This document shows positions 1 through 42,882 of a stretch of DNA of 42,882 nucleotides, piece by piece. The position numbers and the translations under genes are program-made. Positions within the stretch are counted from its first letter, which is position 1; each line of letters opens with the position of its first letter. Source of the stretch: Candidatus Kaiserbacteria bacterium. GTDB taxonomy: Bacteria; Patescibacteriota; Minisyncoccia; Phycocordibacterales; Phycocordibacteraceae. The DNA is taken from assembly GCA_026396675.1 (NCBI GenBank), contig JAPLWI010000008.1, positions 1 through 42,882 of the forward strand, given 5' to 3'. The notes beneath the pieces are model-generated. The model saw nothing but the letters and a program-made list of their open reading frames with translations. It was not told where the DNA came from and ran no database searches.

Positions 1-1
1 G

Positions 2-409
2 AAATTATCAGCTTTTGAGAAAAAATCTCATAATCGGTACGAACTTACCGAAAATTTTCTAAAAGCTAATCTTCATATGGTGGAATTGGCTAACGAGAAA
101 ACAAATGAAGAAAATCTTCATTTGTTTAAAAAAGTCGGTTCGAACTTTTTAATTAAAGATCGAACCGTACTTTTTGAGCCACGCGGAGCGTGGAAAACCC
201 TTTTGGATTCTGAATTCGGCGGGGGAAATTCATTAGTGTCGGCGCTTCGCGCCGACCCCATTTTGCATTCGGAAACCCTTTTCGAAAAATTGCGGAAGCG
301 GAGAGATTCGAACTCTCGAGACCCTTTCGGACCTGCCGCCTTTCCAAGGCGGTGGAATAAACCACTATCCGACGCTTCCGTATCTCGAGTTATACCAGAA
401 AAATGTTAA
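2..409 (+). CDS. C-terminal fragment of a large serine recombinase (5' end outside window), reading antisense through tRNA-Ser
   Basis: The frame is open from base 2 (KLSAFEKKSHNRYELTENFLKANLHMVELANEK...LFKKVGSNFLIKDRTVLFEPRGAWKTLL). This resembles C-termini of CPR serine recombinases (xxGSNxxLKDxxLxFxxxxPxxLL). The tail RDSNSRDPFG... is translation of the antisense of tRNA-Ser. Confidence 0.55.
   Translation, partial: KLSAFEKKSHNRYELTENFLKANLHMVELANEKTNEENLHLFKKVGSNFLIKDRTVLFEPRGAWKTLLDSEFGGGNSLVSALRADPILHSETLFEKLRKRRDSNSRDPFGPAAFPRRWNKPLSDASVSRVIPEKC
293..379 (-). tRNA. tRNA-Ser (anticodon GGA)
   Basis: Minus strand GGAAGCG...CCGCC-TTGGAAA-GGCGG...GAGAG-TTCGAAT-CTCTC-CGCTTCC, with a long variable arm; CCA not encoded. 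Confidence 0.93.
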
Positions 410-1336
410 TTATGCCTGCGAAGCGAGAAGCGCTTTGATACGATCCTGAATCGGTGGATGGGTGGAGAATAAGCGTTCGATCCAGCTTGAAAATCCCGAG
501 GAGCCTCGCGACGAGGGACTGCTCGATTTCTCTCCAAATGGGTCATTAATGAATAGATGTGCTGTTGCGAGGTTCGCACTTTTCATCGGCGCCGTATAAC
601 TACCAAGTTTGCCAAGTGCAGAGGCGAGGCCTTCAGGATATCGCGTAAGCAATGCACCTGAGGCATCGGCGAGAAATTCGCGCCGGCGAGAGACGGCGAG
701 CTCGATAAGCTTCGCGGCAATAGGTGCGAGAATTATTCCTACAATTGCAAGAATCATAAAGATCGCGTTGTCATTTCCCCTATCATTGCTCCGTCCCCCA
801 CCGAAAAATGACATGCGAAGGAAGATATTCGCCACGATGGCGACGAAGCCCGCGAGTACCACTGCGACCGTCATTAAGAGTATGTCGCGATTTTTGATGT
901 GAGAAAGTTCGTGGCCGATCACACCTTCAAGCTCGACGCGGCTCATCATTTGGAGTAATCCGGTCGTTGCACAAACAACAGCATGACTTTCATCGCGACC
1001 GGTCGCGAATGCGTTCGGTGCCAGGTCATCTATCACATACAGTTTCGGTTTCGGTAATCCAGCCGTGATGGCGAGATTTTCGGTCACGGTATAGAAATCA
1101 AAGAATTCCTCGCGCGATGCCGGTCGTGCGTGATTCAACGAGAGCACGAGTTTATCTGACGACCAATATGCGTAGAAATTCGTTCCGACGGCAATAATAA
1201 CCGCGATAATAAGAATCATCGGATCGCCGTAATACCACGAAATCGCATACCCAACCGCAATAACAACGACCAAAAAACCAAACACTAGCGCCCATGTTCG
1301 GCGAATGTTGCTTGCTTGTTGCGCGTACAGATTCAT
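410..1336 (-). CDS. htpX: M48 family metalloprotease HtpX
   Basis: Membrane protein with HELSHIKNRD zinc-protease motif. Likely start MNLYAQQASN, internal to the ORF-track start. Confidence 0.92.
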   Translation of the reverse strand: MNLYAQQASNIRRTWALVFGFLVVVIAVGYAISWYYGDPMILIIAVIIAVGTNFYAYWSSDKLVLSLNHARPASREEFFDFYTVTENLAITAGLPKPKLYVIDDLAPNAFATGRDESHAVVCATTGLLQMMSRVELEGVIGHELSHIKNRDILLMTVAVVLAGFVAIVANIFLRMSFFGGGRSNDRGNDNAIFMILAIVGIILAPIAAKLIELAVSRRREFLADASGALLTRYPEGLASALGKLGSYTAPMKSANLATAHLFINDPFGEKSSSPSSRGSSGFSSWIERLFSTHPPIQDRIKALLASQA

Positions 1337-1337
1337 C

Positions 1338-1901
1338 CTAAAACTGCACCTTGACCGGTTCTGCCGCCGCCGCGTCCGATGCGGTGAGCTCAAAAAGATC
1401 CATCGGTTTGAAACCGAATAATGAAGCGATGAGCGTGCTCGGGAATGACTGCTCCGCCGTGTTGAGCGCCATCACAGTAGTGTTGTAGAAACGTCGAGAT
1501 GCCTGAATCTTGTCTTCGGTATCGCCGAGCTCTTGCTGTAGTTGCAAGAAATTCTGATTCGCTTTCAAGTCCGGATACGCCTCTGAAACAGCGAACAAAG
1601 TTTTCAAGGCACCAGAAAGTTGATTCTCTGCTTTTACCTTTTCTGTTGTGCCAGTCGCCCCCATCGCGGCAGCGCGCGCTTTTGTTACATTTTCAAATGC
1701 GCTTGATTCGTGTGTAGCATAGCCCTTTACCGTTTCAACGAGATTAGGGATAAGGTCGTATCGACGTTTTAACTGCACTTGAATATCGGCCCACGCCTCT
1801 TTCGCGCGATTCACGAGTGTAATTAGGCGGTTATAAGCAAAAATAACCCAAAGAATAATAATCGCGAAAACGATAAGAATGACAATTGTGGTAGTAGACA
1901 T
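1338..1901 (-). CDS. lemA: LemA family protein
   Basis: N-terminal TM then YNRLITLVNRAKEAWADIQVQLKRRYDLIPNLVETVKGYATHE; adjacent to htpX as is common. Confidence 0.93.
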   Translation of the reverse strand: MSTTTIVILIVFAIIILWVIFAYNRLITLVNRAKEAWADIQVQLKRRYDLIPNLVETVKGYATHESSAFENVTKARAAAMGATGTTEKVKAENQLSGALKTLFAVSEAYPDLKANQNFLQLQQELGDTEDKIQASRRFYNTTVMALNTAEQSFPSTLIASLFGFKPMDLFELTASDAAAAEPVKVQF

Positions 1902-1942
1902 GTCGAAATTATAAGATACTCGCCAGTACGACGCAACGTCGA

Positions 1943-3079
1943 TTAACGTACGGCGCGTGCAACTGCTTTGACCACGCGCGAATCAAGGAGGTCGGGAATG
2001 ATCTTGGCGGCGGTCGGTCGAATGACGAGCGCTGCGAGTCCGCGAGCGGCGCGGAGCTTGGTTTCTGTAGTAATTTTTTTCACGCCTTTATCAAGAGCGC
2101 CACGGAAAATGCCCGGGAATACGAGTGCGTTGTTGATCTGATTTGGATAATCGGAACGGCCAGTCGCGATGACTGCTGCCCCTCCCTTCTTAGCTTCTTC
2201 TGGCAAAATTTCTGGGTCTGGATTGGCCATCGCGAAGACGATTCTGCGCGGTGCCATAGTTGCTACCTGCTCCGATTTTAAGAGCCCTTTCCCCGAAACG
2301 CCGATGAACACATCCGCGCCATGCATCGCTTCAGCAATACCACCTTTCACTTTCCGCGGATTTGTAAGTGCAGCAAGTTCTTTCTTATGTCCGTTCAAAC
2401 CAGCACGACCTGCGTAGATTATTCCTGTGCGGTCGAGAAGAATGATGTCCGAGATGCCAGCTGCCTTGAGCAATTTCGCGACCGCCGTGCCGGCAGCGCC
2501 CGCACCGCTAATAACCACTTTTAATTTGTTGAAATTTTTCTTTACAACCTTCGTTGCGTTCAGAAGCCCCGCGAGCACAACGATCGCCGTACCGTGCTGG
2601 TCATCGTGCATTACCGGAATATCTAGTTCTTCAACAAGTCGTCTTTCAATATCGAAACAGCGTGGCGCCGCGATGTCTTCAAGATTGATACCGCCGAAGT
2701 TTGGCGCAATGGCTTTTACTATTTTTATGATTTCTTCTGAATCCTGTGTATTAAGGACAATCGGCCACGCATCAACATTTCCTTTTTCTTTAAAAATAAG
2801 CGCCTTCCCTTCCATCACCGGCAACGCCCCGTATGGGCCGATGTTGCCGAGACCGAGTACCGCCGACCCGTCAGAAACAACTGCGACGCTGTTCTTTTTC
2901 ACGGACATCAATCGCGCATCCTCCGGATGCGCGGTGAGGTGCCGTGACGCCGTGGCAACGCCCGGCGTATACCACAGTGAAAAATCCTTTTTATCTCTCA
3001 ACTTCACGCGCGCTTTCGTTTCTACTCGCGCGCCCTGTTCCCTATAAGCCGCCAGTATTTTTTTTGATTTCGCATCCAT
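1943..3079 (-). CDS. NAD(P)-dependent malic enzyme
   Basis: FSLWYTPGVA, HDDQHGTAIVVLAGLLNA, VISGAGAAGTAVAKLL motifs. Confidence 0.93.
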   Translation of the reverse strand: MDAKSKKILAAYREQGARVETKARVKLRDKKDFSLWYTPGVATASRHLTAHPEDARLMSVKKNSVAVVSDGSAVLGLGNIGPYGALPVMEGKALIFKEKGNVDAWPIVLNTQDSEEIIKIVKAIAPNFGGINLEDIAAPRCFDIERRLVEELDIPVMHDDQHGTAIVVLAGLLNATKVVKKNFNKLKVVISGAGAAGTAVAKLLKAAGISDIILLDRTGIIYAGRAGLNGHKKELAALTNPRKVKGGIAEAMHGADVFIGVSGKGLLKSEQVATMAPRRIVFAMANPDPEILPEEAKKGGAAVIATGRSDYPNQINNALVFPGIFRGALDKGVKKITTETKLRAARGLAALVIRPTAAKIIPDLLDSRVVKAVARAVR

Positions 3080-3148
3080 AAGGATGCAAGTATACTACAG
3101 AAACATCTTGAATGTTCTTTCTTTGATTTATGGTATGGTGCCTGCATA

Positions 3149-3988
3149 ATGCCGAAAAAGATTTTCTTTTTATTTGTGTACGGATTCGCGGTTTTTGGTG
3201 TGCTCCTGACCGGAGTATTTTTCGCCGTGAAATTCGACTGGACGAACGAGTCCGGCATCGCTGACACCGGGCGAAGCATGCTTTCTTCAAATCAAACCGC
3301 AAGCAGTTCTACATCCTCTCCACAAGGTTCGACCTCGTTGGGAACACCAGCATGGGCGAAGACGGATGAGTGGAGCACGCTGAAAGCGGCCATCGTGAAA
3401 GATCGTGAGGCGATTTATAAAGCAAGCACCGTGGCTGGTATTCCTTCGCGCCTGTTAGTGGCAAGCTTAATGGTCGAGCAATTGCGACTTTTTTCTGACA
3501 ATCGCGAGCTTTTTAAGACCGTTTTCGCTCCACTCCAGATTCTCGGCATCCAGAGTCAATATTCGTGGGGCGTGATGGGCATGAAGCAGGAAACGGCGAT
3601 CGCCATAGAAAATAATCTGAAAGATGCGAGTTCGCCATTTTATCTCGGGACATTGTACGAACACCTGCTTGATTTCACCACTGACAATCCAGACCAAGAA
3701 CGATTTGCGCGTCTTACTGACCAGCATAATCGCTCCTATTCATATCTTTATGGCGCACTCTATTTAAAAGAGTTGATGACGCAGTGGCAAAAGGCCGGAT
3801 TTGATATTTCAAATAAGCCGGACATCGTGAGTACTCTTTTTAACATCGGTTTTGAACATTCGCGCCCAAACGCCGCGCCGCAGGTCGGCGGCGCGGCGAT
3901 ACCGATTGATGGCATTACCTATAGCTTCGGCGGTCTCGCTGCCGAGTTCTATCATTCAAACGAGCTTGTCGATTACTTCCCGAACTGA
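3149..3988 (+). CDS. Hypothetical membrane-anchored protein with Ser/Thr-rich linker
   Basis: N-terminal TM segment, low-complexity linker, helical domain; 279 aa. Confidence 0.7.
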   Translation: MPKKIFFLFVYGFAVFGVLLTGVFFAVKFDWTNESGIADTGRSMLSSNQTASSSTSSPQGSTSLGTPAWAKTDEWSTLKAAIVKDREAIYKASTVAGIPSRLLVASLMVEQLRLFSDNRELFKTVFAPLQILGIQSQYSWGVMGMKQETAIAIENNLKDASSPFYLGTLYEHLLDFTTDNPDQERFARLTDQHNRSYSYLYGALYLKELMTQWQKAGFDISNKPDIVSTLFNIGFEHSRPNAAPQVGGAAIPIDGITYSFGGLAAEFYHSNELVDYFPN

Positions 3989-4006
3989 TTGCTCTATACT
4001 GAGCGC

Positions 4007-6178
4007 ATGAATCCTGATGACTCGATAGAGAAGCACTTCACTCGCCTCAAACCGGAGCAGAAGCGGGCGTTGCATAAATTGAAGATACGGACAATCCGCG
4101 ATTTGCTTTACCATTTTCCAGCCAGATACGAGAGTGCGGGCGCGACCGGAACGATTGCTGGTATTGCGGCTGGCGCAGAAGTAACGCTTTACGGTACCGT
4201 GCGAAAGCCCGATATTCGGAAGACATGGAAGAGCCGCCGACCGATTGCCGAGGCATGGTTGGAAGACGCGTCTGGAAAAATAAAAATGATGTGGTTCAGC
4301 CAGCCATACATCGCGAAGACGCTTCATGACGGAATGGTGGTGAAAGTGAGCGGGCGCGTAGCTGGCGAAGGATCTAAGATGTATCTCGCGAATCCGATCA
4401 TTGATCGAACTCCCATTGATCCTGACGCTGTCCATGATTCTCTCTTTGCACGAGGTTCAACCTCGTGTATTTCGGACGCAGAGATGTATTCGGTTTACCC
4501 TGAGAGCCAAGGCGTTTCGTCACTTTGGTTCTTGCATGCGGTCAGAAAAATATTCGAAACGAAGGCACATGAACATATTGAGGATCCGATTCCTACAAAA
4601 ATTCTCGCGCGCTATAACTTGCCAACACTTGCTTCAGCGCTTGTTTTCATACACTCACCGCGGCGGCTGTCCGACGCCGCCGCGGCGCGGAAACGATTCG
4701 CATTTGAAGAAATTTTTTCGCTTCAAGTGGTGATGCAACAGCGCCGCCACGCGCTACGTGCCGAAAAGGCATTGCCAGTTGCAGTTAACCGGCAAGCGCT
4801 TGCGGACTTTGTCGCTTCATTTCCCTTCCCTCCGACCGCCGCGCAAACACACGCGATTGAGACAATTGTTAATGATTTCGATAAAACACACCCGATGATG
4901 CGCCTTCTTGAAGGCGATGTTGGAAGCGGCAAGACCGCCGTTGCGGCAGCAACGGCGTATCTTGTGGCGACCTCACTTCCCTCGGGAAGAATCGCCGGTA
5001 CACTCCAAGTCGCGTATCTCTGCCCCACTGAAGTGCTCGCGAAACAGCATTTCTCAACATTCGTTTCATATTTCCGCGATCATCCAATCCCGATTGGCCT
5101 TATCACAGGAAGCGAGTGCAGAAAATTCCCTTCCAAAATCCGTTACGAAGAATCCGCAAAACTTTCTAAACCTGCATTTAAAAAAATGGTGGCGAATGGC
5201 GAGATACCGATCGTCATCGGCACGCATGCTCTTGTTGAAAAATCACTTTCGTTCAAATATCTTGCATACGCTATTATTGATGAGCAACATCGTTTCGGTA
5301 CGATGCACCGTCAAAAAATAGTGACGAAAAGTGATGTGGCTCCACACCTGCTTTCGATGACTGCAACACCAATTCCGCGCACGCTCGCGCTTACGCTCTA
5401 TGGAGATCTTGATCTAACGCTACTTGATGAAATGCCTGCTGGCAGGAAATCGGTCATAACCGAAGTGCTAACACCGAAAGAGCGTGAGAAGGCGTACCAA
5501 CAGGTGCATTCTGAACTTGCGAAGAACCACCAAGCGTATGTCATTTGCCCTAGAATAGACGAGCCAGACCCTGCGAAAGAACTCGCTCTTATAGCAAAGT
5601 CGGTCAAAGCGGAAGCGGCGCGACTGAAAAAAGAAGTTTTTCATGAAGCAGAAATAGGCATATTGCACAGCAAAATGACGCCAGCAGAAAAAGAAACGGC
5701 GATGAAAAAATTTGAAAATGGCAACACAAATATTCTCGTCGCAACTTCAGTGATTGAAGTGGGTGTTAACGTGCCAAACGCGACAGTCATTTTGATTGAA
5801 GGAGCCGAAAGATTCGGGCTCACGCAGCTGCATCAGCTGCGCGGCCGTGTTATTCGTTCAACGCATCAGTCATATTGTTTTGCTCTTCCTGAATCATCGG
5901 GCGAAACGACGCGCGAGCGAATGAAAGCATTTACGAATGCAAAAAATGGTTTTGAACTTGCTGAATATGACCTTACGCTTCGCGGTGCAGGCGAGCTCGC
6001 TGGCGGGAAACAATGGGGCGTTTCGGATATCGCCATGGAAGCATTAAAAAATATAAAACTTGTGGAGGCCGCGCGCACTGAGGCAGCGGCTCTTGTCGCC
6101 TATGATCCAGATCTAAAAAATCATCCTGCGCTCGCGGCGCGCGCTTTCACTGCCGACAAAGAAATGCATTTAGAGTAG
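4007..6178 (+). CDS. recG: ATP-dependent DNA helicase RecG
   Basis: LLEGDVGSGKTAVA, IIDEQHRFG, MTATPIPRTLALTLYGDLD, GRVIRSTHQSYC; likely start MNPDDSIEKHF. Confidence 0.95.
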   Translation: MNPDDSIEKHFTRLKPEQKRALHKLKIRTIRDLLYHFPARYESAGATGTIAGIAAGAEVTLYGTVRKPDIRKTWKSRRPIAEAWLEDASGKIKMMWFSQPYIAKTLHDGMVVKVSGRVAGEGSKMYLANPIIDRTPIDPDAVHDSLFARGSTSCISDAEMYSVYPESQGVSSLWFLHAVRKIFETKAHEHIEDPIPTKILARYNLPTLASALVFIHSPRRLSDAAAARKRFAFEEIFSLQVVMQQRRHALRAEKALPVAVNRQALADFVASFPFPPTAAQTHAIETIVNDFDKTHPMMRLLEGDVGSGKTAVAAATAYLVATSLPSGRIAGTLQVAYLCPTEVLAKQHFSTFVSYFRDHPIPIGLITGSECRKFPSKIRYEESAKLSKPAFKKMVANGEIPIVIGTHALVEKSLSFKYLAYAIIDEQHRFGTMHRQKIVTKSDVAPHLLSMTATPIPRTLALTLYGDLDLTLLDEMPAGRKSVITEVLTPKEREKAYQQVHSELAKNHQAYVICPRIDEPDPAKELALIAKSVKAEAARLKKEVFHEAEIGILHSKMTPAEKETAMKKFENGNTNILVATSVIEVGVNVPNATVILIEGAERFGLTQLHQLRGRVIRSTHQSYCFALPESSGETTRERMKAFTNAKNGFELAEYDLTLRGAGELAGGKQWGVSDIAMEALKNIKLVEAARTEAAALVAYDPDLKNHPALAARAFTADKEMHLE

Positions 6179-6365
6179 GTGCACATTTTTTGATGAAGAT
6201 GTTATGATGTCTTCGGAGGGTAGGCGTTCATTTGTTTATCATAAAAAGGGGGTGAGTAAAAAGAGAAGGAAAAGCCAAGGGACTAAGAAAAAGGGAAATC
6301 CAAGAAATTCGGCACAATCATCCTGGAAAGCATTGCTGCTGTACGAGTATAGACCCTCCACGAGA

Positions 6366-6400
6366 AGCCACGCATTGCGCGCGGCTTCTTTTGTTTTTAT
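6366..6400 (+). terminator. Candidate rho-independent terminator
   Basis: agaagccacgc-attg-cgcgcggcttct followed by tttgttttt. Confidence 0.5.
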
Positions 6401-6401
6401 G

Positions 6402-6475
6402 TCCGCCCCCTTGGACTCGAACCAAGGACCCTCGAGGTATAAGCTCGATGCTCTAACCAACTGAGCTAGGGGCGG
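6402..6475 (-). tRNA. tRNA-Ile (anticodon UAU)
   Basis: Minus strand CCGCCCC TA GCTC...GAGC A TCGAG-CTTATAC-CTCGA...CTTGG-TTCGAGT-CCAAG-GGGGCGG-A; anticodon loop CUUAUAC. Confidence 0.9.
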
Positions 6476-6482
6476 TCTTTTT

Positions 6483-8423
6483 TTATACTACAACACTTTC
6501 ACTTTCTTCGCGTTTTTTCGGCGTTATACCGTTTGCGATGAGGATTTTCTCGAATTCAGCACGTTCAATGGTTTCTTTTTCAATCAGTTCTTTCGCGATA
6601 GCATCAAGTGCTTCGCGCCGTTCATTTATGACTATTGTCGCGCGCGCCTTCGCTTCTTCAATAATGCGCGTAACTTCAGCATCTATTTTTGCTGCGACTT
6701 GTTCTGAATACGGTTCGTTTCCGAGTTGCCGTTCTCCGAATGCAATTGGTCCTAATTTTTCGCTCATTCCATAACGAACGACCATGTCACGCGCAATCGC
6801 CGTAATGACAGAGAGATCGTTAGATGGTCCTGTTGAAACATCGCCGAAAAGCATCTCTTCGGCAACATAACCACCTAAGGTCGCCGCGATATCGTCTAAA
6901 AATTGCTTTCGCGATTGCATCTTTTTATCTTCAAACGGAAGTTTCAGCGTGTAACCAGCCGCGCGGCCACGGCTGATGATGGAAATCTTGTGCACTGGAT
7001 CGGCATTCTCAAGCACTGAAGAAACGAGTGCGTGACCGGCTTCATGATACGCTGTGAGTTCTTTTTCTTTTTTTGAGAGTAAATGGCTCTTGCGTTCCGG
7101 ACCAAGCATCACTTTCTCTATTGAGCGAATGAGATCATATTGCGTCAACTCTTTCCGATTTTCGCGCGCGGCGAGAATTGCTCCTTCATTCATAAGTGAA
7201 TATAATTCCGCGCCTGAAAATCCCGGAGTGCGCTCGGCGATAACTGCTAGTTTTACATCCGGTCCTAGCGGCTTTTGTCGCGCGTGGATCTGCAAAATTT
7301 CCTCACGATCGCGTCGATCTGGAAGATCAATGGTCACCCGTCGATCAAAGCGTCCAGGCCGTAGGAGCGCCAAATCCAGTACATCGGGTCGATTTGTTGC
7401 CGCCATTACCACAACCTTTTCGGTTGGCTCAAAACCGTCCATCTCAACGAGAATCTGATTGAGTGTTTGTTCGCGTTCATCATTGCCGCCGCCAACACCA
7501 GTGCCGCGAATGCGCCCGACAGCATCGAGCTCATCAACGAAAATAATGGCTGGTGCGGCTTTCTTCGCCATTTGGAATAGGTCGCGCACGCGAGAAGCAC
7601 CGACACCGACAAACATTTCCACGAATTCAGAACCAGAAATGGAAAAGAATGGCACTCCCGCTTCACCGGCAACCGCACGTGCGAGCAATGTCTTCCCTGT
7701 TCCTGGAGCACCCATTAGGATAATTCCCTTCGGAATTCGCGCACCGATATCAAGAAATTTTTTCGGGCTCTTGAGAAAATCCACAATTTCCAATAGTTCG
7801 TCTTTCGCTTCGCGAGCACCAGCGACATCCTTGAAAGTGACGCGCTGTGAAGAATCGGCAGGGTCAATAATGCGTGCCTTGGATTGTCCGAAAGTGAAGG
7901 CCTGCATACCGGCACCTCGCACTTGTCGCGAGAGAAACCAAAAGATAAATCCAATAAAAAGAAGTGGAATAATAATCGGAGCGAGTGTTGCAAACCAAAA
8001 TTGGAATCCTGACTGTCCTTGAATTGTAATCGCAACTTTCGCAAGTTCAGCTGGCGTAACGCCATATGTTGCGAGCGTCTCCGGAAGCCCAGATGAAGGA
8101 TCCTTACGCGAGATCTTTGTGGATTGATCTGCATATACGAGATTGAGCGAATCGCCGTTGACCGTAATCGCACTTATCTTCCCCGCCGCAACATCGGCCG
8201 CAACAGCTGAAAGTGGAGTATCGTTCGTCGGCTGGAAGAAACTTGCAATGAGAGAGTACGCACTCATCAAGAAAAGAAATACAAGAATTGTAGTGATGAG
8301 ATTTCCGAAAAACGATGGGCCGCCAAAAAGCGCGCGCCAGCCGGTGCGTTTCTTTTTTGGCGCGGGCTTCCTCGACTTTCCGGCAGGCATATTCTTAGCT
8401 TTTCTTTGTAATTTCGATGACAT
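6483..8423 (-). CDS. ftsH: ATP-dependent zinc metalloprotease FtsH
   Basis: [26 protein letters not shown] region, HEAGH zinc motif. Confidence 0.97.
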
Positions 8424-8607
8424 AAAAGATACTGCAGAATAACACTAAAATGCTCATTTGTGGACTTGTCGAGTAAAACATTGGACTCGCTTAAAGCCTA
8501 TCTTGTTCGTTTCTGGGCTTATTATCAAGCTAGTCCTGTTCTCCAAAAAAGCTTGATATAACGCGCCACCGGGACACTTATGGGATCACAGTATGAGTAT
8601 TAAGAAT

Positions 8608-8656
8608 GACAACGTCTCTTGGAGACGTTGTCCTGGGTGGGGGTCTGGGGGAGGGG
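8608..8656. promoter_or_regulatory. Perfect hairpin followed 2 nt later by a G-quadruplex motif
   Basis: GACAACGTCTC-TTG-GAGACGTTGTC (8608-8632), then GGGTGGGGGTCTGGGGGAGGGG (8635-8656). Confidence 0.5.
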
Positions 8657-8774
8657 CCAATTTTATCGGTGTGAAGTGCCAGATCCTGCATCACTGTTAA
8701 AGCTTGATCCACTCGCGATGGCGGGGTAATTTCAGGGCATACAGGGTGTTCCTGGTGGGTGTACCATCGTTGAG

Positions 8775-8800
8775 AGTTACTGCACCTGGTGCAGTAATTT
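8775..8800. repeat. 26-bp palindromic element, copy 1 (upstream of the AAA ATPase gene)
   Basis: AGTTACTGCACCTGGTGCAGTAATTT; 23/26 identical to 12442-12467. Confidence 0.85.
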
Positions 8801-8893
8801 CGCTGATTTCGAGATCGCGCAGTATCGGCATTCTTTTACACAGGCACAAACAAACCATTTCGACAGAGACATCGAAGCTTGCATGTTACAATT

Positions 8894-9895
8894 ATGAGCA
8901 TGAACCAAGATTTAATGGTGAGACTCTTTCGGTCAATTGAAGGGGATTCGGATGATGATCTTGTAAAAGTTGCCAAGAAAATCATCGAGAACGAGAAGGT
9001 CAAAGGACATGCGAAGTTGGCTGGGAGATTGAGAGGGATTTTGGATACAAATGTTGCAAGCCACTTGAGTTTTAAAAAGGAACTCAAAACGCTTTTACCT
9101 ATAGGGACATTTATTCCGACTGACAAGCGGCATAACATTCCTCTTGCTGTCGTTATTGATAACGATAAGCTTCGTCACGAAATGATTCTGCCAAAACCGG
9201 TGGAGGCCACTTTTCAGAGTATCGAAAAAGAATATGTGGCACGCGAAAGACTAGCTCACTTCGGTTTAAAACCACGACAAAAAATCCTTCTTTATGGTGC
9301 TCCTGGTTGCGGGAAAAGCATGGGAGCCGAGAGAATTGCATGGAACATTGGTCTCCCTTTTTTGAAGGTCCGGTTCGAAGCGATCGTTTCTTCATATCTC
9401 GGCGAATCAGCTAGTAATCTGAAAAGTTTATTTGAGTCAATCAAGCACTACCCCTGCGTTTTATTGTTGGATGAGTTTGATTTTATTGCGAAGGCACGTT
9501 CTTCAGGACAGGATGTTGGGGAAATGCATCGGATGGTAAATATTCTACTCAACTTGCTTGAAGACTATGATGCGCCTGGACTTCTCATTGCAACGACTAA
9601 CCTTGAAGGAACCCTCGACAAAGCACTATTCCGGAGATTTGACGACATTATGGAGATTCCTAAACCAGGCGAAGAAGAGATTGCACGCTTGTTAAAAAAT
9701 ACACTGTCTTCGATTAGTACGTCCTCGGAAATTGATTGGTGGGATCTCGCAAAAAAGATGGCGGGATTTTCCGCAGCGCTTGTCGTGAGAGTTGCGAACA
9801 ATGCAGCTCGAACTGCAGTAATCCAAAACAGCAAGGTGATAGGAGAGAACCATTTACTTAAAGCTCTGGAAGAAGTCATCGATTATAGTAAGTGA
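8894..9895 (+). CDS. ietA: AAA family ATPase, IetA-like (partner of S8 protease)
   Basis: Walker A LLYGAPGCGKSMGAERIA, Walker B VLLLDEFDFIA, sensor IATTN, LFRRFDD. Directly coupled to a subtilisin-like protease gene, the IetAS arrangement. Confidence 0.72.
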   Translation: MSMNQDLMVRLFRSIEGDSDDDLVKVAKKIIENEKVKGHAKLAGRLRGILDTNVASHLSFKKELKTLLPIGTFIPTDKRHNIPLAVVIDNDKLRHEMILPKPVEATFQSIEKEYVARERLAHFGLKPRQKILLYGAPGCGKSMGAERIAWNIGLPFLKVRFEAIVSSYLGESASNLKSLFESIKHYPCVLLLDEFDFIAKARSSGQDVGEMHRMVNILLNLLEDYDAPGLLIATTNLEGTLDKALFRRFDDIMEIPKPGEEEIARLLKNTLSSISTSSEIDWWDLAKKMAGFSAALVVRVANNAARTAVIQNSKVIGENHLLKALEEVIDYSK

Positions 9896-9900
9896 GTTCT

Positions 9901-12441
9901 ATGACTGGATTTCCTCATTTGGAGTTAGCAAAGAAAATCGACGGACTTCATAAACCGAAACAGGGTGGCCCAAGGGAAATCGATCCAACTACACAGGGAT
10001 ATCTCAACAATCGAGAAGGACACGGAGGCACTCTTTTGAGAAATATTGATAGCATTTCTCAGTACTGGAGAAATAATATTGTTGCTCGTACAGTCGCTGA
10101 CTTGCCTGCGTTGCCTAACCCAGCAGTAGTTCCTGTCTTCCTACGTGTAGATGCCAAAAGATTCGATATCGAATCGTTAAAGAGTTTTGGGATCGAAGTC
10201 ATAGCGGAAGAAGAGAACGGCTTTATCATCGGAGCCTCAAGCGATGATTTCAATTCCCTTCGCCAGAAGATAACAAAATTTATGGCCACGGAGGGCAAAT
10301 TCAAAGACAAGGCTTCTCAGTTGTGGCAAATAAACGAAGGGGAGCAATGGAGAGTTGATCAAATTCTTTCTGATGATCTCAAGGCTAAATGGGCTTCGAT
10401 AGAAGACGATGAGGAGTTAATAGTGGATGTTGGTATCGCGTGTTACGTGAGGACATCTGGACAGCCGGTGAAAACGAAGAAGGAGACGGCCGAGAAGTTC
10501 CGCGAAAGAATGGCATCATGGAAAGAGAGGAAAAACAACCAGGAACTTAAGAGGGATGAGATTGCTATAAAACGCCAAACAGATTTCGAGACTTTCGTCT
10601 CTGCATATCAAGGAGAGTTGGTTGGTAGTTACATAGATTTCGACGATAGCTTTTCCTGCAGAATCAAGATTTCAGGGAAGGGCCTCAAGGACATCGTGAT
10701 GAATTACCAATATGTGTTTGAGGTTGTAGAACATGATTCTCTTGTGCTGCAAGACGCTTCTGTGAGCGAAGGGACTGAAGTGGATCCTGAATTGATTGCT
10801 CCCACCGCGAATTCTCCGCGGGTTTGCGTTATCGATAGTGGAATACAAGAAGCACATCGACTTCTTGCGCCAGCCATCGACAACAGAAGATCCGCGTCAT
10901 TCATTCCGAGTGATGCGAGTACCGCAGATGTTGCTGCAAATGGTGGTCACGGTACAAAAGTCGCAGGTGCCGTGCTTTATCCGCAGCAGATACCCAGAGA
11001 GGGACAGTATTTATTACCATGTTTTATTGAAAATGCGCGAGTTTTGGCACGTTCGGGTACTCGTTCCGTATTGCCCGAGAATCTGTATCCTCCTAAGTTG
11101 ATGGAAGATATCGTAACTCATTTTGTCGGAACGAGAATTTTCAACATGTCTATCAATTCCTATAACGCGTGCAAGCTAATTCATATGTCACAGTGGGCTG
11201 CTGCGATCGATAAGTTGATGCACACCCACAACATCCTCTTCATTATCTCAACAGGAAATTTAAACAGTTCTACAAACAACACCCTTAAGCCGGGCATTAA
11301 AGAACACCTTGATGCGAATAGAAATTATCCGAATTTTCTTCTGGAGAATTCAAGCAGAATAGGTAATCCAGCCCAAAGCTGTTTTGCTCTAACGGTCGGT
11401 TCGGTGTGTCTTGAGAAATTCGATGATGCGTTAAAAGAATCTTTCGGTTCCAAAGATCAGCCGTCCTCATTTTCGCGCACGGGTCTCGGCTTGTGGGGAA
11501 TGATCAAGCCTGACGTTGTGGAGTATGGTGGAGACTTCGTAAAGGAGAAGGTTGCTAACCCTAATATTTCTCACGAACCCTCCGTCTCACCTGAACTTGT
11601 AAGATCGACATACGGAGGTGGCAGCGAAATCGGTAAGGACGATGTCGGGACTTCTTTCGCCGCTCCAAGGGTTTCGCACATTGCAGCAATTCTGCAGAAA
11701 ATTTATCCAGAGGAGTCCGCCAATTTGTATAGAACGCTGATAGTGCAGTCAGCGAGACTACCGGCTTCCATTTTTAGTAATCCAAGCGAAAATGACATAC
11801 GTCACTACGGATACGGAATACCCAGTTTGCAAAGAGCAACTCAAAATTCTGAATCCCGCATAACACTAATCGCATCAGGAGATTTATCTGCAAAACAAGC
11901 GAATGTTTACTCCATTAAGATACCTTCTCAAATGAGAAGGCCGGGAGAGGACTATGATATTCTCGTTGAAGTTACCCTCTCGTTTACTGCACGGCCCCGA
12001 CGAACTAGAAGAGGTACTCACTCGTATCTCTCTACGTGGCTGAGCTGGGAATCTTCAAAGTTAAATGAGGCATATGAGCAGTTTGTACCGCGTGTCCTTA
12101 AGGACATGGACGAACCAGAAACTGAAGTGGAGGATAGGGATACGATCAAATGGGTTATCCGAGAAAATAAGGATTGGAGTGAAATTGAAGGAATAAGAAG
12201 GCAAGACAGCACTTTGCAGAAATCCTGGTGCACTATCAAGTCTAACCGATTACCGGAGGCGTTGAGCTTAGCGGTCATAGGGCACAGTGGCTGGGAGGGC
12301 GATCTCAGCGAGAAGGCTCCATATTCCGTTGCAGTCAGTTTTGAGGCTCTCAGCGCAACAAATATAAACGTTTACGAAATGGTCAGGATTGAGAACGAAA
12401 TTGAACTCCCAGTCGAGGTAGAACAGGAAATTATTGCCTAA
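9901..12441 (+). CDS. ietS: Subtilisin-like (S8) serine protease, IetS-like
   Basis: Catalytic triad contexts RVCVIDSGI (Asp), GGHGTKVAG (His), GTSFAAPRVSHIAA (Ser). Start at 9892 (GTG) would overlap the upstream stop; ATG at 9901 is also possible. Confidence 0.75.
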   Translation: MTGFPHLELAKKIDGLHKPKQGGPREIDPTTQGYLNNREGHGGTLLRNIDSISQYWRNNIVARTVADLPALPNPAVVPVFLRVDAKRFDIESLKSFGIEVIAEEENGFIIGASSDDFNSLRQKITKFMATEGKFKDKASQLWQINEGEQWRVDQILSDDLKAKWASIEDDEELIVDVGIACYVRTSGQPVKTKKETAEKFRERMASWKERKNNQELKRDEIAIKRQTDFETFVSAYQGELVGSYIDFDDSFSCRIKISGKGLKDIVMNYQYVFEVVEHDSLVLQDASVSEGTEVDPELIAPTANSPRVCVIDSGIQEAHRLLAPAIDNRRSASFIPSDASTADVAANGGHGTKVAGAVLYPQQIPREGQYLLPCFIENARVLARSGTRSVLPENLYPPKLMEDIVTHFVGTRIFNMSINSYNACKLIHMSQWAAAIDKLMHTHNILFIISTGNLNSSTNNTLKPGIKEHLDANRNYPNFLLENSSRIGNPAQSCFALTVGSVCLEKFDDALKESFGSKDQPSSFSRTGLGLWGMIKPDVVEYGGDFVKEKVANPNISHEPSVSPELVRSTYGGGSEIGKDDVGTSFAAPRVSHIAAILQKIYPEESANLYRTLIVQSARLPASIFSNPSENDIRHYGYGIPSLQRATQNSESRITLIASGDLSAKQANVYSIKIPSQMRRPGEDYDILVEVTLSFTARPRRTRRGTHSYLSTWLSWESSKLNEAYEQFVPRVLKDMDEPETEVEDRDTIKWVIRENKDWSEIEGIRRQDSTLQKSWCTIKSNRLPEALSLAVIGHSGWEGDLSEKAPYSVAVSFEALSATNINVYEMVRIENEIELPVEVEQEIIA

Positions 12442-12467
12442 AGTTACTGCACTAGGTGCAGTAACTT
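12442..12467. repeat. 26-bp palindromic element, copy 2 (1 nt... immediately after the protease stop codon)
   Basis: AGTTACTGCACTAGGTGCAGTAACTT; arms AGTTACTGCAC/GTGCAGTAACT. Confidence 0.85.
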
Positions 12468-12507
12468 TGGGGATTTTGCTTCCATCGACCGGTGGAATAA
12501 TGGGCGC

Positions 12508-13113
12508 ATGGATCAATCGGTCATAAGTATTCAGGAGAGAGCGGGAGGAGTGCTTGCCATTCCGCCGCCGGAGATCGTGATGAATTTCGACATCACCGTC
12601 ACCGAAGGCATAGGGTTCAACAATCGGCCGATGCCGAGGCAGATTGCGTATACGCTCAGAGACATCCATTTCGGCGATTTTGAGGTCGTACAGACCGATA
12701 ATGCTTGGTGGAAGGATAGTGCAAAAGTTGAACGCCTGATTTCTGCATTTAAGGCGGGTCATATCATCAAACACGCCTGCTTTTACGCCGGTATTTCGGA
12801 GCGGCAGTGGTTGTACTTCAACAATCGGCATCCGGACTTTTGTCGGGTTCAAGAAGTGTGTGAGAGCTTCCAGACATTCTGGGCGATGGACGCACTGAAC
12901 ACGGCCATGCGCACGGACGGACGTTTGGCGTTTCGGTTCTTGTGCATCAGACATCCGAAGTTCAAGAGAGGGGCGGAAATTGAGGAACTCCAAGTGCAGC
13001 AACCCACACAGATAGTCGTGTCACGGAGCGTAGACGTAAAAAAGATTGAGACAGAACTCATGCGAATTGCTGACGCCTTTTTGCTGAAAGAAAGGCAGTT
13101 AGAAATGGTGTAG
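12508..13113 (+). CDS. HTH-containing protein, terminase small subunit-like
   Basis: VERLISAFKAGHIIKHACFYAGISERQWLYFNNRHPDF resembles the N-terminal HTH of phage terminase small subunits/transposase-like domains. Confidence 0.5.
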   Translation: MDQSVISIQERAGGVLAIPPPEIVMNFDITVTEGIGFNNRPMPRQIAYTLRDIHFGDFEVVQTDNAWWKDSAKVERLISAFKAGHIIKHACFYAGISERQWLYFNNRHPDFCRVQEVCESFQTFWAMDALNTAMRTDGRLAFRFLCIRHPKFKRGAEIEELQVQQPTQIVVSRSVDVKKIETELMRIADAFLLKERQLEMV

Positions 13114-13162
13114 CCATCAGAATTTTACTGCTACGGCGGTATAGTCTGTTTTTGGCCGCTCA

Positions 13163-13624
13163 CTATTGAACCTTCTTGCCGTCAAACATTATGCTCTTCA
13201 CCGTACCTCCCTTACCGTCACTGTAATCGAGATCCACCTCCCATATGCTGCGGAGCGAAGCACCGAAGCTATTCTCGCTATCGACGTATCCGTTTATTGC
13301 CCAAACATCCTTCTGGTTAGAGAGTTCGTAAGCCTGCACATCGGTAAACTTGGCAGTCGACGGAGATTTCAGTATCTGTTCTATAACCGATTCGGCGTAT
13401 GCGATCGAAACATACTTTCTATCGCTGGTGGTCTGCTGGCCACTAGAGCTTGGCGACGGAGTGCTTGATGTTGGACTCAAGAAACTTCCGACCGCGCCCA
13501 GAATAACAAGGAACAAAAGTACCGTTGCAATCTTGTGCGCACGCATCCATTGAAGCACCTTATCTTTGTCGACTCTAAGTGGTTTGGAGCCACTACCCTC
13601 AGTCGAGAATTTAAAATCTTCCAT
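13163..13624 (-). CDS. Small membrane-anchored protein with C-terminal domain seen in mobile-element proteins
   Basis: TM helix KIATVLLFLVILGAVGSFL, then VIEQILKSPSTAKFTDVQAY...INGYVDSENSFGASLRSIWEVDL. Confidence 0.65.
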   Translation of the reverse strand: MEDFKFSTEGSGSKPLRVDKDKVLQWMRAHKIATVLLFLVILGAVGSFLSPTSSTPSPSSSGQQTTSDRKYVSIAYAESVIEQILKSPSTAKFTDVQAYELSNQKDVWAINGYVDSENSFGASLRSIWEVDLDYSDGKGGTVKSIMFDGKKVQ

Positions 13625-13652
13625 ATTCGTGATTGGACTTTATGCAAGTAAG

Positions 13653-13768
13653 CCCACGTAGGTACACGAGAACCCGCCACGTGGGTGAGGGCTTGCGCCC
13701 TCCACCGAGGTTTCCCCCGGCGGCCAATCACGACAGTCCCCCATGACGGGTTCTCGTGTCGTGATTGG
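13653..13768 (-). ncRNA. Candidate structured RNA (four abutting hairpins with loop-loop complementarity)
   Basis: In + coordinates: P1 13724-13735/13757-13768 (12 bp), P2 13703-13707/13718-13722, P3 13687-13692/13697-13702 (GCAA loop on minus strand), P4 13653-13661/13677-13685 (9 bp). Loop of P1 (13747-13756 CGGGTTCTCG) is perfectly complementary to loop of P4 (13667-13676 CGAGAACCCG). Confidence 0.6.
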
Positions 13769-13801
13769 ACTTTCTTTTCACCATGCCGTTGATTGCTCGG
13801 C

Positions 13802-13866
13802 GGTTTAGGCTACTTAGTCGCCCCGGAGGGCGACTCGTTCAGTTTAGCAGGCACTGGCCTAAAGCC
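13802..13866 (-). ncRNA. Upstream structured segment, possibly part of the same leader RNA
   Basis: GGTTTAGGC (13802-13810) / GCCTAAAGCC (13857-13866) enclosing AGTCGCCC-CGGA-GGGCGACT (13816-13835), which on the minus strand is an 8-bp stem with a C(UCCG)G tetraloop. Confidence 0.45.
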
Positions 13867-13961
13867 AACTGCGGAGGTCAGTTTTTAAGTGCCGATGTGG
13901 ATAAGTTTTTTTAAAGAGAGATACCGAATCGTGGCTTATTTCAAGGGTTTCGCGGATGTAA

Positions 13962-14005
13962 AATAGTGAAATACTATTGCAGTATTGCAATACAATAGCA
14001 CTATT
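13962..14005. promoter_or_regulatory. Nested palindromes, candidate operator upstream of recombinase operon
   Basis: AATAGTG (13962-13968)/CACTATT (13999-14005); CTATTG (13974-13979)/CAATAG (13993-13998); core GTATTGCAATAC (13982-13993). Confidence 0.5.
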
Positions 14006-14040
14006 CATCGAGGATTTAATTACTTATCCTCGGCAGTGCG

Positions 14041-14235
14041 ATGGGAAAGGTACACGAATCTCAAACTCCAGTATCAAATAGCGCTCTCGACGTACCCAGG
14101 GATGGAACTCTGGTAACGCTGTCCGAATATCGCAGGGTCACTGGCGACTGGGAAAGTACGGAAAAAGAAGTTACAGTGCGTCTACGATACTTGGAATCAT
14201 TATGCAGAAACATCATCGTGGCGGAACTTTCGTAA
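14041..14235 (+). CDS. Small protein encoded immediately upstream of the recombinase
   Basis: 64 aa, stop codon 1 nt before the recombinase ATG (14237); VTLSEYRRVTGDWESTEKEVTVRLRYLESLCRNIIVAEL. Confidence 0.6.
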   Translation: MGKVHESQTPVSNSALDVPRDGTLVTLSEYRRVTGDWESTEKEVTVRLRYLESLCRNIIVAELS

Positions 14236-14236
14236 T

Positions 14237-15892
14237 ATGACGAGTTATTTGAGAGAAAAGAAGAAGAGACTGCGCGGGAGTAAAGTTCCCTCATCTAGGG
14301 AAGGCGAGGTTCGTGCGTTGATTTATTGTCGCGTTTCTTCTGATCGTCAGGCATCGGAGGGTCATGGACTAGAGAGTCAGGAACAACGATGTATAAGTTT
14401 CGTTGAGCAGAGAGGATACACTCTTGAGAAGGTTTTTAAGGACGCGGCGTCTGGTGGCGGCGGTTACACATCACGACCGGGCCAGGTAGCTTTATTGCAA
14501 ACAATAGATAAGTTTCCCCACCGGAAGTTTGTTGTTATCGTTGATGACATTTCTAGGATAGCGCGTGATGTTCGTGGTCATTTTGAGTTGCGCGCCATCT
14601 TGCGCGCGCAAGACGTTCCCATCGAATCGCCAAATTACGAGTTTAATGACACCGACGAGGGGGAGGTGATGGAAACAGTCATGGCTTCGTTTAGTCAGTA
14701 CCATCGTAAAAGCAACAGGCGGCAAGTGATTCAAAAAATGAAAGCACGTCTCGAAAAAGGATACTGGACTTTCGGTAGCAAAAAGGGATACGACATGTTG
14801 AAGAATCCTACGCACGGAAAGTTAGCGGTTCCGAATAATGAGGGTCTCAAGATGCTGAAACCTGCCTTCGAAAGATTTGCAGACGGAACTTTGGTACGGA
14901 AAATAGACGTATGTCGTTTCCTAGTAGATTGTGGTTTTTGGAAGAAACAGAGACCAGACAAGTACATTGATAAGTTGGTAGGCTTTATGAAGGATCCCTT
15001 TTACTGTGGAGATATTGTGTATCCACAGTGGGAGATATCCAGAAGGGCGGGTCAGCACGAAGGAATAATTAGCATAGAGACATACGACCGTATGCAAGTA
15101 CGACTGCGCAAAGAAAACGCAGGAGCCCGGATCCGAGTCGACATATCTCCTGAGTTTCCGCTCCGTGGCCTGTTAATTTGTTCTGAGTGCGGGAGGCATC
15201 TAACTGGCGCATGGACGAAGGGTCATTCTAGGAAGTATGCCTACTATTATTGCCAGTACCGCGAGTGTCCCATTTATAGCAAAATGCTCAAGCGGGATTC
15301 TGTACAGGATGATTTCCATGCCTTGCTAGAAAGAAACTGTCTCAAGAAAGAGGTCGCGGATCTTGTCACCCTTGTGTTTGATCGTGTCTGGGATCAGGAG
15401 GTTCAGTCTCTGAAGCAGAGAGAAGCTGCTGATGAGAACGAAGCTCGCCAGATGAAAGAGAAAGTGTGCGGTCTCAGCAACCTTCTTCTCGGGGCAGGAA
15501 ATAAGTCCGAGGCGATACAGAGAGTGTTCGAGTCTCAATTGGAGGAAACTGCAGTGCGATTGCAGCAGTTGGAGCACCAGATCGCACACAGGAGAGACTT
15601 GGCGATTCCTTATCGAACTGCACTGGAGAAGGCCACAGGGATGCTGAGAAAGCCTGTATCCATTTGGGATTCCGTCGATACTTTGGAAAAACATCGGCTA
15701 TTTTTCTTCCTTTTCGAGACGAAACTCGCGTACGCAAAAGAAACCGGCTATCGAACTGCCGAATCGCTAAGTAAAACGCGGTTATTTGAGGAATTTGCCG
15801 TAACAAATCCTCTACGTGTGGAGGTGCGGGGAATCGAACCCCGGTCCGAGTCAATCTATGAAAGTGTTTCTACGACGCATAGTCAGCGTTAA
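14237..15892 (+). CDS. Large serine recombinase / resolvase family integrase
   Basis: Catalytic domain ALIYCRVSSDRQASEGHGLESQEQRC, ...VDDISRIARD...; recombinase domain; Zn ribbon LLICSECGRHLTGAW...YYYCQYREC; C-terminal coiled coil. Confidence 0.92.
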   Translation: MTSYLREKKKRLRGSKVPSSREGEVRALIYCRVSSDRQASEGHGLESQEQRCISFVEQRGYTLEKVFKDAASGGGGYTSRPGQVALLQTIDKFPHRKFVVIVDDISRIARDVRGHFELRAILRAQDVPIESPNYEFNDTDEGEVMETVMASFSQYHRKSNRRQVIQKMKARLEKGYWTFGSKKGYDMLKNPTHGKLAVPNNEGLKMLKPAFERFADGTLVRKIDVCRFLVDCGFWKKQRPDKYIDKLVGFMKDPFYCGDIVYPQWEISRRAGQHEGIISIETYDRMQVRLRKENAGARIRVDISPEFPLRGLLICSECGRHLTGAWTKGHSRKYAYYYCQYRECPIYSKMLKRDSVQDDFHALLERNCLKKEVADLVTLVFDRVWDQEVQSLKQREAADENEARQMKEKVCGLSNLLLGAGNKSEAIQRVFESQLEETAVRLQQLEHQIAHRRDLAIPYRTALEKATGMLRKPVSIWDSVDTLEKHRLFFFLFETKLAYAKETGYRTAESLSKTRLFEEFAVTNPLRVEVRGIEPRSESIYESVSTTHSQR

Positions 15893-16213
15893 GTTTAAGG
15901 CAGGATGCGAGGAACGCAGACGAAACCATTCCTGCCCGATCCCTTATTTAATCCCGATGCGTGGGAACGCGAGGGACGATTCTACAGAAAATTCCACCCA
16001 GACCCTCGGCTGTAGAAACCCGAAAGAATGAATGTCGCTAAGCGAGCTTACGCTGCGTAGGCGAACGCGAAGTCACGCATACCGAAGTACGGCGACTTCA
16101 CGCTTGCAAGAGTGTTCTTGGCAAGTTTGGTTCCCGACAGTTTTAAGTGATGAACGGGAGTGCACTGCGTCGCACATCTTTCAAAGAACAGACCGTCAAA
16201 GCCGGTCACCCCC
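15819..16213 (-). ncRNA. ssrA: tmRNA
   Basis: Minus strand 5' GGGGGTGACCGGCTTTGACGG... and 3' ...GGACCGGGGTTCGATTCCCCGCACCTCCA; acceptor pairing GGGGGUG/CACCUCC; smpB upstream. Candidate tag frame ends ...DFAFAYAA-stop. Confidence 0.92.
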
Positions 16214-16302
16214 CTGTCAGATTATACGCATACTTGTCTACAAGCTGACAGCGATTGATCGGGAGGAAACAGGAGATTTAAAAATTGATAGTAGGACTTG
16301 GC

Positions 16303-16773
16303 CTAGCGGCCCGGAGCGCGATCAATTTTTGAATTCCTGTTGACGACACGAGCCGTTTCGCGTAGCGCATCGCGTTTTTTCAAATCTTCGCGGCGGTCGG
16401 CTTTTCCTTTTCCGCGAACGATTGCGATACGCACCTTCACGAGCCGACCTTTAGTATATATCTCAATCGGCACAATTGTCAAGCCCTTTTTGGACTCAGC
16501 ATCGGCAAGCATGGCGATTTCTTTTTTAGCGAGCAATAATCTCCGCGCTTTCTCTGGATCATAATTTTTTGCCGCGTTCGCTATTTGATACGGTGGAATG
16601 GTCATTCCGACGATAAATGCCTCTCCACCGCGCACCACGACGCGCGAGCCGTCGAGCGAACCAAGTTTATTGCGCAATGATTTTACCTCTTGACCGGACA
16701 GCTCGATACCTGCCGCGAAATTCTCAAGCGGTGCGTATTTCAGAAACACTTTTTTGTACTCAACGAGGGTCAT
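16303..16773 (-). CDS. smpB: SsrA-binding protein SmpB
   Basis: MTLVEYKKVFLKYAPLENFAAGIELSGQEVKSLRN...GLTIVPIEIYTKGRLVKVRIAIVRGK; adjacent to tmRNA. Confidence 0.95.
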   Translation of the reverse strand: MTLVEYKKVFLKYAPLENFAAGIELSGQEVKSLRNKLGSLDGSRVVVRGGEAFIVGMTIPPYQIANAAKNYDPEKARRLLLAKKEIAMLADAESKKGLTIVPIEIYTKGRLVKVRIAIVRGKGKADRREDLKKRDALRETARVVNRNSKIDRAPGR

Positions 16774-16878
16774 AAGGAAAGTATACTCCAGTTTGCATTT
16801 CATTGACATTCCTGTTATTGTCAGTCCCGGCAATCGGCTATTTATCTAGCCGATAATGTACTTTCAAAGGAGGAAATC

Positions 16879-17175
16879 ATGGATTTAACAAAATTGGAAA
16901 TAGTTAAAATTCCTGCTGGCCCGGCACCAGAATGGGTCAGAAAGGAATGGGTTGGTGTAAAACTGACAGGCAGACCGATTTCGCCGGTTTCTGTAGAGCG
17001 TGACTTTACCTCTGGAAAATTCATCGGGAATCGTGGAGGATGGTCCGTTGAAGTGGCGAGTGCTCTTGAGGCGCTTTCAAAGAAATCGGCCTTGGCTACC
17101 GAATGGTTCCATAGGAACATTCCGGAAGGAATGACCCGTTTTTCTTTCGGACCCGACGAATTGAAACCAATATGA
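16879..17175 (+). CDS. Small hypothetical protein
   Basis: 98 aa, preceded by aaaggagga ribosome-binding site, followed by a terminator hairpin. Confidence 0.75.
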   Translation: MDLTKLEIVKIPAGPAPEWVRKEWVGVKLTGRPISPVSVERDFTSGKFIGNRGGWSVEVASALEALSKKSALATEWFHRNIPEGMTRFSFGPDELKPI

Positions 17176-17179
17176 TCTG

Positions 17180-17205
17180 GCCGGCAACCTTCCGAGGTTG
17201 CCGGC
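17180..17205. terminator. Bidirectional terminator hairpin
   Basis: GCCGGCAACCT-TCCG-AGGTTGCCGGC then cttattgtttttat, between convergent genes. Confidence 0.8.
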
Positions 17206-17221
17206 TCTTATTGTTTTTATA

Positions 17222-19042
17222 TTAGCGGCGCGACTTTGCGCGATCGTTTTGTGAGAGGAATTGTTTACGCAGGCGCACCGACTTCGGTGTGATTTCGAGA
17301 TATTCGTCATCCGCCATTATTTCCATTCCACGCTCAATCGTGAGGTCAAATATCGGAACGAGCGTTAGTGCCTCATCCATACCCGAAGAGCGGACATTTG
17401 ATTGATTCTTCCCTTTTGTCGGATTCACCTGCATCTCTTCGCCCTTTGATGTGTTACCGACGACCATACCTTCATAAACTTCAGTTGCCGGTTTTATATA
17501 AAGCTGACCGCGATCCTGTAAACTCCAAAGTGAGTAACCGAGTGCCTTTCCGTCTGCCATAGAAATCATTGAACCCACAATTCGGCGACGGATCTCGCCA
17601 GCGTATGGTTTGAAACCGATAACGCGCGAAGAGAGAATTCCTTCGCCTTTCGTATCAATAATGAACATGTTTTTGTACCCGAGCAGTCCTCGTGTCGGTC
17701 CAGTGAAAGTGAGACGCACCGTATTGCTGTGTTGTGTGAGATTCTGGAGTACGAACGCGCGCTGACCTAATTTCTCAATGACAGCACCTTGGAATTCTGA
17801 CGGGACATCAATCGTAACTTCCTCGAATGGTTCGCTACGCTCACCATCATTTTCCTGGTGGAAAATGACCTGCGGCTGCGAAACCTGCATCTCGTATCCT
17901 TCGCGGCGCATATTTTCAAGTAACACTGCGATGTGAAGCTCTCCGCGACCGGACACATGAAAAGAGTCAGTGCCTGAAAAGTCCACCTTAAGGCCAACAT
18001 TCACCTCAAGTTCTTTTTCGAGTCGTTCGCGGATCTGACGGCTTGTAACATACTTCCCTTCCCGCCCTGCAAATGGCGAATTATTGATGAGGAAGTTGAG
18101 TGCGATTGTCGGTTCATCCACCGCGATAGCCGGCAACGACGCCGTGGACTCGTCCGTTGTCACCGTCTCGCCGATATAAATGTCTGGAAGACCGGCGATG
18201 AGTACAATATCACCCGCCGACGCTTCATCCGCTTCAACACGATCGAGTCCTTTAAAGGTGAATACTTTCGTAATGCGACCGACGCGCGTTTCTACCTGGC
18301 CGGTCAGGCCATTCGGCTTCTTGATAAAAACCGTTTGATTCGGGCGAACTGTTCCCGCATAAATACGTCCGACTGCAAGTCGTCCCATAAAATTATCGTA
18401 GGCAAGATTAAACGGCTGAAGCATCAGTGGAGCATTTGGATCAGCGTTAACATTTGCCGCTGGAACTTTTTCAAGAACCATATCCAAGAGCGGCGAGAGG
18501 TCGCCGTTGGGCAAATCGCTCGCCATAAGATCATCTGGGTTTAGTGCCGCGCGTCCATCGCGCCCGATTGCGTAGACAACCGGAAAGTCAGATTGTTCAT
18601 CCGTTGCGCCAAGTTCTAGGAAAAGCTCTAGCACCTGCTCTTCGGCGCGCGCCGGATCAGCTGCTGGCTTATCAATCTTATTGAGCACGACGATGGGTTT
18701 GAGACCAAGTTCTAATGATTTCTTCAAAACAAAGCGCGTTTGCGGCATAGGTCCTTCTGCCGCGTCAACGATAAGAAGTACTGAATCAATAGAGCGCAAA
18801 ACACGTTCAACTTCACTGCCAAAATCCGCGTGTCCGGGCGTATCAACGATATTTATTTTCGTGCCTTTATATTCAACCGCTGCGTTTTTCGCATAAATGG
18901 TGATACCGCGCTCGCGTTCAAGCACGTTAGTGTCCATCGTCGTACCTTCTACCGCCGCGTGCGTCTGTTTTAAGATAGCGTCAGTCAACGCCGTCTTCCC
19001 GTGGTCCACGTGTGCGATGATAGCGATGTTACGAATTTCCAT
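17222..19042 (-). CDS. typA: Ribosome-associated GTPase TypA/BipA
   Basis: [45 protein letters not shown]. Confidence 0.96.
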
Positions 19043-19112
19043 AAAAAATAAAAAGCCCTGTGGGCAATGGATTCAATATACAACGAAACGCGATTTGATG
19101 CAAAGATTTCCC

Positions 19113-20432
19113 TCAAGCAAAAAGCGTATAGAACATACTGATGGCAGCAGTCCCCATTATTACAAAGGAGATCCAAATCACCGATTGTGATAATCTGCTG
19201 CCTTTGTAGACACCTAGAATTGCTTCGTCTTTATTAATCTTGTTGATCATAAATAGGAGAGGCACTGCCGTGATGCCATTAAATACTGCCGCGAACACGA
19301 GCGCCTTAATCGGATTGATACCGACAAAATTCATCGCGAGACCGACGAGCATTGATACGATGATGATGCCATAAAAACCTTTTGCTTTATTAAATTTACG
19401 ATACAGCCCTTCACGCCAATTAAACGCTTCAGACATCGCATATGCAGTCGAGCCAGCGAGCACAGGAATAGCAAGTAGACCGAGTCCGATGATACCGACC
19501 GCGAAGATATCTTTTGCGAGTTGTCCTGAATTATGGAATGAACGAACGAGCGGCTCAAGCGCTTTCGCTGCGTCGGCGGCCGTATTGATATTAGTGACGC
19601 CATGGCTGAACAAAACTGTCGCGGTCGTAATGATAATGAACCATTGTGCCAACTCCGCCGCGAACATCCCAATCGTCGTATCAATACGAACATCCTTGAG
19701 AAACTTCTTCACGCCGTGCGGTATGCCACCCTTCTGCGCAAGGCGGTGATGTGCAATTTCTTCTTCGACTTCACCGGATGCCTGCCAGAAAAACATATAC
19801 GGCGTAATAGTCGTCCCAAAAACACCAACAACAATAAAGAAAAACTGGAATGAGAATTCTATGTGCGGAATAATGGTTGCCGTTATAATCTGTCCCCATG
19901 GTTCATGTACAATAAGTGCTGTGACAGGATATGCGAGAAGCGATAAAGCGAGGAATTTCAAAAATTTTGCATAATTCCTATAGCTGATAAAAATTTCAAG
20001 GAGAATGCTCACCGTTACTGCCGCAATTGCATAAAACGCAAAAGGTAGATTGAAGATCAATTGAGATGCTCCGGCGACAGCACCAATGTCAGCACCAATG
20101 TTGATCGTGTTGGCAATCACGACGAGGGAAACAACGGCAATGAGCAACTTTTTTGAATAATGTTCCTTCACGACACCAGCCAATCCTTTCCCGGTAACCG
20201 CACCGATACGCGCACACGCTTCTTGTATCGCGATGATTAGCGGCAATTGATACAGTGCCGTCCACAATTGCCCGAAACCAAATTGTGCTCCGGTTTGTGA
20301 ATAGGTGGCAATACCGGATGGATCATCATCGACAGCACCGGTAATCAATCCTGGCCCAAAAATACGCGTCAAACGACCAAACCGAGTTTTTTTCTCTTTC
20401 ATTGTTTCTGATACTGGTGAATCCTTCTCCAT
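19113..20432 (-). CDS. NRAMP family divalent metal transporter
   Basis: GPGLITGAVDDDPSGIATYSQTGAQFGF; multi-TM. Confidence 0.88.
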   Translation of the reverse strand: MEKDSPVSETMKEKKTRFGRLTRIFGPGLITGAVDDDPSGIATYSQTGAQFGFGQLWTALYQLPLIIAIQEACARIGAVTGKGLAGVVKEHYSKKLLIAVVSLVVIANTINIGADIGAVAGASQLIFNLPFAFYAIAAVTVSILLEIFISYRNYAKFLKFLALSLLAYPVTALIVHEPWGQIITATIIPHIEFSFQFFFIVVGVFGTTITPYMFFWQASGEVEEEIAHHRLAQKGGIPHGVKKFLKDVRIDTTIGMFAAELAQWFIIITTATVLFSHGVTNINTAADAAKALEPLVRSFHNSGQLAKDIFAVGIIGLGLLAIPVLAGSTAYAMSEAFNWREGLYRKFNKAKGFYGIIIVSMLVGLAMNFVGINPIKALVFAAVFNGITAVPLLFMINKINKDEAILGVYKGSRLSQSVIWISFVIMGTAAISMFYTLFA

Positions 20433-20476
20433 AGACGTATGAAGATGAGTATACCAAAGGTTTTGGCGCCAATAGG

Positions 20477-21712
20477 TTACTCGTATCGCAGTGAATCAAT
20501 CGGGTTCTTGCGCGCGGCTTGGCGTGCGGGATAGATACCGAACGCGAGACCTGAGAGAGTCGAGACAAAGAGCGCGAGCAATACTGCCGAAATCGGAAAT
20601 GCGAATATCCAGCCGATTGAGAAAAAGGTAGATAACACAAAGTATATTGCGCCAACGATAACAGCCCCAAATGCAATGCCGATGAGTCCACCAACCATTG
20701 TGAGCAGTACTGATTCAATAAGAAATTGCTCCAAAATATCGCGCTCGGTCGCACCAACGGCTTTGCGAAGACCGATTTCGCGTGTTCGTTCGGTAACTGA
20801 TACGAGCATGATGTTCATGATACCGATGCCACCGACAATGAGCGATATCGACGCGATTGCTGCGAGGAATATGGTGAAAATTGACATAATATTGCCAAGC
20901 ATATTCAGTGTTTCGTCCATAGAGGTGACCATGAAGTCGTCCTTCGTTGGATCCGTAATCTGGTGAGATGCCCTGAGAATAGATATCATCCTTGTTTTAA
21001 CGAACGCAGTGTCATACGCGGGATCAATTTGGACATTCAATTCTTGATAATAATCAATGCCGCGGATTTGCTTTTGTCCGACAGAAATAGGAATAAGTGC
21101 GTATTCGTCCATGCTAAACATGCCTGAACCTTTCGGTTCTAGAACCCCAATGACACTGAAAGTAATGTTTTCAAAACGAACAGTTTTACCAACAGGTTCA
21201 ACATTACTTCCAAATAAATCTTTTGCTAACTTAGAACCAAGAACGACAACATGTTTGTATGCGGTCTCATCCGCTTTTGTGAACCCATACCCACTAGCAA
21301 AATTAAGGTTCGTCATTTTGAAAATGTTCGCTGTCGTCGCGACCCAGAGAGTAGATTTGCTCTTATTCCCATAAACGATACGGGAACTCCCTGTGACATT
21401 GGGGGACACATTCGTTATAGACGGTTCTCGCTCTAACGCCTCTACATCACGTGCCTTGAGTGTCTTGATCGTGATACCCATCACAGACGAAGGCGCCCCG
21501 CCCATCACTGGAGCGCCGGGTTGAACATTAATCATATTGGGAGCCATTGATTGAATCTGGCCAACAATATATAACTTCGCTGAATCGCCCAATGACATAA
21601 TAATGATTACCGATGCTATGCCGGTAACGATACCGAGCATCGTTAGAATCGAGCGCATCTTACTGTGTGCGAGCGAGCGCGTGGCTGTTTTGAATGCGTC
21701 GTGAATTAACAT
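20477..21712 (-). CDS. MacB-like ABC transporter permease
   Basis: [18 protein letters not shown]...[26 protein letters not shown]...[19 protein letters not shown]. Confidence 0.92.
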
Positions 21713-21716
21713 ATTA

Positions 21717-22421
21717 TTATTTCAGATTGCTGCGAACGCGATTTGTTGTAATTGCTTGGTCGCTCTCTATTGTTCCATCTTTCATTCTAATGATACGATT
21801 CGCAAATTCTGCGGTCTGGGTTTCGTGCGTCACCAATATAACCGTGCGACCTCTATCATTGAGCGATGCAAGTATCTCCATAATCTGCAGACCAGATGCC
21901 GAATCAAGATTCCCAGTCGGTTCATCGGCGAAGACGATGTTCGGATCAGTAACAAGCGCGCGTGCGATAGCCACTCGTTGTTTCTGCCCACCAGAGAGCT
22001 TCCCCGCCTCAATGTGCAATTTATCTTCAAGCCCGACCGATTTTACTGCCTCTTCTACAAATGTTCGGCGCTTGGCTGGCAGGATATTCGAGTAGAGGAG
22101 TGGTATCTCAACATTGTCATAAACGGTCAAACGAGAAAGAAGATTGAACGACTGAAAAACAAATCCCATATCCTTGTTACGAACTTTGGCAAGTTCTTGA
22201 TCCGTCATGTCATCAATGCTTTTCCCTTGAAATTTATATGACCCGCTGGTTGGACGGTCAAGGAAGCTTAATATATGCAGAAGCGTCGACTTCCCCGACC
22301 CAGACGGACCCATAATAGAAATGAATTCGCCTTTTCCAATCGTAAACGAAACGCCACGGAGCGCGCGCGTCGGCGTTTCTTCTTCCACATATTCCTTTTG
22401 TAAATCGTATACCTCAATCAT
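21717..22421 (-). CDS. ABC transporter ATP-binding protein (MacB/LolD type)
   Basis: [38 protein letters not shown]. Confidence 0.95.
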
Positions 22422-22439
22422 TTGATTCAGCAGAATTAC

Positions 22440-23879
22440 TTACTGTGGCGCTTTCAGTCCGATATTGATCACCTGCTCGCCTTCCGTGACACCGGATAGA
22501 ATTTCGACATTCCCTTTCTGGTCTTGGATTCCGAACACTACTGGAGTGGTCGTTGCAATTCCTCCCACAATCGTTTCGACGAACGTACCGTTGTCATTTT
22601 GTAGGATCGCGTACTGCGGAAGAATCAGCACGCTGTCTTTATGTCTTGTTTGTATATCGACATTTGCCGTGAGCCCACTCTTAAGCCGCGGATCCGGTTT
22701 GTCGAAGGAAATTTTAATCTGATAGCTAATAACTCCTTGGGTATTCGTTTGTGCTGGTGCGATGTAAAACACCGTCCCAGCGAAGGTCTCGTTCGGAAAT
22801 GCATCGAGAGTCATCATTACGGTATTTCCGACCGACAGTTTCCCAACATCGGTCTCAGATACTCCAGCATCTACTTCAAATCCTGCATTACTTATAATGG
22901 AGACGAGCTGTGTGCCAGGAGATGCCGACTGCCCGACTTTCGCATCTTGTTGTGTCACTACGCCGCTCATCGGCGCGATGATCTCTGTACCTTGCAGATT
23001 GGCCTTTGCAACGGCGACGCCGGCCTGTGCTTGTTCAACGCTGGCATTCGCAAGCGAAGTCGCTCCAACGCTTTTTGTCAGGTATGTATCGCGTGCGCTT
23101 GAAAGCGTGGTGAGAAGAGTATTCACACCTGCGCGTGCGGTAGCGAGCGCTGTGATTTGTGTAACGGTCGCATTAGATCCGATATCATTCGCTGCCACTG
23201 CGAGCTTATAGAGAAAGTTCGAAATATCTTGCGCGACTGCAGTGGCACTTGTGAGAAGCGCTGTCGGATCGGCGGTGTCGACACTGGAGAGTGCATTCTG
23301 GTACGACTGCATCTCATAGGTAAGCGCTGTACGTTCTTTCGACAATTCGCCGTAATCATTTGGTGCGATGATAAGTAGCTGCGAGCCATAGACCGTCGGT
23401 CCGCCAAAGAAAGTGTCGATATCGTTTTGAAGTAAAGTATCAAGCGTGGTGTATGCGGAAAGGTAAGCATTTCTCGCTTGGGTTGTGATCTCAGGAAGAG
23501 AAATGGAAGAACGCGATGCGACCGCAGAATTGTACGCTGCTTGCGCTTGCTGAAGTGCTGCGGAAAGGCTTGCTGTATTAAGCTGTGCAATAATTTCTCC
23601 TGCACTCACCTGATCGCCGAGATTGTAATTGACACGCGCGATTGTGCCAGTGTTCTGGAAACCAAGCGAGACGCTCTTTGTCGGCGTCGTGTTGCCAGTA
23701 ACGGAAACTACTTCGGTAATTGAGCCAAGAGTGACTGGTATAAATTGATATGAATTTTTTGCCCTCCCGAAGACATACCACAAGCCGCCGACAAGAATTA
23801 GCACAGCAATGCTTGAGATCACCCAGTGTGAGACGAACAGTTTCTTCAGTCGGTTCATATGAGAAGTGATTGACAACAT
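22440..23879 (-). CDS. MacA/HlyD-like efflux adaptor (membrane fusion protein)
   Basis: N-terminal TM, lipoyl-like and coiled-coil segments, C-terminal beta-barrel; operon with ABC genes. Confidence 0.88.
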   Translation of the reverse strand: MLSITSHMNRLKKLFVSHWVISSIAVLILVGGLWYVFGRAKNSYQFIPVTLGSITEVVSVTGNTTPTKSVSLGFQNTGTIARVNYNLGDQVSAGEIIAQLNTASLSAALQQAQAAYNSAVASRSSISLPEITTQARNAYLSAYTTLDTLLQNDIDTFFGGPTVYGSQLLIIAPNDYGELSKERTALTYEMQSYQNALSSVDTADPTALLTSATAVAQDISNFLYKLAVAANDIGSNATVTQITALATARAGVNTLLTTLSSARDTYLTKSVGATSLANASVEQAQAGVAVAKANLQGTEIIAPMSGVVTQQDAKVGQSASPGTQLVSIISNAGFEVDAGVSETDVGKLSVGNTVMMTLDAFPNETFAGTVFYIAPAQTNTQGVISYQIKISFDKPDPRLKSGLTANVDIQTRHKDSVLILPQYAILQNDNGTFVETIVGGIATTTPVVFGIQDQKGNVEILSGVTEGEQVINIGLKAPQ

Positions 23880-23884
23880 GGAAA

Positions 23885-24115
23885 TTATTTAAATTTTTTA
23901 ATGAGTGCCTGCAAAGCGCCAAAACGGTTTGCCATACTCTCGAGAGCGGCGGGCCGCATCAAGAAGATTCCTTGATCGTGCGCGACAACCATAAGTTTTG
24001 TGCCCTTCCCGAGCTTGAGAGCCGCACGAATATCAGCAGGTATAACGATTTGTCCTTTTTCCCCCACAGTTGTGACGCCGACAAGATGCTTCTCTTTTTT
24101 GTTTAATTTAGCCAT
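23885..24115 (-). CDS. AbrB/SpoVT-type DNA-binding protein
   Basis: TTVGEKGQIVIPADIRAALKLGKGTKLMV. Confidence 0.85.
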   Translation of the reverse strand: MAKLNKKEKHLVGVTTVGEKGQIVIPADIRAALKLGKGTKLMVVAHDQGIFLMRPAALESMANRFGALQALIKKFK

Positions 24116-24139
24116 GTAGGAAATATCCTACTCTAACGC

Positions 24140-24664
24140 TTATGCCATGTCAATCAATTTGTATATTACAACGCCAGTTATAACACCAAGCACGATGCCC
24201 CCAACAACATCAGAAGGATAATGTACACCGCCAGCGATTCGTGCGACTCCGACTATCAGTCCGGCAGCAAAGAGAAAATATGAGAATTTTTTATTGAAAA
24301 AATAAGTCGCTACCGCGAGTGCGAACATAGTAATAGTGTGCCCCGACGGAAAAGAATACGAAGTATCGGTCAAAAGATGCGAAGTTGAGAGCGCAATAAA
24401 TGGCCGCAGATGATGATAGAAAAGACGAATCGCAGGCGTGATGACAAATCGAGCGACAACGGTAGCGATAATTGCCAAAAAGTATGGCTTCAATACTGCA
24501 ATATTTTTTTCTTTTTTATACGCGCGATACGCGACAAGAATAAAAATCGCAAGCACAAGATAAATAAAATACTCACCAAAAAATACAATCAAAAAATCGC
24601 CTATTATTCCGTGTCCGGAAAGCGAGTGTATCGCGTAAAAAATCGACATGTCGAGCTGGGTCAT
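24140..24664 (-). CDS. PAP2-family phosphatase (undecaprenyl-diphosphatase-like)
   Basis: RPF...YSFPSGHT...GVARIAGGVHYPSDVVGG. Confidence 0.88.
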   Translation of the reverse strand: MTQLDMSIFYAIHSLSGHGIIGDFLIVFFGEYFIYLVLAIFILVAYRAYKKEKNIAVLKPYFLAIIATVVARFVITPAIRLFYHHLRPFIALSTSHLLTDTSYSFPSGHTITMFALAVATYFFNKKFSYFLFAAGLIVGVARIAGGVHYPSDVVGGIVLGVITGVVIYKLIDMA

Positions 24665-24734
24665 GATAGTATGAAATGCATCATAACATTTTGCTTGCGT
24701 AACCTATTCTTACAGGTGTAATATCTTTATATAT

Positions 24735-24805
24735 CGCGGGGTAGAGGAGAGGTACCTCGGGGGGCCCATAACCCCCAGACGTCGGTTCGATTCCGACCCC
24801 CGCAA
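24735..24805 (+). tRNA. Initiator tRNA-Met (anticodon CAU)
   Basis: CGCGGGG...CCCCGCA with C1:A72 mismatch, G/C-rich anticodon stem, loop CCCAUAA. Confidence 0.88.
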
Positions 24806-24815
24806 CAAATAATTT

Positions 24816-25394
24816 TTATATTTCTTTAAACTCGCGGAAAACAGATTCGTAGCGCGCGATTGTGCGATGCGCGAGTGATTCAGAAAGATTGAATGCCGAC
24901 CCCTCGTGTGCGATCTGGTTCCGCACTTTATGCGCCTCCCACGCATCTTGTAGCGTACTGAAATCAGCTGGTTCGACACTCTTTAATTTTTCGCCGACGC
25001 CTTCTCCTATAAAGCCGCGCTGTGTGAGCAAATCATCAAGCATAATGTCGGCTTCGATAATCGCCTCGCGCCATTCGCTCGCGCTCGCTCCGCTCGCGAG
25101 CGATTCTATATGTTGCCAGCGCGGCGAAATGTTCATAGTTCCAGGTGCGGGAATAATCGTACTGTAATATTCTTCTTCGCGCTTACGTAATTCAAAAAGA
25201 CGCATTGTTGTATATATGATGACAAAGAGGCCTGCGATTGAGAGTATATATCCGATGTTGGTAACCCAAATCCAGATATGAGTAAGTCCCGTAGAAAATC
25301 CAGCGGCTGTTATTGTTCCTCCATAACACGCGCCGTGCAGGCATTCATAAATAAGCCGAAACCAATATTCGACATTTGTCTGAATTGCGATCAT
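24816..25394 (-). CDS. Hypothetical membrane protein
   Basis: TM segment near N-terminus, soluble helical C-terminal domain. Confidence 0.7.
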   Translation of the reverse strand: MIAIQTNVEYWFRLIYECLHGACYGGTITAAGFSTGLTHIWIWVTNIGYILSIAGLFVIIYTTMRLFELRKREEEYYSTIIPAPGTMNISPRWQHIESLASGASASEWREAIIEADIMLDDLLTQRGFIGEGVGEKLKSVEPADFSTLQDAWEAHKVRNQIAHEGSAFNLSESLAHRTIARYESVFREFKEI

Positions 25395-25423
25395 ATATAG
25401 TTAGTATACGCGGTATAAAGAAA

Positions 25424-26866
25424 TCAGAGTGTCTTCTCCACTGTGTTGCCAATTGTGAAAAGCATCTTCTCTGCCTGGTGCGGCGCGGTAAAATGAATAC
25501 CGACAGGAAGCTGCTTCCCTTCTCTCTCCACAAAACCCATCGGAATGGAAATTGCCGGCATGCCTGTGAGATTCGCGAGAATGGTAAAAGCATCTTCGAG
25601 GTAAAGCGAGAGTGGATCTGATTTTTCTCCTATCTTAAATGCTGGTGTTGGCATTGTTGGTGTCGCGATTATGTCGACTTTTTTAAACGCATCGTTGAAT
25701 TCGCGCGTCAGTTGCACCCGAGCGGCAACTGCTTTTCGATAATAAGCATCGATGTATCCCGAAGAAAGCACGAAGGTGCCGAGTAGGACGCGTCGTCGTG
25801 TTTCTTCTCCAAATCCCTCCGTACGCGAGAGAAGATAATCATCGAGAAGTGTTTCGCCACGCGAAGCGTGTCCGTAGCGCATACCGTCGAAACGCGCGAG
25901 GTTGGTCGAAACCTCGGCGAAGTTGATAATGTAATACGCAGCGAGTGCTGGTTTCGCGCTCGGAATTTCAATATCCACAACATTACAACCGGTCTTCTCG
26001 AGCGCCGAAGTAAATCGCTCGAGCATATCTTCCCCAAGTATCCCGGCGAAAAGATTTCTTGGCACACCGACTGTTTTTATTTCTTTTTTGTTTTCCGAAT
26101 ACAAACCATCTGGAATAGTCGTGGAATCAAGTGTGTCTTGCCCGCGAATAGTGTCAAAAAGAATACGCGCGTCCTCAACGGTTTTTGTAATTGGTCCGAC
26201 TTGGTCAAATGACGAAACCGCCGCGATGACGCCCGAACGCGAGACGACACCGTAGGTCGGCTTTAATCCGACAACGCCACAATAACTCGCGGGGCAGCGG
26301 ATTGAACCTCCGGTGTCGGTGCCAAGCGCGGCAATCGCCATATGCGCGGCAACCGCTGCGGCAGAACCACCAGAGGTGCCGCCCGGAACACGCGTTATGT
26401 CATACGGATTTTTCGTGACGCCGAACGCAGAATTCTCGGTCGAGCTCCCAAGCGCGAATTCGTCCATATTGGTACGGCCGATAAAGAGCGCGCCAGCATC
26501 TTTCAACTTTTTTATTACTGTTGCATCGTAGGTCGCGTGGTAATTCGCTAACATTTTTGATGCGGCACTCACGATCTTTCCTTCTATTAAAATATTATCT
26601 TTTATTGCGAGCGGAATTCCGCAAAGCATCGGTGCCGAGCGTCCCGATGCCGATGTTGCATCTTCGTCAATTCGCTTCTGCGCATTTTCAATCGCCGCTT
26701 CATCTGCATCAAATATTTCCAAAAATACATTGAGTTCTGGATTTTTCGCTTTTGCGATTTCGGAACAGGCATCCCAGAGTTCGCGTACTGAAATCCGCCG
26801 GCTGGCGGACTCGGCGCGAAGCGCCCGCGCGGCTTCTGTTATTGTCATTTCATTCAATTTCTTCAT
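25424..26866 (-). CDS. gatA: Asp-tRNA(Asn)/Glu-tRNA(Gln) amidotransferase subunit A
   Basis: Amidase signature GGTSGGSAAAVAAHMAIAALGTDTGGSIRCPASYCGVVGLKPTYG. Confidence 0.95.
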   Translation of the reverse strand: MKKLNEMTITEAARALRAESASRRISVRELWDACSEIAKAKNPELNVFLEIFDADEAAIENAQKRIDEDATSASGRSAPMLCGIPLAIKDNILIEGKIVSAASKMLANYHATYDATVIKKLKDAGALFIGRTNMDEFALGSSTENSAFGVTKNPYDITRVPGGTSGGSAAAVAAHMAIAALGTDTGGSIRCPASYCGVVGLKPTYGVVSRSGVIAAVSSFDQVGPITKTVEDARILFDTIRGQDTLDSTTIPDGLYSENKKEIKTVGVPRNLFAGILGEDMLERFTSALEKTGCNVVDIEIPSAKPALAAYYIINFAEVSTNLARFDGMRYGHASRGETLLDDYLLSRTEGFGEETRRRVLLGTFVLSSGYIDAYYRKAVAARVQLTREFNDAFKKVDIIATPTMPTPAFKIGEKSDPLSLYLEDAFTILANLTGMPAISIPMGFVEREGKQLPVGIHFTAPHQAEKMLFTIGNTVEKTL

Positions 26867-27149
26867 GTGAAATGATTTGCTTCACAACGAGTGCGTTCTT
26901 TTCACTAGCTGGAAACTGTGTGACAATTTTTTCAGTATACGCGCTCGGCGCGTGCGGCTTCCCATCTTCGCGCATTACATTGTGAAGTGCTGGTATTTCT
27001 TCTTTTACATCTGACAATTCAAGTTTCTCGAGCTGTCCGATATATGCGAGTATCGCATCGAACTCGCTCGTAAATTTCTCGAGATCTGCATCATCTATTT
27101 TGATACGCGCGAGCGTCGCGAGCTTTTTTACCTCTTCCTTCGTTGCCAT
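26850..27149 (-). CDS. gatC: Asp/Glu-tRNA amidotransferase subunit C
   Basis: KKLATLARIKIDDADLEKFTSEFDAILAYIGQLEKLE; upstream of gatA. Confidence 0.9.
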   Translation of the reverse strand: MATKEEVKKLATLARIKIDDADLEKFTSEFDAILAYIGQLEKLELSDVKEEIPALHNVMREDGKPHAPSAYTEKIVTQFPASEKNALVVKQIISHEEIE

Positions 27150-27162
27150 TATCCGCAGTGTA

Positions 27163-29160
<1,998 letters not shown>

Positions 29161-29185
29161 TTACTACTATACCAGCTCGGTGATT

Positions 29186-29770
29186 TTAGTAATGGGAGCT
29201 GAGGCCGCGCGACACAAAGCGAGCTCCGTTCGGATTCTGTACAGTACTACATGGAACATCATAGCCCTGAGAATAAATATAAGTTGTGCCAGTATTTGGT
29301 GCTGGTTTGTACACAGTCACATCCGCACAATGCTTACCTGTATCAAGCGAGAGACGTTCTGTAACAACCCACTGGACTCCCATCGTATATGAGACTATGC
29401 CCGTTGGGAAAGTTGTTGGGAAATCTGCATTAGCGCCGTCGCACATCATTTTGGGCGCAGATGAAGGTTGGATTGACGGAAATGCAAAAATATTCTGATT
29501 CTGCCCTTGATCAGCATACAGCGCGCACTCGAGACCAGCGTCAGCGGCATAAAATGCGTACTGCGATTCAGTGGCGGATGAAGCGAGCATTTGCTGTTTA
29601 TAAGCGAGCGAGCCGAGTGCTAGACCAAGTGTCAGCATCACAGACATAAATATAACGGCAACCAGTAACGCAAACCCGCGCTTCACGCGAAAAACCAAGA
29701 ACCAACCTCCAAGAACCAAACGAATTCCATTTGGTTCTTGCGATTTGAGATTTGAGATTTTTATTGCCAT
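29186..29770 (-). CDS. PilX-like minor pilin/pilus assembly protein
   Basis: KRGFALLVAVIFMSVMLTLGLALGSLAYKQQMLA; located in pilus cluster; start MAIKISNLKS. Confidence 0.75.
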   Translation of the reverse strand: MAIKISNLKSQEPNGIRLVLGGWFLVFRVKRGFALLVAVIFMSVMLTLGLALGSLAYKQQMLASSATESQYAFYAADAGLECALYADQGQNQNIFAFPSIQPSSAPKMMCDGANADFPTTFPTGIVSYTMGVQWVVTERLSLDTGKHCADVTVYKPAPNTGTTYIYSQGYDVPCSTVQNPNGARFVSRGLSSHY

Positions 29771-30192
29771 GGCGTGAGGTGGTCGGTAATGGCCACCGAA
29801 TAGGTAGTTCCGTGGAAACTCCAAGAGACAGTTGAAACAATCTTTTCATCCTCATCAGTCATAGCAGTCGCTTGAATTTTACGTGTAAAAGTTGTTGAAA
29901 TTCCTAGATTTGGAGCTGGATAGTTTATCCCTGTTCCGAGTGAAAAAATAAAATTGGTCCAAGCAACGGTTGATGCATCTGCACCAGTATGTACTTCGAG
30001 ATATTTGTTGTCGCGAATAGAGCGCACATATTCGATTCCTTCTTGTGCGAGATATGAGGCAGTAAGTTGGTCGCGCGAGATTTCTGCGGCGACAATGGCG
30101 CGATTCGCCGCATAGAGCGGTCCAGCTACAGCAATGGTAAGAATGGTAATGGCAACCATGGTCTCTATAAGAGTAAAGCCGTTGTTTTTCAT
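29761..30192 (-). CDS. Prepilin-type minor pilin (PilV-like)
   Basis: MKNNGFTLIETMVAITILTIAVAGPL. Confidence 0.88.
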   Translation of the reverse strand: MKNNGFTLIETMVAITILTIAVAGPLYAANRAIVAAEISRDQLTASYLAQEGIEYVRSIRDNKYLEVHTGADASTVAWTNFIFSLGTGINYPAPNLGISTTFTRKIQATAMTDEDEKIVSTVSWSFHGTTYSVAITDHLTPWQ

Positions 30193-30857
30193 AAGTCAGT
30201 GCCTCGCATAGTTGCGCTTGTTTCTACCACAAATGGTTGGATCTTATTTTTTGGACCGTAGGAGACAGTACCGGAGATAATAATAGTGACATATGGTTGA
30301 GAAATATCACTTGATGGGGCGCCGGAAACAATAAATGTGAGTGAAGTAACATTTACTACTGGATCGGTAAGTACAACATCATTTTGAGTGATGGAGCCAT
30401 TACCATTACTGTCAACAGAACGCTTATAATTTATCGTTGCACCACTTGCATTTACCACAGAAAAACTGGTGCAACCAGAACAATTTAAGCCATCATTGTA
30501 ATCCGTGCCTGTACGAATCGTGCGCGTCATTGTCTCAAGTGCAAAAGAAAGATTATCGATGCCTGTCGCCATTCCCTGCGCTTGCCGTGTAATGCCGATC
30601 ATCATAATGTATGCGCCTGAAACAAGCGTCATGATGAGCGCGAAGAGTCCGACAGCGACCATAAGTTCAATAAGCGTATACCCAGACACCCACCGTGCCG
30701 TCGGAATTCTCCGCGCTTCGCGCAACGGCACATTGGGTGTATGGGTATAACCGCGAGTTTTTTTCATGGGCATTGTGTGGCGTTCGCAGTTATTTGTCCT
30801 GATGACGCGACCGAAACATATTTTTCGTCTCCCTGTGGCGACATGACCACAACGCAT
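30189..30857 (-). CDS. Prepilin-type minor pilin (PilW-like); true start probably internal
   Basis: GYTLIELMVAVGLFALIMTLVSGAY. Confidence 0.85.
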   Translation of the reverse strand: MRCGHVATGRRKICFGRVIRTNNCERHTMPMKKTRGYTHTPNVPLREARRIPTARWVSGYTLIELMVAVGLFALIMTLVSGAYIMMIGITRQAQGMATGIDNLSFALETMTRTIRTGTDYNDGLNCSGCTSFSVVNASGATINYKRSVDSNGNGSITQNDVVLTDPVVNVTSLTFIVSGAPSSDISQPYVTIIISGTVSYGPKNKIQPFVVETSATMRGTDL

Positions 30858-31354
30858 GCCTTTGCATATGAAGAATTATATCCGTTTATGTGCGCATCAG
30901 GGTTTGGGCGTGAGAATACGACGTCAAGCGACGAGATATTACACGACGTATCCGCACAGATTTTACTTATGGTGATGCCATTGTTGAGCGTGTAGGTTTG
31001 TACCGGAGGAGCATCCCCAGCAGTATAAAGACCGTCCCCTAGCTTGCAGTCCGGGGGCATATTCACACAAGACTGGCCGTCTGATGTGTCGGCAAAAAGT
31101 ATAAACGAATTCCCTGTTTGGAAATGCACCCCGTATCCGGCATTTGAGATCGTGTTCGCTGCACGGCTGCCAAGACCATAATTCTCAGCATTACGCAAAG
31201 TTAGAGCGATATCATACGCCGTATTCGTAAGGACAAGCGTTTTATTAAACGAACTCTGACTTGTAAGAACTATCGACATAATGATGCCGATAATCGCCAA
31301 CACAACCAAAAGTTCAACTAATGAAAAACCTCGACGAAAAGAAATGGATTCCAT
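30764..31354 (-). CDS. GspH/FimT-like minor pilin
   Basis: RRGFSLVELLVVLAIIGIIMSIVLT. Confidence 0.85.
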   Translation of the reverse strand: MESISFRRGFSLVELLVVLAIIGIIMSIVLTSQSSFNKTLVLTNTAYDIALTLRNAENYGLGSRAANTISNAGYGVHFQTGNSFILFADTSDGQSCVNMPPDCKLGDGLYTAGDAPPVQTYTLNNGITISKICADTSCNISSLDVVFSRPNPDAHINGYNSSYAKACVVVMSPQGDEKYVSVASSGQITANATQCP

Positions 31355-32082
31355 TGGATAAAATATGCGAGAAGGAAGCCAGCCGCGAGAAATGGCGCGA
31401 ACGGCACCTCAATTCCCATTCTAGTTCCTCGAGGCCTCGACAACAATATGACAATGCCGATAATTGCACCAATCCAAAACGAAAAAACGAAACCCGGAAA
31501 CGCGGACGAGCCGGTGAGAACCGCTAGACCAAATGCAAATGGCGTATCTGCGAGACCCATCGCGCGTCCGCGCGAGAAAAAGTGAATGAGTGCGAGAAAA
31601 AGTGCGATACAAAGAGCGGCCAGAAGTGTTGAATAAAATGCGGCAAGAGACGGTGCGAGCAAAAAACCAGTTATTGAACCCGCCACTACGAATGTCGTGA
31701 GAAGCGTCGGCGGCAATATCTGATGAACTAGGTCGTAAAGCACAAGTGCGAGAAGCGCTCCGAGTGAAATGAACATGCAAAACAGCGCCATTCCGAAACC
31801 GATTTTCAAATATGATAGCGTGAAGAGCCCTCCGAGCAGGATTTCAGTCAATGGTGATACGAAAGAAACGCGCGCGCTGCAGCAGCGCGCGCGACCACGC
31901 GAGGCGATGTAAGAGATAATCGGAATGAGAGAGAGCGGCGTGAGTAGCGAATCACATGCATCGCAACGAGAACGACCGGTGAGAAATCCCTGCCCAGTAT
32001 TGAGCCGTGCGACGATTACCCCGACGAAACTCGCGATGATTGCGCCAAGTGCAAATACTATGACGATTGAAAATATCTCCAT
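31318..32082 (-). CDS. pilD: Prepilin peptidase / leader methyltransferase
   Basis: ASFVGVIVARLNTGQGFLTGRSRCDACDSLLTPLSLIPIISY; multi-TM; flanked by pilins. Confidence 0.9.
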   Translation of the reverse strand: MEIFSIVIVFALGAIIASFVGVIVARLNTGQGFLTGRSRCDACDSLLTPLSLIPIISYIASRGRARCCSARVSFVSPLTEILLGGLFTLSYLKIGFGMALFCMFISLGALLALVLYDLVHQILPPTLLTTFVVAGSITGFLLAPSLAAFYSTLLAALCIALFLALIHFFSRGRAMGLADTPFAFGLAVLTGSSAFPGFVFSFWIGAIIGIVILLSRPRGTRMGIEVPFAPFLAAGFLLAYFIQWNPFLFVEVFH

Positions 32083-32103
32083 ATAAAATTAAGTATAACG
32101 TAA

Positions 32104-32129
32104 CACGACCCCGCCAAGGCGGGGTCGTG
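32104..32129. terminator. Strong hairpin between pilin and pilD
   Basis: CACGACCCCGCC-AA-GGCGGGGTCGTG. Confidence 0.65.
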
Positions 32130-32151
32130 CATTTCCGCATATTTTTATCGA

Positions 32152-32607
32152 CTAGCAGTGCGTGGCAGTAGCACCAAGCGCTGATTCTGTAGTTGTTGAC
32201 ACTCCAGTACTATCAACACAGAAGTATGTTCCCTGCGTCGCAACAAGTGCCGCTGACACTGCATATGCAGCGCCCTTGATGGCTACATTGCAGGTTATCG
32301 TGCCGTTATTGTTTGCCTTCAGAGCTCCTGCAATCTGATTTTGAATAGTCGTGTCGGCGATAACTGTGCTGGCAGCGCCAGCCGCAGTGCAGTCGCTTAC
32401 GAGCGCAGCATTGGTGCCGTAATTGCCGTTCGTGGTGTTGTAGATTGCGGCCTGCGTCCTAATACCATCTAGATCGGACATAACAGCGGCATCATTGCCC
32501 TTGGAGCGGGCGGTGTTAAGCGAAGCCAATACAACAGCCGACAAGATACCAATTATTGCGATGACGACGAGAAGTTCAATAAGTGTAAAACCGCGTGATT
32601 TTTTCAT
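32152..32607 (-). CDS. Type IV major-pilin-like protein
   Basis: MKKSRGFTLIELLVVIAIIGILSAVVLASLNTARSKG. Confidence 0.93.
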   Translation of the reverse strand: MKKSRGFTLIELLVVIAIIGILSAVVLASLNTARSKGNDAAVMSDLDGIRTQAAIYNTTNGNYGTNAALVSDCTAAGAASTVIADTTIQNQIAGALKANNNGTITCNVAIKGAAYAVSAALVATQGTYFCVDSTGVSTTTESALGATATHC

Positions 32608-32635
32608 GTTATTTTGATTAATTAATTATTTCTAA

Positions 32636-33115
32636 CTACGGGCATACCAACTGAGGACTTGGCATGGCAGCAGTCACTTGCTTCGATGTACCTGCCGAAT
32701 CCACGCACCAATATGCTGACGCTGGTGCAACAAGCTTTATTGCAAAAGAGTATTGTGTCGTCGAACTATCACAAATTATCTTAGCGGTATTAGCCAACTT
32801 CTGTGCATCAGTTCCAGAGCCGCCACTTGCAGTCACTGCAGCAACAAGAGCTTTTGTGATTACCGAGTCGGCCCACATAGTACCAGTTGTTGCAGCGCAT
32901 GTCGCTTGGGCAGTTCCATAGGTATTGCTAGTGTTACCGTAGAAAATCTCTGCCTGCGTCGCAACAGCCGACGCATCAGACTGAATGGCAGCATCTTGAC
33001 CCTTCGAGCGAGCGGTGTTAAGCGATGCAAGAACAACTGCTGACAAAATACCGATGATAGCGATGACTACGAGTAATTCGATGAGCGTAAAGCCCAGTAA
33101 ACGATTTTTGTACAT
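32636..33115 (-). CDS. Type IV major-pilin-like protein (paralog)
   Basis: LGFTLIELLVVIAIIGILSAVVLASLNTARSKGQDAA. Confidence 0.93.
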   Translation of the reverse strand: MYKNRLLGFTLIELLVVIAIIGILSAVVLASLNTARSKGQDAAIQSDASAVATQAEIFYGNTSNTYGTAQATCAATTGTMWADSVITKALVAAVTASGGSGTDAQKLANTAKIICDSSTTQYSFAIKLVAPASAYWCVDSAGTSKQVTAAMPSPQLVCP

Positions 33116-33190
33116 AAATTATAATATGCGGTTAATAGATAAATTGTACGCCGTTTAAACCTCCGCAGGAACAGGGCTGTGGATAGCGGA

Positions 33191-34396
33191 CTAAATTGAA
33201 CCTGCGAGGTTGTAGATCGGGAGAAGAACCGCGGCCAGAAGGACGCCCACACCAAGGCCTAGCATAACGATCATAATCGGTTCAATAAGCCCAACGAGTG
33301 TGTCAACGGCATTCGTTACTTCGCGGTTATAGAATTTCGCAAGTGTGGTGAGAATCTTCCCGAGCTCGCCGGATTCTTCACCAACCTTTGTCATTGCGAT
33401 CATAATGCTCGGCATTTCTGAATGTTTGGCAAATGCATCAGATATAGAAGACCCGCCTTTTACATCTGCCCCGACTTCAACAAGTACTTTGTTGTATACA
33501 GCATTGTCAACTACTGAACCGGTGATTTCAATGGCCTCAATAACTGAAACACCGGAGAGAAGCATGGTGGAAAAATTGTCAGCGATGCGCGAGAGATAAA
33601 GTTTCGTATACAAGTCGCCAATATAGGGCACCGACAATTTCAAGCCGTCGAGAACGAGCTTCCCATGTTCGGTCTTACTAAGACGCCATGCATAGAATCC
33701 AGCCCCGGCAAGCGCGATGAGTACGAAGATTCCATAATTGACCAGAAAATTTGAAAGCCCGATAACAATGGCTGTGTAAATCGGTACTTCTTGACCAGAA
33801 TCAAGCAATATCGCGCTAATCTTCGGGATAACCATTGTCAACATCAGCGCCATAACACCGAAGAATACAGCGACGACGAAAATCGGGTAAATAAGTGCGT
33901 TTTCGGCTTTGCTGACGATATCGTAGGAACGATCGAGATAATCGGCGAGATACGAGAATGTCTCAGATAATTTTCCTGATTCTTCACCAGCGCGAACCAT
34001 ATTTACATAGAACTGAGAAAAGGCCTTCGGATGGCGCGAAAGCGCTTTGCTAATTGGGCTTCCTCCTTGGATATCATCTCCGACTGAAGAGAGGACAATT
34101 GCTAGTTGCTTATTTCCAACTTCGGCGGCAAGCAGACGGAAGATGCGAAGCGATGAAACCTGTGCTTCAAACAATGTCGCTATCTGACGCGAGAGAATGA
34201 CAATGTCTTTGTTGGAAATTCTACCAAAAAATGGCAATTTGAAATCAAGCACAGAATGTTTCTCAGCCGATTCGATTATTGAGACGATAAGGTTTCGCCT
34301 CTGGAGCGCGGAGACGGCTACTTCCTGAGAAGGTGCCTCAATGGTTCCATCCCGTTCATGTCCATCCTGATCAATTGCGTGGTATTTAAAGAGCAT
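33191..34396 (-). CDS. pilC: Type IV pilus inner-membrane platform protein PilC
   Basis: T2SF domains, AGEESGKLSE and VGEESGELGKIL repeats. Confidence 0.94.
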   Translation of the reverse strand: MLFKYHAIDQDGHERDGTIEAPSQEVAVSALQRRNLIVSIIESAEKHSVLDFKLPFFGRISNKDIVILSRQIATLFEAQVSSLRIFRLLAAEVGNKQLAIVLSSVGDDIQGGSPISKALSRHPKAFSQFYVNMVRAGEESGKLSETFSYLADYLDRSYDIVSKAENALIYPIFVVAVFFGVMALMLTMVIPKISAILLDSGQEVPIYTAIVIGLSNFLVNYGIFVLIALAGAGFYAWRLSKTEHGKLVLDGLKLSVPYIGDLYTKLYLSRIADNFSTMLLSGVSVIEAIEITGSVVDNAVYNKVLVEVGADVKGGSSISDAFAKHSEMPSIMIAMTKVGEESGELGKILTTLAKFYNREVTNAVDTLVGLIEPIMIVMLGLGVGVLLAAVLLPIYNLAGSI

Positions 34397-34414
34397 ATTA
34401 AAAATTTAAATATT

Positions 34415-35476
34415 TCAAATGTAATGCTCAAAGGTTTTTGGATCCGTTGCGTGTTCGTATGCATGTTCAACGGTCACTTCCCCTCGCTTCACGAGTTCCG
34501 CGAGCATACGGTCCATATCGATCATCCCCGACTGCGAAGAGGTCTGAATTACTGCGCCAATTTCGTGAGTGCGCCCATCGCGGATTAGTGTACTCACGGC
34601 ATTATCATTAATTAGAAGTTCGTAAGCCGGAATGAGTCCGCCGGAGATACGCGGAATGAGACGTTGGGAAAAAATACCGGCCAATGAGCCCGCAAGCTGA
34701 ACGCGCACTTGACTCTGTTGCTCGGCAGGAAACATATCAATAATGCGGTCAATGGTCTGCGCGGCGTTGTTAGTAAGGAGAGTGGAAAGAACGAGGTGAC
34801 CGGTTTCGGCAGCGGTTACCGCCGATGAAATGGTCTCGTAATCGCGCATCTCCCCGACCATAATGACATCAACGTCTTCGCGGAATGCACTCTGCAGTGC
34901 AGAATGGAAATCAGGGGTGTCGATATGGATCTCGCGCTGATGAATCATTGATTTCTTCTGTGTGAAAAGATATTCAACCGGATCTTCAATAGTAAGAATA
35001 TGTTCCGCGCGCGAATCGTTGATGCGATCAATCATCGCCGCGAGCGTCGTTGATTTCCCCTGCCCCACCGGCCCCACACAGAGAAAGAATCCTTGTTTGC
35101 GCTGTGTAAAGACCTCAAGCACGGACGGTAGATTCAACTCAGAAAATGTCCGGATCGCGTGTGGCACGAGTCGTAATGCAAGAGATGTTGTTCCCTGCGC
35201 ATAATAACCATTGACCCTAAAGCGAATATCCTTCCCGTGTGCATAGGAAAGATCAATGGTCTGGTTTTCTTTAAATGAATTCCAGCGATCTTCGGGAACA
35301 ATACTTTTAAGCATTATTTCAGTTTCTTCACTTGTGAGTGGTGGGTACTTCGTTATTGGAATTAGAGCACTCGCGACGCGAATCATTGGCGATCCGCCAG
35401 CGTATAAATGGAGATCCGATCCTCCTTCTTTAACGACGAGGTCAAGAAGTTCTCCGAGTCGTTTATCAATAGCCAT
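34415..35476 (-). CDS. pilT: Twitching motility ATPase PilT
   Basis: GPVGQGKSTTLAAMID, EDPVEYLF, REDVDVIMVGEMRDYETISSAVTAAETGHLV. Confidence 0.95.
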   Translation of the reverse strand: MAIDKRLGELLDLVVKEGGSDLHLYAGGSPMIRVASALIPITKYPPLTSEETEIMLKSIVPEDRWNSFKENQTIDLSYAHGKDIRFRVNGYYAQGTTSLALRLVPHAIRTFSELNLPSVLEVFTQRKQGFFLCVGPVGQGKSTTLAAMIDRINDSRAEHILTIEDPVEYLFTQKKSMIHQREIHIDTPDFHSALQSAFREDVDVIMVGEMRDYETISSAVTAAETGHLVLSTLLTNNAAQTIDRIIDMFPAEQQSQVRVQLAGSLAGIFSQRLIPRISGGLIPAYELLINDNAVSTLIRDGRTHEIGAVIQTSSQSGMIDMDRMLAELVKRGEVTVEHAYEHATDPKTFEHYI

Positions 35477-35481
35477 AACCT

Positions 35482-35886
35482 TTAGTGACTCGCTGCATTC
35501 GACGAATTTACTTCTATCGTGCGCAATGTCTCGGCAAGTACTTCAGAAGGAATTGCGGAGGCCTTTATGATATATCCGTCAACAGCAAGTTGTTTCGCTT
35601 TCTCAATGTCGGTGTCCTTCCCTTGATTTGAAAGAATTATAATTTTTGACTTTTTCGCGAGATTTTCCTTCCGTATTGTTTCGAGCGCACCAAAACCGCC
35701 AATGCCTGGCATGATTAGATCGATAAGGATTGCATCGGGTGCAGCAATATCTGTTTTCCGGAGTGAAGCCAAAAGATCTTCCCCGCTTCCGAATACGCTT
35801 ACTTCATGCCCGGCATTTTTAAACTTTACCGAGTAGAGATCGAGAAGAAATCTGTCATCATCAACGAGATAAATGTGGTAAGCCAT
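35482..35886 (-). CDS. Response regulator receiver-domain protein
   Basis: YLVDDDRFLLDLY, ILIDLIMPGIGG, KIIILSNQG. Confidence 0.9.
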   Translation of the reverse strand: MAYHIYLVDDDRFLLDLYSVKFKNAGHEVSVFGSGEDLLASLRKTDIAAPDAILIDLIMPGIGGFGALETIRKENLAKKSKIIILSNQGKDTDIEKAKQLAVDGYIIKASAIPSEVLAETLRTIEVNSSNAASH

Positions 35887-35913
35887 AATCAGGATAGTAT
35901 ACTACATTCTTCG

Positions 35914-37725
35914 TCAACTCTTTTCCTCATCTGGAAAAAGTTCGCCGCCAAGAGTATTAATTTCTTCAAAAGGTATTTCGCCTCTGAGCGCCTTCACAAT
36001 CGCATCTTCGCGCATTGTTAGCATGCCGCTTGCGCGTGCTGCAGCGTAAATTTTTTCTTCAACCGGTTCTTTCAGCACTATTTGTTCAACATTCTTGTTC
36101 ATGCGGAGGATTTCGAAGACGGCGGTACGACCACGTGTCCCATTTGGACATTCAGCTGTCGAGCTCGCATGATAAAACTCCTTAAATGGTGGTAAGGCGC
36201 TTTGGAATTCTTTCGGCAGGTCGGCGAACTCTCGGCCGAGAAATATTTTGATGCTGTCGGTAATGGGAAATGGCTTCCCTGCATTAGGACAAAGTTTTCG
36301 GACGAGTCGTTGACCGATGACTGAAACGAGAGTCGGCGCGATAAGAAATGGATCAACGCCCATGTCGATGAGGCGCGGAATCGCACCGGCCGCGGTATTG
36401 GTATGGATAGTGGAAAACACGAGATGGCCGGTCAAAGCCGCTTGAACGGCAAGTGCGGCGGTTTCTTTATCGCGAATTTCACCAACCATAATGACATCTG
36501 GATCTTGGCGAAGAATGGAACGAAGTCCGTTAGCGAAGGTATAACCAATTTCTGGCCGTACTTGGCTCTGAGAGACGCCGGGAATCTCGTATTCAACAGG
36601 ATCTTCAAGCGAAACAACATTCGCGGTTTCGCGGTTGGTCTCAGAAAGCATCGCGAAAAGAGTTGTTGATTTACCCGAACCGGTCGGCCCAGCAATAAGG
36701 ATAATACCGTAAGGCACTTTCATCATTTCTCGAACATCAGCGAGATTTTCTGCGGTAAATCCAACTGATTCTAGAGTCGTTGTATTGGCTGATTGGTCTA
36801 GGATACGCATCACAACCTTCTCACCGTATTCTGTCGGGAAAGTTGAAACGCGGAAATCAATGCGTCGTTTTTCAACACTTGCCGAAAAACGGCCATCTTG
36901 TGGCTTTCGCTTCTCATCTAGACGTAATTTCGCGAGTATCTTGACGCGTGCAACGACTGCCTCGTGTACCTTTGCTGGCAATTCCAGAGAAGTATGCAGA
37001 TCTCCATCCATGCGAAACCGAACTCGCGTCTTACTCGGTGACGGTTCAATATGGATATCGGATGAATGCCCTTCAATAGCGTATCGCAATATTGTTGAAA
37101 CGATTTTCGTCACTGGAGCGTCTTCTTTCAACGATTCATGCGGGCCAGTAAGCGATTCTTCGCTTAATTCCGGTATATCTACTGAAGTTGCTAATGTCTC
37201 TTTCATCTGCTGATGCATGTTGGGAGACGTATTTTTATCGGAAGGTGCGCTTTTGGCGGACGTATCTATTTCATATTCAGAAAGCGCCTTACCAATTTCG
37301 CCTGAAAGATTCTGATATGCATCAAGTACGCGGTCGAAGTCCTGTTTTGTGATGAGAAAAATTTTATATGGGATGCCGATTTTGCTGGAAATAAACTGAA
37401 GTGCGTCAAGTGCTTCAATATTGTCCGGATCTGTAATCCCGACTTCTAGCGCGCCGTCGACTATATCGAGCGGTACGAATCCATAATGACGCGCCGAATC
37501 AATCGGCACATAACTGAATACTTGTTGATTGGCAGGAGGATCACCGAGTAATCGCGTCGGAAGTTCGTATATCTTGCCAGCTTCCTTGAGTGCATCAGCA
37601 AGAGAAACATTGTGCTCGGCAAGCACTTCATCAAGCGGTCGTTTCTTCACGAGTTCCGCTTCTACAATCGCGCGATCGCTCGCAGAAAGAAATCCTTTGT
37701 CAACAAATAGTCCGAGAAGATTCAT
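35914..37725 (-). CDS. pilB: Type IV pilus assembly ATPase PilB
   Basis: GPTGSGKSTTLFAMLSE, LEDPVEYEIPGVSQSQV, RQDPDVIMVGEIRDKETA. Confidence 0.95.
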   Translation of the reverse strand: MNLLGLFVDKGFLSASDRAIVEAELVKKRPLDEVLAEHNVSLADALKEAGKIYELPTRLLGDPPANQQVFSYVPIDSARHYGFVPLDIVDGALEVGITDPDNIEALDALQFISSKIGIPYKIFLITKQDFDRVLDAYQNLSGEIGKALSEYEIDTSAKSAPSDKNTSPNMHQQMKETLATSVDIPELSEESLTGPHESLKEDAPVTKIVSTILRYAIEGHSSDIHIEPSPSKTRVRFRMDGDLHTSLELPAKVHEAVVARVKILAKLRLDEKRKPQDGRFSASVEKRRIDFRVSTFPTEYGEKVVMRILDQSANTTTLESVGFTAENLADVREMMKVPYGIILIAGPTGSGKSTTLFAMLSETNRETANVVSLEDPVEYEIPGVSQSQVRPEIGYTFANGLRSILRQDPDVIMVGEIRDKETAALAVQAALTGHLVFSTIHTNTAAGAIPRLIDMGVDPFLIAPTLVSVIGQRLVRKLCPNAGKPFPITDSIKIFLGREFADLPKEFQSALPPFKEFYHASSTAECPNGTRGRTAVFEILRMNKNVEQIVLKEPVEEKIYAAARASGMLTMREDAIVKALRGEIPFEEINTLGGELFPDEEKS

Positions 37726-37729
37726 TCAT

Positions 37730-38044
37730 TCATTCACCACTGACGCCGGAAACGGCGGCAAATGGGTCAAGACGACCGATTGTCTCTGGAGATACCGGCG
37801 TAGTGATGTCAACCAACGCGTTAAAGCGTGCATCAGAAAAAATGCCGATATTGAATGAAACCGGTTGTAGCTTGCTCGCCAGCGTCCGGAATCGCGTCTG
37901 CGCCTGATTCACTGTTGTATCGGCTGACAACGGAGGTTGATTCCCCGTCCCCATGAAGAAATACCAATAAGCTCCCGCGGCGAGGGCAAGTGTAATGATT
38001 ATGATAATCAGTGTGTTGGATTTCATAATTCTTAATGCAACCAA
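37730..38044 (-). CDS. Small membrane protein in pilus operon
   Basis: N-terminal TM; between pilB and pilO. Confidence 0.65.
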   Translation of the reverse strand: MVALRIMKSNTLIIIIITLALAAGAYWYFFMGTGNQPPLSADTTVNQAQTRFRTLASKLQPVSFNIGIFSDARFNALVDITTPVSPETIGRLDPFAAVSGVSGE

Positions 38045-38598
38045 TAAAGGCGTATCTTCATCTCGTAGGAATATACGCCGGTTTCGGAACCCTTCACGAC
38101 AATATCTCGGACGTCAAGAAGGCGCTGGCTTTTTTCAACTCCATGCAAGAAGTTCTGCAACGAAGTGTAGGTGCCAACCGCCGAGAGAGATAACTCCGCC
38201 GAAGTTAGCGGGCCGGCCGACGCTGTGGAAGACGTCCCGGGAGTGGTGGCACCTGAGGATTTGGAGGACTTGGCATCTGTCGTAATGTCAATATTGGAGA
38301 GCGATAATCCGTTTCTGGCGGCAAGAGCATTTAAGTCAAGAATAAGCCCAACATTATCTACCGAATCGGGTAAAAACGTAGTGAGCCGTGCGAGATCCGC
38401 CTGATTAATCTTACTTCGTTCTGAAGCAAGCTTATTTTGTTGCGCGTCATATTCTTTTGCGGCTGCGAGCGCCTGATCGTCAGAGGCAATGGCGGCTTTG
38501 GTTGCGGCAATTGAATCGGACCATTTTGGATTTATGTACATGAAAAATATACCTACAGCGATCATGAGTGCGAAGACGGGAAGGATGCGATTGTTCAT
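38032..38598 (-). CDS. pilO: PilO-like pilus assembly protein
   Basis: N-terminal TM, coiled coil, position after pilN. Confidence 0.75.
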   Translation of the reverse strand: MNNRILPVFALMIAVGIFFMYINPKWSDSIAATKAAIASDDQALAAAKEYDAQQNKLASERSKINQADLARLTTFLPDSVDNVGLILDLNALAARNGLSLSNIDITTDAKSSKSSGATTPGTSSTASAGPLTSAELSLSAVGTYTSLQNFLHGVEKSQRLLDVRDIVVKGSETGVYSYEMKIRLYWLH

Positions 38599-39176
38599 AG
38601 CGAGAAGGTGATCATTTTCGGATCAATCGTGGCAGTAAGCTTGAAAGATACGGAATTGTCTTTTGCTTTCACAACAATATTTGAAAAGATTGCGTCTTTT
38701 ATACGGCCATCATGGGCGAATGCTGTGGAAGCGGCGGCGAGCGCGTTGAAATTTTTAGCGGTGCCCGATCCTTCAAAAATTACTTTCCCATTATCGCCAA
38801 CCGAGAGATGCAGAGAAGAAAATCGGATTGTGGCGGGCATAATTTTCTCAAGTGAAGAGAAAAATCCAGAAAATGCGACATGACTGGAAAGTAGGTCTTT
38901 CCCATAAGTAAGGCGATCGCGTAATCGTATAAAACTATCAACTGATGCGAGGTCGATATTTTGTTCGGCCTTCGTGAGTTCGGCGTCTTTCGCGGATTGT
39001 CTATTTATGAGAATTTGATTGTAAAAAAACACGACGAGAGCAAGCACGAAAACGGTGCCGAGAACCGAATATGCAATGAAACCGAAAGCGCCAGTAAAAT
39101 TAGAACGAAACTTTTGCGGCGTTGCAGACGCAGGCCTTGGCACGAACGAAGTCGGTATGGTGGGAGGAAAGTCCAT
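38595..39176 (-). CDS. pilN: PilN-like pilus assembly protein
   Basis: Single TM plus periplasmic domain; between pilM and pilO. Confidence 0.75.
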   Translation of the reverse strand: MDFPPTIPTSFVPRPASATPQKFRSNFTGAFGFIAYSVLGTVFVLALVVFFYNQILINRQSAKDAELTKAEQNIDLASVDSFIRLRDRLTYGKDLLSSHVAFSGFFSSLEKIMPATIRFSSLHLSVGDNGKVIFEGSGTAKNFNALAAASTAFAHDGRIKDAIFSNIVVKAKDNSVSFKLTATIDPKMITFSL

Positions 39177-39237
39177 TTTATTTCAGTATACGATACTCGC
39201 GCAAGTATAGCGCGGTGCCTCTGTGCAAAACATTTAT

Positions 39238-40323
39238 TTAAATCTCTTCGAGCTTTCGGAGCGCGAGACCGACGGCGACTGCGAACTCTGGGCCAATTCC
39301 TTCAAGAACTGAATGCATAAATGCTGGTGCTTCGGTTTTCGCAAAAGGATTCGCGACTTGCACCTCTATCGAGAAAATATTTTTTGCATACGAACCGAGT
39401 TCCTTAGTCACTCCGCCGCCGCCGGTAAGTATGATTGAAGTAATTGATTTCTTATGTTCCGTCTCATACTGCATAAGAACGCGCTTCGCCTCGGCGAAAA
39501 TCCGCGAAAATACAAACTCTGGAGAACCGCGCGTACCTGTGCCGTCAATTCCCTCTTCTTTCTTCAACATTTCGGCACGAGCAAGGGAGACGTTACCAGA
39601 GACAGAAATAGCACGTGTAATATCTTGGCTTCCGGCGTTTATGGCGTGCGAAAGAGCTACAACACCACGTTCAACGACGTAGGTCTTCGTCGAAGAGGCA
39701 CCGACATCAAGTACCATAACCGGCTTTATATGTTCTTCAACAACCGCACGAATAGTGCTGAAAATCTCAATCTCGTAGAAACTCGCGGAAAGTCCGGCAC
39801 CAGAAATGATGCTCTGAAGCGATGTGATTTCGTCGTTGTGGACTGCGACAAGGAGCACTTCAACTTTCTTCCCCATAGTTTGCTGATTTTGGACTGGCTC
39901 TGACGGACTCATTTCAGGCACAATGAACCAATCGAGTTGAACTTCACTTACCGGTACGGGAATATATTTCCGCGCCTCAAGTTCAATAATGGTTTTTTGT
40001 TCTTTTTGATCTTCGCGATATGGCAAATCAACCAGTGTGAGCAGAGACCGTGCAAACGGAATTGAGACACCGCAACTTTTGGTCGTTACTTTTGCTTCGC
40101 GCAAGAGATCTTTTAGCGTTTCTGTAATCTGTTCGACAGAAAGATTCGTTGATTGTCCGACTTCTCCTCCGCCGTAGGGACCGAGTGCGAGTTCGCCATA
40201 TGTCTCTAGCACTGCTTTCCCGTGATTCTTACGTAGTTGTACAACCTTCAGCGATGACGAGCCGATGTCAATACCGACAACGCTCTTTTCTTTCTTCGCA
40301 AAGAGATTGCCTAGGAACGACAT
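39238..40323 (-). CDS. pilM: Type IV pilus assembly protein PilM
   Basis: MSFLGNLFAKKEKSVVGIDIGSSSLKVVQL; actin-like ATPase motifs. Confidence 0.94.
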   Translation of the reverse strand: MSFLGNLFAKKEKSVVGIDIGSSSLKVVQLRKNHGKAVLETYGELALGPYGGGEVGQSTNLSVEQITETLKDLLREAKVTTKSCGVSIPFARSLLTLVDLPYREDQKEQKTIIELEARKYIPVPVSEVQLDWFIVPEMSPSEPVQNQQTMGKKVEVLLVAVHNDEITSLQSIISGAGLSASFYEIEIFSTIRAVVEEHIKPVMVLDVGASSTKTYVVERGVVALSHAINAGSQDITRAISVSGNVSLARAEMLKKEEGIDGTGTRGSPEFVFSRIFAEAKRVLMQYETEHKKSITSIILTGGGGVTKELGSYAKNIFSIEVQVANPFAKTEAPAFMHSVLEGIGPEFAVAVGLALRKLEEI

Positions 40324-40341
40324 ATAATAGAATATTACCAT

Positions 40342-41001
40342 ATGCGCTGGTTCAACTTCGCTCACCACAAGTGGCTTGATTTACTTTTCCCTCCGCGAGC
40401 TGATGAAATCGTGCTCAGAGATGTCTCGATTGACGACTTCCTCGCGAAAGTTGCTCCGCGACTCGTACCGGAGACACGGCCTGGAACTGTCGCGCTTCTT
40501 TCTTTTGGTGATCCTAGCGTACGTGCAGTTCTTCACGAGGCAAAATATCACGGCAATGAACACGCATTCTTATTCCTCGCAACAGCACTTGCCGATTATC
40601 TCCGCGATGCTGATGACCTACCCAAAACAAGGTTCAACCTTGTTTTTGTGCCAGTACCATTGGGGAAAGAAAGACGAAAAAAGCGTGGATACAATCAAAT
40701 TGAAGAAGTGGCAAAACGAGCCGTGCGAGAATTAGAAATCAAGATAGACACTGATCTGCTTATTCGCACGCGCGAGACAACTTCGCAGGTTTCGCTTCCA
40801 AGAGAGAAACGAGAAGAAAATATGCGCGGTGCGTTCACTGCTTCGCTGAAGCTACGCAGTGCAAGCAGAGCTGAAATTTCAAAACATACTTACATTGTTG
40901 TTGATGATGTAATCACTACTGGTGCCACACTTCAGGCCGCTATTGACGCACTTAAAGAAGTTGGTGCCGAGCATATTATTCCGCTCGCTCTCGCGCATTA
41001 A
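40342..41001 (+). CDS. comF: ComF family protein (phosphoribosyltransferase)
   Basis: VPVPLGKERRKKRGYNQIEEVAK..., YIVVDDVITTGATLQAA. Confidence 0.88.
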   Translation: MRWFNFAHHKWLDLLFPPRADEIVLRDVSIDDFLAKVAPRLVPETRPGTVALLSFGDPSVRAVLHEAKYHGNEHAFLFLATALADYLRDADDLPKTRFNLVFVPVPLGKERRKKRGYNQIEEVAKRAVRELEIKIDTDLLIRTRETTSQVSLPREKREENMRGAFTASLKLRSASRAEISKHTYIVVDDVITTGATLQAAIDALKEVGAEHIIPLALAH

Positions 41002-41002
41002 C

Positions 41003-41041
41003 CACAAGGTGACTCCTTACGAAGTAAGGTGTCTCCTTGTG
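41003..41041 (+). terminator. Hairpin downstream of comF
   Basis: CACAAGGTGACTCCTTAC-GAA-GTAAGGTGTCTCCTTGTG, 16/18 paired. Confidence 0.55.
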
Positions 41042-41074
41042 TTCGCAGCCGCTTTATCGCATCATTGAGAGAGA

Positions 41075-41161
41075 GGATGGGTGGCTGAGTGGTCGAAAGC
41101 ACCTCGCTGCTAATGAGGCAGGGGAGAAATCCTCTCGTGGGTTCAAATCCCACCCCATCCG
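41075..41161 (+). tRNA. tRNA-Ser (anticodon GCU)
   Basis: GGATGGG...CTCGCTGCTAATGAG...long variable arm...GTGGG-TTCAAAT-CCCAC-CCCATCC-G. Confidence 0.94.
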
Positions 41162-41176
41162 CAAAATAAAAAGAAA

Positions 41177-41197
41177 CGCCGGCGCGGAGCGCCGGCG
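41177..41197. terminator. Hairpin downstream of tRNA-Ser
   Basis: CGCCGGCGC-GGA-GCGCCGGCG flanked by A-rich and T-rich runs. Confidence 0.7.
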
Positions 41198-41216
41198 GTT
41201 CTTCGTTTTATAGCGA

Positions 41217-41453
41217 TTACAAATTTATACTCTCAGAAGCATCTCTAACATAGTTCTCTTTCTTTTTGAAAAGAAGAAGGAGTGCCGAGATACCGACGAG
41301 CAGATAGATGAGATTCTCAAATGACGGCCATGAACCGAAAATGAGATTCACGACGTTCCAGTTGCTGCTCATGTAGTAACCGATTGCCATGAGACCCCAG
41401 TCGAGAGCGCCAATTATCACTAGGACAAACGCTATTTTATGTATTGCTTTCAT
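41217..41453 (-). CDS. DUF378-like small membrane protein
   Basis: KIAFVLVIIGALDWGLMAIGYY...LIYLLVGISALLLLF. Confidence 0.85.
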   Translation of the reverse strand: MKAIHKIAFVLVIIGALDWGLMAIGYYMSSNWNVVNLIFGSWPSFENLIYLLVGISALLLLFKKKENYVRDASESINL

Positions 41454-41582
41454 GTTAGTGAAAGTTATTAAAGCGGGGGTGGCCTGCCCGGCCAGGGTGG
41501 TCCGCTTTCTTTAGTATGACTCTTTCAAGAGCACCTCGAAGAGGCCCTGTGCAAAACGTGGTTACGCTATACTGGATGTATT

Positions 41583-42281
41583 ATGTCGCCTCTTTCCATC
41601 GGCATCACTACTGGTATTGCCATTGGCATTATATTTCTTATGCGTCCTCGACGATTTTATATTGTTCGACATGGTGAAACGCTTCTGAACGCTTCCCACA
41701 TCAAACAAGGGGCGGAAGGAAGGTTAAGCGAATTAGGGAAACAACAAGCGGGAAAGGTTGGTACACGGCTCGCGCTACTTCATATACAAGAAATTATCGC
41801 TAGCCCATATGAACGCACACGCGAAACAACGGCTATCATTAATAAGCATCTCCGAGTTCCTATTTCATATTCTCCGCTTCTCGTCGAACGGCGCAATCCA
41901 TCTGAAATCATCGGAAAGAATCGGGATGACCACACTGTTGTTCGCATCGTTGACCAGATGGATCTTGCCTATCACGAGGATGAGTACCGCTTTTCGGATG
42001 AAGAAAATTTTATTGATTTGAGGGATCGTGCTCGAAAATGTCTGAATCTACTCGCACGCCAAGGAGCGCACACAACTTGTGTCATCACGCATCATGTTTT
42101 TCTTAAAATGTTGCTCGCTTGCATGCTCTACCGCGAACGGCTCCATGCCTCCGATTATGCGAAGCTTTCTTTTTTCAATATGGTGGACAATGCGGGAATC
42201 AGTATTTGCGAATATCATCCGTGGCTCCGCTTCTCGCGCACATGCGGCTGGAAAGTTGTGAGCTTTAACGAGACGATTTAA
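41583..42281 (+). CDS. Histidine phosphatase family protein
   Basis: FYIVRHGETLLN...GRLSELGKQQA...SPYERTRETT. Confidence 0.88.
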   Translation: MSPLSIGITTGIAIGIIFLMRPRRFYIVRHGETLLNASHIKQGAEGRLSELGKQQAGKVGTRLALLHIQEIIASPYERTRETTAIINKHLRVPISYSPLLVERRNPSEIIGKNRDDHTVVRIVDQMDLAYHEDEYRFSDEENFIDLRDRARKCLNLLARQGAHTTCVITHHVFLKMLLACMLYRERLHASDYAKLSFFNMVDNAGISICEYHPWLRFSRTCGWKVVSFNETI

Positions 42282-42882
42282 TACATCCCGTCCATTCCAC
42301 CGTTAGTTGGAGGATTTTTCGGTTCTGGAATGTCAGCGATTGCCGCCTCAGTTGTGAGAATCATTGCCGCAGCAGAAATAGCATTTTCGAGAGCCATACG
42401 CGACATTTTTACCGGATCGACAATACCCGAAGCGAGCATGTCATCAACAATTTCATCCTTGAGTGCATCATAGCCAGCATTTGCCTTTCCTGACTGCACT
42501 TTAGATACGACAACCGCTGCATCATCTTTGCCGGCATTGATTGCAATCTGCGCAAGCGGCGTCTCGAGTGCATGTACAACGATGTCGAAGCCCGTTCTTT
42601 CGTCAACACTCATCTTGCTATCATGCGCGGCAATTTTCTTCGCGACTTTTGCAAGCGCGGTTCCGCCGCCAGGTATAATTCCCTCTTCAATTGAGGCCTT
42701 AGTTGCCTTTACTGCATCGTCAATTTTATCTTTCAAATACTTCATTTCTGTTTCAGTCGCTGCACCAACTGATATGACCGCGACTCCACCTGATAATTTC
42801 GCGATGCGCTCCTCCAACTTTTCCTCGTCAAACTTTGAGTCAGTATTTTCTGCTTGGCTCTTCAGTTGTGCTATGCGCGCGG
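42278..42882 (-). CDS. groL: Chaperonin GroEL, C-terminal part (5' end beyond window)
   Basis: EERIAKLSGGVAVISVGAATETEMKYLKDKIDDAVKATKASIEEGIIPGGGTAL...PEPKNPPTNGGMDGMY. Confidence 0.97.
   Translation of the reverse strand, partial: ARIAQLKSQAENTDSKFDEEKLEERIAKLSGGVAVISVGAATETEMKYLKDKIDDAVKATKASIEEGIIPGGGTALAKVAKKIAAHDSKMSVDERTGFDIVVHALETPLAQIAINAGKDDAAVVVSKVQSGKANAGYDALKDEIVDDMLASGIVDPVKMSRMALENAISAAAMILTTEAAIADIPEPKNPPTNGGMDGMY

Follow-up and report, generated by a model that had tools for sequence, protein, structure and literature searches.

The window, as we call the whole 42,882-nt stretch of DNA analyzed here, carries one copy of LOOT RNA (RF03000) on its minus strand. The best explanation of this copy is that it is the 5′ leader of the gene at 13163–13624 (minus) and acts in cis as a translational switch; we put the probability of this reading at roughly 0.6.

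Identity and Distribution of LOOT RNA

In an Rfam covariance-model search, positions 13811–13687 (minus) scored 77.7 bits as LOOT RNA, for which the cut-off is 46.4. The match spanned the whole RF03000 model (positions 1–121) and lay 31 bits above the gathering cut-off. The conserved internal loop of hairpin 1 and the GAAA- and GNRA-capped hairpins 3 and 4 were all found in the alignments of the window sequence. The window RNA is a copy of LOOT. The first-pass annotation, which was made by eye, had proposed it as a candidate undescribed RNA; the full-length match above the cut-off rules this out.

LOOT is a bacterial RNA that has already been catalogued and has hitherto been an orphan class. 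Rfam types the family as "Gene; sRNA". It is mentioned in passing for 28 cross-covariations (PMC7657543) and for two added pairs (PMC11701678), and it appears in a figure legend (PMC7779021). No mention of LOOT was found in the literature beyond Rfam and R-scape method papers, the founding LOOT paper lying outside the search.

The genome of the window contained a single LOOT copy. Of the genomes sampled, 83 of 380 from the phylum and 124 of 297 from the order had LOOT, in up to seven copies each. A scan of 84,980 species genomes with a LOOT sequence pattern gave 90 matches; the records with a lineage in their title belonged to candidate-phyla (Patescibacteria) lineages, with the exception of one "Clostridiaceae" MAG. 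More than 200 LOOT copies were compared overall: 125 oriented copies at first, to which a second and a third set were added, the third (n = 66) being chosen by sequence pattern.

Three IMG/VR viral contigs (L289, L290, and L291), putatively of phage nature, also carried RNAs with the LOOT pattern. Locus L045 (G112:C3) contained two LOOT copies in the same direction about 240 nt apart (model matches at 17612–17748 and 17988–18107), with a small ORF of one family, MPK(F/Y)KID.WFDQ, behind each. In contigs C25, C40, and C88 of genome G096, LOOT was located at the contig start or end, and the copies in C25 and C40 had identical arms, which suggests that near-identical repeated copies broke the assembly.

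Secondary Structure of the Window Copy

All features described below are on the minus strand. Hairpin 1 (H1; 13780–13811, model positions 1–33 of the RF03000 alignment) holds the CCUAAAC/GGCAUGG internal loop, whose columns were conserved among 80 copies. This hairpin was overlooked in the first-pass annotation, and the RNA begins about 43 nt further 5′ than was noted there. Stems P1, P2, and P3 of that annotation correspond to LOOT hairpins 2, 3, and 4, and its P4 and kissing strand lie beyond the Rfam model. Hairpin 2 is formed by the 12-bp stem CCAATCACGACA/TGTCGTGATTGG, present at 13768–13757/13735–13724 as described earlier. Its 5′ arm (A, 13757–13768) is hypervariable among LOOT copies and always complementary to the 3′ arm (A′, 13724–13735), which has two possible partners, A or the repeat A2 described below. 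Hairpin 3 with its GAAA loop (P2; 13703–13723) and hairpin 4, GAGGGC-GCAA-GCCCTC with a GCAA tetraloop of the GNRA type (P3; 13687–13702), were likewise found in the places given for them and agree with the Rfam alignment; the model ends at the 3′ end of hairpin 4.

The 5′ side of the hairpin 2 loop (B, CGAGAACCCGUCAUG, 13742–13756, with a conserved 9-bp core at 13750–13742) pairs with a downstream strand outside the Rfam model (B″, CGUGGCGGGUUCUCGUGU, 13664–13681, core 13681–13673), as indicated by a partner search and by covariation. B″ is situated in the loop of an optional hairpin 5 (the former P4; 13653–13685), which was seen in the sequence and as an excess of stems in other copies; its stem CCCACGTGG/CTACGTGGG is present and has 9 bp including one G·U. 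The perfect 10-nt complement between the two loops, CGAGAACCCG/CGGGTTCTCG, was confirmed, and the exact match actually extends to 13 nt (ACACGAGAACCCG/CGGGTTCTCGTGT). When the 34-nt extension was shuffled 20,000 times by dinucleotides, 15 shuffles gave a complement of at least 10 nt. The fold was more stable than its shuffled controls, with a z-score of −7.3 and none of 200 shuffles equally stable.

Further downstream, a 15-nt direct repeat (A2, AAAGTCCAATCACGA, 13627–13641) reproduces 10 nt of arm A together with its 5′ flank and ends 2 nt short of the ATG with which the next gene (13163–13624) begins. This repeat of the 5′ side of P1 had also been overlooked. Just upstream of LOOT, a GC-rich hairpin, AGTCGCCC-TCCG-GGGCGACT, was found at 13816–13835; a terminator-like call was made there on the plus strand.

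Contact Between the Hairpin 2 Loop and the Downstream Strand

A B″ partner for the hairpin 2 loop is a property of nearly all LOOT copies. A helix score of 18 was reached by 105 of 108 copies; swapping the loops and downstream regions of divergent copies gave an expectation of 20.7. The second set gave 43 of 43 (12.5 expected) and the third 63 of 66 (27.5 expected, the swap expectation being high because conserved sequences pair too). In an alignment of 80 sequences, 97.8% of the cells of the 9-bp core were paired, as compared to 76.3% after shuffling. All nine pairs varied on both sides, with 164 two-sided cells against 44.9 in shuffled alignments, and the covariation score of 0.706 fell to 0.266 on shuffling and to 0.164 or less on sliding. 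Beyond the core, weaker pairing continued into a UUUnUGU tract (80.7% paired; covariation 0.373 vs. 0.227). In the window, the tract after B″ is UUCUCGUGU instead of UUUnUGU, and the loop side compensates perfectly. The cells of the B:B″ contact included 168 G·U and only 5 A·C, so it is RNA of the LOOT strand that folds, in agreement with the strand proposed in the first-pass annotation.

B:B″ is almost certainly a conserved 3′ extension of LOOT past the Rfam model, judging from pairing and covariation. Compared with Rfam 15 and the literature searched, the founding LOOT paper excepted, three features are new: the pseudoknot, its B″ strand, and the repeat at the start site. The P4-type stem around B″ was in excess (52 observed vs. 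11.3 expected among 154 copies) and clear in about a third of the copies; this modest excess makes it an optional feature rather than a family-wide one. The earlier picture, with a kissing loop locking four hairpins, was correct in the loop-to-downstream contact, which is real and conserved, and too static in the rest: P4 is optional, the contact of the window can grow until it competes with the P1 stem, and the 3′ arm of that stem has a second possible partner at the start codon.

The U-rich tract that follows B″ in most copies (columns 181–187), directly behind a GC-rich covarying helix, could also point to a transcription attenuator. B:B″ would then be the terminator helix, with its 5′ half in the hairpin 2 loop and UUUnUGU behind it; closed hairpin 2 would prevent termination, possibly acting jointly with a translational switch. 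We regard this as unlikely. The tract, conserved as UUUUUGU or UUUGUGU, contains a G that a terminator does not require. Covariation of the tract with the A-rich side of the loop (columns 76:184: A-U, C-G, G-U, and U-G) makes it at least partly a pairing strand. No U run follows the helix in the window, where UUCUCGUGU stands after B″ and the loop compensates perfectly; terminator prediction gave nothing on the LOOT strand of the window. An attenuator would also leave A2 unexplained.

Leader Position and Led Genes

In 105 of 111 distinct copies, LOOT and the gene after it shared a strand. Genes upstream were distributed as at random (48 on the same strand and 63 on the opposite one). The start codon of the led gene was located at a median of 59 nt past the LOOT model, and the window copy likewise occupies a gene's 5′ leader. 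From this arrangement, LOOT is very probably a cis-acting 5′ leader, a function that had been listed among the possible ones at first; no sign was found of a ribozyme, which had been listed beside it, and the downstream genes mostly encode membrane proteins. The leader position contradicts the Rfam type "Gene; sRNA", which is a curator's assignment and not a structural criterion for an independent trans-acting gene.

The led genes are diverse and include those for zinc-ribbon membrane proteins, nucleases, methylases, restriction enzymes, and proteases. A membrane segment was predicted in 56 of 70 LOOT-led genes and in 257 of 908 other genes (Fisher 1e−17); the comparison used a simple hydropathy rule on unannotated ORFs, with background genes of at least 130 aa from the same loci. 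The first membrane segment was N-terminal in 55 of the 56 LOOT-led membrane proteins. The downstream genes have no common pathway and therefore suggest no ligand. Shine-Dalgarno-like sites preceded 4 of 40 LOOT-led genes with A2, 17 of 107 without it, and about 19% of the background genes.

No match to a sigma-70-type promoter was found in the LOOT region of the window. Upstream of other copies, TATAAT-like hexamers were loosely concentrated about 20–32 nt before LOOT, too weakly for placing the start site.

The gene led by LOOT in the window encodes a protein of 153 aa, modeled as an N-terminal membrane helix followed by a small alpha/beta domain. No Pfam family was found for it, NCBIfam gave insignificant matches only, and a structure search returned only weak NTF2-like matches (E of 0.03 or worse). 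Homologues sharing the motif SPSTAxF...YVDSENSFGA...FDG were present in five other genomes; four of them are intact on the 5′ side, and LOOT lay directly upstream of all four.

Start-Site Repeat

An exact repeat of A of at least 9 nt (A2) was found downstream of 26 of 107 copies, 0.3 being expected. It recurred in the second, independent set (16 of 43; 0.33 expected), persisted after thinning to distinct arms (23 of 92; 0.08 expected), and was less frequent in the third, pattern-selected set (5 of 66; 0.08 expected), indicating a share of A2 copies that depends on lineage or selection. Apart from the third set, the count was 41 of 154 copies, the window included; roughly a fifth to a quarter of LOOT copies carry A2. 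An ATG followed A2 after 0–12 nt in 39 of these 41 cases. When about 6 kb was searched on each side of LOOT, copies of A were concentrated 0–120 nt downstream (41 vs. 0.2 expected), and the other bins were near expectation, with the largest deviation at 120–1500 nt (6 vs. 2.3).

In genome G358, five of the seven LOOT copies each matched solely their own start. A relative of the window genome from the same genus (G603) had a wholly different arm, CATAGGACAT, again repeated before its own ATG. Among the LOOT-led homologues of the 153-aa protein, arm A was CCGCTAAAGT in three, each with A2 immediately before the ATG, as compared to CCAATCACGA in the window; the fourth was without A2. A, A′, and A2 were thus replaced together with their mutual relation kept. 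Since the 5′ arm is repeated exactly before the start codon, A′ can pair with either A or A2. Mutually exclusive helices, one of them masking the start, can be drawn from the sequence in 41 of 154 copies, that of the window among them. At wobble A:A′ positions where A2 differs from A, a Watson–Crick A2–A′ pair resulted in five of seven; these cases are few and no more than suggestive.

An A′ that is antisense to a start region where A2 exists would also fit a trans-acting small RNA with A′ as its antisense seed against start regions, as would the Rfam type. We consider this improbable: a same-strand gene follows in 105 of 111 copies at a narrow distance, copies of A occur 0–120 nt downstream of their own LOOT and at chance level elsewhere in the flanks, and the sole third copy of TCCAATCACGA in the genome of the window is situated inside the coding sequence of ribosomal protein bL25. 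A constitutive leader, whose stable fold would not switch and would recruit ribosomes or stabilize the mRNA where a membrane-protein gene has a weak Shine-Dalgarno site, seems equally doubtful to us. It is consistent with the scarcity of Shine-Dalgarno-like sites and with the strong enrichment of N-terminal membrane anchors in LOOT-led genes; it explains neither the exact copying of a hypervariable arm at the start codon nor the joint change of A, A′, and A2.

Putative Genomic Island Around the Window Copy

A pair of genes for an AAA ATPase and a subtilase (8879–12441, plus strand) matched IetA (E 2.5e−74) and IetS (E 2.9e−59) of the IetAS anti-phage defense system; the LOOT leader is about 1.2 kb away. 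The pair is flanked by 35-nt direct repeats of 83% identity (8775–8809 and 12442–12476) with a palindromic hairpin (TTACTGCAC...GTGCAGTAA). A large serine recombinase was encoded on the plus strand in the region 14237–16213; it and the tmRNA gene (15816–16213, minus) overlap at their 3′ ends, and SmpB is adjacent. This arrangement suggests tmRNA as the integration site of an island, for which no att repeats were found.

The recombinase that LOOT adjoins in the window, the multiple copies of LOOT in some genomes, and the patchy distribution of LOOT are what a DNA-level element might show, that is, a folded single-stranded recombination site or a mobile repeat with A and A2 as insertion duplications. 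The probability of this is negligible in our estimation. G·U pairs are tolerated on one strand only (168 vs. 5) and the orientation towards the gene is fixed; moreover, A is internal, with hairpin 1 outside the repeat, and hence is not a target-site duplication.

Proposed Switch

We infer both the switching itself and its direction from the two mutually exclusive partners that A′ would have: A in hairpin 2 or A2 in the start region. In the ON state, hairpin 2 would be closed by A:A′, A2 would be free, and the gene would be translated. In the OFF state, extensive B:B″ pairing would open hairpin 2 and A′ would move onto A2; this helix would cover nucleotides from about −12 to −3 and block initiation. 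The balance between the states would be set by a signal sensed by the conserved part of the RNA (the H1 internal loop, H3, and H4), and the conserved H1 internal loop is a candidate sensor of a ligand or signal. For the copies that carry A2, such a start-site switch is reasonably probable.

The B:B″ pairing of the window can be extended to 19 bp, which then competes with the P1 stem. Hairpin 2 is expected to open under full B:B″ pairing, because 19 bp are implausible within the 21-nt loop of a closed 12-bp hairpin; the shorter core contact might be compatible with closed hairpin 2. Energies calculated for the window leader as separate nested folds were −82.6 kcal/mol with hairpin 2 closed, −91.1 with the long B:B″ helix, and −78.8 with A′:A2. 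Among 151 copies, the closed state was favored over the loop-paired one by a median of 5.2 kcal/mol, and 47% lay within 5 kcal/mol. The order was reversed in the window, the loop-paired state being below the closed one by 10 kcal/mol.

Exact A2 was found in a minority of copies (41 of 154, and 5 of 66 in the third set), so start-site masking is not the mechanism of every LOOT, or there is another output elsewhere. Copies without A2 may have such an output, e.g., termination at the U tract, which is present in most copies and absent from the window. Tentatively, and at somewhat less than even odds, LOOT could be a cis switch widespread in Patescibacteria, with a hypervariable stem matched to the start of each exported or membrane gene and one conserved sensor for unrelated genes, probably responding to a general signal.

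Little is known about gene regulation in the candidate phyla radiation. If the proposal is true, it places LOOT in 5′ leaders, extends its structure, and offers a mechanism that can be tested directly, and membrane and exported accessory genes of the radiation would have a common post-transcriptional control. The combination of a conserved sensor with an exchangeable gene-matched arm would also be a useful design principle.

Comparison with Known Systems

The window copy shares with the RF03000 model of LOOT the four hairpins, the CCUAAAC/GGCAUGG internal loop, and the GAAA and GNRA tetraloops. In contrast, the model reaches no further than hairpin 4, carries the type sRNA, and includes neither the B″ strand nor the pseudoknot or the start-site repeat.

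Pseudoknot-controlled attenuators resemble LOOT in the helix between a loop and a downstream strand, followed by a U tract in most copies. They differ in that the window copy has no such tract and in that the tract of LOOT is itself paired and covarying.

With translational riboswitches and leader switches (anti-anti-SD/anti-SD/SD), LOOT has in common the order A–A′–A2 before the start codon and mutually exclusive pairing. Unlike them, it has hypervariable middle arms matched to the start of each gene, leads diverse genes, and forms an extra pseudoknot between a loop and a downstream strand.
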